From NCBI GenBank assembly GCA_021162845.1, contig JAGGXX010000027.1:1-64000 (forward strand): 64,000 bases of DNA, written 5' to 3'. Made by a program: the position numbers and the translations under genes. Of the stretch, positions 1 to 64,000 are shown piece by piece. The notes beneath the pieces were generated by a model. The model saw only the letters and a program-made list of their open reading frames with translations. It did no database searches and was not told the origin of the DNA. Every line of letters starts with the position of its first letter. Position 1 is the stretch's first letter. Source of the DNA: Thermoprotei archaeon. GTDB lineage: Archaea > Thermoproteota > Thermoprotei > QMSL01 > B3-G16.

Positions 1-166
1 ATTTCCCATAGAAGCCCCATCCGTGTAAGACTATAAATTTAGCCTTAAAAGGAGATATGACGAGTAAATCAAGTCACTAAGGCCATTAAGCGTTAAAATG
101 TGATGAAGTGAACCAACGTTCTTGCCTTCTTTTGTACCTCTTAAGGTCAAGAAGGATCCTCCAACC

Positions 167-188
167 AAATGACGCATATGCGTCATTT
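167..188. repeat. 22-bp perfect palindrome, operator-like
   Basis: AAATGACGCAT is followed immediately by its reverse complement ATGCGTCATTT, giving a perfect 22-bp palindrome with no spacer. It lies in the 281-base stretch before the 3' end of the GH116 gene, where I see no convincing gene. Such symmetry suits a dimeric regulator site, probably for a gene beyond the left edge. That role is inference. Confidence 0.5.
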
Positions 189-281
189 ACGGACTTGATC
201 TAAGTGGCCGTTAATATCGACAAGAGTAAGAATGAAATTAACCTTAATCTCCTAGCTGATGGGTAAGGTTAGTTTTTGGTA

Positions 282-2855
282 CTAAAGCTGAATGATCAAC
301 TCTTCTCCCCTCTCGATTGAAACTGGCTCACTTAGTATTATCTCCTCATCGCGTCTTTTGAACTCAAGCTCTTTTCCGCTTACGGAGACAGACTTGATCT
401 CCCGATCTTTTAAGAAGGGGAGCCTTAGCCTCCTTACCCTTAGTTCGCCGTATTTGACGCGAATTATGACCTTATCAGGGCTTCTCTCGAAGGTGCCCCA
501 TCCTGTCCCCAATGACCAGAAGCATCTGAACTCTCCGTTCTCGCTTAAGCGTGGATTAAAGCCTATATACTCATTTACTAAGTCATACTCGAAACCACTT
601 AAGGCAAGTAATAGAGCGTAAGAGGCCATGGAACGCACATAGTTACTCCCACATTCGAATTCATTCCACGGGTTTCGCTTTTCCCCATCGTATCTAGCCC
701 GAACGGATTTCACTATTTCCAGTCCTTCCTTAATAAGCCCTTCTTGGATCATGTGGCTAGCGACCGCGTACTCAAATCCGCACATGGTTTCCTCAGCATA
801 GGGAACCGGAATTATGGGCTTGTGCTTGCCCTTAGGCCATTCGCAGATGACGACACCTGACTCATCGTTAAGACTGAAGATACGGCAGGGATTGAAGAAA
901 TCCCTCATGCTCCTCTTGAAGTTATATTTGTAGATGGAGCTCAATGCCTTCTTCACTTGTCCTTTGTCGAATATCTCACCGAGACAGCATATATTCGCAT
1001 GCCACTGGGCCACGACCTGGTCAACTCCGCAGCCTTCACCTATCTGGTACTTGATCTCTCCGTGCTCTTCGTCCCAATATGTATCCATGATATTGGGATC
1101 TTCCTCTTTGAACCGTTCGAGGATCGACTTATCCCTTAAATCTATGAGCTGATGATAGTATTCGCCATTAAAGAGGTTCTCGTCCACCCATTTTCTGCCT
1201 TTCTTAAATAGGCTTAAGTATTCCTCAGCCTTATCCAGCTCACCTAGGTGCTTAGCCATCTCGGAGCAAGCTTTAAGGGCCGCAAGATAAAAGCCAGTTA
1301 GCCAGGAATTAGGACCGAAGAGCTCCATATCAAGGGTATGATGCTGTCTTCCCTCGATTACGCCGTCTTTATCTATGTCCCATTTATCCCTATTTGTTTC
1401 AGCCCAAGCGTATTCCACGGCCTTCTTAATAGCCTCCCATCTTGATCTCAGCCATGAACTATCGCCTGAAAGCTTCCAATACCTATAGGCTCTTATCACG
1501 CATCCGAACTGGCCATCTACAGCAGCATGCGGGAACTCCCATAGACCTCTGCCCAATGGTAACTGCAAGCGGAAGCTAAGGTGACCATCCTCACGCTGAC
1601 AGTACTTGAAGTAAAGGTCCAGCATAGAGCGCTCAAGCTTCGGGAAGAGGAAAGGCAACGCGATGACGTAATTCCACACATGCATGCAACATCCCTCGCA
1701 GCAACCAGAAGTAGGATGACATCCCTCGAATCCATATAGGGATCCGTCCTCTAGTCGCAGGAGAGTTGGCGATTTCAGGATCGAGAGGTTAGCCGATACA
1801 GCATCGAGCACATACGATGGTAAAGTTGATGAGAATAGGGCTTCCTTGAACTCCATGGTCTCCCTATATAGCCTATCCCAATTTTCCAATCCGTAGATGG
1901 CGCTTTCCGTTGAGTCCTTAAATATCGTAGCATAATAATTTCTCCAAGTTCTCGGCTTTTCGCTTTCCGGATTCCAATAATTATAACAGTTCGGGAAATT
2001 CCAGCTTATGATGAACTTAACGCTTCCAGTCTCCCCCGGTTCCACTTGAAGATGGGCCGCTAGCGAGCAGTGATCTTGGATCCCTGGAGCGCCCTTGGGG
2101 TAGCGCCTATTTATGAGTCTACCGGGGGAGGTGAAGTCCCTCCAGAAGACTATTAGGTCGTCGAACCACCTTCCGCGATGCCAATATTCCTGATAACTGA
2201 CGTCAACCGCATCCGTGGCTATAGTTAAATCCCCAAACCTTACGTCGTCCTCATTTAGTTCACTTGAACTAAGCCTTATGAACTTGACCTTCCCCTTCTC
2301 CCCGTATGTATTAACTGTAGTACCTGCCGGTAGCGGGTTCCGCACCGAGAGACAAACTGTATAGGTAATCTTCTCCTTAGTGGTATTCCTGATCCTAATT
2401 TCGAAAAACGCGGCTGGTATGCTAGAGTCCTTATCATTGAGGGGTATGAAGGGATTGAACGCTATCATCTCCACATCTCCGGGGAACTTATCCTCCTTGA
2501 ACCTTAACCTCGCGATTGGATACTCGCCTTCGAATATCACCTCCTTAAAGTGAGGTAAGCCAGCCAGATACTCCCTTGGAGGACCAAAGCCAAACGATTG
2601 AAAGGGAGGCCTGGATAGCTCACCGGTATATGGAGGGAGTAGATCTCCATTGAGGACTCGTGCATCTAATACCTTTCCGTCTACCTCAGCTTTAACAGCG
2701 AAATGCGAGAAGCCGTTCGTACTCCCCTTATTCGGCCTATTGAAGATCTCCCAATCGATCAGTCTCCCGTTTCCCGCAATGCCTATACATCCTGATCCTA
2801 TGCCGCCTAAGGGGAAGGAGATCTCTCTTGTCTTAACTCCCTTATAGACGGGCAT
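282..2855 (-). CDS. GH116 beta-glycosidase (glucosylceramidase/GBA2-like)
   Basis: The 857-residue protein belongs to glycoside hydrolase family 116, retaining beta-glucosidases/xylosidases related to human GBA2 and Saccharolobus SSO1353. The N-terminus carries the family signature FPLGGIGSGCIG followed by a beta-sandwich (about 1-330), then an alpha/alpha barrel with HVWNY and a GPNSWLTGFYLAAL segment. A Glu near 386 (CCEGCC) and an Asp near 509 (HTLDMELFGP) sit at the spacing expected for nucleophile and acid/base. There is no signal peptide, so it should act inside the cell on imported beta-glycosides. The length is normal and the stop is TAG. The sugar isomerase gene lies 99 bases upstream on the same strand and may be co-transcribed. 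The exact glycone specificity cannot be read from sequence. Confidence 0.88.
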   Translation of the reverse strand: MPVYKGVKTREISFPLGGIGSGCIGIAGNGRLIDWEIFNRPNKGSTNGFSHFAVKAEVDGKVLDARVLNGDLLPPYTGELSRPPFQSFGFGPPREYLAGLPHFKEVIFEGEYPIARLRFKEDKFPGDVEMIAFNPFIPLNDKDSSIPAAFFEIRIRNTTKEKITYTVCLSVRNPLPAGTTVNTYGEKGKVKFIRLSSSELNEDDVRFGDLTIATDAVDVSYQEYWHRGRWFDDLIVFWRDFTSPGRLINRRYPKGAPGIQDHCSLAAHLQVEPGETGSVKFIISWNFPNCYNYWNPESEKPRTWRNYYATIFKDSTESAIYGLENWDRLYRETMEFKEALFSSTLPSYVLDAVSANLSILKSPTLLRLEDGSLYGFEGCHPTSGCCEGCCMHVWNYVIALPFLFPKLERSMLDLYFKYCQREDGHLSFRLQLPLGRGLWEFPHAAVDGQFGCVIRAYRYWKLSGDSSWLRSRWEAIKKAVEYAWAETNRDKWDIDKDGVIEGRQHHTLDMELFGPNSWLTGFYLAALKACSEMAKHLGELDKAEEYLSLFKKGRKWVDENLFNGEYYHQLIDLRDKSILERFKEEDPNIMDTYWDEEHGEIKYQIGEGCGVDQVVAQWHANICCLGEIFDKGQVKKALSSIYKYNFKRSMRDFFNPCRIFSLNDESGVVICEWPKGKHKPIIPVPYAEETMCGFEYAVASHMIQEGLIKEGLEIVKSVRARYDGEKRNPWNEFECGSNYVRSMASYALLLALSGFEYDLVNEYIGFNPRLSENGEFRCFWSLGTGWGTFERSPDKVIIRVKYGELRVRRLRLPFLKDREIKSVSVSGKELEFKRRDEEIILSEPVSIERGEELIIQL

Positions 2856-2954
2856 CTTCTCGAATCCTCTTGATAATACTTTAGATCAAACATACGTTTA
2901 AGAGGCTGAGGCTCACAAATTCACATGACCATCCAATAACTATTGCTTTCTCAA

Positions 2955-3782
2955 CTATAACTTACTTAAGAGGGCTTTCAGGAACTCTCTGCCCTTCTTT
3001 AGGGAATTCACTACGTCTTTTTCAGTCTCATCTTCAAGGGCTAACCATCCCTTAAACCCTTGGGCCTTAAGCTCCTTAAGATATCTCTCCCAAGGTACTA
3101 GCCCTTCTCCAACGGTAGCCCTTCTAGTCTCAGGGTTATAGTCCTTCGCGTGTGTATGTACTATCCAAGGACCGAGGATCCTCACACCCCTTATCACTTC
3201 TTCGACACCATAACGGAGCAGGTTCGCTGGATCATAGTTCACCTTGAGCGCTGGGCTTCCTACATCCTCTAGGAAGTTCCTTAGGATAACGGTAGGTTCC
3301 ATGCCGGTTTCAATACAAAAGTAGGCCCCGACGTCCTCAGCGAACTTGGCTATCTCGCAGATGCTCCTCCTGATAACCCTATAGGCAGGATCACCCTTGT
3401 CCTCAGGTATCCGTCCTGGATGAGTCGTGACTATTGGCGCCTCCATGGAAGCTGCTAGTTCAAGGGCCTTCTTTGTCTTCTCTATTCTTCTACCAATACC
3501 CTCTGGGTCATCTAGACCTCCGAGTCCTCTCGGACCACTAAGCTGTGCACAAAAACCCGAGATCTCGAGGCCATATGAGGATATTAGTTCAGCTACTTCC
3601 CTCCTGCATTTACTATCACACCTATCAGGATCGAGCGCACATGGCTTATCGGGTCCATAGTCGACACACCATAGCTGAACTCCTTCAACGCCTATTTGCT
3701 TAGCTAACCAAAGTTGCTCCTTTAAAGAATCTAAAGTCATAGTGTAACCTAACGACCATATCGCGAGTCCTATTTTAAACAT
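2955..3782 (-). CDS. Sugar phosphate isomerase/epimerase (AP-endonuclease-2-like TIM barrel)
   Basis: The 275-residue protein has the xylose-isomerase-like TIM-barrel pattern: an opening strand IGLAIWSLGY, a metal-site Glu in FCIETGMEP, VNYDPANLL, VHTHAKDYN and a closing LALEDE. These segments supply the acidic and His ligands typical of the metal-dependent COG1082 family. Members isomerise or epimerise ketoses, inositol derivatives or hydroxypyruvate; the substrate here is unknown. The cysteines CALDPDRCDSKCRR near residues 48-61 form an unusual Cys-rich loop. It lies just upstream of the GH116 gene on the same strand, which suggests a role in processing the released sugar. On the minus strand a TATA-like CTTATAAAA (about 3838-3848) and a closer CTTTTATC could serve as promoter. 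Confidence 0.75.
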   Translation of the reverse strand: MFKIGLAIWSLGYTMTLDSLKEQLWLAKQIGVEGVQLWCVDYGPDKPCALDPDRCDSKCRREVAELISSYGLEISGFCAQLSGPRGLGGLDDPEGIGRRIEKTKKALELAASMEAPIVTTHPGRIPEDKGDPAYRVIRRSICEIAKFAEDVGAYFCIETGMEPTVILRNFLEDVGSPALKVNYDPANLLRYGVEEVIRGVRILGPWIVHTHAKDYNPETRRATVGEGLVPWERYLKELKAQGFKGWLALEDETEKDVVNSLKKGREFLKALLSKL

Positions 3783-4031
3783 GTACTTAAGGTATGAACC
3801 TCGTGATAAAAGCTTTTACGTACCACCAGACTAGGGGATTTTATAAGCAGAGTATGAATTCATAATCTGTTCATGGTTGCTCTCATCAACTAACTTTATG
3901 AAGAACTTACGAAAATAGTGAAATTAAATTGAAGGTATTAAAGGTTTATAGTTCATGTATTCTTAGCAGTTACTTCTAATGGGTTATCGGCCTAAAGCTT
4001 ATCTACTCATGTCCTTTCTATATTCTGATGC

Positions 4032-5246
4032 ATGGACATGAAGCGAGAAGATAACGCTATCCACTTAAGACTATTAAGGAAGAACTACAAGGTACTCCTA
4101 ACTAAGCGTATATCATACTCCTTTGCCTCTGGCTTAACTCAGAACTATACATCTATTTACATAGTAAAATTAGGGGCAAACCCCCTTCATCTCGGCGGGC
4201 TTAATAGTCTGGGGAGCCTATTCTCCTCAGTATTGGCCTTACCTGTAGGATGGTTAGCTGATTATTACAGCCTAAAGAGAGTGTACCTTATTTCTCTCGC
4301 ATTTACGCTCTTGGTACCCCTGGTATATGCCACTGCTGGTAGTTGGGAAGTCACCGTAGTGCCCATCATGATATCTTATGTGAGCATGGGCTCCATAGCC
4401 TTTTTGGAGGCGATAATGATCACGGAGAGCCTACAAGAGAGGAATAGGGCTACGGGTTTCGGCCTTTCGTATACTGCATCTGGACTGGCCTCAATAGTAT
4501 CGCCTTCCGTTGCTGGCATTATATTATCTCATATGGGTGGTCTTAGCGTCCAGAACATGAGGATTCTCTTCTTAATTCACCTTCTCATAATTCTAGCCTC
4601 ATACATCTGGATCTCCCTTAATCTTGAGGAGATAATGGTTCATCCAAGGCCTAATCGAAGTTCCCTCAGGGAGTTAAAACACCTATTTAGGCATTACGGC
4701 ATTAGGAAGTGGCTTGCTGTCGAGAGTTTAGGAGCCTTCATCTTCGGAGCAATAAATCCTTTCGTAATGGTCTATGCCGCCGAGGTAAAAGGAGCTAGCG
4801 CTCTAACGTTAGGCTTAATGGGCTCTGCGCAGAACTTGGCTTATACAGTTTCCTCAATTCCGTTAGGGAAATTAGCGGATACGATAGGTAGAAAGAAGAC
4901 CATTGCTCTATTGAGACCATTGCTCTATTCCTCAATCCTATTACTAGTGTTCGCCCCAAATGAAACATTCCTGATTTTAGCCTCTGCTTTAAGAGGGTTA
5001 ACGTGGGGTGCGATGGGTGCATGGTCATCACTTAGGATGGAGTTAGTCGAGAGCGAATGGCGTGGAAGATGGAGTGGGGTGATCGGCTTATTAAGGGGAT
5101 TAGCCAGAACTCCGGCATCCCTAGTAGGTGGGTTATTGTGGACGAGCATTAGCCCTTCAGCGCCCTTCTTAATGCTCATAATGATAGACGCTACCGTGAG
5201 ACTTCCATTAATACTCACGATGCCTGAGACCTTAAGGCAAGGTTAA
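4032..5246 (+). CDS. Major facilitator superfamily transporter
   Basis: The 404-residue integral membrane protein has about 12 hydrophobic segments. The MFS loop-2/3 motif appears as GWLADYYSLKRVYL in the first half and again as GKLADTIGRKKTIALL in the second half, which marks the two six-helix repeats. It is a secondary transporter of the cytoplasmic membrane; the substrate is not evident (drug or sugar efflux/uptake are both possible). It stands alone between a divergent sugar isomerase gene and a convergent DUF362 gene. Starts at ATG 4032 and ATG 4038 are both possible because the frame opens MDMKRED. About 240 bases of AT-rich sequence without a gene follow it. Confidence 0.8.
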   Translation: MDMKREDNAIHLRLLRKNYKVLLTKRISYSFASGLTQNYTSIYIVKLGANPLHLGGLNSLGSLFSSVLALPVGWLADYYSLKRVYLISLAFTLLVPLVYATAGSWEVTVVPIMISYVSMGSIAFLEAIMITESLQERNRATGFGLSYTASGLASIVSPSVAGIILSHMGGLSVQNMRILFLIHLLIILASYIWISLNLEEIMVHPRPNRSSLRELKHLFRHYGIRKWLAVESLGAFIFGAINPFVMVYAAEVKGASALTLGLMGSAQNLAYTVSSIPLGKLADTIGRKKTIALLRPLLYSSILLLVFAPNETFLILASALRGLTWGAMGAWSSLRMELVESEWRGRWSGVIGLLRGLARTPASLVGGLLWTSISPSAPFLMLIMIDATVRLPLILTMPETLRQG

Positions 5247-5490
5247 CCCTAAGCGTGACCCGCAAGGTTGCTGGAAGTGGCCATTACCTTGACGATACCC
5301 TGAGAAGAGCTCATCGTCCTAATGCCTCAGTATAACGAGAGATAGTATGAAGGCTTCTAGTCAATAGATGTAATAGAACGTTTACAGACTATATTTCCTT
5401 TTCACTGTTCATGAGTATAATATCATTTTAAAAATATTAGAAATAAATAATCTTTATAACAAATAATATTCGAAAAGATATTAAGGGAAA

Positions 5491-6675
5491 TTAATAGAGC
5501 TTAAGCGCCTTTGGAAATCGAGGAGGAGGTAATTGCTCAGCCTTCCAAGGTCCAGGAGGATCGACCTCTATTAGCTCGTACTCAGGGCTCCCTAGCGCGT
5601 ATTTCTCGCCATAGTAAATTTGGAGATATGGATCCTTCCACGGTCCATGTATTCGAGCGAATGGATGGAGTTCTGGGTCATCGTTCACCTCAAGCGACCT
5701 AGAGACGTTCTCCTTAATTAGGGGCTTATCCCTAAGTAGATCTAACGTGGCCTTATCAATAGCCACTATATCGGTGGATCCTAGGATCCCTAGATCAGGC
5801 AGTATGTTGCCCGTGGTAAAGCCCCAGCAATCACAGTACTCCGTTATATCAAGTGCTACGTTTATGAAGAACCTGGAATCGTCATCGTATTGCTCCATGA
5901 CGAACTTAGCGGTTATGGCCATAGCCTCAAAGAAGGACTCGAAATTAACCCTCTGGATTTTGAGACAATCCTCCTGGTCCACTAGCTTACATCTCATGCA
6001 TTGATTACAGAGGTCGAAGATGACCCTTAATCTGCCCTTGTCATACTTGATGGCTCCATGAGGGCAAGCGTTAACGAGCCGCTTAGCCGTGGCCTCGACA
6101 TCCTTGCACCTCTCGGGGAACCAGTACTTATCGTACTGCATGGTCCTATGGATGTTGCCCCTGGTTTTCTTGGTGTAACAACCCAGTGCTAGGTTCTTTA
6201 TCGCGGCGCCGAAACCCGATGTGTTATGCCCCTTTACGTGCGATAGATCCACTAATATGTCGGCATCCTTACAGAAGCCCCCCATCTGTATAACCTTGAG
6301 GTTCTTGTAGTTAACCTCTTTTTCAACGTAGTAGGCATCAGCAGGACCAGCGACTGGATATATCGGACAACCTATTACTTCAGGCGTATAGCCCCTATAG
6401 ACCGCATTCTTCACCTGTTCGGGTATATCGACTATGAAGGGGTCACCGCCAGCTCCCTTTATCTTCCTGACCACAAAGCCCACTATGAAGGGATGTAAGC
6501 TAGTAAACCCTACGTTCTGTCCTACATGGATCTTTACCAGAACGCGTTTCCCCTTAACCCTTTCAAGCAGTCCTAGCTCGTTGATTATTTTCTCTAGCTT
6601 GCCTATGATCGAATGCTCAGGCTTGGGCTCAGCACTGGCGGTGGAGCTAAAGTACACCACAGGCTTACCTTTCAC
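5491..6675 (-). CDS. DUF362 domain iron-sulfur protein
   Basis: The 394-residue protein belongs to the DUF362 family, uncharacterised proteins often fused to ferredoxin-like centres. The N-terminal region (PVVYFSSTAS, KVHVG-like KIHVG, HVKGHNTSGFGAAIKNLALGC) is typical. A Cys cluster at about residues 205-240 (ACPHGAI, CNQCMRC, DCL) should bind one Fe-S cluster; its first CxxC is reduced compared with a full dicluster ferredoxin. A second His/Cys-containing stretch, TEYCDCWGF, follows. Function is unknown; redox or metal handling is an inference. The start is GTG at 6675, and its first bases overlap the stop of a small upstream open frame. Confidence 0.8.
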   Translation of the reverse strand: MKGKPVVYFSSTASAEPKPEHSIIGKLEKIINELGLLERVKGKRVLVKIHVGQNVGFTSLHPFIVGFVVRKIKGAGGDPFIVDIPEQVKNAVYRGYTPEVIGCPIYPVAGPADAYYVEKEVNYKNLKVIQMGGFCKDADILVDLSHVKGHNTSGFGAAIKNLALGCYTKKTRGNIHRTMQYDKYWFPERCKDVEATAKRLVNACPHGAIKYDKGRLRVIFDLCNQCMRCKLVDQEDCLKIQRVNFESFFEAMAITAKFVMEQYDDDSRFFINVALDITEYCDCWGFTTGNILPDLGILGSTDIVAIDKATLDLLRDKPLIKENVSRSLEVNDDPELHPFARIHGPWKDPYLQIYYGEKYALGSPEYELIEVDPPGPWKAEQLPPPRFPKALKLY

Positions 6676-6764
6676 GAAAGATCACCGTCAAACTTGCCTC
6701 TAATTAGTGAATGTATGTCTTTATATCTTCTTTTTCTCCCTTGCGATCTGAACAACCATTCCAT
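6672..6764 (-). CDS. Possible 30-residue small ORF overlapping the DUF362 start
   Basis: On the minus strand ATG (6764) opens a 30-codon basic frame (begins MEWLFRSQGRKRRYKDI) whose TGA overlaps the GTG start of the DUF362 gene as GTGA, the arrangement of translationally coupled genes. The open frame continues upstream to about 6843 without an ATG, GTG or TTG in frame, so this could be the tail of a larger decayed gene. I recognise no family. Chance cannot be excluded. Confidence 0.2.
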   Translation of the reverse strand: MEWLFRSQGRKRRYKDIHSLIRGKFDGDLS

Positions 6765-6887
6765 GTCTATCTCATCCGTGACTTTATAAGGAACCTTACA
6801 GGCCTTGAATTCGCTTTGGACATGTTTATACCAACACGCTTAAGATTTAATATCAGGAGGGCCTTAGGCTAAGGGAAGAGACACTTA

Positions 6888-7521
6888 ATGACCATGTGCT
6901 CCATGATGGGTGACCCGGGTATGCTAGAGGCCGTGATGGAGTTCGGGAGGAAGTATAACTTCGGACGGGGGGCTTAAGCATCCCTTCAAGGTAAGAGACC
7001 TAGCATTGAAAATCTTCGATGGGACAAGAAGGCTTGGCCTACACGACATGGGGGCCAGGGAAAGGCTTTGGCTAGAGGTCGCGGCATTGCTACATGATAT
7101 AGGGGTTAGTGTGGGCGAGGAACACCACGTATACTCTAAGAAGCTCATACTCGAATCTAATGAGCTCAGAGAATCCCTAGATCCTCTGAGCCTAAAGATA
7201 GTAGCCTGGATAGCCTTCTTTCATAGAAAGAAGCCCAATCCACTCGAATATTCTGATGTAGCGTGGAGGGAGCTCCTCAGAAGCGAGTATGGAGATAAAA
7301 TAGTCAAATTAGCCGCTATCTTGAGGATCGCTGATGCCTTAGACAGATCCCTCCGGCAGGTCGTGGAGGATATAAAGCTCAAAAGGTGCGATGATGCCCT
7401 GTCGATTGAAATATCCTCAAGGGGGGATGCCCTTACAGAAATTAAGAGAGCCCAAGAGAAGGCATGGCTCTTCGAGAAGGTTTTCGGCCTTAAACTAAGG
7501 GTTAGACCATGGCTAACATAA
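6888..7521 (+). CDS. Ppx/GppA-type HD-domain protein, apparently frameshifted
   Basis: The ORF-track frame (TTG, 7006) encodes the C-terminal HD domain of exopolyphosphatase/GppA proteins: RLGLHDMGARERLWLEVAALLHDIG with the HD pair, then EEHHVYSKKLI and the family's FHRKKPN segment. The expected N-terminal helix (MEFGRKYNFGRG) lies just upstream in another frame, opened by ATG 6888 and closed by TAA. Deleting one G from the six-G run at 6967-6972 joins them as NFGRGLKHPFKVRDLALKIFDGTRRL, a normal start for this domain. So the gene is about 210 codons with a +1 base insertion, either real or a sequencing error. It is a stand-alone HD protein without the actin-like Ppx domain; metal-dependent phosphohydrolase activity is inferred. 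It is transcribed divergently from the DUF362 gene. Confidence 0.7.
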
Positions 7522-7590
7522 CGTATGGTCTTGCTGAGACCTAAAAGACGCTTATTTCGAAAAATTGAAATAATACATAGTTATTTAGGT

Positions 7591-8697
7591 TTAAACTGTA
7601 ATAGCTTCTAATTCCCCATCTTCCTTAACGAGAAACGTATCCTCCTTCTTTACCTGACCGAGGCTGGGTATGAGTATGGGGCTATGCACCATGGCTAAGA
7701 CCATACGGGGCTTCGGCTTCATGAACCTATGTCCAGGCACTATCGTGGTTATAGGAGGCTCCTCCGCCTGTAAGCCGATGCCATGCACGTACCCTACGAC
7801 CCTATAAGCCTTCATATCGTACCTCTCATAAATCCTATCAAGCTCGTTAATGACGTCTTGAAATCTCCTATGAGGCTTAGTAAGCTCGATTGCCCTCACG
7901 TAGATCTCTTCTGTGCATTTCTCGGCTCTTGTGGCTATCTCTGGCTTTACGGATCCGATGAACACTGATCTCGAGACGTTAGCGTAATACCTGAACTTAT
8001 CGGCACCTATAACGATAGTCACAAATGTCCCCTCACGGACCTTAATCGTCGATAAGGGTTCTGAATGAACTCTTGGGTGAGGCCCTGCATTCACGTATAC
8101 GTGCGGCTCCTCAGATCCCAACCTATAAAGGATATCATAGGCCTCGGCGGCGATTTCGGTCTCGGCGATCCCTGGTTTAATCATCGCTAGGACTTCTTCC
8201 ATGGCTTTCTTAGCTATCAAACCAGCCTCTCTAATATATCGAACTTCTGCATAATCCTTAAACATCCTCATCTCAGCTATACGCTCAGAGAGATCAACCA
8301 CCTCGACGTTAGGATTAAGCTTCTTGAACATCTCGAAGAAGAACACATACGCATCTTTCTCTATCCCGAATTCGAAACCGACCCTCTTGACCCCTAGTTC
8401 CCTTAAATAGCCGCTTACCTTCCTCATGACCTCGCCGCCTTCAACATAAGTCTCGACGTTCTTTATCCAGCTTAATTCTTTAAAGCCGTCTTCTTCACCT
8501 TTAGCAAGGAAGACAACAGGCTCTCCATCTACAGGGACGATGATCGTGGGCCTTAACCATTTAACACCTGTGAGGTAAATGAAAGTCGAAAGGGTTCTGA
8601 TCACAGCTACATCAAGGTTCATCTCTTTCATAATGGTTCTAAGTCTGCTCATTCTAGCTCTTAGGATCTCTAAGGGGAACCTAAGCCCTCCATTCAT
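7591..8697 (-). CDS. M24-fold protein (creatinase/prolidase-like) lacking metal ligands
   Basis: The 368-residue protein has the two-domain M24 layout: a creatinase-type N-domain (about 1-135) and a pita-bread C-domain. The usual metal Asp pair is replaced: the canonical DxGA is VIGA and the SDxTR motif is ANVSR (FRYYANVSRSVF). The EPG Glu region reads MVLAMVHSP. The substrate-site His (VHSEP), YVHGIGL and the last Glu (KKEDTFLV) remain. Loss of three of five ligands argues against a metal aminopeptidase and for a creatinase-like, metal-free hydrolase or a pseudoenzyme. It sits in a minus-strand group with a DUF364 protein, an oxidoreductase and a D-aminoacylase, which hints at amide or modified amino-acid catabolism. 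Confidence 0.75.
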   Translation of the reverse strand: MNGGLRFPLEILRARMSRLRTIMKEMNLDVAVIRTLSTFIYLTGVKWLRPTIIVPVDGEPVVFLAKGEEDGFKELSWIKNVETYVEGGEVMRKVSGYLRELGVKRVGFEFGIEKDAYVFFFEMFKKLNPNVEVVDLSERIAEMRMFKDYAEVRYIREAGLIAKKAMEEVLAMIKPGIAETEIAAEAYDILYRLGSEEPHVYVNAGPHPRVHSEPLSTIKVREGTFVTIVIGADKFRYYANVSRSVFIGSVKPEIATRAEKCTEEIYVRAIELTKPHRRFQDVINELDRIYERYDMKAYRVVGYVHGIGLQAEEPPITTIVPGHRFMKPKPRMVLAMVHSPILIPSLGQVKKEDTFLVKEDGELEAITV

Positions 8698-8885
8698 GTT
8701 ATACCACTAAGAAAGATGGCGACTTCATAAATTATAGCTTATTCCGCATAACCTGAGTCATAGAGGATTTTAAAGTCACAAATGAGTGGACGAGACGTAA
8801 ATGGGCATGATTGATGCTTATCCTCCTTAAGGGCTGGAAGTTAAGTAGGGGGCTTCACTATTAGCTATTACCGCTTACCAGCGTA

Positions 8886-9662
8886 CTAAGAGCCGAACTT
8901 ACAGTACCTCTCGATGTTCAGTATTTTAGCTACTCCAGCAGCGGTAACACCATAGACCATGAGCTTAACGCTTAATTTCTTGGCCTTATCGTATATCGGC
9001 CACAAGGTCGAGTTCACGACCGAACTACCAGTCACTATGGCTATCTCGACCTCTTCAAGTAACCTGAAATTCTCAATATGGCTCATTACCATCGAGTTAC
9101 CTATCCTCTTGCCGATGTTACATGGATTCATGTCAGTTATGTAGAGTTTACTGAGGACGCTGTCTAGTGATCTAGCCATGGCTGGTTGATAGCCTATTAG
9201 CAGGGTAGGTACATCGCCAAATCTGTCTACTACCTCGCAAGCCAACGCTTCAGCGCACTTAATGGGTTCTTCACCCCTACAGTGGAGCGTCCTATCAATG
9301 AGTCCTAAATACCTCATCACCGCATTTAAGCTACCGTAGAACATCGCCCTATTAGCTATAGTTCCGAGACTTAGTTTAAGGATCTCTGAGAGGCTTAGCG
9401 TACCGATGAAGGGCGATGACGTAAACACGTGAGCCTTAGCACTCATGAAGGAACATTCCATGATTACCTCCTTGCCCCTAGCTATCGCATACTCCTTACT
9501 GGGGAGCCTGAACCACTCAGGAGGCACGGTTCTGAAGAGGACATTAACCTTACTCTGCGAAGAGATCCCATATGACGTAGCGGTGACCAGCTTATCATTT
9601 AGATTGAACCTATTTACTAAACTCTTGAAATACTCCCTGACGAGCTCATCGTATCCGTTCAC
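8886..9662 (-). CDS. DUF364 (putative heavy-metal chelation domain) protein
   Basis: The 258-residue protein fits DUF364: an N-terminal enolase-N-like part and a Rossmann-like C-terminal part with LLIGYQPAMARSL, a DMNPCNIGKRIG loop, IAIVTGSSVVNSTL and VKLMVYGVTAAG. These are the family's binding-site segments. DUF364 proteins are thought to bind metal or a small anion and to act in complex-cofactor or siderophore biology, but no enzymatic role is established. Several Cys (TLHCRGEEPIKC, YCKFGS) are present. It is oriented with the M24-like gene downstream and the Gfo/Idh/MocA gene upstream, with 150-190-base gaps, so co-transcription is uncertain. Confidence 0.6.
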   Translation of the reverse strand: MNGYDELVREYFKSLVNRFNLNDKLVTATSYGISSQSKVNVLFRTVPPEWFRLPSKEYAIARGKEVIMECSFMSAKAHVFTSSPFIGTLSLSEILKLSLGTIANRAMFYGSLNAVMRYLGLIDRTLHCRGEEPIKCAEALACEVVDRFGDVPTLLIGYQPAMARSLDSVLSKLYITDMNPCNIGKRIGNSMVMSHIENFRLLEEVEIAIVTGSSVVNSTLWPIYDKAKKLSVKLMVYGVTAAGVAKILNIERYCKFGS

Positions 9663-9833
9663 ATTAACCGCCCTAAGGCAATAACCTCACCCACCTTAAA
9701 AATAACCCCCCGTTAATATCTACACGAGGGATCTAGGTTAGAGGACATCGATCTAGCTTGAACGAGTACGTACAGAAGCGTTCGAACAGTTTATCAGGGG
9801 ATTACGGCTTAGACCTTATGAGTATATAAAAAG

Positions 9834-11093
9834 TTAAAGTAGAGGAGAGCGCGGGTTCCATTTACCCTGTGCTACAGGCGGTACATACTCTTCCAGCGCC
9901 TCTGGCCTAAAGTCGACCTTAGCTCCCTTTTCCGCAGACATATAGCACGCCATCATTAACTGCACTACTAGCAATCCATCATACCAGTCCTCACGAGGCT
10001 TGATGCCTTTAACGAAGGATTCTACCATGTGCCTATCCTCTGCTTGATAACCGTAGGTCACGGCCTCATCAGGTATGACAGGCATGAGGCCCTGATCGGC
10101 ATTCTGTTTTTCTATGAACTCCTCACTTGGTGGTATCTTCACGTTCCTGCTGAAGAACGTAAATAGCTCGGGTTGGAGGGTGTTTATCCATAATGAGTAC
10201 TCAGGACCTAAGACCTCGAACGTCAGCCTAAGGCCTGCTCCTATGAAGCACCAGGAAGTATGTGTCTCGCTTAGCACAACGTTTCCCTCGTTGTCCTCAT
10301 ACACTACGGTGGCCGTAGCGTAGTCCTCTGCGGGTTCAACGGAGTAATCCACTCCAAACCTCTTCCTGAGGTCTTCGACGTATACCTCTCTAGTCCACTT
10401 AAGTGAGGCGACCTCCGCGTATACCTTACGTGGTCTTAGGCTACCCTTGCCCTTCTCAGGATCCGTTAACAGGAATCTCGCCGCCTCAAGGCTATGACAC
10501 ATCATATCGAGGAGGACACCGCCTCCGGAAATAGTGGGTTTCCAGAACCAGCTCGAGTGCGGCCCGCCGTGTTCTTCAGCCGATCTAGCCAAGTACGGCC
10601 TTCCGGAATACCTCGCACCATACTTCCAGAGAACATCCTTTCCACGTACTAAGGAAGGCATGAACACCTGGTTTTCTAAATACCCATGGATTAACCCGGC
10701 CTTTTCAACCAACTTTATCATCTCCTTGGCTTCGGCTACATTTCTAGCTAGGGGCTTCTCGCAGGCTACCCCTATGAGATTACCCCTACCTTGAGAAGCC
10801 TCCTCAGCTATCGCCTTCACGATGGGTATCCTAACATTATTAGGAACCAGGATCCATACGGCATTAACATCCGGATCACGGAGCATCTCGTACAAGTCAA
10901 CATATACCTTGGGCTTGCCCACTCCTAGGCTCTCAGCAAACGCGGCTAGCTCCTTAGCATGTGCCTCAGTTCTACTATACACGGCTACCAGATCCGCATT
11001 TCTAACGCCCATCCAAGCCCTAACGTGAAACCTCGCCGAAAAGCCAGCGCCTATAAAAGCGACACCTAATCTCTTAGGGCTCATTTCGCTCAC
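9834..11093 (-). CDS. Gfo/Idh/MocA family NAD(P)-dependent dehydrogenase
   Basis: The 419-residue protein opens with the dinucleotide-binding strand GVAFIGAGFSARFHVRAW, followed by the family EKP motif (GVACEKPLARNVAEA) near residue 110, which places the catalytic Lys by the nicotinamide. The C-terminal alpha/beta domain contains GGGVLLDMMCHSLEAARFLL, the usual DxxxH segment. Enzymes of this family oxidise or reduce sugars, inositols and related polyols. The length is slightly above the family's usual 330-390. The start may be the first ATG or the internal MSPKRLGV. It is in the same orientation as the DUF364 gene downstream and the D-aminoacylase upstream. Substrate unknown. Confidence 0.85.
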   Translation of the reverse strand: MSEMSPKRLGVAFIGAGFSARFHVRAWMGVRNADLVAVYSRTEAHAKELAAFAESLGVGKPKVYVDLYEMLRDPDVNAVWILVPNNVRIPIVKAIAEEASQGRGNLIGVACEKPLARNVAEAKEMIKLVEKAGLIHGYLENQVFMPSLVRGKDVLWKYGARYSGRPYLARSAEEHGGPHSSWFWKPTISGGGVLLDMMCHSLEAARFLLTDPEKGKGSLRPRKVYAEVASLKWTREVYVEDLRKRFGVDYSVEPAEDYATATVVYEDNEGNVVLSETHTSWCFIGAGLRLTFEVLGPEYSLWINTLQPELFTFFSRNVKIPPSEEFIEKQNADQGLMPVIPDEAVTYGYQAEDRHMVESFVKGIKPREDWYDGLLVVQLMMACYMSAEKGAKVDFRPEALEEYVPPVAQGKWNPRSPLL

Positions 11094-11248
11094 CCCGATG
11101 TCCTCTAGTGGATAATATTCTAGGTGAATGGAGCTAAAAGCTCTTTATCCCACTTAAGGAGGAGTGCCATTGGCATCTGGTAAGTAATCTGAGGAAAGAA
11201 CATGGCCTATTTTTCCTTCTGATATTTCGGCTAGGCTTACATCAAGTC

Positions 11249-12844
11249 TCATCGATACCGCGTGCTCTTTAATAGCCTTCCAGCCTTAGCTTTAGTATGC
11301 CTGCCTTCTTCTACAACTATGATGCCGTTCACTATCACGTACTCTATGCCCCTTGGATAATTATGAGGGGATTCGTATGTTGCGGTATCTTTTATTGAGT
11401 GATAATTGAATATCGTTATATCAGCCTTAAATCCTGGCCTTATCAGGCCTCTATCCCATAATCTAAGCTTTCTAGCTGGTAAGCTTGTCATCTTCCTTAT
11501 CGCCTCCGGTAGGCTCAGCAGTTTATGCTTTCTAACGTACTCAGATATCACCCTGGGGAAGGTACCGTAGTTCCTTGGATGCGGCTTGCCCTCACCGAAC
11601 CTGCGGACCGATCCATCGCTTCCTATGGCCACTAATGGATGCGCTAAGGCCCTACGCACATCATCCTCGCTCATCGAGTGTATGATTATAGCAGTCGCGC
11701 CTTCATCTTCCGTTATGATCCTCGCTATGGCTTTAACGGGATCTATCCCCCATAGCTGGGCTATCTCCTCTATGCTCCTTCCCTCAAGCTCCTTATGGAC
11801 CTCTGAATAGGCTATAACTATCTGATTCCACTCCAGATAGCGTTCCTCCATTATCCCCCTTCGCTCGAACTCCTTTGATATCTCGTCCAGGATGCTGGAA
11901 TCCCTAAGTCTTTCAATGAGCTTCAGTATCCCGCCTTCCCTGACCCATGGAGGAAGGAGCGCATCGAGGCCTGTTGAGCTGGCCGCATAGGGATATGCGT
12001 CAGCGCTGATGTCATATCCCCTCTCAGCGTAATTCTCCACAACCGAAAGGGCTGTTTTTATGTAGCCCCAGGCTGGGATCCCCGTGGACTTTAGATGGGA
12101 GATCTCCACACTGACTCCACTACTAATGCCTATAGTGATGGTCTCCATGATTGAGTCAAGTAAGCCGACCCCCTCATTTCTCATGTGCGTTGCATAGATG
12201 CCGTGAAATGGAGCTATGGCTTTAGCCATCTCGATTAACTCTTGAGTCTTAGCGAAGAGTCCGGGCACATAAATGAGACCTGTCGATAGGCCGAAAGCGC
12301 CAGCTTCCATGGCTTTACGAGCTAGATATATCATCTCCTTAAGATCCCTTTCTGAGGGTTGAGCACTCCCAGCCCCTAAGACCGCACTCCTCACAGTACC
12401 ATGTCCTATTAGTGTGACGATATTGACACTCTTCTCAAGTTCACCCAAGGCCTTCATATATTCAGGGAAGCTCCTCCAAGGGATAGTGCCGAATTTCTCA
12501 AGGAGCTTCTTAAGCCCCACACGCATGACATCGATGTTCTCATCTGTTATTGGCGCCGGTGAGAAGCCACAATTTCCGATCACTAAGGTCGTGACTCCCT
12601 GCATTACATAATTATCTGCAGTGGGAACTAGGAATATGCCCTCATCGCTATGATTATGGATATCTATGAAACCTGGGGCTACTATCAGGTTAGATGCATC
12701 TATGACTCTTTCCGCTTCCTTAACGGATAAATTACCGATTTTAACGATCGTATCGTTGACTATTCCGATATCCGCCTTAAAGGGTGGAGCTCCGCTTCCA
12801 TCTACTATGATACCGTTCTTTATGATTAAATCGAAAGCGGACAT
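11249..12844 (-). CDS. N-acyl-D-amino-acid deacylase (D-aminoacylase, amidohydrolase superfamily)
   Basis: The 531-residue protein has the amidohydrolase start IIKNGIIVDGSGAPP, the metal-binding APGFIDIHNHSD motif near residue 60, TTLVIGNCGFSPAP (the D-aminoacylase Cys segment), GHGTVR, ATHMRNEG and VEISHLKSTG metal-site strands, and a C-terminal beta-sandwich with PGFKADITIFN. These mark the D-aminoacylase/dihydroorotase-like family that deacylates N-acyl-D-amino acids. No signal peptide is present, so it is cytoplasmic. It may be functionally linked with the peptidase-like and amidase-like genes nearby. The start ATG at 12844 matches the family start. Confidence 0.88.
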   Translation of the reverse strand: MSAFDLIIKNGIIVDGSGAPPFKADIGIVNDTIVKIGNLSVKEAERVIDASNLIVAPGFIDIHNHSDEGIFLVPTADNYVMQGVTTLVIGNCGFSPAPITDENIDVMRVGLKKLLEKFGTIPWRSFPEYMKALGELEKSVNIVTLIGHGTVRSAVLGAGSAQPSERDLKEMIYLARKAMEAGAFGLSTGLIYVPGLFAKTQELIEMAKAIAPFHGIYATHMRNEGVGLLDSIMETITIGISSGVSVEISHLKSTGIPAWGYIKTALSVVENYAERGYDISADAYPYAASSTGLDALLPPWVREGGILKLIERLRDSSILDEISKEFERRGIMEERYLEWNQIVIAYSEVHKELEGRSIEEIAQLWGIDPVKAIARIITEDEGATAIIIHSMSEDDVRRALAHPLVAIGSDGSVRRFGEGKPHPRNYGTFPRVISEYVRKHKLLSLPEAIRKMTSLPARKLRLWDRGLIRPGFKADITIFNYHSIKDTATYESPHNYPRGIEYVIVNGIIVVEEGRHTKAKAGRLLKSTRYR

Positions 12845-12960
12845 AAACCCGACCCTAGAGGATCATAGTATCACTTAAAGATTGTTAAGTACTTAATTTA
12901 ATGTAAGTACACTTAATATGCTATTGATAGATTGTTGCATCCCGAAATACTAATTACATA

Positions 12961-13422
12961 TTATTCGTGCCTTCTCCTTAAGGCCTCTCGCTCTATCCTT
13001 CTAGAGATCCACTCATGCCCTAGTTCTTCAAGCTCCCATTCGCGTTTGAAATGCTTGAAGAGCTCTCTTGCTTCTCTCCAAAAACCACCATCATACGCCA
13101 CCTTACCATGTTCTAATGCGTCTAGTAAGGCCAAGTCGAATTTCCTGAGGGCTTCATAGAACTCCTCCTCTGTATATGCCCATGCCTCCACTAATGGTAC
13201 ACATGGTAAAAGTTTAAGCCTCTCAAAGCTCTTTGGAGTAGCTTTCAGCACAACTAGGACGTCTAAGTCACTCGAGGGTTTCCAATCACCTCGAGCTCTT
13301 GAACCGAAGACCACTATGCATCTTACATTATCCTTTACCTTTCGTAGAAGTTCATCGGTAAACTCCGTGAGGTACTTCATTACGTTCACTCCTCTTTCAT
13401 CAGAACCTAATCCTTCAGCCAT
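12961..13422 (-). CDS. Minimal nucleotidyltransferase (MNT) antitoxin-like protein
   Basis: The 153-residue protein carries the nucleotidyltransferase motif FGSRARGDWKPSSDLDVLVVL (GS-x10-DxD) at about 35-56, followed by a helical tail with basic ends. Such MNT proteins are usually encoded with a HEPN partner and act as AMP-transferring antitoxins. Here the partner frame lies 16 bases upstream on the same strand but is broken (see the HEPN pseudogene), so this appears to be an orphan antitoxin. Start ATG 13422 is preceded by GAGGTGAG, a ribosome-binding-like sequence. The length is somewhat longer than a minimal MNT. Confidence 0.75.
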   Translation of the reverse strand: MAEGLGSDERGVNVMKYLTEFTDELLRKVKDNVRCIVVFGSRARGDWKPSSDLDVLVVLKATPKSFERLKLLPCVPLVEAWAYTEEEFYEALRKFDLALLDALEHGKVAYDGGFWREARELFKHFKREWELEELGHEWISRRIEREALRRRHE

Positions 13423-13438
13423 CGTCTCACCTCACTTA

Positions 13439-13798
13439 TTACCTTTTAGCCACTTCTATGGCCTCTTTAGCAGCTACCTCATCATAAGTTATCCCGTACC
13501 TCCTCCTAGCATCGGGATACCGAGAGGCCGTGCAATGAACGATAAGCTCCATGAGCTTCCCTTGACTGATATCAAGAAAGAGGCCATAACTTCTAGCCCG
13601 CTCATAGAGCATAAGTAGGTCATGCGTTCAAAGGAAATTACCATGAGCTATCAGGAAAGCCTTAAGGGCAAACTCCACCGCTTGTTCTGCGTGGAAGCAG
13701 GCGTAGGCATAATTTCTGTAACGCAATCGTTCTTTAGCCCTTCGTAGTTCAGAGAGACAGCTCTCGATCCACTCTTTATAGCTTATATCTATCGCCAG
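13439..13798 (-). pseudogene. HEPN-domain toxin-like gene, interrupted by in-frame TGA
   Basis: The minus strand encodes a 119-codon HEPN domain in a single frame: YKEWIESCLSELRRAKERL, then NYAYACFHAEQAVEFALKAFLIAHG, then after a TGA at 13628-13630 THDLLMLYERARSYG and RYPDARRRYGITYDE. The AEQAxxxALKA and THDLxxL segments are the classic HEPN pattern. The frame has no ATG, GTG or TTG start near its beginning (it reads LAIDISYKEW, possibly an ATG changed to ATA) and a stop in the middle. It therefore looks like a two-hit pseudogene, upstream of the intact MNT gene. Readthrough or a sequence error is the alternative. Confidence 0.7.
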
Positions 13799-13810
13799 TC
13801 ATAAGCTATA
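13777..13810. repeat. 10-bp inverted repeat at the start of the HEPN pseudogene
   Basis: TATAGCTTAT (13777-13786) and its exact reverse complement ATAAGCTATA (13801-13810) flank a 14-base spacer, straddling the expected HEPN start codon. The position would suit an autoregulatory operator of a toxin-antitoxin operon. The remaining sequence up to 14070 holds no gene I can support. Confidence 0.35.
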
Positions 13811-14069
13811 GATAACCTCAGCGATCGAGCTCTTATTACTATCGTAACCAATCTAAGCACCACTATTTCCGCTTGTACATCTAGAGAGCATGTTCTCTCA
13901 TGCTTAGGCTACATTAGGAGTGTTACGTGTACGACAAGTAGATTATAGCTCAGGTTCGTCGTATCTAGCTTCTAGGCCCTAGGAAAATGCAACTTTCCGG
14001 TTTGTGCTTCTCAGCCACGTCAGCCAAGAGGGTTACTAGAAGATGATGCTTTAATCTAACGTAATACCC

Positions 14070-14100
14070 TTATTATAAGTGAAAAGCGTAATCAGGAGGT
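14070..14100 (+). promoter_or_regulatory. TATA box and Shine-Dalgarno for the MntA-HepT gene
   Basis: TTATTATAAG (14070-14079) lies about 25-30 bases before the ATG, and GGAGGT (14095-14100) stands four bases before it. The 13799-14069 stretch upstream shows no gene; it contains only a short GAGAG/CTCTC hairpin near 13885. Confidence 0.5.
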
Positions 14101-14104
14101 TAAA

Positions 14105-14911
14105 ATGATCCTAAGGCTTAATAAAGTACTTCCTGTACTCAGAGATGTCCTCCTGAAACATAAGGATGTCGAAGTAGCCATAATCTTCGGCTCAATAGTC
14201 GAGAAAGGAGCATCACATCACGATATAGACCTGGCGGTAAAATTTTCCCGAAGAAAAGGAGATCTCTTAACGGTTGGAGGATTAGTGGCAGATATTGCTG
14301 AAGCGCTGAGGATAAGCGAGGATGTCATAGATATAGTGGACTTAGAGAGAGCTGGTCCGGCTTTGTTATGGAGAATACTGAGAAGTGGTATGATAATCAA
14401 GGGAGACGAGAGCATCATTAGGGACATTAGAGCTAAGGCAGAGCGATATCCTGACATAGCCATTGACGTTAGGACGTGGATGACCTTTGATCCTAATCCT
14501 AAGCTCGACAAAATAGCGATAATCTCGAGGATTGAGGAGATAAGGAGAAATATTGAGTTTTTAAGGAATGAGATATTAACACGAAGCTCGGAAGAGCTTA
14601 CTTATAAGGACATCTTAGCCCTCGAGAGGAGCGTACATAGGATAATAGAGGCGATGTTAGACATATGTAAACATCTAGTGGCTGTATTTTCACTTGGACT
14701 AGTAGAAAGTTATGGTGAATATCCAAGGAAGTTAGCTAAGGCAGGAAAGATGCCAGGGGAGTTGGCGGAGGAAGTGAGGAGGCTAGCTGGCTTGAGGAAT
14801 ATACTCGTACATAGGTATTTAGAAGTAGATTTAGATAAGCTATATCAAACAGCAAGAAAAATCGTTGAGGAGATAGCTAATAAGTTTATAGAATGGGTTA
14901 AAGATATGTGA
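14105..14911 (+). CDS. Fused MntA-HepT: nucleotidyltransferase antitoxin and HEPN ribonuclease in one protein
   Basis: The 268-residue protein joins two domains normally encoded separately. Residues 1-100 are a MntA-type nucleotidyltransferase with IIFGSIVEKGASHHDIDLAV (GS-x9-DxD; the usual spacing is 10) followed by the DxIDIVDLxxA segment. Residues 130-268 are a HepT/DUF86 HEPN domain ending with RNILVHRYLEVD, which contains an intact R-x4-H-x-Y motif, the HEPN RNase site whose Tyr is the AMPylation target in the Shewanella HepT/MntA pair. A fusion implies that modification may occur in cis, keeping the RNase off. It stands alone on the plus strand with its own promoter, about 300 bases from the broken MNT/HEPN pair. 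Function is inferred from the characterised two-gene system. Confidence 0.85.
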   Translation: MILRLNKVLPVLRDVLLKHKDVEVAIIFGSIVEKGASHHDIDLAVKFSRRKGDLLTVGGLVADIAEALRISEDVIDIVDLERAGPALLWRILRSGMIIKGDESIIRDIRAKAERYPDIAIDVRTWMTFDPNPKLDKIAIISRIEEIRRNIEFLRNEILTRSSEELTYKDILALERSVHRIIEAMLDICKHLVAVFSLGLVESYGEYPRKLAKAGKMPGELAEEVRRLAGLRNILVHRYLEVDLDKLYQTARKIVEEIANKFIEWVKDM

Positions 14912-15143
14912 TATATTGCCTATATTTTCCATGAAATCCCGTTTTCTAAGACCTTTCCTTATGACCCTTCATAATTTTAAGCGAATAATGCAATTCACCT
15001 CCATTAAGCTTACTTAAGCTTCGGATGCTAAAACTATGATGCTAACTTGGAGGTGTATAACTCACTAACCGTGAAATTTGTTAAACGAAATTGTTTTAAG
15101 TATTCATGAGGATATCGTTTGATGACATTAATGCTCATTAACG

Positions 15144-16430
15144 GTGAGCTTAGTGAAGGGGGAATTTGATAGGAGTTATATTAGGATGGCTTTAAGAGAG
15201 AAGGAAGCGTCCATAGTAGACTTCATATTGAATTCCTTCTATAGAAGGTTAAAGACCCCCATAACGTTGCTAGGGGTATCACCAATTTCAATCCACATAG
15301 TTAAGGGAGCGCTTCTCAGCGCAAAGAAGCATAACGCTCCAATCATGTTTATAGCATCGCTTAATCAAGTCGATGTGGATGGTGGTTACACGGGTTGGAC
15401 TCCTTATAAATTTGTAAGGTTGGTGAAGGAGCTCGTATCCGAGATGAATTTTGAAAATCCCGTGATTATAGCATCGGATCATTGCGGCCCTTGGCTAAAG
15501 GACAAACACCTCGTTGAGGGCCTAAGTTTAGAGGAGGCAATGGAGGACGTAAAGGCCTCAATAGAGGCTGCCATTAAGGCGGGATATGATATCCTGCATA
15601 TCGATACAACAGTGGATATGAATGACCCTAAGCTAGACGTAGAGATCGTGGCAGAGAGGACACTGGAGCTCATCGACTATGCAGAGAACCTACGTAGAGA
15701 GGAAGGATTACCTAAGATAAGCTATGAGGTGGGAAGCGATAGGTGGGGTATTAAGGATCCTAGCAAGGTTAGGGAGCTCTTGGTACTCCTTAAGAGAGGC
15801 TTAAGAGATAAAGGCCTGGATGATATCTGGCCCTCGTTTATCGTAGGGGATCTGGGAACTGCACTACTACCGAGGAACCAAATGAACCTAAGCAGGGGCA
15901 TTGAGCTCGTGAAGATAGCTAGCGAATTCAATTCATACGTGAAGGGACATTCCACGGATTACGTTAAGAATCCTGAGGACTATCCGAAGATAGGGATCGG
16001 CGGAGCTAATGTCGGCCCAGAGTTCGCAGATGTGGAGTACAGGGCCTTGAGGAGATTATCTAAGTTAGAGGAAGAGTACAGTAAGAAGTACGGCATCCGC
16101 TCATCGAACTTAATCAACGCCTTAACGAGGTACATTGAAAGAGATGGGAGATGGAGAAAGTACGCAAAATCCGCTACTAACCTCAATGAGATCCCAGAGG
16201 AACATAGGGAATGGGTCATAGGAATTTCTTCGCGGTATGTATACGCTGAGAGGGAAGTCATTCAAGCAATGGAAAAACTCTGTGAAAATTTAAAGGAGAT
16301 GGGAATTAATGGCAAGGAGTATGTAGTCCGAGAAGTAGCCAAGGCCGTAGAACGATATATCCTCGCATTTAACTTAAGCGATAGCGCACTCAAGCTAAAG
16401 AAGTTGTTAGAGGGCACATCATGTACGTAA
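15144..16430 (+). CDS. GatZ/KbaZ-like tagatose-bisphosphate aldolase family protein
   Basis: The 428-residue protein resembles GatZ/KbaZ, the so-called non-catalytic subunit of class II D-tagatose-1,6-bisphosphate aldolase: LLGVSPISIHIVKGALLSA, then a LNQVDVDGGYTGWTP segment, ASDHCGPW, and DILHIDTTVDM along a TIM barrel. No GatY-type class II aldolase is present in the window, so it may act alone, as has been suggested for some members. The enzyme would cleave tagatose-1,6-bisphosphate in galactose or galactitol breakdown. It faces the lacZ gene convergently, consistent with galactoside metabolism. The track start is GTG 15144; ATG 15186 (MALREKEAS) is an alternative. Confidence 0.72.
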   Translation: MSLVKGEFDRSYIRMALREKEASIVDFILNSFYRRLKTPITLLGVSPISIHIVKGALLSAKKHNAPIMFIASLNQVDVDGGYTGWTPYKFVRLVKELVSEMNFENPVIIASDHCGPWLKDKHLVEGLSLEEAMEDVKASIEAAIKAGYDILHIDTTVDMNDPKLDVEIVAERTLELIDYAENLRREEGLPKISYEVGSDRWGIKDPSKVRELLVLLKRGLRDKGLDDIWPSFIVGDLGTALLPRNQMNLSRGIELVKIASEFNSYVKGHSTDYVKNPEDYPKIGIGGANVGPEFADVEYRALRRLSKLEEEYSKKYGIRSSNLINALTRYIERDGRWRKYAKSATNLNEIPEEHREWVIGISSRYVYAEREVIQAMEKLCENLKEMGINGKEYVVREVAKAVERYILAFNLSDSALKLKKLLEGTSCT

Positions 16431-16524
16431 TTTAGGCAATAAAGGCTTTAGGTCTCTCATGATAAAACTTCAAAGAGCCTCTGATTTTTAGAAAAAGACG
16501 AGGAATGGTTCAGTAAGTTCTCAA

Positions 16525-19677
<3,153 letters not shown>

Positions 19678-19695
19678 TTAGACCTGTGTTTAAGA

Positions 19696-19706
19696 AAAAT
19701 ATAATT
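19696..19706 (-). promoter_or_regulatory. TATA box of lacZ
   Basis: On the minus strand AATTATATTTT lies about 30 bases before the lacZ ATG (19668), which predicts a start site within about ten bases of the ATG, the near-leaderless pattern common in Thermoproteota. The rest of 19707-19945 shows no gene. Confidence 0.45.
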
Positions 19707-19945
19707 CTTCTCCAGGGAGGTACCTAGTCGATGAGGGGGCCGCTAGTTCCAAGAACTCGTTGAGGAGGTTAGGGGTTCAGCGAGGGTGATACACATCACG
19801 AATCAGTGCGACCGAAAGATCATCATCCCATAGCCTAATTTTTTAAGGATAAAAATTTAGTTTTCCCTAGGAGGCCTCTAGAAAACCGTGAAAAGTTAAA
19901 AAGGACTTTGAGTAAGACGATACATGAGCTAGCTCCCTCGATAAC

Positions 19946-20449
19946 GTGCATCAGAGGATGCGTCAAATGCCTTTACTTAGTAAGAAGGCAAGGGTTAGGA
20001 TAGACAGCAGCTTGTGTAGGGGATGCGACTTCTGTAAGACTGTAAACGTATGTTATAGTCCATCCCGCTGCTTGGGCTATCTATCCTGTTATTACTCGTG
20101 CCCATTCGAGGCAAGGGTCATCGAATATGAAGATGAATATGTAAGGGAGGTCACGATCTACGTTGATAAAGTTCGATATAGAGTTCCCGATGGGATCACA
20201 GTAGCTGAGGCGTTACGGTATGTAGGGTTCGAGTTTAAGAGGCCTGGCCTTGGAGAGCCCTCTTTAGCCTGTAAGACTGGAGGATGCTGGGCTTGTGCAT
20301 TGATCATAAACGGCTCCTTAGAGAGGACCTGCATTACACCAGTTATCAATGGTATGAGGATAGATACTCAAGTAAGAGATATCGAGCCAAGGAGGATAGT
20401 TCACGGCCCTTCTCCACATATCGTTGGAGGCAAGGCAACGCCTTGGTAG
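19946..20449 (+). CDS. Fe-S electron-transfer domain protein (upstream half of an amber-split radical SAM gene)
   Basis: The 167-residue product has a Cys-rich N-terminal region (CRGCDFC, CYSPSRCLGYLSCYYSC, about 25-55) that looks like a modified 4Fe-4S centre, then a plant-type 2Fe-2S domain (VTIYVDKVRYRVPDGITVAEALR, ACKTGGCWACALIINGSLERTC). It ends GGKATPW-TAG. The next codons, CAG GTG AAC, continue in the same frame into the radical SAM domain. I recall archaeal homologues that run through this point as a single chain (TPW followed by a short linker and GCNxRCPQCQN). This may therefore be the N-terminal half of one protein, or a genuine separate redox subunit. The start may be GTG 19946 or ATG 19967. 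Confidence 0.6.
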   Translation: MHQRMRQMPLLSKKARVRIDSSLCRGCDFCKTVNVCYSPSRCLGYLSCYYSCPFEARVIEYEDEYVREVTIYVDKVRYRVPDGITVAEALRYVGFEFKRPGLGEPSLACKTGGCWACALIINGSLERTCITPVINGMRIDTQVRDIEPRRIVHGPSPHIVGGKATPW

Positions 20450-20452
20450 CAG

Positions 20453-21193
20453 GTGAACTACGTGGACTACGTTGAGGCGGCTATATGGGTCTCCGGATGT
20501 AATCTCCGCTGTCCCCAGTGCCAGAATTACTCAGTAACATATGATAATACCTCGCTGGCCCTTACACCTCAGGAAGCCGCCAGCCTCGTAGTTTTATGTC
20601 ATAGGAGATATAATACCCGCGGTATAGCAATCAGTGGCGGTGAGCCAGCCCTTAATCGTAGATGGCTGATCGACTTCTTTCATGAGGTAACACGTCATGT
20701 TAAGCCAAATGTTAGGAGACATCTAGATAGTAATGGTACATTACTTAGGCCGGACTATATCGACGAGCTCGTAGAGTCGGGCTGTAACCATATAGGAGTC
20801 GAGCCGAAGTGCCTTTACGTTAAGACGTATATGAAGATAACGGGCTTGAACGAAGAGGGAATTGCTAGGGAATACTTGGAAACCTCATGGAAGGCTATAG
20901 AGTACATTAATGAAAATTATAGAGATGAAGTATATCTCGGCATAGGGCTTGTATACAATAAGGAATTAGTGACATTAGACGAGATAGCCGAGGCCGGGAA
21001 AAGAATAGCGGGAATAGATCCTAACATACAGGTGACCGTACTGGATTATTTTCCAGCATTTCGCAGGAGAAATTTAAAGAGACCTAGCGTAAATGAAATG
21101 CTCATGGTTAAGCGAGTCCTTGAAGAACAAGGATTGAGGACGGTCATAGTGCAGACGGAAAGAGGACATGTAGGGCCTAATGCAAGAGCTTAA
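20453..21193 (+). CDS. Radical SAM protein (downstream half of an amber-split gene)
   Basis: The 246-residue product is a radical SAM enzyme: SGCNLRCPQCQN (CxxxCxxC cluster loop), GIAISGGEPALN (GGE motif), then DSNGTLL and GVEPKCLYV strands of the partial TIM barrel. It resembles activase-like or AmmeMemoRadiSam-type proteins, but the substrate is unknown. It lies in the same frame as the upstream Fe-S gene, separated by only TAG CAG, so the two either form one product by readthrough or one broken gene, or are translated separately from the GTG at 20453. It ends with a hydrophilic tail (ERGHVGPNARA). Confidence 0.75.
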   Translation: MNYVDYVEAAIWVSGCNLRCPQCQNYSVTYDNTSLALTPQEAASLVVLCHRRYNTRGIAISGGEPALNRRWLIDFFHEVTRHVKPNVRRHLDSNGTLLRPDYIDELVESGCNHIGVEPKCLYVKTYMKITGLNEEGIAREYLETSWKAIEYINENYRDEVYLGIGLVYNKELVTLDEIAEAGKRIAGIDPNIQVTVLDYFPAFRRRNLKRPSVNEMLMVKRVLEEQGLRTVIVQTERGHVGPNARA

Positions 21194-21372
21194 GCTTAAA
21201 GGAGCTCCAAATGAAGGTAAAGATTCGAACATATCCGAGCGACTAATATGCACATTATATCAATCCATCGACATGTCTATCATGAACTTAATCATGGTAA
21301 TCGTCATGAATATTACTATTAAGAGATAGATTATGAATGTTAAGATGGACATTTCAGTCAAAAAATAATCGC

Positions 21373-22638
21373 TTATTTCATAAGCTCTTTAAGCATATCT
21401 CTAGCTTTTGACATCAGTATGTCCCCCGCTTCCGGCGCCACTATTGCCATAGTCGGTTCGTATCCTCCTTCCTCGTATGCTCTAGGAGTTGGTACATAGT
21501 AGATGGTGTCATTGGCTAGTTCGCTTATAAATAACATGTTGACACCTATCTCGCTCGCATATCTCTTAAGCTGAAGCTGATACTCAACGAAGATTTCTCC
21601 GGGTAAGCCTATTAGGGCTACGTCGCCTATCCTAAATGCCTGAACCTCGGTGGCTATATTCTTAGCACCACCCCTGATCTCGTTTATATGATCTCTTAGC
21701 GGATGAGGCTTCATCCATGTTTTAATCATCTCAGGGATATCATCCCTTACGGGTAACTTGATGGTGTCAAGTGCCGAGCGGATCCTCACGTCAGACGTGA
21801 ATTTAGTTATGGTCGTTATCGCCTTTAACGCCGATGCTCCTATCATTAAGCCTATACGCCTTGTCTCCTCTAATCTCGGCTTTAACTCCCTCGGGAAAGT
21901 CCTCTTGGGAGGGATCTTCTCGTCTGGTCTATCCCATATCCATCGTGGGTTTATGTTACCACAACATCCATTAATGAAGATGGCAGGCCCCTTTAAAACG
22001 TCCTCTAGGAGGCCTATCACGTAATTAGGATAGTCCTTGGAGATCCTTAATTCATCCGGGCCCAGCGTAACGGGATGACAGGCATAGTTCACTAAGGTGC
22101 ACATGTTCCTCCCTTCATGGTCCTTGACGAACATCACTGTGACTTCGGGGTCTAAGGGGCCCTCAGGCCAAGAGTACAGGAAGTATGGACCGTATGGACT
22201 CTTAGGGTTCCTACGGTTAGCTCCAGCGAGACAATGGCTCTTGGCGAAGCCTATATAGGCGTCCTTCATATTGCTGATAGCAGAATACACAGTACCGGCT
22301 ATCTGCTTTTTCAGGACCTCTAAATACGCATCGCTCACTTGAGTCAAATCAGGCCCGTAATGGGTATGGATACAAGAGATCATCACTTCCCTTTCGTGAA
22401 GTCCCATCCTCTCCTCTATTGACTTCTTAACATCTTTCACGAAGCTCCTGCTCAGCCATAGGAGGTCACAGACTATTATGGCTATAGTTTTCTCTCCACT
22501 ATCGAGGACTAAGGTCCTAACATATAGGTCATCTAATATGCCCACGGAAGGTTGTACCCTATGAGCATATCCCGATAACCTCGTCCCTATGGGAGGTGTT
22601 ATCACGGCCTTAGCTACTCCTGCCTTAAGCTGATTCAT
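21373..22638 (-). CDS. Neutral/alkaline ceramidase-domain-like protein (paralogue 1)
   Basis: The 421-residue protein matches the N-terminal domain family of neutral ceramidases: AVITPPIGTRLSGYA at the start, ISCIHTHYGPDL, NYACHPVTLGPDE and FINGCCGNINPRW, which supply the metal-binding His and the active-site loop, and GLPGEIFVEYQLQLK near the C-terminus. The C-terminal Ig-like ceramidase domain and a signal peptide are missing, so it is cytoplasmic and about half the size of true ceramidases. Archaea lack ceramides; an amide-bond hydrolase acting on another substrate is the likely role. A paralogue lies at 53759-55066. A TATA-like GCTAAAATATG is present about 25 bases before the start. Confidence 0.75.
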   Translation of the reverse strand: MNQLKAGVAKAVITPPIGTRLSGYAHRVQPSVGILDDLYVRTLVLDSGEKTIAIIVCDLLWLSRSFVKDVKKSIEERMGLHEREVMISCIHTHYGPDLTQVSDAYLEVLKKQIAGTVYSAISNMKDAYIGFAKSHCLAGANRRNPKSPYGPYFLYSWPEGPLDPEVTVMFVKDHEGRNMCTLVNYACHPVTLGPDELRISKDYPNYVIGLLEDVLKGPAIFINGCCGNINPRWIWDRPDEKIPPKRTFPRELKPRLEETRRIGLMIGASALKAITTITKFTSDVRIRSALDTIKLPVRDDIPEMIKTWMKPHPLRDHINEIRGGAKNIATEVQAFRIGDVALIGLPGEIFVEYQLQLKRYASEIGVNMLFISELANDTIYYVPTPRAYEEGGYEPTMAIVAPEAGDILMSKARDMLKELMK

Positions 22639-22778
22639 AGATCCTACTATGGACTATGGCATATTTTAGCGCATGGATATTGAATGCTACAGCCTGGAAC
22701 CATGAATAAGGGTTGGTAACTGTTTCCTGTTTGTAAGTCTTTTAAGGTCTCTGTAGGTTCTAGTATGCCTCTTTAGGG

Positions 22779-23060
22779 TTGGAAAGTTTATCTAAATCCG
22801 TAAGAAAACTCCCTGCTTTAGCGGGGGGATGGATTGCGGTTAAGCTTAAATACACGTTTACCGTCTTTAAACATGGCATGTTGCCGATGACGAGGCGGAG
22901 CAGTATCCGCCCTGAGAACGGGGAGGGCATAGCCCGCTCCTTAACGAGAGGAGTGGGATGGGGCTGTCGTGAGCCAGCCCTTAACTCCCGTATGAAGCCG
23001 TCCGCCGTAAAGGCGGGTGGAACGGGGGAAGCTCCGTCCCTTAGGGCGGGGTAGCTCACC
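22779..23060 (+). mobile_element. Decayed IS200/IS605 (IS1341/TnpB-type) element, internally deleted
   Basis: A left-end hairpin CCCTGC-TTTA-GCGGGG (22811-22826) and a right end GGAAGCTCCGTCCC-TTA-GGGCGGGGTAGCTCAC (hairpin 23034-23049) have the form of IS605-group termini. The plus-strand frame ending RMKPSAVKAGG...EAPSLRAG resembles the tail of archaeal TnpB proteins, but no RuvC core is present, and there is no TnpA. The element is therefore a MITE-like remnant of about 250 bp. The flanks of the 22639-23187 gap carry no other gene. Confidence 0.6.
22875..23060 (+). ncRNA. Orphan omega/reRNA-like structured RNA of the IS605 remnant
   Basis: A TATA-like CTTAAATAC (about 22845-22853) precedes a GC-rich, hairpin-dense stretch. 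GGCGGA-6-TCCGCC (22894-22911) sits between ATGACGA and CTGA, box C- and box D-like sequences closed by CCG/CGG, a kink-turn-like arrangement. GGGC-ATA-GCCC, CCGCC-GTAAA-GGCGG (23002-23017) and the right-end hairpin follow. In complete TnpB elements the guide RNA spans the tnpB end and right end, with the guide read from flanking DNA, here starting CATTAACTCGC. Expression and partner are unknown. Confidence 0.45.
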
Positions 23061-23187
23061 CATTAACTCGCTAAGGGTAGATCATCAGCCCTTACAAGCG
23101 CGATCATCGGCTTACCTCAGCTAGCCTGGAGTCATCATTTATGGATCTTTATGATTATAGTCGTAGAAAAACTATATAAAGTGAGGG

Positions 23188-24243
23188 CTAGGGCTTGACT
23201 ATTACCTTGATAGGATTGCCTATCTTCTCCATCACGACTTTGAAGGCTTCGTGTATTCTATCGAGCGGAAACGTATGCGTTATGAGGGGCTTAAGCTGTA
23301 CCTTGCCAGCCGCGGCAAGTCTTATCGCTGGTTCGTACGCGTTGGCATACCGGAAAACGCCCCTTATGTCTAATTCCTTATCTATCAGGAGCGCTGGCCT
23401 GAGTGGGATTTCCTCGGCCTCGAATATCCCTATCTGTACGATAACTCCTCCAGGCCTCACAACCCTTAGTGCATCCTCGAAGGCCTTCGTAGCTCCTGAA
23501 ACCTCGAACACGACGTCCGCGCCTCGACCATCTGTTAAGCTTGATATCTTCTTGCTTACGTCTTCCTTAGCCGCGTTCACTACATGATCAGCTCCTAGTT
23601 TCTCAGCTACCTCCAATCGATAGTCGAGTATATCCACCGCTATAGCCGTTGCAGCACCGCTGGCCTTCGCGGCCTGCATAGTCAGCAAGCCTACCGGCCC
23701 GCAGCCGAAAACCGCTATTACGGAGCCATCCTCTAGGTTGCAACGTCTGACCCCCTGCATACCGACTGCAAGCGGCTCTATGAGCGCACCCTCCTCATAG
23801 CTTAAATTAGGAGGTAATTTATATACGAAGGCCGCATCCGCTGGGGCATATTCCCTGAAAGCACCATGGATGGGAGGAGCTCCGTAGAACTTCACATTCG
23901 GACATAAGTTGTACTTGCCTATCTTACAGAAGTAGCAGCGACCGCATGGAAATCCGGGCTCTATAGCTACCCTATCGCCCTTCTTTACGTTAGTCACGTT
24001 CTCCCCGACCTCCACTATTTCCCCAGCGCTTTCATGCCCTAATACTAAGGGCTCCTTAACCACGAATGTGCCACACCTACCGGTCTTATAGAAGTGTATG
24101 TCAGAACCACATATACCTACCGCCTGGATCTTCACCAGAACCTCGTTGGGGCCTATTTCGGGTATTTCCATCTCCTCAAGCCTCATATCGAAGGGCTTGT
24201 AGAGTATAGCGGCCTTCATACGGCCTTTCATGGATCCCACCAT
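23188..24243 (-). CDS. Zinc-dependent medium-chain polyol/alcohol dehydrogenase
   Basis: The 351-residue MDR enzyme has both zinc sites: catalytic ICGSDIH (Cys) with LGHESAG (His-Glu), and the structural four-Cys lobe PCGRCYFCKIGKYNLC. The Rossmann motif is IAVFGCGPVGLLTM, with ASP in VDILDYRLEVAEKLGA suggesting NAD preference. Closest relatives by pattern are sorbitol/xylitol dehydrogenases and L-threonine 3-dehydrogenases, so oxidation of a polyol or sugar is likely. The start may be ATG at 24243 or the internal ATG of MKGRMKAAIL. It is divergent from the creatininase gene, sharing a 78-base promoter region. Confidence 0.85.
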   Translation of the reverse strand: MVGSMKGRMKAAILYKPFDMRLEEMEIPEIGPNEVLVKIQAVGICGSDIHFYKTGRCGTFVVKEPLVLGHESAGEIVEVGENVTNVKKGDRVAIEPGFPCGRCYFCKIGKYNLCPNVKFYGAPPIHGAFREYAPADAAFVYKLPPNLSYEEGALIEPLAVGMQGVRRCNLEDGSVIAVFGCGPVGLLTMQAAKASGAATAIAVDILDYRLEVAEKLGADHVVNAAKEDVSKKISSLTDGRGADVVFEVSGATKAFEDALRVVRPGGVIVQIGIFEAEEIPLRPALLIDKELDIRGVFRYANAYEPAIRLAAAGKVQLKPLITHTFPLDRIHEAFKVVMEKIGNPIKVIVKP

Positions 24244-24321
24244 TAATTATTTTTGAAGGACTAAGTAAATAAGCATGGACGTTACGATAGCACACCTTTA
24301 AAGCGATCGGACTTCATATTA

Positions 24322-25011
24322 GTGGGGGTGTCTGGATTGGTGAAGATGGAGTTCATGGTCCCACGTGAGGTTAGAGCAGAATTGGATAGAAGCCCGATAG
24401 CTTATGTACCGTGGGGCGCCATGGAATGGCATGGAGAACATTTACCCCTAGGTCAAGACGCGCTTAAGGCTGAGAGGATCTGCGTTCTGACGGCTAAACG
24501 CACAGGCGGTATCGTCCTTCCTCCGATTTATATAGGCCATCAGACCATGCAACTATACGGCATGCCCTTCACCCTTGAGTTCAGTCGTGATTTAGTAAAA
24601 GAATTAGCCGTTGAGCTACTACGTCAGCTAGAGCTCATGGGGTTTAAGGTCATAGTGATACTCTGCGGTCACTATGGGCGAGAGCACTTAAATACGATAA
24701 AAGAAGCAGTTGAGGAGTACGTGAAGGGCGGTGGTAAAGCTAAGGTTCTGGCTGAGCCTGAATATGTATTCGCGGAGGATATGGGATATCATGGCGATCA
24801 CGCAGCCAAGTGGGAGACATCTATCTTCTGGTACTTCTACCCCGAGTACACTCATATGGAGCTATTACCTAAGGACCTTAGCGTTAAGCCTAAGGGAGTA
24901 GTCGGCGAGGATCCTAGGGCTCATGCCTCAAGGGAGCTTGGGGAGAAGGTCGTAGAGCTGATAGTTAATAAGCTAGCCGATAAAGTCCTCGCCATGCTAA
25001 GGGAGGGATAG
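24322..25011 (+). CDS. Creatininase-family amidohydrolase
   Basis: The 229-residue protein fits the creatinine amidohydrolase family: YVPWGAMEWHGEHLPLGQDALKAE carries the Glu-His-Asp metal ligands near residues 40-55; ILCGHYGREH and a late DMGYHGDHAAKWETS supply the remaining His and Glu. The family includes creatininase, F420/riboflavin-pathway amide hydrolase ArfB and mycofactocin MftE, all metal-dependent cyclic-amide hydrolases or formamidases. It is followed after 43 bases by the TIGR00300 protein in the same direction, probably as an operon. Several in-frame starts exist (GTG 24322 to ATG MEFMVPRE). Confidence 0.82.
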   Translation: MGVSGLVKMEFMVPREVRAELDRSPIAYVPWGAMEWHGEHLPLGQDALKAERICVLTAKRTGGIVLPPIYIGHQTMQLYGMPFTLEFSRDLVKELAVELLRQLELMGFKVIVILCGHYGREHLNTIKEAVEEYVKGGGKAKVLAEPEYVFAEDMGYHGDHAAKWETSIFWYFYPEYTHMELLPKDLSVKPKGVVGEDPRAHASRELGEKVVELIVNKLADKVLAMLREG

Positions 25012-25054
25012 GTTAATCTAGATTAAGGGCTTAGCACCTTATAAGGTCATCACC

Positions 25055-26026
25055 ATGAAGGACGCTAAGTTAGCTATGGTCCGAGAAGATGGTATTCTCC
25101 CAAGCGATTTCTTCGTCACTAGCAATCGTCGGACTTGGGTAATGGTAAAGGGAAAGAAGATAGAGGTCGAGGATATCAGAATGGATTGCGCTATAGTCGT
25201 AGATCCAGAGAAGATGAGGGCTACCTGCCTAGAACCACGTAAGATTAAGAAAGGCATGTACGTTGTAGTCGGAAACGAGGGCATTATAGAGGAGGGAGAA
25301 ATGGAGTTCATGTTAAGTGCCGTCTCTTCTGAAAGGCCTGCCGTTCACATCATAAATGAGGTTATTAGGACCCTCTTGGAGGTCAAAAGGAGAGGAGGCA
25401 GAATCTTCGTTGTAGCTGGTCCTGCCGTGATCCATGCTGGCGGTAGGGAGGCTTTAGCTCAGCTCATAAGATGGGGTTACGTGGACGTCTTGATAGCGGG
25501 AAATGGCCTCGCGGTACATGATATGGAGGCCTCCATTTACGGTACGTCCCTCGGCGTATCGCTGAGGGATGGGCGCCATATTCACCATGCACATCATATC
25601 TGGACCATAAACAGGGTGAATGCGTGTGGCTCGATTAAGGATGCTGTAAATCGTGGGTTAGTGAAAGACGGCATCATGTATGAGTGCGTTAAGAATGATG
25701 TAAAGTACATACTCGTAGGTTCCATAAGGGATGATGGCCCCCTAAAGGATACAATAACCGATATGATAAAGGCTCAGGATATGATAAGGGAGGAAATAAA
25801 GAAAGGCGTGGACTTAGTACTGGCCTTGGCTACCATGCTCCTCACCATAGGGGTATGCAATATGTTACCCTACGAAGTTAAGGTTATCGTAGTTGACATT
25901 AATCCAGCAGTCATCAGCAAAGTTTACGACAGAGGATCTCAACAGGTCGTCGGGGTTGTAACAGATGTGGGATTGTTCCTGAGAGAACTAATTAGAGCTA
26001 TGGAACGTAAGATGAGCTCGTACTAG
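25055..26026 (+). CDS. TIGR00300-family (archaeal ornithine cyclodeaminase/LOR-SDH) protein lacking the N-terminal domain
   Basis: The 323-residue protein matches the main part of the TIGR00300 family (LOR/SDH conserved domain; one Methanococcus member is an NAD-dependent ornithine cyclodeaminase): REDGILPSDFFVTSNRRTWV, IRMDCAIVVDPEKMRATC, FVVAGPAVIHAGG, HIHHAHHIWTINRVNACGSI and VGSIRDDGPLKDT. Family members are about 400 residues with an N-terminal region of about 90 residues that is absent here, and the upstream gap (43 bases) has no room for it. It would convert ornithine to proline or act on a related substrate. The stop region overlaps the convergent DUF763 gene by 29 bases. Confidence 0.75.
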   Translation: MKDAKLAMVREDGILPSDFFVTSNRRTWVMVKGKKIEVEDIRMDCAIVVDPEKMRATCLEPRKIKKGMYVVVGNEGIIEEGEMEFMLSAVSSERPAVHIINEVIRTLLEVKRRGGRIFVVAGPAVIHAGGREALAQLIRWGYVDVLIAGNGLAVHDMEASIYGTSLGVSLRDGRHIHHAHHIWTINRVNACGSIKDAVNRGLVKDGIMYECVKNDVKYILVGSIRDDGPLKDTITDMIKAQDMIREEIKKGVDLVLALATMLLTIGVCNMLPYEVKVIVVDINPAVISKVYDRGSQQVVGVVTDVGLFLRELIRAMERKMSSY

Positions 26027-27173
26027 ATATGGATTTTATGTAGTATACGCCCTTTATTTTACCCACTAGCCCCCTTAATCGTCTTATCATAGCAACTTTC
26101 TCCTTGTGTCCTGCTCTAGCCTCCTCTACTGCTCTCCTGAGAATACCTATTACCTCATCCATTAGATACCTGTTAACAGGATAGGGCACGCCATCTTTAC
26201 CTCCAAATGCGTAACCAAACCTGAGAGGATCCCGCCACTCTAACTCCTCACCGTACACTAGATCGCTGATTAAAGCGAGCGCCCTTATAGCCGATGGACC
26301 GATACCGCGTATTAACAATAGCTCCTCCATAGTTCTAGGCTTGACCTCATAGGCTCTTTCAAGGGCTCTCCAATTGACCTTCCCAGGATCCAGCCTTAAC
26401 TTTAACATATGACTAGGAGACGGAGGATGATCCCTAAGTCCCATCCATGAAGTGAGGCTGGAATTCTTCTTTATAGCCCTGTAAGCCATGTATAGGTCCC
26501 TTTTGAGCTTTGATGGTGGTTCATTAGCTAGGTCCACTAGCGTCCTATGAGCCCTGGAGCTCTTCCTGCTAGTCAAGTCTAAAGTCAAATCATGCACCTT
26601 AAGGCCTGCTATCCCCGAGTGAGGCTCTACCACTAAGCTTTTAGCGCTATCCAGCCAATGATAGCGTCTGGCGAGCCTAGTATCCTCATTCATGCCCTGT
26701 TGAACTATAGCCCAAGCACCGTCGCGCGTGGCAAAGAGGACATGATGATATAAGGAATATCCGTCCTGAAGCATACAGGTATCCACCTTAGCCACAATCC
26801 TGCTTATATTTCGTAATCGGTTCAGTAAGCTGGAGGATAGGCCTATCCTTTCAGCCTCCTCTTGGAGTATTGCTGGGGTCCTCATTGCCATCAGGCCTTT
26901 ACCTCCTGCCACTGCTATATCTAGGTTCGCTTTCCTAACGGCAGATCTTACGACTGCCGTCACGACAGTGGTCGTACCGCTACTATCCCAATCGAAGCCT
27001 ATGAGCGTCGCGAAGGCCTGAAACCAGAGGGGATCTCCTAATCGTCTCAATATCTCATGTCTTCCATACTCATCGGAGATTATGGAAAGGATCTCAGAGG
27101 ATAATGCTACCATCCTGCGGAATAACCAAGGGGGTACAGAGCCACTATGAAGGGGTAGTTCAATGAATGACAT
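25998..27173 (-). CDS. DUF763 protein
   Basis: The protein matches DUF763, a conserved archaeal/bacterial family of unknown function sometimes discussed alongside DNA repair: FIELPLHSGSVPPWLFRRMVALS at the start, DWDSSGTTTVVTAVVRSAV, a long helical domain with YSLYHHVLFATRDGAWAIVQQGMN, and ELLLIRGIGPSAIRALALISD, a helix-hairpin-helix-like segment near residue 300. I start it at the ATG for MSFIELPL (27173), because the family begins there and the longer track frame would run into the divergent GTPase gene. This gives 391 residues and leaves a 71-base divergent promoter with TTTAAGTATAA. Confidence 0.82.
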   Translation of the reverse strand: MSFIELPLHSGSVPPWLFRRMVALSSEILSIISDEYGRHEILRRLGDPLWFQAFATLIGFDWDSSGTTTVVTAVVRSAVRKANLDIAVAGGKGLMAMRTPAILQEEAERIGLSSSLLNRLRNISRIVAKVDTCMLQDGYSLYHHVLFATRDGAWAIVQQGMNEDTRLARRYHWLDSAKSLVVEPHSGIAGLKVHDLTLDLTSRKSSRAHRTLVDLANEPPSKLKRDLYMAYRAIKKNSSLTSWMGLRDHPPSPSHMLKLRLDPGKVNWRALERAYEVKPRTMEELLLIRGIGPSAIRALALISDLVYGEELEWRDPLRFGYAFGGKDGVPYPVNRYLMDEVIGILRRAVEEARAGHKEKVAMIRRLRGLVGKIKGVYYIKSISSTSSSYVP

Positions 27174-27244
27174 AGAGGACGTGTGAGACGATGGTAAGCG
27201 TGAATTTAAGTATAACGCTCGAAATGTAGAGAGAGGGAGGGCGA

Positions 27245-28357
27245 GTGAGGAGGGAGGAGCCTTTACTAGCATTCGTAGGACCCATGTCCTCAGGTAAATC
27301 ATCCCTCATAGGGAGGCTTCTGTTGAGGAACAATGTGATTAGTTCATATGCCCTCGCGGATGCGAAAAAGGACGCACTAGCGTTAGGTGACGAGGACAGA
27401 GTCTTCGCATTATTGGTAGATGAAGGGCTCAGAGAGCGAATGGACGGACATACCTATACCATGAGGTTTGTGGGTAAGTTAAGGTTAGGTGATACTAATT
27501 TGAGGCTGATAGATACGCCAGGCGATCTTAGGTACTTAAGGGAGATCCTATCAGGGATATGCGTTTCAGACGTCCTGGCTCTAGTGATAGGTAAGGGAAA
27601 GGCTAAGGAGGGACTGATCAGGTTTTACTTAGATATAGCACGACTTCATGAGGAGGAGTGCATAGTTATCTTAAATGACGTTCATGCTAACGAGATAGAA
27701 GAGGCTGTACTGAAGTCCCTTAAATCAGAATACGATGACGTGATACTCACCGTATGCGAGGTATCGGCCATAGAGGGAAGGGGGTTAAGAGGCTTAGAGG
27801 AGGCTCTTAGCGACATAAGGCCTAAGCGTAGAGAGAGTAAGGAACTTAGGATGCCTGTGCTTAAGATAGCAGGCGATAGCGGGGTGCTCGTAGGCGTGAT
27901 AACACATGGCCGACTTTCCGTAGATGAGGAAGTGCTAATATCGCCTACTTACAAGGTGGGTACCGTGTGCTCAATAGAGCGAGGAGGCGAGAGCTTAAGC
28001 AATGCCCTAGCAGGTGACGACGTGGGTATTCTCCTGAAGGGGATCGGCAGACAATATGTGAAGCCGGGTAACATAGTGGGTTCCTTAAAAGGTCCTCCTC
28101 CCCGAGCGCTCAGTGTGAGACTCCGGGTAATGAGAGGTATCGAAAACTTAATGATGGGTAAAAGGCTGATGGCATTCTCCCATGCTACACGTGTGGGATG
28201 CAGGATTAGCGAGATAAGAGGCGATGAAGTGACAGTGATTTTCGATGAACCCATAGCCATTGAGAGCTATGATGATTACAAGGAGCTAGGGATTCTGGTA
28301 TTGATGAGTGCTACGGCGATCTCAGCTTACGGCGTATGTGAAGAGGTAGTGACATGA
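27245..28357 (+). CDS. Divergent EF-1A/SelB-like translational GTPase
   Basis: The 370-residue protein has the EF-Tu-like order of a G domain and two beta-barrel domains. G1 is FVGPMSSGKSSLIG (canonical GHVDHGKST), G3 is LIDTPGD (canonical DTPGH, so the catalytic His is lost), G4 is VILNDVH instead of NKxD, and G5 is VSAIEG. Domain 2 shows GVLVGVITHGRLSVDEEVLI. The altered G4 and missing His suggest weak or altered GTP hydrolysis. Archaeal genomes carry such extra EF-1A paralogues of unknown role. The GTG start 27245 is opposite the DUF763 gene. A link to SelB is possible but no selenocysteine gene is seen. Confidence 0.7.
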   Translation: MRREEPLLAFVGPMSSGKSSLIGRLLLRNNVISSYALADAKKDALALGDEDRVFALLVDEGLRERMDGHTYTMRFVGKLRLGDTNLRLIDTPGDLRYLREILSGICVSDVLALVIGKGKAKEGLIRFYLDIARLHEEECIVILNDVHANEIEEAVLKSLKSEYDDVILTVCEVSAIEGRGLRGLEEALSDIRPKRRESKELRMPVLKIAGDSGVLVGVITHGRLSVDEEVLISPTYKVGTVCSIERGGESLSNALAGDDVGILLKGIGRQYVKPGNIVGSLKGPPPRALSVRLRVMRGIENLMMGKRLMAFSHATRVGCRISEIRGDEVTVIFDEPIAIESYDDYKELGILVLMSATAISAYGVCEEVVT

Positions 28358-28362
28358 TGTTA

Positions 28363-28382
28363 AAAATGATAAATATCATTTT
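28363..28382. promoter_or_regulatory. 20-bp near-perfect palindrome before the sugar isomerase gene
   Basis: AAAATGATA-AA-TATCATTTT, nine-base arms around a two-base centre, begins six bases after the GTPase stop and ends 28 bases before the TTG start of the isomerase. It could be an operator covering that gene's promoter or a terminator-like hairpin of the GTPase gene; its AT-richness favours an operator. Confidence 0.4.
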
Positions 28383-28410
28383 ATCATGATCTAATAAATG
28401 GTGTGGCGTT

Positions 28411-29211
28411 TTGAGGAAGGCTGTGAACGTTTGGTGTTATCCAGCAGGCACACCCTATGAGGACATGGTTAAATGGACTAAGAATGCAGGCTATGAGGGA
28501 ATAGAACCCGTAGTTGATGAGGCTGATCTAAAGGAGAAGGATCTAAAGGGCAAGTGGACTAAGATAAAGGAGATAATAGATAGCCATGAATTGAAAGTAT
28601 CCAGCGTAGCTACGGGCCTATTCTGGAGGTATAATTTAGCCTCATCAGATGTCAAACAGATCGAGGAGGGACTTAAGGTCGTCAGGGTAATGTGCGAAGT
28701 AGCTTCGCTCCTCGAGGCCAAGACGATACTCGTTGTCCCGGGCGTCGCTATCCCGAATGTCCCTTATGAGAAGCTCATAGATAATATGGTGAGCTCTATA
28801 AAGAAGGCATCGAGTATAGGCAAGGAATATAACGTTATCATAGGCGTTGAAAACGTCTGGAATAGATTACTAGCGGGACCCCTAGAGTTCAAGTGGTTCC
28901 TGGAGAAGGTGAATGAAGATAATGTTAAAGCCTACTTCGATATAGGTAACACATTACCTCATAGTCTACCTGAACACTGGATACGCGTTCTAGGGAAGGA
29001 CATCGCCATGCTTCACGCTAAAGATTTCGATGTCCGAGATTTAAGGTTTAGGCCTATACTCGAGGGAAGCATCAACTGGAGCGAGGTCGCTAAGGCTATC
29101 AAAGAAGTCGGATACGAGGGCTTCTTAGCTATAGAGATATCCCCCTATGAAGGTCATCCCTACAAGATGGTCTTCGACGTGAAGTCAGCGCTCGATATGA
29201 TATTCAAATGA
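28411..29211 (+). CDS. Sugar phosphate isomerase/epimerase (ulaE/hyi-like TIM barrel)
   Basis: The 266-residue protein is a COG1082 TIM barrel: VNVWCYPAGTPYEDMVKWTKNAGYEGIEP, VVPGVAIPN, IIGVENVWNRLLAGP (metal Glu), YFDIGNTLP (Asp), MLHAKDFDV (His) and a final FLAIEISPYEG (Glu). This is the Mn-dependent ketose 3-epimerase or isomerase site. The pattern is nearest to L-ribulose-5-phosphate 3-epimerase and hydroxypyruvate isomerase types. The start is TTG, 53 bases after the GTPase stop. Substrate not identifiable; it is the second such protein in the window (see 2955-3782), with little obvious similarity between the two beyond the fold. Confidence 0.78.
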   Translation: MRKAVNVWCYPAGTPYEDMVKWTKNAGYEGIEPVVDEADLKEKDLKGKWTKIKEIIDSHELKVSSVATGLFWRYNLASSDVKQIEEGLKVVRVMCEVASLLEAKTILVVPGVAIPNVPYEKLIDNMVSSIKKASSIGKEYNVIIGVENVWNRLLAGPLEFKWFLEKVNEDNVKAYFDIGNTLPHSLPEHWIRVLGKDIAMLHAKDFDVRDLRFRPILEGSINWSEVAKAIKEVGYEGFLAIEISPYEGHPYKMVFDVKSALDMIFK

Positions 29212-29255
29212 GGTTCCATTACTAAACACTAGGTTAAATGTTAAAATTGTGATGA

Positions 29256-29633
29256 TTAAGCGCAATCCTCTGAATACCCTTTTTCGTTTACTTTACCTTC
29301 CTTAAGGACTTTGAGGATCTTCTCGATAAAGGATATGGCATTTCTATATACTTCTAATCCCTTCTCAGTGACTTGATAGTACTTAGTCCCAGACTCCTCA
29401 TGCGTAGTGAGGAGCCCTTCTCGTGTCATTCTATAGAGGACCGTGTATACGGTGACTGTAGCTGCCCTTAGCCCATAGCACTCCCTTAGCTTAACCTTAA
29501 CTTCATAGGCGTACATGGGCCTATCGATCAGTAAGTTAATAATGAAGAGCCATAGATTCTCCTTAGTAAGCTTCTCTACTAGCCGCCTGTACGCAGGGCT
29601 CTCTCTGATGCTGTCATCATTAAATGATGACAT
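29256..29633 (-). CDS. PadR-family transcriptional regulator
   Basis: The protein is a PadR winged helix: LWLFIINLLIDRPMYAYEVKVKL, TVTVYTVLYRMTREGLL and SGTKYYQVTEKGLEVY, then a C-terminal helix for dimerisation. I start it at the ATG for MSSFNDDS (29633) rather than 29654. On the minus strand TTATATC near 29665 predicts a transcript start around 29639, so the longer start would fall outside the transcript. A 21-bp palindrome overlaps this start. It is divergent from ino1 and may regulate both itself and ino1. Confidence 0.85.
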   Translation of the reverse strand: MSSFNDDSIRESPAYRRLVEKLTKENLWLFIINLLIDRPMYAYEVKVKLRECYGLRAATVTVYTVLYRMTREGLLTTHEESGTKYYQVTEKGLEVYRNAISFIEKILKVLKEGKVNEKGYSEDCA

Positions 29634-29700
29634 ATCACTTAAACATAATGTCATGAAAGCGATATAAGGGCACTATATTCACGGTCATGAAAGTATATTA
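29612..29700. promoter_or_regulatory. PadR/ino1 divergent control region with palindrome and tandem repeats
   Basis: TGTCATCATT-A-AATGATGACA (29612-29632) is a perfect 21-bp palindrome at the padR start. Two copies of GTCATGAAAG follow at 29650 and 29684, 34 bases apart; the first adjoins the padR TATA (minus strand TTATATC) and the second the ino1 TATA (GTATATTAA). The shared TGTCAT element suggests one regulator, probably PadR, bound to all sites. Confidence 0.55.
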
Positions 29701-29729
29701 ATGCGTATGAATATAGAGGGTATGCCAAG

Positions 29730-30833
29730 GTGCGTGATATGCCAAAGGTTAGGGTCGCCATCGTAGGCGTGGGCAATTGCGCTTCAGCGCTAGTACAAGG
29801 AGTACATTACTACGCCTCAGTATCCGAGGATGAACAAGTACCTGGGGTAATGCACGTCAAGTTCGGCTCTTATCATATAGGAGACATAGAGTTCGTCGCG
29901 GCCTTTGATGTTAACAGGAGAAAAATAGGTAAGGATTTAGCTGATGCCATATTCATAGAGCCCAATAATACGGTGAAGTTCACGGATGTCCCGAGAACAG
30001 GCGTTATAGTTAAACCTGGTCCCATCTTAGACGGCGTAGCCTCACATATGAGAAAATCCTTCATGCCATATGAAGAACCTATCGAACCCGTTAATATAGT
30101 TGAGGAGTTAAAGGAGGCTAAAGCGGACGTAGTAGTCAACTTCTTACCGGTCGGTAGCGAACGCGCGACGGCCTATTATGCAAATGCCGCCATTAGGGCT
30201 AAAGCGGCTTTCGTGAACTGTATACCCGTGTTCATAGCATCCGATCCCAGCTGGGCTAAGAAGTTCGAGGACGCGGGATTGCCCGTCTTAGGTGATGATG
30301 TCAAAAGCCAAATAGGAGCTACGATCCTTCATAGGGCTATAGTGAGACTATTACACATGAGGGGGGTGATCATAGAGGAGACCTACCAGCTTAACGTAGG
30401 CGGGGATACCGACTTTAGAAATATGCTAGCCGAGGAAAGGTTAGTCAGTAAGAGGATAAGTAAGACCAAGGCCGTCACGAGCCTTCTTCCATATGGAGGA
30501 GAGCTAGAAGAGAAGGGAAGGATAAGGATAGGGCCCAGCGATTACATACCGTTCTTGAGAAACAAGAAAATAGCTTACATATACGTGCGAGGGCGTAAGT
30601 TCGGGGATATCCCCGTGAAGATAGACGTTAAGCTGGAAGTCGTGGATTCGCCTAATAGCGCAGGCGTAGTCATAGATGCCATTAGGGCCGCTAAGATAGC
30701 TTTAGATAGGGGAATGAAGGGGGCTATCATAGCCCCATCGGCGTACTTCTTCAAGCACCCGCCTAGGCAAGCCCCCAGTGATGAGATGGCTAGGGAATGG
30801 GTTGAGATGTTCATAAAGAGCACATATAATTAA
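29730..30833 (+). CDS. ino1: Inositol-3-phosphate synthase (archaeal type)
   Basis: The 367-residue protein is an archaeal inositol-phosphate synthase: NAD-binding VRVAIVGVGNCASALVQGV, the NFLPVGSERAT segment, FVNCIPVFIASDPSW, DDVKSQIGATILHRA with the catalytic lysines, and LNVGGDTDFRNM. It converts glucose-6-phosphate to myo-inositol-phosphate, the precursor for phosphoinositol lipids and, in hyperthermophiles, the thermoprotectant di-myo-inositol phosphate. Start is GTG 29730 or ATG 29739 (MPKVRVAIVG), with a TATA near 29692. It is divergent from padR and followed within 11 bases by an ilvE fragment. Confidence 0.93.
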   Translation: MRDMPKVRVAIVGVGNCASALVQGVHYYASVSEDEQVPGVMHVKFGSYHIGDIEFVAAFDVNRRKIGKDLADAIFIEPNNTVKFTDVPRTGVIVKPGPILDGVASHMRKSFMPYEEPIEPVNIVEELKEAKADVVVNFLPVGSERATAYYANAAIRAKAAFVNCIPVFIASDPSWAKKFEDAGLPVLGDDVKSQIGATILHRAIVRLLHMRGVIIEETYQLNVGGDTDFRNMLAEERLVSKRISKTKAVTSLLPYGGELEEKGRIRIGPSDYIPFLRNKKIAYIYVRGRKFGDIPVKIDVKLEVVDSPNSAGVVIDAIRAAKIALDRGMKGAIIAPSAYFFKHPPRQAPSDEMAREWVEMFIKSTYN

Positions 30834-30844
30834 TATAAGGATAT

Positions 30845-31121
30845 ATGCCGGACGATCCACTGTTGTCGGGCATAACTCGAGAATCGATAATGGAGATAGC
30901 GAGAGAACTGGGTATAGAGGTTAAGGAATGCCGCATAACGCCTTCCATGCTCTACACAGCCGATGAGATATTCCTATGTGGTACAGCCATGAAAATAAAA
31001 ACCTGTGATAAGCGTAGATGGGAGAATTATAGGTAAAGGGAACATAGGCCCGATAACTGAGAAGCTTATAGAGGCGTTCAAAGAATACGTTAAAAGACAT
31101 TTAACTCCTGTTTATGATTGA
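30845..31121 (+). pseudogene. ilvE: C-terminal fragment of branched-chain aminotransferase, frameshifted
   Basis: ATG 30845 opens PLLSGITRESIMEIARELGIEV and LYTADEIFLCGTAMKIK, the last third of a branched-chain-amino-acid aminotransferase (fold IV PLP enzyme). The frame is then lost: dropping one A from the five-A run at 30997-31001 restores KPVISVDGRIIGKGNIGPITEKLIEAFKEYV, the normal end of the family. The first two thirds, including the PLP lysine, are missing because ino1 ends 11 bases upstream. So it is a truncated, frameshifted remnant, not a functional aminotransferase. Confidence 0.8.
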
Positions 31122-31237
31122 TAAGAGCTATAAATTATATATTTTTCTCATAAGGATAAAGTTGAAAGCATCAAGGTTCTCATTAGAAGAAAAATCAAAC
31201 GAAAATTAACATTATCATCTTATATCTTAAATTAATT

Positions 31238-33073
31238 TTAAAGTGTATACTCCATATTTAATGCCCAGGTTAGTGTTCCTACATATCGAAAACGTGGAAT
31301 CCGAACATCGTATATGCCTTTAAGGACGTCTATAACAATTTTAAACAATTTCTCAAGAGATGATATGCTATCTCTCCCTTCCATCTCCGCCACTGAAAGG
31401 AATAGCCTAATGAGTTTTAATAAATGTTCACTTTTAATACTTTTCTCATTTAATAATCTGATGAGAGGACGTACATTAATTGAGGGGAGAAGTATTTCAA
31501 AGCCCGGAACTATGCGTACGGGAGGTATTTTGCAGAGAGTCTTTTTCGCTTCTTCAATGTCCCCCTTTTTCACGTAAATAAGTGCACGCTTGAGCGACTT
31601 TATGTCATGCAATATCTCTAATTGAGGCAGGAAAATAGTGATAAATGGCTTATATAATTCTTCATAATATCCGAGTAAGCATGGTAGGTAAAATGCTTGG
31701 TTAATCACTTTAAAAGCCTTCCTAATATCATGCTCTTTTGCGTTCTTTAGATAATTAATTAGCGTTTTTAATTGAAAATCTAGGACATTAGCTTTCAATT
31801 CCCTTAATTTTCTGCGTATGACCTGCAGGTAATATAGGTAATCAAGGCTTTGGCCCTGATACGCCAATGCATCAAGGAGTCTAGACAGTATATGTGATGC
31901 ATCTTGAAGTAGCTTCAGATCTACTTTCTCGAGGGAGTCCTCATTCGTGTGATAGTACTTCAGATAGCTGGGTATGGTGTGTATGCAAAGTGAAGGTATT
32001 CCATGTAAGCCGAACGAGTAGCAATCCGAGTATGAGGTAAGAGGCTCGTACTCGGCATTTACGTCTTGCGTTAATCTCTCCGCTAGGGCCTGTAATTCAT
32101 AACCTGCAACGCTAATTATGGGCCTTCCAGTGCCTAGTACGTCTACGCTTAGAAAGGCATATATCTTATCTATATCGTCATTCGAGAGCCTTTCCTTGAG
32201 ATAACATCTGGAGCCATATATCCAGTACCAAGGGGAGAAGCCAGGTGCACCTGATTCCTCGGCCGTGAAGCTTATCAATTTAATGGTCCTTAAGGGCGGA
32301 GGTCTCTTCCTCAACGCATTAGCCAATTCGATTAGCATAGCTACACCAATTGTGTTATCGACAACGGCCGTAAACCAGCGATCATGATGAGTTCCAACTA
32401 TGATTTCTTCTTCTCGCTTCCCATTAAAGGTGATCGATACGTTGTAGCCCGTAGATCCCTGACGCACCTCGGTCTCGACTATGAGCCGGGCCCTCAGCTC
32501 TTCATGCTCTAATAACCTCTTGAGAAACAAGCCATCTTCTCGCGTAATGGAAATCACTGGTACTGGGGGTGGAGGGGCTGCTGTGAAGCGATAGTCCTTG
32601 GTTCCGGTTATAACGATGCGCCTTAGAAGGCGGCCGAGATATGCATCATAAACCACGACACCGACAGCCCCTCGCTCTACTGCCTTTAGGTATTGATACT
32701 TGACATCGTCTAGCTCATCTTTAAACCATTCCACAAGTACGAGCTTACCTTCAATATCAAGTCCATCTAGCTCACCCTTAAGGCATGTGCCGCCATAGAC
32801 TAATGGAGCTTCTAGGTCTCCTTGAGGCGAATATGGGATAGCTGCAGCTGGGATATCAATGTGTTGTCTTCCGGGGACATATACCTCTAAGGAGGATCCC
32901 TTATCGATCCATGTGAGAACTTCTACTCTCTGTAAGTCTACATCGAGATCTAGCCTTTCAAATTGATCCCGCAAGTATTCAACTAGCTTAAACTCATTGT
33001 CAGAACCCGCTACTATCTCGCCAAATCGGAGAAGTTCCTTAGTCCGCGCGATAAGGGACTGTAGACTAAACAC
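31238..33073 (-). CDS. M28-family zinc peptidase with PA domain
   Basis: The 611-residue protein is an M28 (aminopeptidase Y/PSMA-like) metalloprotein. A protease-associated domain occupies roughly 60-200 (LVEWFKDE, AVGVVVYDA). The di-zinc site is visible as GTHHDRWFTAVVDNTIG (His, Asp), FTAEESGAPG (Glu-Glu), FLSVDVLG (Asp) and KYYHTNEDS (His). A helical C-terminal region of about 220 residues follows. No signal peptide or membrane segment is evident, so it is probably cytoplasmic, cleaving N-terminal residues from peptides. It is followed after eight bases by the 150-residue unknown gene upstream on the same strand, likely one transcript. Confidence 0.85.
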   Translation of the reverse strand: MFSLQSLIARTKELLRFGEIVAGSDNEFKLVEYLRDQFERLDLDVDLQRVEVLTWIDKGSSLEVYVPGRQHIDIPAAAIPYSPQGDLEAPLVYGGTCLKGELDGLDIEGKLVLVEWFKDELDDVKYQYLKAVERGAVGVVVYDAYLGRLLRRIVITGTKDYRFTAAPPPPVPVISITREDGLFLKRLLEHEELRARLIVETEVRQGSTGYNVSITFNGKREEEIIVGTHHDRWFTAVVDNTIGVAMLIELANALRKRPPPLRTIKLISFTAEESGAPGFSPWYWIYGSRCYLKERLSNDDIDKIYAFLSVDVLGTGRPIISVAGYELQALAERLTQDVNAEYEPLTSYSDCYSFGLHGIPSLCIHTIPSYLKYYHTNEDSLEKVDLKLLQDASHILSRLLDALAYQGQSLDYLYYLQVIRRKLRELKANVLDFQLKTLINYLKNAKEHDIRKAFKVINQAFYLPCLLGYYEELYKPFITIFLPQLEILHDIKSLKRALIYVKKGDIEEAKKTLCKIPPVRIVPGFEILLPSINVRPLIRLLNEKSIKSEHLLKLIRLFLSVAEMEGRDSISSLEKLFKIVIDVLKGIYDVRIPRFRYVGTLTWALNMEYTL

Positions 33074-33081
33074 GAGAGAGT

Positions 33082-33534
33082 CTATCTTGAACTAGCGCTT
33101 TTAACGATTATTAAGGGTTCGCCATGAAGTTGTCTTAAGGCAGCCTTTACATGTCGCTTAGCCCTCATTATATCGCCTTCCTCTAGCTTCTTCATTGCTT
33201 CGATAAGATGACGTTCGATTACCGTGAGATTTAACGCCACAGGGAAGATCTCAGGCTTGCATCCTAAACTCCTAAGCATGTCCGCTATGACAGGCATAGT
33301 GCGTTCATCGCATAGTAAACAGCTCCAGGTCCGCCTTTCAAACACTAAGCCCAATTCCTTACTCGTCTCCGATAAGGCCTGCATATGCCTGGAGAGCTTC
33401 ATTCTAATAGCCGGTGTACTACCCTCGAAGTCATAGGATACTACATAGAGCATTCGGGGCCTATCCTTATCCATCTCCTTTAGCAGCCTTCCCCTATAGA
33501 TGCTCCTTAAGCTTCGTCGCCCCATTCCAAGCAC
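33082..33534 (-). CDS. Hypothetical protein, ferredoxin-like alpha/beta
   Basis: I do not recognise this 150-residue protein. It is basic at the N-terminus, then MLYVVSYDFEGST, a strand-helix pattern, WSCLLCDERTMPVIADML with a CxxC-like pair, and a helical tail rich in Arg and Lys (IMRAKRHVKAALRQL). The strand-helix-strand start with VVSYDF weakly resembles Cas2/VapD ferredoxin-like folds, but no cas gene or CRISPR is near. It is eight bases from the M28 peptidase gene in the same direction. A TATA-like TTTAAATAAATC lies about 25-30 bases upstream on the minus strand. Confidence 0.55.
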   Translation of the reverse strand: MLGMGRRSLRSIYRGRLLKEMDKDRPRMLYVVSYDFEGSTPAIRMKLSRHMQALSETSKELGLVFERRTWSCLLCDERTMPVIADMLRSLGCKPEIFPVALNLTVIERHLIEAMKKLEEGDIMRAKRHVKAALRQLHGEPLIIVKSASSR

Positions 33535-33765
33535 CTTAAATTCGATAGAGAAATTTGATTTATTTAAACATTACCTTTCTTAGCCAGATGATGAAGTTCC
33601 TCGACCTACATGTTTAGAGGACATAGGAGCATGCATGACGTTACATGTGAAACGACAAATTACATTATAAAGCCCTTAAGAACCTGCCAAAGATGATATT
33701 AAGGTAACCTAGAAAAAGCCCAGAAAGGATTATGAAATCTTTTCTTCAAGGAGGAGCCTTACGGC

Positions 33766-34080
33766 TTATTCCTCCTTGACCTCCACTATCTTGCCATATC
33801 GCCCAACATTAAGCCTAGGCGATCCCCTAAATGTGCTCACGAAGCCGTTCAGTAACCTGTAATTACCGTTCACCTTGACCTTGCCTATATCGTCATCCCA
33901 TAGCGTCAGCACTATCGTTCCTGTGTCGTCACCCACAAGTAGCTCAGCAACTCTATGCCTGGAGAAGTCACGACGTGAGTAAACCTCGCGCTCTGACATC
34001 TTCTTTAGGACTTTGAACTGAACGTTCACTCTCCTGGAACCGGGCCTTAGGCTATCTATATTCACATATCGCTCTCCCAT
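33766..34080 (-). CDS. ssb: Single OB-fold ssDNA-binding protein (crenarchaeal SSB-like)
   Basis: The 104-residue protein is a lone OB fold: VNVQFKVLKKMSEREV, RHRVAELLVGDDTGTIVLTLWDDDIG, NYRLLNGFVSTFRGSPRLNVGRYGKI. The aromatic residues W, F and Y in the strands are positioned as in Saccharolobus SSB/RPA-like proteins that bind single-stranded DNA. The acidic flexible tail of the Saccharolobus protein is short here (VEVKEE). It is divergent from the DegT gene. A 231-base gap upstream of it holds no gene. Confidence 0.75.
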   Translation of the reverse strand: MGERYVNIDSLRPGSRRVNVQFKVLKKMSEREVYSRRDFSRHRVAELLVGDDTGTIVLTLWDDDIGKVKVNGNYRLLNGFVSTFRGSPRLNVGRYGKIVEVKEE

Positions 34081-34221
34081 ACATACACCATTTACTACTT
34101 ACTTCCACAGCCCTCTATGGCTGTAGCAGGGGCTACTTTGGCGTGGAAGCTAATTAAAGTTTTCGTTCCCAATTTAAAGCTAATAAATGGGTCATTGAAG
34201 AGACCTACACGGTAATGCTTT

Positions 34222-35421
34222 ATGGATGAGCTAGCACTTCGAGGAGGCAAACCCGTTAGGGATAAACCCTTACCCCCCATGTATCCGGGAGCGATGTTTA
34301 TAGACGAAGATGAGGAGGAATCCGTACTAGAGGTACTGAGGAGTAAATCGCTCTTCAGATACTATGGACCTAATCTCTTGGGCAAGGTCGATGAGTTCGA
34401 GAGAAGATTTGCGGAATACATGAACGTTAGGTATTCCCTAGGGGTAACCTCCGGCACAGCCGCCCTTTACGTAGCTTTAAGAGCGATAGGAGTGGGTCCT
34501 GGTGACGAGGTCATAGTACCAGCCTATACCTGGATATCCACACCCGCCGTAGTAGCGGCGGTGGGGGCTACGCCGGTAGTAGCTGGAATAGACGACTCCC
34601 TGTTATTAGACCCTGAAGATCTAGAGGAGAAGATAACTGATAAGACGAAGGCCGTGATCCCCGTTCACATGAGGGGAAGTCCCTGTGATATGGAAAACAT
34701 AATGAGGATCGCCGAGGAATACGGACTTAAGGTAGTAGAAGATACGGCTCAGGCCTGTGGGGGCACGTACAAGGAGAGGAAACTCGGATCTATAGGCGAT
34801 ATCGGGGCTTTCAGCTTTCAACTGAATAAAATAATAACCTCTGGTGAGGGCGGTGCCATTATAACTAATGACGAGGAGATCTATAAAAGGGCTGTAGCAG
34901 CCCACGATGTAGCGGCCTACTATAGGAGGCCGGGCTATATACCTCCATTATTGGGACTGAACTTTAGGATGAATGAAATTACAGCCGCGATCTTACTTGA
35001 GCAATTGAAGAAGATAGACCGTATAATAAGTATCATGAGGAAACGTAAAAGGGAGATAATAGCGGGGATAGCGGATCTAGGTTTAGAGTTGAAGAAAGAA
35101 AATGACCCAGAGGGAGATGCAGGAGTCTGCGTGATATTCTACTTACCTAACGCTGAAAAAGCACGTCTAGTTGCTAAGGCCTTAAATGCGGAGAACATAA
35201 ACGCTCATGTGCTTTATAGGCCGGACGCCATCGACGGACACATATGTAGATACTGGCTACCCTTGCTAGACAAGAAGCTGAAATACGATAGGAAGACCTT
35301 TGAAAGGGCATTAGATCTACTGGGAAGAGCGGTACACATTGACGTGAGCCCTCTTCTTACGGAAGAAGACGTCGAGACCATAATTAAAGGGATAAGGAAG
35401 GTGACTAAGGCATTACTATAG
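34222..35421 (+). CDS. DegT/DnrJ/EryC1/StrS-family PLP aminotransferase
   Basis: The 399-residue protein has the sugar-aminotransferase pattern: RYSLGVTSGTAALYVALRAIGVGPGDEVIVPAYTW, VEDTAQACGGTYKERKLGSIGDIGAFSFQLNKIITSGEGGAI, with the PLP Lys in LNKIITSGEGG (about 211), and LGLNFRMNEITAAI. The family transfers amino groups to keto-sugars or keto-inositols (StsC/BtrR types). The window's inositol synthase, sugar isomerases and dehydrogenases suggest an aminocyclitol or amino-sugar product, which is inference. The stop is two bases from the stop of the convergent MDR gene. Confidence 0.85.
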   Translation: MDELALRGGKPVRDKPLPPMYPGAMFIDEDEEESVLEVLRSKSLFRYYGPNLLGKVDEFERRFAEYMNVRYSLGVTSGTAALYVALRAIGVGPGDEVIVPAYTWISTPAVVAAVGATPVVAGIDDSLLLDPEDLEEKITDKTKAVIPVHMRGSPCDMENIMRIAEEYGLKVVEDTAQACGGTYKERKLGSIGDIGAFSFQLNKIITSGEGGAIITNDEEIYKRAVAAHDVAAYYRRPGYIPPLLGLNFRMNEITAAILLEQLKKIDRIISIMRKRKREIIAGIADLGLELKKENDPEGDAGVCVIFYLPNAEKARLVAKALNAENINAHVLYRPDAIDGHICRYWLPLLDKKLKYDRKTFERALDLLGRAVHIDVSPLLTEEDVETIIKGIRKVTKALL

Positions 35422-35423
35422 AC

Positions 35424-36452
35424 TTAGGCATCCTCCCATTTAAGTATGATACCTAACACTTCATTTTTTGCCTTAATCAGCTTCTCGTAGGCCTCAGGCG
35501 CCCTTCTATAGCTCATCCTAAGGCTTATGAGCTCATTTACGTTTATCCTCCTTGAGGCTATGAGCCTTAACGCGAGAAGGCAATCGTCATGTTTCGTCCA
35601 GAACAGCTTATGAGATTCATGTGTAGGCCTCGCTGAATTATGCGCTCCTATGATAAATAGTCCTTTACGATGTACCTCTGAGTAAAAGTTAATGGTGTTT
35701 GATCCCCTAGTGCTTCCAAGTAGGATCACCCTACCACATGTACCAGCTAGCTTGAAGGCTATGGGAATGCACTCTGGATTGCCCGTAGCTTCAATGACTA
35801 CATCGACTCCCTTGCCCTCAGTTAGCTTCATGACCTCTGAAATTAAATCGTCTCTTCGGGGATTGATCACATAATCCGCTCCTAGCCTTTTAGCTACATC
35901 AAGCCTATAGTCGTAGAGGTCAACTCCTATCAGAGGAATAGCGCCATTAAGCCTTGATAGTTGTAAGGCCAGCTGGCCTACAAGTCCTAAACCAAGTACG
36001 AGGACGGATTCCCCGATCCCTAATAAAGCTCTTCTGACGCCTTGAAGTGCTATGGAGATCAGATTAAAGAAGGAGGCCTCATCAAATGATATCCCCTTGG
36101 GAATTTTATACGCCAAGGTATCCTTCATTACGACTACACTCGCGTGCTGTGCAGACGAGACGACCCTATCCCCCTTTTTAAGGCCTTTTACCCCCTCTCC
36201 AACGTCGATTACAATACCGGCATTAGAATAACCTGGATATTGGGGGAAGTGCTTAGGGGTATTAGGCAAAGCTTGGAGGAATGCGGTCTCCGTGCCAGGG
36301 CTTATGAGGGAACTTATGGTCCTTATCAGGACTTCTCCGGGGCCCGGAGGGGATATTTCGAACTCCTCGATTTCAACCATATTAGGCTTCCTAAAGACTA
36401 CCCTCTTACCTACATGAGCCAAGGCATTCACCGGTGGCGTTTTCTCCCACAT
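35424..36452 (-). CDS. MDR dehydrogenase without zinc ligands
   Basis: The 342-residue medium-chain dehydrogenase keeps the Rossmann motif (VLVLGLGLVGQLALQL, then GVDLYDYRLDVAKRLGADYV) but lacks the catalytic zinc pattern. The Cys/His segments read SLISPGTETAFLQ and PGYSNAGIVIDVG, and the four-Cys structural lobe is absent. This is the BchC-like/zinc-less group often encoded with DegT aminotransferases and Gfo/Idh/MocA dehydrogenases. It is likely an NAD(P)-dependent oxidoreductase for sugars or cyclitols. It is convergent with the DegT gene and divergent from the radical SAM gene with a 52-base gap. Confidence 0.78.
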   Translation of the reverse strand: MWEKTPPVNALAHVGKRVVFRKPNMVEIEEFEISPPGPGEVLIRTISSLISPGTETAFLQALPNTPKHFPQYPGYSNAGIVIDVGEGVKGLKKGDRVVSSAQHASVVVMKDTLAYKIPKGISFDEASFFNLISIALQGVRRALLGIGESVLVLGLGLVGQLALQLSRLNGAIPLIGVDLYDYRLDVAKRLGADYVINPRRDDLISEVMKLTEGKGVDVVIEATGNPECIPIAFKLAGTCGRVILLGSTRGSNTINFYSEVHRKGLFIIGAHNSARPTHESHKLFWTKHDDCLLALRLIASRRINVNELISLRMSYRRAPEAYEKLIKAKNEVLGIILKWEDA

Positions 36453-36504
36453 TTCTATCCCTTGGCATCATCTTATATAAGGGGCTAGCTTAGATGAAAA
36501 CACA

Positions 36505-37263
36505 ATGATTGATCCTCTAAGCCTTACTGAACATGTGAAGAAGATGGTAGTTAAGGTTGATGACGTCGAGAAGCGGGCTTACTTCAGGTTCCGTGGAGGA
36601 CGTTGGTATGGGGGTATAGCCACGGCCGATTGTATAGGGTGTAACTTGAGGTGCGTCTTCTGCTGGAGTTGGTACTTTAGGGATAACGCTAAGAAAGGTA
36701 GGTTCTACTCACCCGTTCAGGTTTACCACAAGCTGGTCAACATCGTCAAGAGAAGGAATTATTCCCAAGTTAGGATTAGCGGAGGAGAGCCTACCATAAG
36801 TAGAAAACATCTCTTAGAGGTGATAGACCTTTTTGATAGGGACGGAATCCTCTTCATACTAGAGACCAATGGCATACTAATAGGATATGATAAAAGCTAT
36901 GCTAAGGAGTTAAGTCGATTTGACAACCTTCACGTAAGGGTTTCGATAAAGGGAACGACCGCCGAGGAGTTCAATAAGCTTACTAACGCTAGCCCTGAGG
37001 CCTTTTCCATGCAGTTAAAAGCCCTTGAGAATTTGCTCGATGAAGGCGTCTCAGTACATCCCTCCATAATGCTCAGCTTCAGTGATGAAAGAGGTGTGAG
37101 GAATATAATTGAGCGACTAAGGGATATAGACGAGGGGTTAATTAAGGAGATCGAGGAGGAGTATGTATTCCTATATCCTCATGTGGCTAGGCGGCTACGG
37201 GAAGCGGGCATCTGGCCCAAGAGGGCTTATTATCCGGATAGGATACCAAGGGAGCTGATATGA
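36505..37263 (+). CDS. Radical SAM protein
   Basis: The 252-residue protein has the cluster loop CIGCNLRCVFCWSW (C-x3-C-x2-C), QVRISGGEPTIS (GGE), ILETNGILIG and HVRVSIKGTTAEEF, a complete core barrel. No extra C-terminal Fe-S domain (SPASM) is present. It resembles small archaeal activase/MoaA-like proteins with an unknown substrate. The next gene starts one base after its TGA, so both are likely translated together. Its operon runs into a methyltransferase and a further unknown protein. Confidence 0.75.
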   Translation: MIDPLSLTEHVKKMVVKVDDVEKRAYFRFRGGRWYGGIATADCIGCNLRCVFCWSWYFRDNAKKGRFYSPVQVYHKLVNIVKRRNYSQVRISGGEPTISRKHLLEVIDLFDRDGILFILETNGILIGYDKSYAKELSRFDNLHVRVSIKGTTAEEFNKLTNASPEAFSMQLKALENLLDEGVSVHPSIMLSFSDERGVRNIIERLRDIDEGLIKEIEEEYVFLYPHVARRLREAGIWPKRAYYPDRIPRELI

Positions 37264-37264
37264 G

Positions 37265-38056
37265 ATGTCGCCGAGCACTAGCATCAAGGAGGAAATAGCT
37301 TCAAAGCTTGGATTACCTTATGAGATCAGCGCTAGAGTAGGAACCGAGATAGTGAACATAGCTATCCCCTCAGGGAGAAGGGGGTTAGTAGTTATCGAGA
37401 TCATCTCCCCAGAGTTAAGAGGGGGATGGGGAAGGGGAATCCTTGGCACGGACGAAGAGGTCGCAGAGAAGATAATAGAGATGGATGAAAAATTCGAGAG
37501 GATAAAGAGGCTTAAGGGACCTATAGCTTGCGTAGGCGTAATGAAGGAACTTGACGAGTGTTTAGTGGACTTTCTTGAGGAGGTAGCGTATGCCGATGAG
37601 ATCCTATTTTACGGTGTTGATGATATATCGGGTAAGGTACGCGAGATAGCTACTGATCCCTGGTATCCAACATTCGTCATAACCCGAGTAAGGGGTATTG
37701 AGATACTAGGTATCGCTCCTCTAGGGACATACTTGAAGGATAGTAAGTTGCGTAGAGAGCCAAGGGCAAGGGGCCTCATAGGGATTGATCCTATGACGGA
37801 AAATACCATAGTGATCAATATAGAGGCCATTATAAACATGATAGTAAGAGCTACGAAGATCGAATTACGTGAGGTTAAGAGGAGAGAGCTTATCGAGCTA
37901 TTGAGAGATCCACACGTAAGGCAGGACGTTAGGAAGTGGAGTGTTGAAAGACCCGAGGAGGTTAAAAGGCTATTAAGTGAAGTAAGGCAATGTAAAGTTA
38001 GATCTGATATCCTTACTGCCTTAAGGGGGGCGCTGGGATTAAACGCCGACGTATAG
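37265..38056 (+). CDS. Hypothetical protein coupled to radical SAM gene
   Basis: I do not recognise this 263-residue soluble protein. It is alpha/beta in the first 150 residues (RRGLVVIEIIS, GPIACVGVMKELDECLVDF, FVITRVRGIEILG) with charged helices towards the C-terminus (REVKRRELIELLRDPHVRQDVRKW). There are few Cys and no membrane segment. Its ATG follows the radical SAM TGA by one base (TGAGATG), the strongest hint to its role: a partner or substrate carrier for that enzyme. It ends with TAG, and a methyltransferase gene follows about 70 bases on. Confidence 0.6.
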   Translation: MSPSTSIKEEIASKLGLPYEISARVGTEIVNIAIPSGRRGLVVIEIISPELRGGWGRGILGTDEEVAEKIIEMDEKFERIKRLKGPIACVGVMKELDECLVDFLEEVAYADEILFYGVDDISGKVREIATDPWYPTFVITRVRGIEILGIAPLGTYLKDSKLRREPRARGLIGIDPMTENTIVINIEAIINMIVRATKIELREVKRRELIELLRDPHVRQDVRKWSVERPEEVKRLLSEVRQCKVRSDILTALRGALGLNADV

Positions 38057-38127
38057 ATAAGCTCATTAGACAACGACTCGCTTCATTATATCTCAGGTTC
38101 ATTCATCAGCTTTTCGCGGATAGAGTA

Positions 38128-38715
38128 GTGGAGATGCAGGGCATTAAGCTGATCCTACTGCACGACGTGTTCTGCCCCATATATACCGTGAGTAGCGGTT
38201 TAACGGCCCGTGTTGTGAGGGCTGAGGCGAAGCGAGGCGAACGAGTATTAGACCTAGGGACCGGAAGCGGCTTACAGGCAATAATAGCCGCTCTCAACGG
38301 CGCGAGGGTCATAGCTACGGACATAAATCCTCAGGCACTAAGGTGTGCGAGGATTAACGCCTTAATCAACGGTGTAGGGGATCGGGTAACATTCAAGCTA
38401 GGTGACCTCTTCGACCCCGTAGAGGGGAAAAGTTTCAACCTAATAGTGTTCACACCACCTTATCTCTGGGGATTGCCAAGAAATATAAGGGAAAGGGGAT
38501 GGTTTTACGGTGAAGGAGGACTCTTACTGAAATTCCTCTCAGAGGCTAAGGAGTACTTGAGGCCGGGGGGAAGGATATTGTTGACGTACTCTACCATAGC
38601 TGATGAATCGCTGCTTAAGCATGGCCTTAGACTTTATGGCTGGCACTCAACGATCATGGCCTCTCGTAACACACCCCTTGAGCGCATTTATGTGCTTAAA
38701 CTTATTCGGAGGTGA
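38128..38715 (+). CDS. Class I SAM-dependent methyltransferase (PrmC/HemK-like, TPPY)
   Basis: The 195-residue protein has motif I VLDLGTGSGLQAIIAALNG, motif II ATDINPQAL and LIVFTPPYLWG, a TPPY variant of the (N/D)PPY motif of N-methyltransferases. Archaeal HemK2/PrmC relatives methylate a glutamine in the release factor GGQ loop; the variant tetrapeptide makes other substrates possible. The track start is GTG 38128. The frame is open upstream to 38008 without ATG, GTG or TTG, so GTG is the first possible start. The following gene begins four bases after its stop with an excellent ribosome-binding site. Confidence 0.75.
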   Translation: MEMQGIKLILLHDVFCPIYTVSSGLTARVVRAEAKRGERVLDLGTGSGLQAIIAALNGARVIATDINPQALRCARINALINGVGDRVTFKLGDLFDPVEGKSFNLIVFTPPYLWGLPRNIRERGWFYGEGGLLLKFLSEAKEYLRPGGRILLTYSTIADESLLKHGLRLYGWHSTIMASRNTPLERIYVLKLIRR

Positions 38716-38719
38716 CCTC

Positions 38720-39421
38720 ATGTCCAAGAGAGTCGTCAAGGGTGTAGCTATAGCTAAAGGCATAGAGGAACCGATAGAAGCAGCCAAGGGGTTATTAAGG
38801 AGGCTAGGGTTAAAGGGCGATCGGATAGGACGGGCATGCCTCGTTTGGATACCCTTCATGCTGATATCTTATGAGGACAAGAATATGAAGCAGAGACAGC
38901 TCTGCATAGATTCCTTTTTTATAAATAAATTAGCTAGTAGGCTTAATGTGGTGTTCTTGATAAGGAACAGTATGTTAAGATATGGGGTTTGCGAACTCAG
39001 GGTAAGCGAATGGGAGATATTGCCCCTAGAGTACCTGCGACCTGAAGAGGTGCTAGAGATCATAAAGGAAGCATATATGGAGGCGGAAAGATATTACGTT
39101 GAATTGAGGAAGCGCATGAAATTTGGTACGAACTTTTACCCTGAGCTAGTCCGTAGGCTGCGCAACTTACTTTTCATTAAGGATCTCCTCGGGATCATAG
39201 GGCGCATTGAACACGTCCGTAACATAGCGCTTAAGGACTACGTATATTATCCTGAGGTCCTAGTGGAGGTCGGACGCAAGGATATGAAGCCTTTAATGAT
39301 CAGCATGGGCGGTGAAGTGAAGATAGATAGCGTTTATTCATGGCTTATAGAGAAGGATCCACTATTTGAGAAATGGGTCATGACCCTTATCAATCACTAT
39401 CATAGAGATGACAGGCTATGA
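38720..39421 (+). CDS. Hypothetical protein with strong Shine-Dalgarno
   Basis: I do not recognise this protein of about 233 residues. The ORF track begins at 38603 inside the methyltransferase gene, but the ATG at 38720 is preceded by GGAGGTGA and opens MSKRVVKGVAIAKGIEE, so I start there. It is basic and mostly helical (YVELRKRMKFGTNFYPELVRRLRNLLFIK), with a Cys-poor core and no membrane segments. The last 32 bases overlap the convergent ATPase gene. Its coupling to the methyltransferase and, further upstream, the radical SAM pair is the only clue to function. Confidence 0.6.
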   Translation: MSKRVVKGVAIAKGIEEPIEAAKGLLRRLGLKGDRIGRACLVWIPFMLISYEDKNMKQRQLCIDSFFINKLASRLNVVFLIRNSMLRYGVCELRVSEWEILPLEYLRPEEVLEIIKEAYMEAERYYVELRKRMKFGTNFYPELVRRLRNLLFIKDLLGIIGRIEHVRNIALKDYVYYPEVLVEVGRKDMKPLMISMGGEVKIDSVYSWLIEKDPLFEKWVMTLINHYHRDDRL

Positions 39422-40382
39422 AATGACCGGGCTCTATCTCCTTAAATTCAGGTTCCTCCTTCTGACATATGGGCTTCGCGAAAGGACATCGAGGATGGAA
39501 CCTGCAACCTGGTGGTATATTTATCGGACTGGGTATCTCTCCCTTTATCGGTATCTCACCTATCTTAATCTCCGGATCAGGTACGGGCACGGCCGCTAAC
39601 AGGGCCCTCGTGTATGGATGTAGGGGACTTTCCATTATGTCGTCTATGTCGCCTAATTCCACTATCTTGCCTAAGTACATTATCGCGATCCTATCACACA
39701 CATATCTAGCAGTGGCGAGGTCGTGCGTTATATATAGGTAGGTAAGACCGTATTGCTCCTTAAGATTGAGCATTAGGTTAAGCATCTCAGCCCTTATGGA
39801 CATATCGAGCATGGATATCGGCTCATCAGCTACTATGAACTTAGGCCTCAGCACTAGGGCCCTAGCTATAGCTACCCTCTGCCTTTGACCACCGGAGAGC
39901 TCATGAGGATAACGGTAGAGGAACTCCTCAGGGGGTATTAGTTGAACTGACTCGAGGATCTTGCAGATTATCTCAAGGCGTTCCTCTTCATTCTCCCCTA
40001 TACCGTGAACCCTTAGGGGTTCCGCAATTATATCATAGATGGTCATCCTAGGGTTCAGTGACTCGTAGGGATCCTGAAATATTATCTGCATACGCCTGCG
40101 GTATGGCTTAAGCTCTCTGGAGCTCAGCTTTGTTATATTGGTCCCCTCAAAATATATCTCACCCTCTGTCGGCTCAATGAGCCTGAGTATTAGCCTGCCA
40201 GTAGTCGTTTTACCACTTCCGCTCTCGCCAGCTAATCCGAATATCTCGCCTTTGCGGATTTCAAATGTAATGCCGTCAACCGCACGTACATAGAGCTCGC
40301 GACCAAAAAGAGAAGAGAAGAAGCCCTTCCTAAGCGGGAACCATTTCTTAAGATTAACCACTCTCACTAAGGCCTCGGGCAT
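39390..40382 (-). CDS. Oligopeptide/oligosaccharide ABC transporter ATPase (DppF/OppF-like)
   Basis: The 330-residue ATPase has Walker A GESGSGKTT, signature LSGGQRQRVAIARAL, Walker B FIVADEP and the switch HD motif (YITHDLA). The C-terminal oligo_HPY segment shows the family's Fe-S-like cysteines: CRFHPRCPFAKPICQ. It is the second ATPase of a family-5 importer that takes up peptides or, in many thermophilic archaea, oligosaccharides. It overlaps the stop of the first ATPase by one base (TAATG). Confidence 0.92.
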   Translation of the reverse strand: MPEALVRVVNLKKWFPLRKGFFSSLFGRELYVRAVDGITFEIRKGEIFGLAGESGSGKTTTGRLILRLIEPTEGEIYFEGTNITKLSSRELKPYRRRMQIIFQDPYESLNPRMTIYDIIAEPLRVHGIGENEEERLEIICKILESVQLIPPEEFLYRYPHELSGGQRQRVAIARALVLRPKFIVADEPISMLDMSIRAEMLNLMLNLKEQYGLTYLYITHDLATARYVCDRIAIMYLGKIVELGDIDDIMESPLHPYTRALLAAVPVPDPEIKIGEIPIKGEIPSPINIPPGCRFHPRCPFAKPICQKEEPEFKEIEPGHFIACHLYDSD

Positions 40383-41359
40383 TATGCGCTCCCCTCTTCA
40401 ATCTTATGACAGACCACGTATCGATCCCTTCCAAGTCTAACGAGGGGTGGTGGCTCTTGCCTGCATATCTCATCAGCGTAAGGACATCTAGGATGGAAAG
40501 GACACCCGCTTGGAGGGTTAAGCAGATCAGGTGGCGTGCCTGGAATAGACCGTAACTTCTTCTTGGGACCTCGTATGCTAGGTATCGCCGCGATTAAGCC
40601 TTGCGTGTAGGGATGCAGAGGATTCTTGAAGATGTCATACGCGCTACCGTACTCCATGATCTTTCCAGCGTACATTATCGCGACCTTATCACAGATCTCA
40701 GATATTATGGATAGATCATGAGTTATCAGAATTAAGCTGAGGTTTAGCTTAGCCCTAAGATCCTTAAGGAGCTTCAATATCTGAGCCTGCACTATGACGT
40801 CAAGAGCGGTTGTTGGCTCATCAGCTATCACTATATCGGGATTACAGGCTAGTGCCATCGCGATCATGACTCGTTGCTTCATCCCCCCACTAAATTCATG
40901 AGGATAATTGTCGGCTCTTGAAGGAGGTATTCCAACGAGTTTAAGTAGTTCCCTAGCCCTCCTATGCGCTTCTTCCTTGGTGACGTCTTCGTGTAATAGT
41001 ATTGCCTCGGCTATCTGGTCTCCAACCCTGAAGACCGGATTTAGGGCGTTCATAGCTCCCTGAAAGACTATTGAGATACGCTTCCAGCGTATCTCCTTCC
41101 TAAGAGTTTCCTCGTTCATTTTAAGGATATCCCTTTCCTCGAGTAATACGGACCCGTCGATTATGCGGGCATTAGAGGGCAAAATCCTTAGCAACGTTAA
41201 AGCCAGGCTACTCTTACCACAACCGCTCTCACCGGCTATGCCTAGCGTTTCACCCTTACCCAGGTTAAATGAAACTCCATCGACCGCCTTAACGAAACCT
41301 CGTCCTACTTGATAATACATCCGCAGGCTCTCTACGCTTAGTAAAGGCATGTGATGCAC
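40382..41359 (-). CDS. Oligopeptide/oligosaccharide ABC transporter ATPase (DppD/OppD-like)
   Basis: The 325-residue ATPase shows Walker A GESGCGKSS, signature FSGGMKQRVMIAMAL, Walker B IVIADEP, and the C-terminal Cys cluster CPFHPRCPYADEIC, typical of DppD-family proteins. It drives the importer together with the DppF-like protein, to which it is translationally coupled. The ATG (41359) has AAGAGGTG a few bases upstream. It is separated from the permease gene by 579 bases holding a small membrane-protein gene on the other strand, so it probably has its own promoter. Confidence 0.92.
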   Translation of the reverse strand: MHHMPLLSVESLRMYYQVGRGFVKAVDGVSFNLGKGETLGIAGESGCGKSSLALTLLRILPSNARIIDGSVLLEERDILKMNEETLRKEIRWKRISIVFQGAMNALNPVFRVGDQIAEAILLHEDVTKEEAHRRARELLKLVGIPPSRADNYPHEFSGGMKQRVMIAMALACNPDIVIADEPTTALDVIVQAQILKLLKDLRAKLNLSLILITHDLSIISEICDKVAIMYAGKIMEYGSAYDIFKNPLHPYTQGLIAAIPSIRGPKKKLRSIPGTPPDLLNPPSGCPFHPRCPYADEICRQEPPPLVRLGRDRYVVCHKIEEGSA

Positions 41360-41409
41360 CTCTTGTGATCAGCGAACATCCACTACCCTATTAATGGGCT
41401 CTCCTAGCA

Positions 41410-41433
41410 ATTAAATATGGAGTATATTTAAAT
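41410..41433. promoter_or_regulatory. Overlapping divergent TATA elements
   Basis: ATTAAATATGGAGTATATTTAAAT contains back-to-back TATA-like sequences, about 25-30 bases before the GTG of the plus-strand membrane gene and about 55 before the dppD-like ATG. They probably drive both genes. Confidence 0.45.
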
Positions 41434-41456
41434 CTTATTTCTCAAGGGAGGAGCCC

Positions 41457-41948
41457 GTGTTTATCACTAGGAGATACGTAGAGGAGGAACTTGATAAACT
41501 TGGATTTAAGTCGCTCTGGGAGATACTTCTGAGTACGATAGTATCGTCAATTACTATTTTACTAAAGTTAAATTATTTCATGACTTTCATACCGCCACTC
41601 ACGTTGTCGTTAGTAAGTATGGCCATAACTTCGAGAAAAATGAGGAAGGTCAAGATGAATAGAACGATTAAGGTTAAAACCGTGAAGAGCGCTGGCTTAT
41701 TAGCCGCGTTTGCCTGTCTCCTCTCCATTAGCCCGTTATTATTAATCTATGTATTGGAGCCTAGAGAGTGGATCAGCTGGCTTTTCGGCATGCTTTTATG
41801 TTATCCCGTCTATGACCTGGTGACCGTCGTATACATAAGGGTATTCGAGGCGATTCACAAAATTAAGGTATACCAGTTCTATATCTTGGATCAAGAGGGC
41901 CGCGTAATCGAGAGTGGAATTAAGGCGAAACCCTGGCTTAACGCCTAG
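41457..41948 (+). CDS. Small hypothetical membrane protein within the ABC locus
   Basis: I do not recognise this 163-residue protein. It has about four hydrophobic segments (roughly 22-40, 42-58, 80-100, 107-125), a basic loop (SRKMRKVKMNRTIKVKTVK) between the second and third, and a soluble C-terminal tail. The start is GTG with GGGAGGAG upstream. It lies antisense to the ABC genes, between dppD-like and dppC-like, and its 3' end overlaps the permease stop by 11 bases. Whether it serves the transporter is unknown. Confidence 0.5.
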   Translation: MFITRRYVEEELDKLGFKSLWEILLSTIVSSITILLKLNYFMTFIPPLTLSLVSMAITSRKMRKVKMNRTIKVKTVKSAGLLAAFACLLSISPLLLIYVLEPREWISWLFGMLLCYPVYDLVTVVYIRVFEAIHKIKVYQFYILDQEGRVIESGIKAKPWLNA

Positions 41949-43455
41949 CGCGAAGTCGAGGGTTCAGAAGCTCATCGATGGCGTAGCCAATGAATATGAA
42001 TGACATGGAGAGTAGGGCTATGGATAAACCTGGGGGAATCACCCACCACCAGTCGGTTATCGCTCCGTAATACTGAACGTCGTGTAGCATTCTACCCCAA
42101 CTCATGACATTCGGGTCGTAGAGGCCAAGCCAACTAAGCGCTGCCTCACTGACTATCGCTGAGGGCACTGAAAGGGCGAGAGCCACGTAGGCTAAGGAAG
42201 CTACATTAGGCAGTATATGCCTTACGATGATGATGGCCGTCCCAGCACCTATAGCTTTCGCGGCTTCAACGAAAGCCCGCTCTTTTAGGCTTAGAACCTG
42301 CGAGCGTATGACCCTAGCGAAGCCCATCCAACCTAAGAAGCCTATTAGGAATATCAAGTTCCATATAGACGCGCCCAGCACTGCAGTAAGGACCAGCAAT
42401 AGGGGCAACGTCGGAAGTACCAATAACATATCGGTAAAGCGCATTAATAGCTCATCCACCAGTCCGCCAACGTATCCGGAGATGAGCCCGACTACTAGGC
42501 CTACTGCTACTGAGAATATGGCTGAGAGGAGCCCTACCAGTAGTGATATCCTAGCCCCGTATAGGAACTGGGAGAAGAGATCACGCCCGTAAGCGTCAGT
42601 GCCCAGTAAACCGAAACAGGTACCGTATAACCTGAGGTAGAAATCATCCACATATACTTTGACTGTGCTCCCCTTCCTTAAGCCCTTTATCGAGAGCTCT
42701 ACTCCATACGTATAATCGCCACTTCTCGAGAATATGACGGATGCTGGATCCTTTAGCACTGACATGAATAACTTCACTCGAAGAGCGGCTTGATAGGAGT
42801 CTATAGGTGGCTGAGGGATAGCCCAGGATCCGTTTCTAAGACTGAGCAGGCTTAACGTATACTCCTTGCCATAAGCATCTTCTAGGAAGACCCTGGCTTT
42901 AATATAAACCCTATTAGGGCTCTCGTCGAATAATGCTACCCTAGCTGTAAAACGAGCTGGAGAACCATTATATGGGTAGTGGAACCTCACGTAGATACGA
43001 ACCTTAACCTCATTTGGGGTATTCTCGCTCCCCGAGATTAATAGAAGTAAGCTACCAGGACCGCTACCTCTGGGATATCCTACATCCTCGGAATGCCTAA
43101 GTTCTATCGGAAAGCCCTGAGGCTGTGCTTCGACCTTTATCCCCTTTGGCTTCGCTTTAAAGCTGGGATCTTCTATGGGCTCTAGGTTCATGCTAAGATG
43201 ATGAAGCCCGGGTAGATATCTAAACCAGAGAGGTTTAGCCCTAGGACCAGCTACGTACTTCGAGTAGACAGGGTCATAAGGCGTTAGATATGGAGCCAGA
43301 AGAGCTACGAGTATGTAGAAGACAAGTATAACGACGCCAGTAACGCCCTTTCTATTCCTAAGGAAGTGCCTTCCAAAGTCCTTGGATTTTCTCCATAGCA
43401 TCCTTAGCTTTACCTTATATGGATGTTCTAGCTTTCTCCCGTTTGACATGCACAT
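41938..43455 (-). CDS. ABC transporter permease (DppC-like) with large extracytoplasmic insertion
   Basis: The 505-residue permease has TM1 near residues 38-58, then an insertion of about 200 residues predicted to be beta-rich and external (GSGPGSLLLLISG, VRIYVRFHYPYNG, KVYVDDFYLRL), then the usual five-helix ABC core starting GTDAYGRDLFSQFLYGARISLLVG. The EAA loop is present: ERAFVEAAKAIGAGTAIII. Bacterial DppC is about 300 residues, so the insert is the notable feature; it may contact the binding protein. It is 11 bases after the dppB-like gene. Confidence 0.88.
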   Translation of the reverse strand: MCMSNGRKLEHPYKVKLRMLWRKSKDFGRHFLRNRKGVTGVVILVFYILVALLAPYLTPYDPVYSKYVAGPRAKPLWFRYLPGLHHLSMNLEPIEDPSFKAKPKGIKVEAQPQGFPIELRHSEDVGYPRGSGPGSLLLLISGSENTPNEVKVRIYVRFHYPYNGSPARFTARVALFDESPNRVYIKARVFLEDAYGKEYTLSLLSLRNGSWAIPQPPIDSYQAALRVKLFMSVLKDPASVIFSRSGDYTYGVELSIKGLRKGSTVKVYVDDFYLRLYGTCFGLLGTDAYGRDLFSQFLYGARISLLVGLLSAIFSVAVGLVVGLISGYVGGLVDELLMRFTDMLLVLPTLPLLLVLTAVLGASIWNLIFLIGFLGWMGFARVIRSQVLSLKERAFVEAAKAIGAGTAIIIVRHILPNVASLAYVALALSVPSAIVSEAALSWLGLYDPNVMSWGRMLHDVQYYGAITDWWWVIPPGLSIALLSMSFIFIGYAIDELLNPRLRARR

Positions 43456-43466
43456 CTACCCTCCTT

Positions 43467-44447
43467 TCAATCATACTTAATCCTAGGGTCCACGAAGCCG
43501 TAGAGTATATCGGCGATGAAGTTGGCTCCTATCACCGATACAGCGATAATGTAGAAGATAGCCTGAAGTATGGGGTAGTCCTGGAACTCGATGGCATTCC
43601 ATAACAAGGTACCCATGCCCTCCCATGAGAAGACAGTCTCCGTTAGTATGGCACCGGAGAATAATAAACCAAAGGCCATGGCCGCTTCGGTTATCAACGG
43701 GAGGAGCGCATTTCTAAGAGCATGCTTGAAGAGGATCGTCCTCTCGTCTAAACCCTTAGCTTTAGCCGTAACTATGTAGTCCTCCGTTAATACTTCGAGC
43801 AGGGCGCTTCTCATTAGTAGCACGTAGGTACCATATGAGAATAGAAAGAGCGTAGTCGCCGGGAGGAAGAGATGTCTGAGCATATCAACTACTTGGGGTA
43901 ACAGGCCCTCAGGCGGAGGCCTACTCATGGTTCCGGCGAGTGGAAAGAGCCTTAAGTAATAGCCGAAGACTAGCAAGAATATCATGCCCATCCAAAATGT
44001 AGGAAGCGCATATGTCAGGAGGGATGTAGTTACTGAGATAACATCGAATAACTTACCACGCTTATAAGCAGCTATAACGCCGATAGCAGTTCCGATGACT
44101 ATAGCTAATAGCGTGGATGTGCCCATTAATAGAAGCGTATTAGGAAGACGCGCCATTATCTCCTCCCTTACAGGCTTAAGCGAATAATAGGAGTAACCGA
44201 ACTGCCACGTGAACATGTTGCGTATATAATTTATATACCGAATATAGAGGGGCTTATCGAGGCCGAAGAGCTTCTTGAGGGACTCTACTTGTTCTGGACG
44301 TAAGCGCTTACTGCTAGCTATTATGGCCACGGGATCCCCCGGCATCCATTGGAAAATTAGGAAATTTAACGTAAGCACGAAGAATAAGAGGATCACATTG
44401 TATATAGTACGCCTGACTATGTAAGCCTTTAAGCCCATTAGGTTCAC
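43467..44447 (-). CDS. ABC transporter permease (DppB-like)
   Basis: The 326-residue permease has six membrane helices, the DppB start YIVRRTIYNVILLFFVLTLNFLIF, the GDPVAIIASSKRLRPEQVE segment, and an EAA loop (DYIVTAKAKGLDERTILFKHALRNALLP). It forms the translocation pore with the DppC-like protein. It follows the binding-protein gene by 57 bases on the same strand and belongs to the same operon. Confidence 0.92.
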   Translation of the reverse strand: MNLMGLKAYIVRRTIYNVILLFFVLTLNFLIFQWMPGDPVAIIASSKRLRPEQVESLKKLFGLDKPLYIRYINYIRNMFTWQFGYSYYSLKPVREEIMARLPNTLLLMGTSTLLAIVIGTAIGVIAAYKRGKLFDVISVTTSLLTYALPTFWMGMIFLLVFGYYLRLFPLAGTMSRPPPEGLLPQVVDMLRHLFLPATTLFLFSYGTYVLLMRSALLEVLTEDYIVTAKAKGLDERTILFKHALRNALLPLITEAAMAFGLLFSGAILTETVFSWEGMGTLLWNAIEFQDYPILQAIFYIIAVSVIGANFIADILYGFVDPRIKYD

Positions 44448-44504
44448 CTAAATTCTCGAGGAGGAAAAAAGACTAGGACAGTGATATAAGTTTTAACTCA
44501 CCTT

Positions 44505-46640
44505 CTAAACCGTCGGCCTTCTCTTGGCCCGTAAGTATACAACGGCCACTGCTATTATGACCACCACGACGACCACGGCAGCTATCACGGTAGTCCAGGG
44601 GAATGGTGCCTTAGCTTCCACTGAGAACGAAGCGGACCTAGTGAAGGTACCCAGAGGATTCGTGTACGAGGCATCTACCCTTAGCGTGTACTTGCCAGCC
44701 TCTGGAAGCTTTACCTTAGCTGAGTAGACACCACCTTCCTCATGACTTAGCGAGACCCTCGTGACCTCAGTACCATCCCTTAACACTATTAAGGTGGCGG
44801 TGGCGTTTAGCACAGGGTTTCCGAGGTAGTCAGTTATCTTAACCTGTATCGTCTTCTCCTCGCCTGCCGTAACGGATTCAGGAACTTCAACCGAGGATAT
44901 CGATATGGTCCTTCCAGGATGTCTCCTGAAGTAGTTGACGTTAGCCTTTAATAGCACGTACTCTCCCTTCTTATGCTCGACGAAGACGAAGGGACCACTA
45001 CCTATTAGACACGTCATGCCAGGCTTAATTGGATGTGGAACCTCGTCGGGCTCAAACGTGGTAGGATCTTTGACGTTCTTCCATATGTGCTCAGGCAATA
45101 TCGGTAACCCGCCAATCCAATGCAGAGCCCAGTAGCTCGTTGTATTGAGGTATACCTCTACCGTATAGTCGTCAGGCGTCTTCACGTCAACAACGTTTCG
45201 AACTTGAGCTATCCACTGGGGCGAGTTATAGTCCCTTAGGAAGGTTATTGTAAACGCTACATCCTTTGAGGTAACGGGTTCGCCATCATGGAATGTCGCG
45301 TTCTTAACTAAGTGGAACGTGAGTTTTAAGCCCTTGGTTCCATCAGGAGCGGTCCACGGATCGACGCTCCAGTCAGTGGCCAGCCAGGGCATGTCCTGCG
45401 ATAGGTTGTAGGGGTTAACGGCTATTAGAGTATCATAGATCTTATCAAGCACTAGCCAGTCCCAGTACCATTGGGCCTTATACGGGTTCAGGGTCTCGAC
45501 GTCACTCTTGAAGCCCCACTTTATGGTACCGCCTAACGGCCTGTCTTCTGGATGTGCGTTAAAGAACGTCCACCAGCTCCTAGGTCCAGCGCCTACTTCA
45601 TTGACTACACCCGCCCAGCCCGTCCTAACAGGGATTATGCCAACGTCTGACCAGAGAGGAATGAAGGGTACTTGCTCAGCAAGTATCTCCTGTGCCTTAA
45701 ACGCTGCCTCCCTTATCTTGCTGAGATCGCTTCCGTACTTGACTATCTCTACGTAATGATCATAGGTACTATTAATGAAGCCGACGTAGTTTAAGCTCCA
45801 AGGCTCAGGAGCCCAATACATGCTTGAGTGCCATAGATCATATAGGTAGTCAGGATCCCTGCTAAGCGACCAACCGCCTGTGTACAAGTGATAGTCATAC
45901 TCTATCATCACCTTCTGATAGCAGACCTTCCTCTCTATGACCCTTAAATCCACTGGTACGCCTATTGCTTGTAACTCCTTAGCGACCATCCTCGCGACCT
46001 CAGCTCTTCGCGGGTCGTCTGCCCTACCGTAAATTACTAGGGGTTCCATGTTCTTGCCAGTCTTGGGATCGTTTCTAATACCGTCCCCATCAGTATCCAC
46101 AAAGCCCAGTTCATCGAGGAGCTTGGATGCCATTTCGGGATCATAATCATATTTCTTCACATTGGGGTTGACCCAGAAGCTTAACACTGGAGGTATGGGG
46201 ATGTCAAGACGCATACCGAAGCCCTTAACAACCTCGCTTACTATCCTATCTTTGTCAACTAAATAAGCGATTGCCTGGCGGAACTTGGTCAGATTCGTGG
46301 GCCATCGCTGATTGTTGATATCTAGCTCGAACATACCTAAATCCACGAACTCATAGAGCTTGACATCAGTTAGCCCCTTAAACTCCTCCACCTTCTCAGG
46401 TGGTAAAGGCCAATCCATTAGGTCTATCTCACCGGTCTTTAATGCAAGTGCTTCCGCTTCAGGATTCATGTATATCTTTATCAATAGGTAATCGACTCTA
46501 GGACCTACTTTTTCGAACTTCTGCTCCTCCTGCGCCTTAGCCCCTGGAAAGGCAAACATAGGGACCAGCGCTAAGACCATGAAGCATATAAAGGCGATCG
46601 CGAGGACTTTCCCCTCTAGAGTGCGATTTTCCGATATCAT
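44505..46640 (-). CDS. Family-5 extracellular solute-binding protein, lobe order permuted, membrane anchored
   Basis: The 711-residue protein starts with a signal peptide (VLAIAFICFMVLALVPMFAF) and ends with a TM helix (TTVIAAVVVVVVIIAVAVVYL) and basic tail. Segments that normally form the second half of SBP_bac_5 come first (LKTGEIDLMDWPL, RQAIAYLVDKDRI, near 70-340), and the usual first half follows (GGTIKWGFKSDVETLNPYKAQ, FHDGEPVTSKDVAFT, GSGPFVFVEHKKGEYVLLK, near 350-590). An Ig-like domain (about 595-675) links to the anchor. I recall similar order in archaeal peptide/sugar binding proteins. It captures ligand outside the cell for the DppBCDF-like importer. Confidence 0.88.
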   Translation of the reverse strand: MISENRTLEGKVLAIAFICFMVLALVPMFAFPGAKAQEEQKFEKVGPRVDYLLIKIYMNPEAEALALKTGEIDLMDWPLPPEKVEEFKGLTDVKLYEFVDLGMFELDINNQRWPTNLTKFRQAIAYLVDKDRIVSEVVKGFGMRLDIPIPPVLSFWVNPNVKKYDYDPEMASKLLDELGFVDTDGDGIRNDPKTGKNMEPLVIYGRADDPRRAEVARMVAKELQAIGVPVDLRVIERKVCYQKVMIEYDYHLYTGGWSLSRDPDYLYDLWHSSMYWAPEPWSLNYVGFINSTYDHYVEIVKYGSDLSKIREAAFKAQEILAEQVPFIPLWSDVGIIPVRTGWAGVVNEVGAGPRSWWTFFNAHPEDRPLGGTIKWGFKSDVETLNPYKAQWYWDWLVLDKIYDTLIAVNPYNLSQDMPWLATDWSVDPWTAPDGTKGLKLTFHLVKNATFHDGEPVTSKDVAFTITFLRDYNSPQWIAQVRNVVDVKTPDDYTVEVYLNTTSYWALHWIGGLPILPEHIWKNVKDPTTFEPDEVPHPIKPGMTCLIGSGPFVFVEHKKGEYVLLKANVNYFRRHPGRTISISSVEVPESVTAGEEKTIQVKITDYLGNPVLNATATLIVLRDGTEVTRVSLSHEEGGVYSAKVKLPEAGKYTLRVDASYTNPLGTFTRSASFSVEAKAPFPWTTVIAAVVVVVVIIAVAVVYLRAKRRPTV

Positions 46641-46653
46641 TTTAACACCTAAG

Positions 46654-46687
46654 CCTCATTTTCAATGAGGACGATATATAAATGTTA
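46654..46687 (-). promoter_or_regulatory. TATA box and inverted repeat controlling the binding-protein operon
   Basis: TTTATATAT on the minus strand (about 46674-46682) predicts a start near 46652, twelve bases before the ATG. Between them lies CCTCATT-TTC-AATGAGG (46654-46670), seven-base arms, where a bound repressor would block RNA polymerase. Confidence 0.5.
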
Positions 46688-46705
46688 GGCGTGGATCTCC
46701 CATGA

Positions 46706-47122
46706 TCACGTTATCCCCAAATATTCCGAGAGGATGAACCCTATGAACATGAAAAGGAGCACTAAGGGCATCTCAACCGTGAGCATCAGTGCCAGCGACT
46801 TTCTTATGAAGTCTATCATTACGGCTTGGGACAAATCGGTATGGATAATCATCACTGGATACGCCACTAATAACATGCCAGTGAGGAGTGATGTTAACTG
46901 CCCTAGAAACATGAATATGAGGAGAGCGCGAATATTATCTATCAATATGCCCAGAAGGAGGGCACTCATTAGGCCTATGGCTACTATCCCCCTCATATCG
47001 ATTCTCTTAAGGTAAAAGGCAACATACGTGTAGGCATAAGGAAGCATGGAGGCCGTGAAGAGGAGAAGGAAATTAAGCGTTTCCCTAATGCGATGGAAGG
47101 CGCGTTTTCTATTTCCTTTCAT
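46706..47122 (-). CDS. Hypothetical membrane protein (four TM segments)
   Basis: I do not recognise this 138-residue protein. After a basic N-terminus (MKGNRKRAFHRIR) there are about four hydrophobic helices (near 15-37, 45-62, 65-92, 110-135). Such a small polytopic protein could be an accessory membrane subunit; nothing in it points to a function. It lies upstream of the ABC binding-protein gene on the same strand, but that operon has its own TATA. Confidence 0.5.
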   Translation of the reverse strand: MKGNRKRAFHRIRETLNFLLLFTASMLPYAYTYVAFYLKRIDMRGIVAIGLMSALLLGILIDNIRALLIFMFLGQLTSLLTGMLLVAYPVMIIHTDLSQAVMIDFIRKSLALMLTVEMPLVLLFMFIGFILSEYLGIT

Positions 47123-47178
47123 GATGCCCTCCTAAGTAACCTTTATCACTTCAATGTTTTATACATCATTATAACTCA

Positions 47179-47679
47179 ATGCTCTTTAAGGCGTCAGCGA
47201 TGGGTTATTGGAAGCGCATGATAATGATTACCTTAATCGCATTGATGTGCCTTTTAGCTTATATGATGTATGACATGCTTAGCGATTACACGAGGGAAGT
47301 GCTCTCCATCGCTAATTTGGAGGTAGAGATCACTGACATTTCCGTAATTGAGAACGATACCCGCATGATGATCCTTTTACTTACGAGAAATCCCTCTCAG
47401 AGTGAACTAGAGATAGTCTTCCTACGGTGCACAATATATGTGGACGGAGCCTATCTCTGGAGTTTCACAAAGGATATGCGCTATAGCCCATTAAAGGCGA
47501 GTAAAGGAGAGAGGACGTTTAAAATAAGCACGAACTTACCTTCTCGCGTGAGAGATGCCATGAGGAGAGCCGAAAGGATTAGTATAGAGGTGAGCGTCTC
47601 GGTTAAATCGTATTATGCCGTGAGCGTCCTTAAACATGCTTCGTGTATCGTCAATGCTAGTGACGGCATTTCATATTAG
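47179..47679 (+). CDS. Hypothetical membrane-anchored extracytoplasmic protein
   Basis: I do not recognise this 166-residue protein. One hydrophobic helix (IMITLIALMCLLAYMMY, about 14-31) is followed by a beta-strand-rich domain (LEVEITDISVIENDTRMMILLL, LRCTIYVDGAYLW, TFKISTNLPSRV), reminiscent of LEA14/NEW-type immunoglobulin-like domains. A TATA-like TTTTATAC at 47157 fits better with a start at ATG 47200 (MGYWKRM) than 47179. It overlaps the stop of the convergent 438-residue gene by nine bases. Confidence 0.5.
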   Translation: MLFKASAMGYWKRMIMITLIALMCLLAYMMYDMLSDYTREVLSIANLEVEITDISVIENDTRMMILLLTRNPSQSELEIVFLRCTIYVDGAYLWSFTKDMRYSPLKASKGERTFKISTNLPSRVRDAMRRAERISIEVSVSVKSYYAVSVLKHASCIVNASDGISY

Positions 47680-48987
47680 AAGGCTCTTTAACTCGCAGAG
47701 ACGAGCTAGTCCTACGAAATCTCTTCTATGATCACCTAAGATCACATGTACCTTACCATCGTCTAACTCGCTTAATAGCCGCTGAGGATTACCATCTAGC
47801 TTTAGAAATAGATGAGGCCATATCTCAACGTCCTCCCTAAGTCGTTCCCTTGGCACGGGGAATGACTCCCCGCTAGCTATAAGAAGAGCTAGAGAGTCCT
47901 CGCCTTCCATTAATCTTAGAAGGGTCACCCTGCTTCTCTTCACTGAAAAGGACAACGATACCCCCTTTCCCCAATCGCTCCTTTGATTGGAGATCAGCAC
48001 GTTACGCGGATCAGGCGCCATGCTAATAGGTGCACCACCACAGCTTAGAATACGGATAATCCTATCGTGGACTTCTACGTTACTGATGAAACCCGAGAAG
48101 ACGACGTGACCTGTTGTGAAGAAGGCCATCATAGCAGTCATAAGGCCGTATAGGTCCGCATAACAATCGATAGGAAAGCCATCTTCCCAGAGAAGAGAGG
48201 AAGCAAGACAGAGCGTGCCGTAGTCCGATAGCTCCCTTCTGCAGTCAAATAGAAGGGCGTCTAGCTTTTTCTCATAAGCTAACCTCCTGATGGCTAGGTA
48301 TAACTTTAAGGAGTGCAACATCATGGGAGGCGATGCGCTTACCTTAATACCTCTTTCATGGAGTTCTTGCGATATACCGCGTAACTCATCCTCAACGACC
48401 CCCTCCACATACCTCTTTAAAGAGGTAGTTTCAATCTTGACGAACTCGATGCCAAAATGCTTTAAGAACTTCTCAAGGGCATCAGGATGAGACGAGCCTT
48501 TCTTAAGATCGCCCAATACCCCTACCCTCGCTGAGTAAAGCGACACATAACCCTTGGACGCACGTACAAAGGAGGCTACATGTGACGCAACACGACCTTC
48601 CCTAGGCCTACCGTAGATGAAACCATACTTAGCGTGGATTCTCCTAAGAAGGCCTTTCAACTGAAGGCTTGAGGCCGTTGAGATGAGACCTGGATCCCCT
48701 ACATCCCATATGAGGACTGGGATATCCTTAAGCATAAGGGGCCTGAGGAGCTCTTCGGATACCATTGAAGATACTAGGACTATCAAGCAATCCATGGAAC
48801 CTAGTCTAAAGCCCTCAAGGGCCTTGTGCAGGTCATCTACCGAGGTAATGACATCGCTCAAGGGTAATAGCTCGATATTATATCTACGAAGTTCCTCATA
48901 GGCCATTTTATGGTATTCTAGCGCCCTACCTAGACCCTGTCTAGATGAGAGGGTTATGAGACCTACGCGTGAAGGATGATGCCTCAT
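47671..48987 (-). CDS. L-fucose/L-arabinose isomerase-fold protein
   Basis: The 438-residue protein has the two Rossmann-like N-terminal domains of the fucose/arabinose isomerase superfamily (RVGLITLSSRQGL, DCLIVLVSSMV, PVLIWDVGDPG, ARVGVLGDLKKGSS) followed by a catalytic-like middle part (DALLFDCRRELSDYGTLCLASSLLWEDGFPIDCYADLYGLMTAMM). This resembles the segment where bacterial enzymes hold the metal Glu and Asp. A final beta domain follows. It may isomerise an aldose or be an uncharacterised relative. It sits between the ABC importer and the gal genes, divergent from galE, consistent with sugar catabolism. Confidence 0.6.
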   Translation of the reverse strand: MRHHPSRVGLITLSSRQGLGRALEYHKMAYEELRRYNIELLPLSDVITSVDDLHKALEGFRLGSMDCLIVLVSSMVSEELLRPLMLKDIPVLIWDVGDPGLISTASSLQLKGLLRRIHAKYGFIYGRPREGRVASHVASFVRASKGYVSLYSARVGVLGDLKKGSSHPDALEKFLKHFGIEFVKIETTSLKRYVEGVVEDELRGISQELHERGIKVSASPPMMLHSLKLYLAIRRLAYEKKLDALLFDCRRELSDYGTLCLASSLLWEDGFPIDCYADLYGLMTAMMAFFTTGHVVFSGFISNVEVHDRIIRILSCGGAPISMAPDPRNVLISNQRSDWGKGVSLSFSVKRSRVTLLRLMEGEDSLALLIASGESFPVPRERLREDVEIWPHLFLKLDGNPQRLLSELDDGKVHVILGDHRRDFVGLARLCELKSLLI

Positions 48988-49127
48988 GAAATCACCATGT
49001 TATGGGGTTATTAGTACAATATGTCTCTTTAAGGATTCGTTAGTTAGCTAATCTTCCCCTCCAAGACCTTTAGATGCCTGGAGCTTAATCCTTAATTCAA
49101 AGCGCTCGTCTGAAATAATACAGGAAG

Positions 49128-50105
49128 GTGGTGTCTACGTTAAGAACTGCCGTGACAGGCGGCGCTGGCTTCATAGGTAGTCATTTAGTTGACTACTTGA
49201 TGAGCAAAGGGCATTATGTAAAGGTCTTCGATAATTTTAGTGCAGGGAAAATCGAGAACATAAGACAATGGATGTCTCATGAGAGATTTGAATTATATAA
49301 GGTAGACCTTAAGGATAGGAATGCCGTTTTCGAGAAGTTGAAGGATGTCGATGTGGTTTTCCACTTAGCCGCGAACCCCGAGGTAAGACTTGGATCCCAG
49401 GATCCCTATGCGATATATAGTGATAACGTTGAGGTTACATTCAATGTCCTGGAGGCCATGAGATTGAATGGTATTAAATACATAGTCTTCACATCTTCTT
49501 CCACGGTCTACGGAGAGACCAACGTCAGGCCTACCCCTGAAGATTACTCTCCTATGGAGCCCATATCGGTTTACGGTGCTAGTAAGCTAGCATGCGAAGC
49601 CCTGATAATGGGCTATGCCCATACGTTCAACATTAAAGCCCTCATATTAAGGCTAGCGAACATAGTGGGGCCCCGAGCACAACATGGGGTCATATACGAT
49701 TTTATCCACAAGTTGCTTGCCGATCCCACACAACTTGAGATACTGGGCGATGGAAGTCAGAGGAAATCCTATCTCTATATAAGCGATTGCATTGAGGCCA
49801 TCTACCATCTGTTCATGGAATTCACGAAAAGCAATACCCTTATTGAAGTATATAACATAGGGTCACAGGACTGGATCACAGTTAAGGAAATAGCGGACAT
49901 AGTCGTGGAGGAAATGGGGCTTAAGGGTGTAAAGTACAGGTTTACCGGCGGTGTTGAGGGAGGAAGGGGATGGAGGGGGGATGTGAAGTACATGTTATTG
50001 GATGTAAGTAAAGCCCTGGAGAAGGGGTGGCGACCGAAACATACGAGCCAGGAAGCCGTTAGGCTAGCAGCTAGAGCCCTCATAAAAGAGGTGGGAAAAT
50101 GCTAA
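49128..50105 (+). CDS. galE: UDP-glucose 4-epimerase
   Basis: The 325-residue short-chain dehydrogenase has TGGAGFIGSHLVDYLMSKGH (NAD binding), VVFHLAANPEVRLG, SSSTVYGE, the catalytic YGASKLACE (Tyr-x3-Lys, near 151) and LRLANIVGPRAQHG. It interconverts UDP-glucose and UDP-galactose in the Leloir pathway. Start is GTG 49128 or GTG 49131. Its stop overlaps the ATG of galT by seven bases, so the two are co-translated. Confidence 0.88.
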   Translation: MVSTLRTAVTGGAGFIGSHLVDYLMSKGHYVKVFDNFSAGKIENIRQWMSHERFELYKVDLKDRNAVFEKLKDVDVVFHLAANPEVRLGSQDPYAIYSDNVEVTFNVLEAMRLNGIKYIVFTSSSTVYGETNVRPTPEDYSPMEPISVYGASKLACEALIMGYAHTFNIKALILRLANIVGPRAQHGVIYDFIHKLLADPTQLEILGDGSQRKSYLYISDCIEAIYHLFMEFTKSNTLIEVYNIGSQDWITVKEIADIVVEEMGLKGVKYRFTGGVEGGRGWRGDVKYMLLDVSKALEKGWRPKHTSQEAVRLAARALIKEVGKC

Positions 50106-51106
50106 AACACGAGCTCAGATGGAACCCCTTACTTAGGGAGTGGATCATAGTCGCAGGACATAGAAGAGCCCGCCCATGGAGGCCTGAAGAGAAAAAGCGG
50201 ATGTGCCCTTTCTGTCCCGGAGCTCCTGAAATAGGGGATAGAGCCGATTGGGATGTAATGGTTCTGCCCAATAAATATCCAGCGCTTAGACCTGACGCCT
50301 TAGAGCCGAAATCGAGACGTGGGCTTTTTAGGACGGCGGCAGCAAAGGGCTTCTGTGAGGTCGTAATAGAGACGCCTGAACATGAGGGCGATCTATGCAA
50401 TCTAAGCTTAGAACACATGAAAAAGGTAGTAGATGCCTATACCGAGGAATATAGGAAGCTAGGACATGAGGACTTCGTTAAGTACGTGATGATATTCAGG
50501 AATAAGGGTAAGGAGATAGGCGTGTCCTTAACGCATCCTCACTCCCAGATATACGCTCTTCCCTTTATACCCCCTAGGCCTAGAAGGGAGCTAGAGTCGT
50601 GCAGGGATTATCACTTAAAGGAAGGGCGCTGCCTGATATGCGACATCCTGGCACAGGAAACGCAGGAAGGCGAGAGATTGATATATGAAAATGATCACAT
50701 GATAGCGTTCCTCCCTTTCTACGCGATGTGGCCTTATGAGGTGCATATCGTACCCCGTAAACACGTTCGATCGCTTATGGACCTTAAGGAGGAGGAGAAA
50801 TACCATCTCGCTGATATCCTAAGAGCGGTAACCGCAATCTACAATGCTCTCTTTGACTTTGACATGCCCTATATCATGGTCTTTCACCAGGAGCCTACGG
50901 ACGGTAATGATTACGGGTATTATCATATGCACATAGAGTTCTACCCGCCATATAGGGAGAGAGACAAGCTAAAGTATGCGGCAGGCATAGAATGGGGAGC
51001 TGGCACCTTTACCTACGACGGAATCCCAGAGGAAAAGGCTAGGGAGTTAAGGAGGGCTGGACATAAAGCTATAGAGAAAGGGGACTATCTGGGCTACGTA
51101 CCATAA
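50099..51106 (+). CDS. galT: Galactose-1-phosphate uridylyltransferase
   Basis: The 335-residue enzyme shows the zinc-binding MCPFCPG, the active-site LTHPHSQIYALPFIP (His-Pro-His with the nucleophilic His), CLICDI (second zinc pair) and the C-terminal GYYHMHIEFYPP. It exchanges UMP between UDP-glucose and galactose-1-phosphate. It overlaps galE and precedes galK by 45 bases, making a compact galETK operon. A start one codon on is not supported. Confidence 0.95.
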   Translation: MLKHELRWNPLLREWIIVAGHRRARPWRPEEKKRMCPFCPGAPEIGDRADWDVMVLPNKYPALRPDALEPKSRRGLFRTAAAKGFCEVVIETPEHEGDLCNLSLEHMKKVVDAYTEEYRKLGHEDFVKYVMIFRNKGKEIGVSLTHPHSQIYALPFIPPRPRRELESCRDYHLKEGRCLICDILAQETQEGERLIYENDHMIAFLPFYAMWPYEVHIVPRKHVRSLMDLKEEEKYHLADILRAVTAIYNALFDFDMPYIMVFHQEPTDGNDYGYYHMHIEFYPPYRERDKLKYAAGIEWGAGTFTYDGIPEEKARELRRAGHKAIEKGDYLGYVP

Positions 51107-51151
51107 ATAATATCCATAAAGAAAGGTAAGCATAAGGGATTAGGGGATAAT

Positions 51152-52426
51152 ATGCCTTCCATAGAGGCGGCACTTAAGTGGATGCGCGAGGAGATGGGTA
51201 AAGTAGCTGAGATCGCTGTTTCAGCTCCGGGTAGGTTAGACTTCCTCAATACCCATCAGGATTACAAGGGATTGCCAGTAGTCTCCGTAGGTGTTAACTT
51301 GAGGACCTATGCGCTAGGGGCTCTTAGAGAGGATGATAAGGTAACAATAGCATCACGCAATCTCAAGGAAGAAGGACGAGAATATAGAGATGAGTTCAAC
51401 GTCAGCGGAATTAAATTAAAGGAGAGGGGCTGGTTTGGCAATTATCTGAGGGGGGCTGTAATAGCCCTTAAAAGGCGGGGGATCAGTATAGGGGGAATAG
51501 ATGTGGCCATATGGAGCGATGTCCCGATAGGAGGGGGGCTCGGCAGTAGCGCAGCGCTAACGGTGGCGTTCATAGGCCTACTTAATGAAGCCTATGAACT
51601 TGGCCTTACGAAGAGGGATGTGGCTGAGCTAGCCTATATAGCTGAACATGATATCCTAAGTATACCGTGCGGACGTTTGGATCAGTATGGCTCTGCTTAT
51701 GGCGGGATCATAAGGATAGAGGTTAAGCCTCCCTATAAGGTCGAGAGCATACCCTTCAGCTCTGGGAACTTCGTGGTATTGGATTCCGGTATAAGGCATA
51801 GTACCGCGGAGATACATCCTAGGAGACAAGCCGATATAAACGAGGGGCTAGCTGCACTCATGAATCTCCCGGACCTGCCTGGGGATCTGAGGAGTAAGCT
51901 TGGATTAAGGTATTATGAGCCCCTATGGGAGGAGATCGAGGAAGAGGAGATAGCGCCGTTCCTAGTGCATATCCCTGAGAGGCCAGCCCGTCGCATACTA
52001 TATACCATTAAAGTGCATAAGTCAACCGAATTAGCACTTAGGATAATGTGCGGGAAAGAAGTGAATAAGGACGAGGTACTAGGAGTGCTTGGTGAGAGGT
52101 GGAGAGAAGACATCGAAAGAGCATATCTTGAAAAGGGTGCTAGAAGGCAGATGATGCTCATAGGGATAATAATGAATCAGCAACACGAGCTAATGCGGGA
52201 TCTCTATGACTTGAGCCTCCCCGAATTGGAAAGACAACGCGATGCCGCTTTAAGAGCAGGAGCGCTAGGTGTGAAGATCTCAGGTGCAGGGCTAGGGGGC
52301 TCTCTAATAGCTTTAGTGGAGAATGAATCGATAGGTAATGAAGTCCTCAGAGCAGGAATAAGGGCTGGAGCTAAGAGGGGATGGGTTGTAAGAATAGATG
52401 ACGGACTACGAAAAGAGCCCCTTTAA
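51152..52426 (+). CDS. galK: Galactokinase (GHMP kinase) with altered sugar-binding loop
   Basis: The 424-residue GHMP kinase has motif 1 APGRLDFLNTHQDYKGLPVV, motif 2 PIGGGLGSSAALTVAF (ATP loop) and motif 3 VKISGAGLGGSLIALV. The catalytic Asp region is CGRLDQYGSAYGG. In known galactokinases motif 1 reads GRxNLIGEHTDYNxG, with Glu contacting the sugar; here GEHTDY is NTHQDY. The galE-galT context supports galactokinase, but the substrate could be a related hexose. The 3' end overlaps the convergent aspS gene by four bases. Confidence 0.82.
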   Translation: MPSIEAALKWMREEMGKVAEIAVSAPGRLDFLNTHQDYKGLPVVSVGVNLRTYALGALREDDKVTIASRNLKEEGREYRDEFNVSGIKLKERGWFGNYLRGAVIALKRRGISIGGIDVAIWSDVPIGGGLGSSAALTVAFIGLLNEAYELGLTKRDVAELAYIAEHDILSIPCGRLDQYGSAYGGIIRIEVKPPYKVESIPFSSGNFVVLDSGIRHSTAEIHPRRQADINEGLAALMNLPDLPGDLRSKLGLRYYEPLWEEIEEEEIAPFLVHIPERPARRILYTIKVHKSTELALRIMCGKEVNKDEVLGVLGERWREDIERAYLEKGARRQMMLIGIIMNQQHELMRDLYDLSLPELERQRDAALRAGALGVKISGAGLGGSLIALVENESIGNEVLRAGIRAGAKRGWVVRIDDGLRKEPL

Positions 52427-53721
52427 GGCTCAACGCGGAATCTATCCCTGGGGAATAATGAAGCTTCTCTTATGTTCTTAAGCCCTACTAGTTTCATGGT
52501 TAACCTCTCAGCCCCCAGCGCAAATCCCCCATGAGGCGGTGCTCCGTACCGGAATGCCTCGAGATAATATTTGAAGTTCTCTGGGTTAAGCCCCTTCTCT
52601 CTCATTCTTCTTATCAGCAGGTCATAGTTGTGGATCCTTTGGCCACCCGTGGATACCTCTAATCCTCTAAAGAGTAGGTCGAACGAACGGCCATAGGTCT
52701 CATCATATGGCATCGTGTAGAAGGGTCTCGAACTAAGCGGGAATAGATCCACGAAGGCGAGAGGTATCTCATGCATCTCCTGGACGTACTGGCATATGAG
52801 CTCCTCTCCTCTCTGATCCAGATCCTCGGCATGCTCGTACTCCCTCAAATTGAAATACTCAGATAGTATTTCCTTGGCCTCTGGAAACTTAAGACGAGGT
52901 ATCTTGTCGAAGTCAGGGATTGTGACGTTTAGTAGTTTTATCTCACGTCTGCAGTTCTCCTCCACTGATTTAAACATAAAACGTACCAGGCCCTCCTCTA
53001 AGTCCATTAAGTCATGCTCATCGCTTATGAAACCCATTTCTAGATCGAGGCTTACGTACTCATTAAGGTGCCGTGTCGTGCTATGCTTTTCAGCACGAAA
53101 GACAGGGCCTACCTCGAAGACCCTTTCAAAGCCAGCTATCACTGCTAGCTGCTTGTAGATCTGAGGGCTTTGAGCTAGGTACGCCTTTCTTTCAAAATAT
53201 TGTACTTCGAAAAGCTCAGCACCCCCCTCCGTACTCATAGCCACTATCTTCGGCGTATATATCTCTATGAAGCCCCTGGACCTGAGATACCTACGAAATG
53301 CATCTATAAGCTCAGCTTGTATCTTGAATACAGCCAAGTTCTCAGGTCTTTTAAGGTCAACTACACGGTATCGTAAACGGGTCCCTAACTCTGCGCCTAC
53401 TGCGCCCGTTACATCCAGGGGTAAAACCTCGGTTGCCCTATTAAGCACCGTCAATTCATCGGCTAGTACTTCGACGGGGGAGATCTTTGACTCGCTCTCA
53501 ACTACTAGGCCCGAGACCTCTACTACGTCCTCCATATTTAGCCTTCTTGCCTTTTGAAGGAGGTCCTGCCTCCCCTTTACGACTATTTGGACTAAACCTG
53601 AAGAATCTCTGAGTACTATGAAGGCGAGCTTGCCTAATACCCGCACCTTGTGTATCCAGCCATGAATCACGACCTTCCTGCCCTTAAGCCCTAAGAGATC
53701 CTTAATGAAGACCTTCTTCAA
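52423..53721 (-). CDS. aspS: Aspartyl-tRNA synthetase, archaeal type
   Basis: The 432-residue class IIb synthetase has an N-terminal OB fold (VVIHGWIHKVRVLGKLAFIVLRDSSG), motif 2 (FEVGPVFRAEKHSTTRHLNEYVSLDLE), a STGGQRIHNYDLL loop and motif 3 (GGFALGAERLTMKLVGLKNIREASLFPRD). Short archaeal length without the bacterial GAD insertion. It charges tRNA-Asp, and possibly tRNA-Asn if non-discriminating. It is last in a minus-strand run, 37 bases after the ceramidase-like gene. Confidence 0.95.
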   Translation of the reverse strand: MKKVFIKDLLGLKGRKVVIHGWIHKVRVLGKLAFIVLRDSSGLVQIVVKGRQDLLQKARRLNMEDVVEVSGLVVESESKISPVEVLADELTVLNRATEVLPLDVTGAVGAELGTRLRYRVVDLKRPENLAVFKIQAELIDAFRRYLRSRGFIEIYTPKIVAMSTEGGAELFEVQYFERKAYLAQSPQIYKQLAVIAGFERVFEVGPVFRAEKHSTTRHLNEYVSLDLEMGFISDEHDLMDLEEGLVRFMFKSVEENCRREIKLLNVTIPDFDKIPRLKFPEAKEILSEYFNLREYEHAEDLDQRGEELICQYVQEMHEIPLAFVDLFPLSSRPFYTMPYDETYGRSFDLLFRGLEVSTGGQRIHNYDLLIRRMREKGLNPENFKYYLEAFRYGAPPHGGFALGAERLTMKLVGLKNIREASLFPRDRFRVEP

Positions 53722-53758
53722 AGGCCTATCCCTCCAGAGAAATTGCGCCTAAAATGAT

Positions 53759-55066
53759 TTAAGTACTTACATCCTTCAAGAGGTTTAAAGTTGACGCCGT
53801 TATCAGTTCTTCGACATCAGGATTCACGATACATGCTGGTAAGGAGACCTCATAGCCACCTTCTTTGAAAGCCTTACTTATGGGTATGTACCCTGCGAAG
53901 GGGCCCACGTAACCAACGATCATGCAGGTGAGAGGATAGGAGTTACGCTTGATGCTGATACCTATTTCAACAAATGGTTCTCCAGGTAGCCCGATGATCA
54001 CCAGGTTACCTATTCGGAAGGCCTTTAACGTTACTTCTGCAATACCCGTAGGGAATAGGGCTCTTAACTTCCTTAACCATCTAGCTTTCGATATCTCAAG
54101 GCTTACGCTCAGCGCTTCCTTCGGTTTTACACCCTTTAGCTCGTTATAGCGAGCATATAACTTCCTAAGCTCATCATCCTCGATAGCCGGGAGATCTCTT
54201 AACCTGAGCCTTAACTCACGTTTGCTCACTTTAAGCTTGCATTCACCCATAGCTTCCGCTGAGTTTAGGAGCTTTAGGGCCTCGCCACTCATCGCGCGTC
54301 CCATTTTGATGGCATCCATAAAAGTGCCCATGGATCGTTCATATGGGCTCTCTAATCTCGTCCCTGGAGTGAAGGGATTTACGTCCCCACATGCCCCATT
54401 AAGGAATAGACATGTGTTTTTCTCCACGCTTTCGACGGTCCTTGAAACATAACCGGGATAGTCGGCGGAGATCATGAGGTTATTAGGGCCTAATACTACT
54501 GCATGACATGTGAAGTTCACCACAGAGGCTATGCTCCTCCCTCCAGCATCCTCCACCCCCATAGTGATTACTTCTTCATCTGTGATGCCATCAAGAGGTC
54601 TCCTCCTATTGATCGTCCAATTACGTACCATGCCCTTAGCGAAGCTAATCCTCGCCTTTTGCATGTTATTATAAGCGCTGATCAACGCTTGTGAGACATA
54701 AGCTGACAACAGGGATACATACTCATCCGTGAATTGATCTTCCATGCATGAATGTATGCCAAGCACGGAGGGACCTGAGTGCGTATGTACGGCAGCTAGG
54801 AGCACGGAATCCCCTGGAATACCCAATTCCCTCTGAGCAACGCGATAGACCGTTTCCGCAACCTGATAAGGCACGTATAGTAACTCCAGGGAGATAAGCG
54901 ATATGAACGTCTCATCATCGCTCAATATAAGGGTTCGGGCCTTTAGGTGATCATGAACTCCCTTCGAAGGCTTATCCCTTATCCCATATCCATCTAATGG
55001 AATACCTGCTGGCGGCGTTATCCTCACGCTTGCCGAGCCAGCTGATAGGAAGTTATTGCATTTCAT
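53759..55066 (-). CDS. Neutral/alkaline ceramidase-domain-like protein (paralogue 2)
   Basis: The 435-residue protein shares the family segments with 21373-22638: VRITPPAGIPLDGYGIRD, LLAAVHTHSGPSVLG, VNFTCHAVVLGPNN, FLNGACGDVNPFTPG and GLPGEPFVEIGISIK. The metal-binding His residues are kept and the GDVNP loop is closer to true ceramidases (GDVSPN) than the GNINP of paralogue 1. No signal peptide is seen, so it is likely cytoplasmic with a non-ceramide amide or ester substrate. It lies between the ASCH protein gene and aspS, in an apparent operon. Confidence 0.75.
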   Translation of the reverse strand: MKCNNFLSAGSASVRITPPAGIPLDGYGIRDKPSKGVHDHLKARTLILSDDETFISLISLELLYVPYQVAETVYRVAQRELGIPGDSVLLAAVHTHSGPSVLGIHSCMEDQFTDEYVSLLSAYVSQALISAYNNMQKARISFAKGMVRNWTINRRRPLDGITDEEVITMGVEDAGGRSIASVVNFTCHAVVLGPNNLMISADYPGYVSRTVESVEKNTCLFLNGACGDVNPFTPGTRLESPYERSMGTFMDAIKMGRAMSGEALKLLNSAEAMGECKLKVSKRELRLRLRDLPAIEDDELRKLYARYNELKGVKPKEALSVSLEISKARWLRKLRALFPTGIAEVTLKAFRIGNLVIIGLPGEPFVEIGISIKRNSYPLTCMIVGYVGPFAGYIPISKAFKEGGYEVSLPACIVNPDVEELITASTLNLLKDVST

Positions 55067-55092
55067 GAAGTAAAATGACGACGTTTCATCTA

Positions 55093-55707
55093 TTAAGGCT
55101 GATCTGAGGAATCCGAGCTAAGTATGCCCTGTTTCAGGAGGAGGTCAAGCGTTTTTCTTATAACTCTCCTTACTAGGCGCCTCTTTTCGAGACCCCCTAG
55201 TTCCTTAGCGGCCCTACGTAAGCTACCAGCTTTAGTTAGTAACCTGAGTATTTCCCGCTCTTCCTTAGAGAGGGGGATTTCATAACGAAGCGCTATACGT
55301 GCGATATCTGCTGGCCTGAAACCATGATAAATGGCGGCTTCATCTTCGTTCTCAGCAAGCTTTACAAGGCGAAAACGTATTATGGTCACATAATCGTTCT
55401 TCTTAATCTTAGGGTACATGCTCTTGAGCTCATTTAAGAGCTCTGCCTTGCTTGAGAATCCATCCCTTATGGCGTCCTTATGCGTGAGATCCTTGACCTT
55501 TTTATATTCGACATCCTCTATTATGGCCTTCCCTATAACATGTCCTCCGCCATGTATTATGATCTCCTTATACTTCGGAATAACTATGCCCCATCGAATG
55601 GTGGTCGTCTTCTCCCTCTGGAGTATCGTCGGTATGTACTTCCCTTTAACCATCAAATGCCTACCCAGGTAAACCCTTCGCAGTCTCCCCCTTCTCGAGG
55701 GCATCAA
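55093..55707 (-). CDS. ASCH-domain protein with C-terminal helix-turn-helix
   Basis: The 204-residue protein has a PUA-like ASCH domain at about 20-125: KGKYIPTILQREKTTTIRWG (the K-T-x-R substrate loop), VIGKAIIEDVEY and KNDYVTIIRFRLV. The last 60 residues (ILRLLTKAGSLRRAAKELG, RRVIRKTLDLLLKQGIL) look like a winged or tri-helical DNA/RNA-binding module. ASCH proteins bind RNA or act on modified nucleosides; this fusion is suggestive of a regulator or RNA-processing role. The start overlaps the upstream PAPS-reductase-like gene by four bases, so translation is coupled. The internal MVKGKYIP is an alternative start. Confidence 0.7.
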   Translation of the reverse strand: MMPSRRGRLRRVYLGRHLMVKGKYIPTILQREKTTTIRWGIVIPKYKEIIIHGGGHVIGKAIIEDVEYKKVKDLTHKDAIRDGFSSKAELLNELKSMYPKIKKNDYVTIIRFRLVKLAENEDEAAIYHGFRPADIARIALRYEIPLSKEEREILRLLTKAGSLRRAAKELGGLEKRRLVRRVIRKTLDLLLKQGILSSDSSDQP

Positions 55708-57596
55708 CCTCCCCTAATCCTTGAAGCCCTCTCGCTAAACGATAGCTTAGCGTAGTCCCCTATTAAGACATAGGTCGCTACGGGACATGCCCTATTACAG
55801 AGGAGGCATCGATTGCATTTAAGAGCATCGATCTGGATGTCGGGTTCGACTTTCACGGCTCCCTTAGGACACCAGATCTCGCATAGCCCACAACGAGTGC
55901 ATAGGTTGGCCCTAGCTAGGAGGGTAAGGACTAAGGAAGCACTTTGACGTAGCCTATCCTCGGGTGCGCATATGCGGACTATACCATCCTTATTTACGTT
56001 AATGGCTATCTCTTTATCCTGTACGCAGATCCCATCCCTTCCCACCATAATACGTCCGCCGAGGAGCTTCAGTAGTTCCCTGGCCCTAAGTAAGCTTACA
56101 CCGCCGTTTATCCTCACGATAATCTGATCTCTTTCAAGCGATTGCACTATTACGTGAATGGCAGCTCGAGGTACGTTAAACTTTGACTGATCTATCCCTT
56201 CCTTATCTAAGAAGCGCTTGAAGTCACCAGGTAATCGTCTCCACCTCCATGCCCCATATCGAACCCACTCCTGAGGTAAGGAGTGCTTTTTAGCCCACGA
56301 GGTCAGGAACTCCTCCCAAGGCGTCCATAGCTCAGGATGCACTTCCTGGACTATGGCGAATTCAGCGAGCTCACAGGCAGGACATAACCAACATCCTATC
56401 CGATCTAAGCCTTGCCAGTAAAGGGTGTTCGCCTTAAGCCCATGTTTGAAGATGTACATCCACACGTCTAGGGCGGTCCAATCGTTTAAGGGGGCTATCA
56501 CTATGGCGTTGGGTATCCAGCGACTACGGGAGATAACGGGTATGGAAGCCCGACTTGCCGATTCGTATTTCCTCTGGCCTACTATGCTTAGCACACCACC
56601 CGGATAGTGGTCCTTGATGGCCTTGGCTATGGGGGCTAACTTACATACCTTACAGCACCATCGGTAATCTCTAGCCGGTGGGCCGAGCTTATGCATAGAG
56701 CTAAAGAACTTCCCGCCAGCTGATGCTATGATCACGTCTAACCCTAGGGACTCTCTTACCTTCTCGACGTTCTCTATGGTTTCGGGTAGCTCAATCCCGG
56801 TATCGTTAAATATAGCTTCGCTAAGTCCTACGCGTTCCGAACTTATGTGAGCTAACACGAGGCTGTCCTTGCCGCCGGAGAAGGAGATGAAGGCAGGCAA
56901 CCTGAACTTCTCTAGGCCATCATGTATCAATAGCTCCGCCTTATATGAGAGCATCTCTAAGCGATGCTCATTAGTGCGTATGGCATCCCTTATGGTGGAT
57001 GGGCGGTTTATATACCTAGGGGGGCTCGCCTTCCACGATTTAAGGACGTAAAGTCTTTGATTCCTTATAATCCTAGCCACGGCATGGTATTGGTCGTTCT
57101 TCGTGGCTACGGCTACAAACTTGCCCTTCTCATCTGGGAGTTGGGATTTAACTACATGTCCTCTATGTATGGTAAAACCGGGGGCTAATTTAGGCAAGTT
57201 TACTATGGCATAATAGCCCAGCTCCTCATATATCATCCTAGAAACGCCTTCGTAAAGGGGCTTAAATCTCCAATGACCCCCCTTGGGATCGTAGAAGCGA
57301 TGACCTATCACGGAGCCCCCTACGATGATCTCATCACCGGCATCGACGTAAGGCACCTTGTTCAGTAAGATCAGCTGATCACTTGGCAGGAGTAATGAGG
57401 TTAAGGAAGCATCTCCATACTCCCTGATGATCGCCTCTTCCGTTATCCGCCTATCAACACCCATCATGAACCGGACATCGCGTGGGGGAGTAGCTCTTAC
57501 CCTGATTATATTCCCCGGAGGCCGCCAACCCACTAATGGTACGTTTTTGTCCAAATCCCAGAAGATGTGAGCAGAAGGAGGGAGGCGAGGCTTCAT
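55704..57596 (-). CDS. PAPS-reductase-like (PP-loop) protein fused to dicluster ferredoxin
   Basis: The 630-residue protein has an N-terminal region of about 190 residues including a PUA-like part, a PAPS-reductase domain with FISFSGGKDSLVLAHIS (PP-loop, near 240), YRWCCKVCKLAPI and GCWLCPACELAEF, then a C-terminal 2[4Fe-4S] ferredoxin (CTRCGLCEIWC, CNRCLLCNRAC, near 580-615). Relatives such as M. jannaschii MJ0066 are thought to act in sulfur activation or tRNA thiolation; the role is not settled. The N-terminal zinc knuckle I recall from relatives (WCxxCNVPLxG) reads FWDLDKNVPLVG, without Cys. It is coupled to the ASCH gene downstream. Confidence 0.82.
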   Translation of the reverse strand: MKPRLPPSAHIFWDLDKNVPLVGWRPPGNIIRVRATPPRDVRFMMGVDRRITEEAIIREYGDASLTSLLLPSDQLILLNKVPYVDAGDEIIVGGSVIGHRFYDPKGGHWRFKPLYEGVSRMIYEELGYYAIVNLPKLAPGFTIHRGHVVKSQLPDEKGKFVAVATKNDQYHAVARIIRNQRLYVLKSWKASPPRYINRPSTIRDAIRTNEHRLEMLSYKAELLIHDGLEKFRLPAFISFSGGKDSLVLAHISSERVGLSEAIFNDTGIELPETIENVEKVRESLGLDVIIASAGGKFFSSMHKLGPPARDYRWCCKVCKLAPIAKAIKDHYPGGVLSIVGQRKYESASRASIPVISRSRWIPNAIVIAPLNDWTALDVWMYIFKHGLKANTLYWQGLDRIGCWLCPACELAEFAIVQEVHPELWTPWEEFLTSWAKKHSLPQEWVRYGAWRWRRLPGDFKRFLDKEGIDQSKFNVPRAAIHVIVQSLERDQIIVRINGGVSLLRARELLKLLGGRIMVGRDGICVQDKEIAINVNKDGIVRICAPEDRLRQSASLVLTLLARANLCTRCGLCEIWCPKGAVKVEPDIQIDALKCNRCLLCNRACPVATYVLIGDYAKLSFSERASRIRGG

Positions 57597-57639
57597 AGCG
57601 ACGTTAAAGATAGTAACTTGGAGGGATTAAAGCGTACCG

Positions 57640-58797
57640 TTAGGTTTGAGGCGTAACTTCACGTGCCTTATACCGCTTCACCAATCTATACGTGATCATT
57701 ATGGAGAAGAAAAAGATGGGTAGCAGGGACACTATCATCATCCCCAAGAAGCGGTACTCATGCGCCTTGCTTAAGGAGTGCCTAAGAGTGCTCCTTAACC
57801 TAATGATAATATCTTGAAGTAAGTCTAAGGCTTCAGCGTACTCCCCTTTGCTGACTTTAAGGGAGGCCTTAGTTAGAATTTGAAATCCCCTTTCGCGCTC
57901 TTCGCTGCTCATATATTGCCTACAGGCATTAAGGAGCATAGCAGCTAAGTTTAACCTTTTGCTCAGAACTGAGGGATTGGGGGCCAGGATCATCGAGCTA
58001 ATGTAGAGTAACAGGGCACCGAATATACTAGCGTCCTCGGATAACTCTATTCTGGGACCTGAGAGGAGAACCGGGGATCCATTATAGATATCCAGGACTA
58101 TCATGGGGTAGCCCAGCATGGAGGCTATGTTGCCCTCTGCCTTTTCCGCTGCCGAAAGTTTGAAGAGGGGAAGGGCTATACCTCTGACATTCATGACCGG
58201 ACCATTAGTTTCGATGACCGTTATGTTGGCTGGAAGGAGGTCAGGGGATGGTGAATTCTCAGCTACTAATATCACATTGCCTATGTAGTTGGTGATGAAA
58301 GAAATCACGTTAGGAGCTATCCCCCAGCCTTCATAGCTCGGCTCGAGACTCTCAAAGTAGAGTATCATGCTAGTGGCCGCGTAGGCTCCAGCAGATATGC
58401 CTATGTATCCCCCTCCTAAAGCTAAGAAGCGCTTTAGCGCTACCTCTCCTTCCTTACCAAAGGATTCTACGTACTTCTGCCCGCTCTCTCCCTCAGGCAT
58501 TATCAGCAGGTCGTAAAGTAGGGGGAACACATCGCTTTTCAGGTCAGAGAGATCCACTATGCTCCACGCCAGGGATACGTTTCTTAGGGCTTCTGAGGAG
58601 TTCAACGCCTCCAGTAACTTCACTATCCTAGCCACGCTTGAGCGGTTAGCACCTGGTCCCCCGTAGATTGCCACGTCTAACTTTAACTTATGGCCGTCCC
58701 GTTCGTGTGTAGCGGAATAAGCCAGCCTTGAGGCCGGTATAAAGAAGATGGTAAGGACATAAGAGAAGATTAACAAGTACGGTATGACACTCCTCAA
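57640..58797 (-). CDS. Secreted, membrane-anchored BPL_N/glutamine-amidotransferase-like protein, Cys to Ser
   Basis: The 385-residue protein has an N-terminal signal or anchor (YLLIFSYVLTIFFIP), a BPL_N-type amidotransferase-like domain (KLDVAIYGGPGAN, LLIMPEGESGQ, ALGGGYIGISAGAYAA near 135, where relatives have ICAGAY), a helical region, and a C-terminal TM (FLGMMIVSLLPIFFFSIMITY). The nucleophile Cys is Ser, so classic amidotransferase chemistry is unlikely. Its TTG start follows the biotin carboxylase TAG by one base, so the two are translated together. BPL_N precedes biotin-protein ligase in yeast; whether this protein touches biotin is unknown. Confidence 0.65.
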   Translation of the reverse strand: MRSVIPYLLIFSYVLTIFFIPASRLAYSATHERDGHKLKLDVAIYGGPGANRSSVARIVKLLEALNSSEALRNVSLAWSIVDLSDLKSDVFPLLYDLLIMPEGESGQKYVESFGKEGEVALKRFLALGGGYIGISAGAYAATSMILYFESLEPSYEGWGIAPNVISFITNYIGNVILVAENSPSPDLLPANITVIETNGPVMNVRGIALPLFKLSAAEKAEGNIASMLGYPMIVLDIYNGSPVLLSGPRIELSEDASIFGALLLYISSMILAPNPSVLSKRLNLAAMLLNACRQYMSSEERERGFQILTKASLKVSKGEYAEALDLLQDIIIRLRSTLRHSLSKAHEYRFLGMMIVSLLPIFFFSIMITYRLVKRYKAREVTPQT

Positions 58798-58798
58798 T

Positions 58799-60280
58799 CT
58801 AATCCTCCTCTAGACTTAGCAGCCTTCCTGATAGCTTCCACGTTATATTAGGCATGGGGATTACCTGTGGGGCAGGTCTTTCATGAGGCGCTACGGGAAG
58901 TGAAAGCCTTCTTATCGAGTAGGGTAAGCCCTTTAGGAGTAGTTCATCCACGTATCTCGTATCGTACTTCCCACTTACAAAGCGTTCATCGCTCATCACG
59001 GCCATGTGGAATGGGATGTTAGTCTTCACCCCCTCGATCACGAACTCCTCTAAGGCTCGTCGCATTCTGGCTATTGCCTTAGATCGATCTCTATCCCACA
59101 CTATCAACTTAGCTATAAGTGGATCATAGTACTCGCTGATCTGGGCCCCTGTGTAAACCCAGTCATCTACCCTAATACCGGGTCCACGTGGAGGTAAGTA
59201 ACAGTCTATCGTACCAGGCGAGGGCAGGAATCCGTTATAGGGATCCTCAGCATATATGCGGGCTTCTATGGCGTGGCCATTTGCAGTTATATCGCTCTGA
59301 TCTAACTCGAGCTCCATGCCAGCCGCTATCTTAATTTGCTCCTTAACTATATCCACTCCGACCAACATCTCTGTGACCGGATGTTCTACCTGGATCCTAG
59401 AATTAAGCTCCATAAAGAAGAAGCGCTCTTCATTCGGCACATATAGAAATTCTACGGTACCGGCATTCACGTAGCCAATAGCCTTTGCTACTCTAAGCGC
59501 AAGAGTTGTTACTAAGGCTCGTAAATCATCCCTTAAGGAGGGAGAAGGAGCTTCTTCAATCAGCTTTTGAAAGCGCCTTTGAATTGAACACTCGCGTTCG
59601 TACATGTGTATCACATTGCCTGCACTATCGGCCAGTATTTGGACCTCTATGTGTTTTGCATGAGGATAGAATTTCTCTATATAAAGGGCCTCATAGCCAA
59701 ATGCCGACCGAGCAAGTTCTAGACATACACGCATTGAGTCCTTCAGTTCCTCCGCGTTATGGCATACCTTCATGCCTACTCCTCCACCGCCGAAGCGCGG
59801 CTTAATCATCACAGGATAGCCTAATTTCTCTGCCTCCTCTAAAGCCTGATCTACGTCTTTCACTTCTTTAGAACTACCAGGGATAACGGGTACGCCTTTA
59901 CTCTTCAAGAATAGCTTGGCGTTCAGCTTGTCACCAGAGAACTCATGGACCCTCGCAGGAGGACCTATAAACGTTATGCCCTCTTCTTCGCATCTCCTGA
60001 CGAAGCGAGGATTTTGGGATAGGAAGCCATAGCCTGGGTGTATGGCGTCTACGTCCGCCTTCTTAGCTATTTGAAGTATTTTCTCTATGTTCAGATAGCT
60101 TTTTTCAGGCGAAGGCGAGCCTAGTGAAAAGGCTTCATCAGCCATGAGCACATGAAGAGACCTCCGATCAACGTTCGAGTAAATGGCAACTGTCCGTATA
60201 CCAAGCTCTTTACATGAACGTATTATCCGAACAGCGATCTCCCCTCGATTAGCTATTAGGATCTTATCGAAGAGAGACAT
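58799..60280 (-). CDS. accC: Biotin carboxylase subunit of acyl-CoA carboxylase
   Basis: The product is a biotin carboxylase: FDKILIANRGEIAVRIIRS at the start, DAIHPGYGFLSQNPRFV, ATP-grasp PRFGGGGVGMKVC (Gly-rich loop, about 170), YERECSIQRRFQKLIEEAPSP, MELNSRIQVEHPVTEMLVG, and a biotin-carboxylase C-terminal lid. It carboxylates biotin on the carrier using ATP and bicarbonate. I start it at the ATG 60280 (MSLFDKIL) since the family begins there, not at 60298. A 424-base gap, containing a possible ncRNA, separates it from the carrier gene. The short tail lacks a fused carrier. Confidence 0.95.
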   Translation of the reverse strand: MSLFDKILIANRGEIAVRIIRSCKELGIRTVAIYSNVDRRSLHVLMADEAFSLGSPSPEKSYLNIEKILQIAKKADVDAIHPGYGFLSQNPRFVRRCEEEGITFIGPPARVHEFSGDKLNAKLFLKSKGVPVIPGSSKEVKDVDQALEEAEKLGYPVMIKPRFGGGGVGMKVCHNAEELKDSMRVCLELARSAFGYEALYIEKFYPHAKHIEVQILADSAGNVIHMYERECSIQRRFQKLIEEAPSPSLRDDLRALVTTLALRVAKAIGYVNAGTVEFLYVPNEERFFFMELNSRIQVEHPVTEMLVGVDIVKEQIKIAAGMELELDQSDITANGHAIEARIYAEDPYNGFLPSPGTIDCYLPPRGPGIRVDDWVYTGAQISEYYDPLIAKLIVWDRDRSKAIARMRRALEEFVIEGVKTNIPFHMAVMSDERFVSGKYDTRYVDELLLKGLPYSIRRLSLPVAPHERPAPQVIPMPNITWKLSGRLLSLEED

Positions 60281-60335
60281 AAGGACACTGAACCTCAATC
60301 ACAAGAAGAATAGAAACGGGCTAATAAGCGTGATG

Positions 60336-60450
60336 GAAGAAAAAAGATTAACACAAAACATTTTACAAGGAGACTATTCCACCGGAGGACCTCTCTTGAA
60401 GGGGAAGGTCTTCATACTCCACCACCCCTGGGCTCCTCGTATCTCCAATA
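60336..60450 (-). ncRNA. Candidate structured RNA or long 5' leader upstream of the biotin carboxylase
   Basis: On the minus strand a TATA-like GTTTAAATATT (about 60469-60478) lies 25 bases before a GC-rich stretch closed by GGAGA (60442-60446) and TCTCC (60369-60373). Inside, GGAG(TATGAA)GACCT pairs with AGGTCCTCC as a bulged hairpin. A T-run (TCTTTTTTCTTCC, 60336-60347) follows. This reads as promoter, folded RNA and terminator, or as the accC leader. The rest of the gap, 60478-60721, is AT-rich with no gene that I can support. Confidence 0.35.
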
Positions 60451-60721
60451 AGTTGCATATGTAACGCAATATTTAAACATTTCGTTCATCGTATATTATT
60501 TTATAAATGTAAAGATCCAGAAATCTTAGAAACACACTTATCAAAGAATTCAGTTAGAAGGCGTTGCCTTAGATGATGTGTATTTATCATTCACTTAATG
60601 CAGGAATATCATTTATGTAAGCGTTACAAGGATAACGAAAAATATTCTCGTTCGATACGAGATTACGCGTTATTGGGAATGGCAGCAATCATGAGACGCG
60701 ATGTGCAACTCTTCAGCATTC

Positions 60722-61108
60722 TTATTCGAGGAGTACTAAGGGTTGATTTTGACGGACGCTTTCTGCCTCTCGTACTAAGAGCTTTTTCACGACTCCATTC
60801 ATGGGGCTTCTTACCTCCACCTGTGCTTTCATGGACTCCATTACGAGAAGGACATCGCCTTTCTTTACTTCATCACCTTCTCTAACTTTTATCGAGAGCA
60901 CTCTCCCGGGCATAGGGGCCCTTACTTCGCCTTTACGTACGATGGTTGGTGCTGGCAGGGTTCGCACCCTCCTTAAATTAGACGATAGGTCAGTGCTCTT
61001 AGAGAATGAGCTCGTAAGCTCTGAAAGCTTTCTCTCCATATCCTCTATCTCAACCTCAACCTCATATACTTTATCTTCTATGGTCACTCTGAACCGCCTA
61101 CGTTTCAT
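60722..61108 (-). CDS. accB: Biotin carboxyl carrier protein
   Basis: The 128-residue protein has a variable linker (about 30-60) and a biotinyl domain: VRAPMPGRVLSIKVREGDEVKKGDVLLVMESMKAQVEV, ending VRQNQPLVLLE. The biotinylated Lys is in ESMKA; most carriers have (A/S)MKM, so the residue after Lys is Ala instead of Met. It carries carboxybiotin from the biotin carboxylase to the carboxyltransferase. GGAGGTGATG lies just upstream of the ATG, at the end of the small subunit gene. Confidence 0.92.
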   Translation of the reverse strand: MKRRRFRVTIEDKVYEVEVEIEDMERKLSELTSSFSKSTDLSSNLRRVRTLPAPTIVRKGEVRAPMPGRVLSIKVREGDEVKKGDVLLVMESMKAQVEVRSPMNGVVKKLLVREAESVRQNQPLVLLE

Positions 61109-61115
61109 CCTTTCA

Positions 61116-61265
61116 TCACCTCCTTAGGATCTCGAGGCGGGCTGCTAGCTTCCAAAGTGAGGTATTATGCTTACCCTCATTAACACTGGCTACGGATCTA
61201 GCCTCCTTTAATGTTGAGAAAGCCACAGCAGCTATTAACGCGATGATCCTGGGGTCTTCTTCCAT
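61116..61265 (-). CDS. Small acyl-CoA carboxylase accessory subunit (epsilon-like), 49 residues
   Basis: This gene is missing from the ORF track. ATG 61265 starts four bases after the carboxyltransferase stop and TGA 61116-61118 lies seven bases before the carrier ATG. The product begins MEEDPRIIALIAAVAFSTL and ends SLWKLAARLEILRR. A hydrophobic alanine-rich helix followed by W-x-x-A-x-R-x-E-x-L is the pattern of small subunits found next to acyl-CoA carboxylase or decarboxylase genes. Position and pattern both support a structural subunit. Confidence 0.6.
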   Translation of the reverse strand: MEEDPRIIALIAAVAFSTLKEARSVASVNEGKHNTSLWKLAARLEILRR

Positions 61266-61269
61266 ATTC

Positions 61270-62820
61270 TCACACAGGCATTATCCCATGCTTTTTAGGT
61301 ACTTTAGGCTGTAGAGCCCGCTTAGAGCTTAATAATTCTAGGAGCTTTATGAGGAGCGGACGGGTTTCATGAGGTACTATGACTTTGTCTACATAGCCTC
61401 GAGACGTAGCAAAGTAGGGGTTAGCGAACCTTTCCCTGTATTGTTTCACGAACTTCTTGATCAGCTCCTCTCTATTCTCCGCCTTTGCTAACTCCCGCTT
61501 ATATATTATCTCCACGGCTCCTTCAGGGCCCATCACTGCGATTTCAGCGGTAGGCCAGGCTACTACGAAGTCAGCCCGCAAGTGCTTGCTCCCTAACGCT
61601 ATGTATCCTCCCCCATATGCTTTCCTCACTATCACCGTTATCTTAGGCACTGTGGCCTGAGAATACGCATATATTATCTTAGCACCATGGCGTATCACAC
61701 CGTTGTGCTCCTGGAAGGTACCAGGCAGGAAGCCAGGCACATCAACGAACGTTATGATAGGGATATTGAAGGCATCGCAGAATAGCACGAACCTCGATAT
61801 CTTATCCGAGGAGTTTATATCAAGCGCGCCCGCGTAGACCTTTGGCTGATTTGCTACTATGCCAACGGGCATGCCGTTAAGCCTTGCAAAGCCCACTATG
61901 ATATTGGGGGCAAAGAACTTATGCACTTCAAGGAATGAACCTCTATCGACTATATGCTCTATAATCATATACATGTCGTAAGGCTCCATGGGGTCTAAGG
62001 GAACTAGATCGTCTAATTCATAATCCATCCTCTCGGGATCGTCATCGCTTTCTACTATAGGAGGGTCCTCCATGTTATTAGAGGGCAGATAACTCAGTAG
62101 GTGCCTTATTAGGAGGAGCGCTTCTTCATCTGTTTCACTCATGAAATGCGCTACCCCGCTCATGGAAGCGTGGACCTCGGCTCCACCTAGTTCTTCGAAC
62201 GAGACCTCCTCGCCAGTAGCGGCTTTAACTACCTTCGGGCCGGTTATGAACATGAAGCTCTTCTTCGTCATTATAATGAAGTCTGCCAAGGCCGGGGAAT
62301 AGACAGCGCCTCCTGCACAGGGACCCATGATAGCTACTATTTGAGGGATGACCCCCGAGGCCAGTACGTTCCTATGGAATATCTCTCCATAGCCTTTAAG
62401 GGAGTCAACACCCTCTTGGATCCTAGCCCCTCCGGAATCATTAAGGCCGATGACGGGAACTCCTAGCTGCAATGCAGCATCATAGAGCTGACAAATCTTC
62501 TTAGCATGCATTTCTCCGACGCTACCACCAATCACCGTGAAGTCCTGAGCGTAGACCGCTACTACCCTTCCGTTTATCTTACCGAAGCCCGTTATGACCC
62601 CGTCCCCTAAATACCTCTTTTTGTCCATCCCGAAGTCGGTGCATCTATGCATGACGAATTCATCAAATTCTATGAAACTGCCCGGATCTAAGAGGAGTTC
62701 CATTCGTTCCCTGGCCGTGAGTTTACCCGAGGAATGTTGACGAGCAATGTAATTAGGCCCTCCACCAAGTAGGCTTTTCTGCCTAAGTTCCTCTAGCCTC
62801 TTGAAGGGATCTGAGCTCAT
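61270..62820 (-). CDS. pccB: Carboxyltransferase subunit (propionyl/methylmalonyl-CoA type)
   Basis: The 516-residue protein has the two crotonase-like domains of acyl-CoA carboxylase beta subunits: LTARERMELLLDPGSF, LNDSGGARIQEGVDSL, GPCAGGAVYSPALADFI, FVDVPGFLPGTFQEHNGVIRHGAK and AYGGGYIALGSKHLRADFV. It moves CO2 from carboxybiotin to an acyl-CoA (acetyl-, propionyl- or, in reverse, methylmalonyl-CoA). No membrane sodium-pump subunit (OadB) is present in the operon, so a carboxylase is more likely than a decarboxylase pump. The gene follows the PxpC-like gene by 12 bases and leads into the small subunit gene. Confidence 0.94.
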   Translation of the reverse strand: MSSDPFKRLEELRQKSLLGGGPNYIARQHSSGKLTARERMELLLDPGSFIEFDEFVMHRCTDFGMDKKRYLGDGVITGFGKINGRVVAVYAQDFTVIGGSVGEMHAKKICQLYDAALQLGVPVIGLNDSGGARIQEGVDSLKGYGEIFHRNVLASGVIPQIVAIMGPCAGGAVYSPALADFIIMTKKSFMFITGPKVVKAATGEEVSFEELGGAEVHASMSGVAHFMSETDEEALLLIRHLLSYLPSNNMEDPPIVESDDDPERMDYELDDLVPLDPMEPYDMYMIIEHIVDRGSFLEVHKFFAPNIIVGFARLNGMPVGIVANQPKVYAGALDINSSDKISRFVLFCDAFNIPIITFVDVPGFLPGTFQEHNGVIRHGAKIIYAYSQATVPKITVIVRKAYGGGYIALGSKHLRADFVVAWPTAEIAVMGPEGAVEIIYKRELAKAENREELIKKFVKQYRERFANPYFATSRGYVDKVIVPHETRPLLIKLLELLSSKRALQPKVPKKHGIMPV

Positions 62821-62832
62821 GGCAAAACACGC

Positions 62833-63780
62833 TCAGCTTAGCTCTTCAACCCAGGCTTCATAGAACTTATGACCAAAATGCAGTCTTACGAGCGTAGCAC
62901 CCCTTCGCAGGGCGTTAACTGCCATTTCTATGATACGCTTTACCTTATGTATTAAGCGAGCGTATGCCTCTTCCTCTCTAACAGCAAGCAAGGGGGATAT
63001 CCTCTTAAAGGAGATCTTGGCTCCTAGCGGAATTCGAGAGAGCATATCTATACTATTCCTAGGGAGAAAACCAAGAAGCGGTTGCTCCTCATTCGAAGGA
63101 TGAGATAATGCCACTAACCTATGTTTTTCACAGATCACTCCCCCTAAGGGGGGATCCATTTCCTCTAGATCAGAGACCGGTACCGTGCCTTTCGGCTCGA
63201 GCACCACACCCATGACCGGATCCTTATCGGCTAGGGCATAATCTTTCAACGCGTTATCCGCTTCAGAAAGGAGGACTAGCTTAAGATCAAAGTTATCTAC
63301 AGTAGGTATATAGCTTGGGGGTAAGTGACGAGCGGGTACCTCTAATAGTAACTCCTCAAAGGGCATGGTGGTAAGGCGCGGCTCAATTACATCCCCTGGT
63401 GCTAAGGAGTAACGCCCAGGGTGAGGTGTTTTAGGAGGAAGAGGGATCTCACCAGCTATCGCCATATATGCTACTGATCCCTCTTCCTCCGTCGATATGG
63501 AGATCTTACTACCCTTCCTCACAGGAATGCATTCCCAAAGGTTCTTTAATGGCTTCCTGTCTAATAGGACGTAGGCTTTACCGGTAACTGAGATTATGGC
63601 GTCTTCTAGGAATTCAAGCTCTACGAAACCCTTTGTTACCTCTAGGGCTGGAGATAGCTCCGGATTGCCTACTAATATATTAGATATGGAATACGCATAT
63701 GCATCGAGCGCCGCTGTACCATGCTTTAGGTCAGTTTCCTTGACTATGAAGGCATTACATTGTTTAAGAACCTTGAACAT
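62833..63780 (-). CDS. PxpC/KipA-like biotin-dependent carboxylation (AHS2) protein
   Basis: The 315-residue protein follows the AHS2/PxpC pattern: DAYAYSISNILVGNPELSPALEVTKGFVELEFLEDAIISVTGKAYVLLDRKPL and a later PGRYSLAPGDVIEP. This domain is found in 5-oxoprolinase subunit C, KipA and the C-terminal part of urea carboxylase. PxpA and PxpB partners are absent from the window. As the first gene of the carboxylase operon it may supply substrate recognition, or act on 5-oxoproline. Start ATG 63780; upstream lies a TATA. Confidence 0.7.
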   Translation of the reverse strand: MFKVLKQCNAFIVKETDLKHGTAALDAYAYSISNILVGNPELSPALEVTKGFVELEFLEDAIISVTGKAYVLLDRKPLKNLWECIPVRKGSKISISTEEEGSVAYMAIAGEIPLPPKTPHPGRYSLAPGDVIEPRLTTMPFEELLLEVPARHLPPSYIPTVDNFDLKLVLLSEADNALKDYALADKDPVMGVVLEPKGTVPVSDLEEMDPPLGGVICEKHRLVALSHPSNEEQPLLGFLPRNSIDMLSRIPLGAKISFKRISPLLAVREEEAYARLIHKVKRIIEMAVNALRRGATLVRLHFGHKFYEAWVEELS

Positions 63781-63833
63781 CGCTCGAACACCTAGTTCGA
63801 CAGTTACTTGAGTATCTCTTTAACGATCGTCGA

Positions 63834-63843
63834 GTATTTAAGG
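63834..63843 (-). promoter_or_regulatory. TATA box of the carboxylase operon
   Basis: CTTAAATACT on the minus strand about 55 bases before the PxpC-like ATG could drive the operon. A second TATA-like CCTTATAAG (about 63915-63924) is on the plus strand, pointing off the right edge. No further gene is visible to 64000. Confidence 0.4.
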
Positions 63844-64000
63844 CTTCATGAAGGCGCCAAGGTAGCTTGAAGAACAATTTAGCTTCAGTTGATGAATTGT
63901 TAAAGAGCAGATACCTTATAAGCGTTACCGTTTGTCCCTGCTACTTCATTCTATTTCCTAGGACTATATCGTTTTTATAGTACTGAACACTGGAGTATCG

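Follow-up and report, generated by a model that had tools for sequence, protein, structure and literature searches.

The stretch from about position 22,804 to 23,059 of the window (the whole 64,000 nucleotides of DNA analysed here, from a 2.18 Mb archaeal assembly that is 95% complete) raises the question of where an apparently free-standing structured RNA with a promoter in front of it came from, and whether it could still be used. The locus sits between two minus-strand open reading frames (ORFs), 21373-22638 and 23188-24243. A first-pass annotation had placed the element at 22805-23060 and read it as an IS605/TnpB remnant that has lost its catalytic core and carries a box C/D-like RNA; the extent is roughly right, with the start corrected to about 22804.

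Ends and origin of the element

When the same genome was searched with 22760-23080 as query, both ends of the element were found again at one longer copy, G000:C1:14130-15237, which carries a broken tnpB. The ends are as follows:

22804-22838, plus strand: left end (LE), GAAAAC followed by the subterminal hairpin CTCCCTGC-TTTA-GCGGGGG and by GATGGATTGCGG; 94% identity over 33 nt with the left end of the C1 copy (G000:C1:14130-14162)
22809-22828, plus strand: left-end hairpin, matching the longer C1 copy
23032-23051, plus strand: terminal hairpin of the right end (RE), made of covarying helices 5 and 6

The right end matches G000:C1:15126-15233 with 92% identity over 108 nt. Both proposed terminal hairpins are present and recur in the longer copy. 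In the C1 copy the ends lie ~1 kb apart and the space between them is filled by tnpB pieces with several stops; because both ends are common to the two copies, the window copy is the same kind of element minus nearly all of tnpB. No TnpB core is found between its left and right ends, as had been claimed. A GATGAATTGCGG-like sequence occurs at the equivalent place ahead of other tnpB genes, and identity with relatives runs out near 23059, the element end. The subterminal hairpins at both ends are thus homologous to those of a tnpB-bearing element, and the tnpB core has been deleted with the ends retained; 22804-23059 is very probably a core-deleted element of the IS200/IS605 (IS1341-like, TnpB) type, a PATE. 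Collections of phage and plasmid sequences gave no matches to the element.

The relatives support the IS605/TnpB identity, which had first rested on the shape of the termini and a TnpB-like tail; related copies with tnpB, whose absence would have spoken against the original proposal, do exist. Full-length copies with intact or nearly intact TnpB were found at L013 (genome G033), L017 (G131), L037 (G006) and L085/L132; those nearest to the window element are the copy on contig C1 of the same genome, with its broken tnpB, and that of another Thermoproteota genome (L085/L132). The closest 3' end outside the genome, with 91% identity over 131 nt, is L132 (JAPDJU010000002.1, a Thermoproteota MAG). 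The tnpB-less short form is recurrent: at least seven other copies lack the gene (L014, L027 and L031 in G119, L032 in G131, L084 in G126, L087 in G374 and L093 in G041), and all of them still have the palindrome of the left end, a TATA-like box, a leader of the GATGTT type and the RNA. In G119 the RNA of this family (R1, below) occurs at four places, L014, L027, L031 and C1:984095-984235, and the short form may have multiplied there, since the three inspected copies are similar in left end, leader and joint.

Core-deleted IS605 elements are described as PATEs (palindrome-associated transposable elements) in Haloquadratum (PMC3119063). They resemble the window element as IS605-type elements cut down to their ends by core deletion, and many are terminal-only and shorter (52 bp); the likeness concerns the ends and the deletion.

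Promoter, leader and deletion joint

The region between the left end and the RNA scaffold contains the following features:

22845-22853, plus strand: TATA box of the former tnpB promoter, CTTAAATAC
22875-22885, plus strand: 5' leader mini-hairpin GGCA-TGT-TGCC, the equivalent of GGGA-YGU-UCCC in relatives and the expected tnpB transcription start
22887-22889, plus strand: former tnpB start codon ATG; in relatives ATG, GTG or TTG directly follows the leader hairpin
22884-22925, plus strand: the kink-turn-like core proposed in the first-pass annotation, a short non-conserved segment at the deletion joint, flanked by the tnpB start and the tnpB 3' end and matching box C/D at chance level
22887-23054, plus strand: leftover 55-codon ORF in which the start codon is fused to a TnpB C-terminal tail (...IARSLTRGVGWG...), its C-terminal part matching TnpB tails

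A promoter does stand directly in front of the RNA, as had been proposed, but it is not newly placed there for the RNA. In 62 of 66 tnpB genes of the R1 group the start codon is immediately preceded by the 11-nt motif GGGAYGTTCCC (counted when at least 9 of its 11 positions agree), and in the same 62 a TATA box of the same sequence type lies at -29 to -23 from that motif; shuffled upstream sequence attains 9 of 11 positions in 6 of 1320 trials. In the window CTTAAATAC lies at the distance from the leader GGCATGTTGCC that is expected of tnpB, ~22 nt ahead of the hairpin, and a comparable box was seen directly in L004, L085 and L037. Since box and leader are common to tnpB genes, the TATA box is the inherited tnpB promoter, moved next to the RNA by the deletion; a newly acquired promoter was rejected because the same box and spacing already exist in tnpB genes. 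The leader itself behaves as a hairpin: its outer pair is a standard pair in 52 of 57 sequences, against 43 expected by shuffling, and the third pair, G-C in relatives, is swapped to C-G in the window, which preserves it. To our knowledge, no GGGAYGTTCCC mini-hairpin at the transcription start of archaeal tnpB genes has been described. Loci with this leader include L013, L037, L085, L130 and L146, and the start codon after the motif is variable.

The box C/D core had been proposed in just this region, as a site for L7Ae. A box C/D RNA carries box C (RUGAUGA) and box D (CUGA) next to stems, and the letters ATGACGA and CTGA are literally there around a 6-bp hairpin; the best covariance model, sR53, aligns the first 11 nt. 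It scores 15.5 bits against a cut-off of 49, however, with an E-value of 0.31 for 451 bases, and an extra GAA separates box D from the outer stem, so that the segment fails the C/D models, named in the first pass as a check, and the boxes come with no score above a C/D family cut-off. The 'box C' ATGACGA begins with ATG-ACG, which directly follows the leader hairpin and occupies the place of the tnpB start codon; L013 reads GGGGATGTTCCCCTATGACC there (ATGACC), and its TnpB begins MTSVV. No homologue of 22884-22925 was found in any relative, and its local folding is unremarkable (z = -1.76, a level reached by 14 of 200 shuffles). In simulated sequence the core layout, searched for loosely, turns up ~0.15 times per 64-kb strand, so a single case in the window, chosen afterwards, is unremarkable. 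The candidate was rejected on these grounds, and it is hardly credible that the element is a box C/D-like RNA whose kink-turn core lies here; the letters that it shares with box C/D sRNAs near a short stem are those of the tnpB start. Two other loci gave weak C/D signals: a near-threshold sR11 match at a related locus (L087, 2554-2608; 31.8 bits, cut-off 39), and matches to sR3, sR35, sR5 and sR23 (11-14 bits, E 0.36-2.3, with ATGATGA and CTGA present) on the minus strand of the window at 23079-23142, just downstream of the element.

The tail of the leftover ORF continues that of full-length TnpB, which reads ...RDLNxxINIAxALTRGxGWG in relatives. As a protein-coding gene the ORF was rejected because related tnpB-less copies have early stops in this frame; judged by these non-conserved reading frames, it is probably not a gene. 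The origin in tnpB of 22890-22924 is not clearly traceable, and the exact deletion joint cannot be mapped because the short form is single-copy in this genome.

The RNA scaffold and its conserved loop

The RNA scaffold at 22933-23059 is intact, and every helix is kept in the window:

22933-22957, plus strand: helix H1 of the omegaRNA scaffold, 10 bp; 99% of cells paired, two-sided changes in 6 of 10 pairs (12 sequences)
22961-22980, plus strand: helix H2 (GGGCUG/CAGCCC), with a loop that takes part in the long-range helix; minimum-energy fold and 12-sequence alignment
22969-22974, plus strand: 5' strand of the long-range helix, GUGAGC, pairing with 23054-23059; 98-100% paired, two-sided changes among GC, AU and CG
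22985-23028, plus strand: helix H3 with a conserved kink-turn-like internal loop (AUGA 22992-22995 / GA-AC 23020-23023); outer stem 99-100% paired, with compensatory changes
23054-23059, plus strand: 3' strand of the long-range helix, GCUCAC, at the element end; supported by covariation

The hairpin-rich RNA region noticed in the first pass is real both by folding (22928-23060, z = -4.45, 0 of 200 shuffles as low) and by its match to a covarying family. In an alignment of twelve right ends, made from sequence alone, RNAalifold gives 32 pairs, 17 of them with two-sided changes; none of 500 shuffles reaches any of five covariation measures, and sliding by one column abolishes the signal. A covariance model of this RNA (R1) was then run over 398 genomes of the phylum; 43 of them contain the family, and the window itself scores 126 bits (E 1.4e-24). 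Among 52 distinct sequences two-sided changes occur at 24 of the 32 pairs; the covariation score reaches 0.53, compared with 0.18 in shuffled alignments, and the signal vanishes when slid one column; the main weight is on the 12-sequence alignment, because that of 52 sequences was fitted to the model. Conserved structure in relatives, the absence of which would have spoken against the original proposal, is therefore present, and it extends over the tnpB 3' end and right end of tnpB-bearing relatives, as in a TnpB omegaRNA. The window has no Rfam match at gathering threshold.

A conserved kink-turn-like loop does occur in the element, ~100 nt downstream of the proposed core and inside the omegaRNA (22990-22995 with 23020-23023). 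Its AUG and AAC are nearly invariant in the 52 sequences (A 50/52, U 52/52 and G 48/52 on one strand, A 51/52 and A 52/52 on the other). A kink-turn consists of a 3-nt bulge followed by tandem sheared G.A and A.G pairs; the corresponding columns are G 48/52 with A 51/52 for the first and A 38/52 with G 34/52 for the second. The loop resembles the 'RUGA' of box C facing 'GA', but its second, opposite strand is longer by two nucleotides, and for this reason it is called only kink-turn-like. It could bind L7Ae. Together with the 5' leader hairpin this testable loop is part of a consensus now obtained for a large archaeal omegaRNA family.

Partners, precedents and fate of the RNA

In the omegaRNA (reRNA) of IS200/IS605 elements the scaffold overlaps the tnpB 3' end and stops at the right end, which puts the flank in guide position; the window element differs in that its nuclease gene is gone. 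By this architecture one further feature would be added:

23060-23080, plus strand: flank that would occupy the guide position in an RNA employed as an omegaRNA

The first pass had suggested a guide for a TnpB encoded elsewhere. In such trans activity the orphan RNA would load into a TnpB from another locus (or one brought in by a mobile element) and direct it to the empty donor site, the short element being maintained like a full one. The scaffold is wholly intact and the promoter is kept, several tnpB-less copies keep the same set of parts, and the three G119 copies share left end, leader and nearly the same joint, as if the short form had multiplied. Against this, the sole cognate tnpB copy of the assembly is broken, so that no intact cognate TnpB is associated with the RNA; the other TnpB genes are truncated or belong to another subfamily (partial matches at about 25-51% identity). 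No R1 scaffold was found elsewhere in the genome besides the window and the broken copy (next match E 0.08), and none adjoins another TnpB. TnpA is represented by only two fragments of 60-63 aa. The flank as guide for a second target was also rejected: its first 18 nt match only their own site and sites at 3 mismatches, with no other genome match at fewer than 3. On these findings an orphan RNA or a relic is preferred to an active guide in trans. A cognate TnpB might be missing from the assembly, which is 95% complete; nonetheless, a guide role in this genome appears unlikely from the gene content, and we give trans activity of the orphan RNA a slim chance. The longest TnpB-like protein of the genome (L008, G000:C22:43841-44041; 444 aa, an open frame) has FNVQYVACFN in place of the YNRDLNAAIN of relatives. 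The third RuvC (catalytic) Asp thus seems to be missing from it, which also counts against trans activity, and it is possibly a nuclease-dead TnpB. L008 lies downstream of an ORF resembling a serine recombinase (IS607-like).

A precedent for orphan RNAs of this origin exists in Pyrococcus abyssi, where sRkB and sRkC are OrfB-related, promoter-bearing RNAs that bind L7Ae at two kink-turns, and where a host-gene regulatory role was suggested for sRkB (PMC3124441). Like the window RNA they come from the 3'-terminal part of an IS605/OrfB (TnpB) element. They are about 210 nt long and have kink-turns, where the window RNA has a kink-turn-like loop, and their BRE/TATA lies 24 nt before the 5' end, a promoter being present ahead of the window RNA too; their transcription and L7Ae binding are experimental, whereas the window RNA is known from sequence and is compared by description. 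By analogy, the window RNA could have been domesticated as a regulatory sRNA, bound by L7Ae through the H3 loop and acting on host genes, and the near invariance of the AUGA/GA-AC loop fits this. That loop is common to tnpB-bearing elements, however, so that its conservation reflects the parent system, and the two genomes of the same family that were searched gave no match; domestication is accordingly considered unlikely.

That the locus is a silent, decaying relic with no transcript deserves more weight, at somewhat less than an even chance. It is single-copy and no intact TnpA or cognate TnpB partner was found, and silence is common among such remnants, 4 of 6 related copies in P. abyssi lacking BRE/TATA and being untranscribed (PMC3124441). 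Against decay, the promoter, its spacing and the leader hairpin, which has a compensatory swap, are all preserved, as is each helix of the RNA; this is unexpected of a long-decayed relic and expected of a recent deletion.

The favoured reading, very probably correct, is that an internal deletion took nearly all of tnpB out of an IS200/IS605-type element. It spared the left end, the tnpB promoter, the leader hairpin and start codon, and the right end together with the whole omegaRNA scaffold. Transcription would start at about 22874 and yield an orphan RNA like sRkB, sRkC and HgcC, of about 190 nt with 3' flank in addition. As no intact cognate TnpB or TnpA turned up in the assembly, this RNA is most likely stable but unemployed (or the element a silent relic), and the element immobile unless proteins are supplied in trans. 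The case shows that an omegaRNA can be parted from its nuclease with no new promoter being acquired, since deletion of the tnpB core brings the tnpB promoter to the RNA. The window element is a well-preserved new example of a type of leftover RNA already known from other archaea.

HgcC RNAs of Thermococcus kodakarensis, which are found within transposase genes as well as away from them (PMC4247193), are a second precedent. Positions 1-130 of the HgcC model (RF00062) align end to end with 22959-23072 of the window, sharing a CUGACC/GGUCAG-type long-range pairing and the terminal hairpin, at 17.2 bits against a gathering cut-off of 50; the window is thus below the level of family membership, and the model lacks H1 of the R1 family. 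No locus in 101 genomes exceeds the HgcC cut-off, and 7 of 23 sub-threshold loci in Thermoproteota (L099-L121) lie on a tnpB 3' end on the same strand. Judged from these alignments, HgcC RNA appears to be an omegaRNA-type RNA, which would link the long-unexplained HgcC RNAs to TnpB elements. A broader proposal, that promoter-plus-omegaRNA elements without tnpB form a recurrent 'RNA-only' class in Thermoproteota, mobile or regulatory, which provides guides or L7Ae-bound RNAs in trans, with HgcC as the Thermococcal face of the same RNA, is improbable. An HgcC-type alignment is also seen at L013, 1483-1591.
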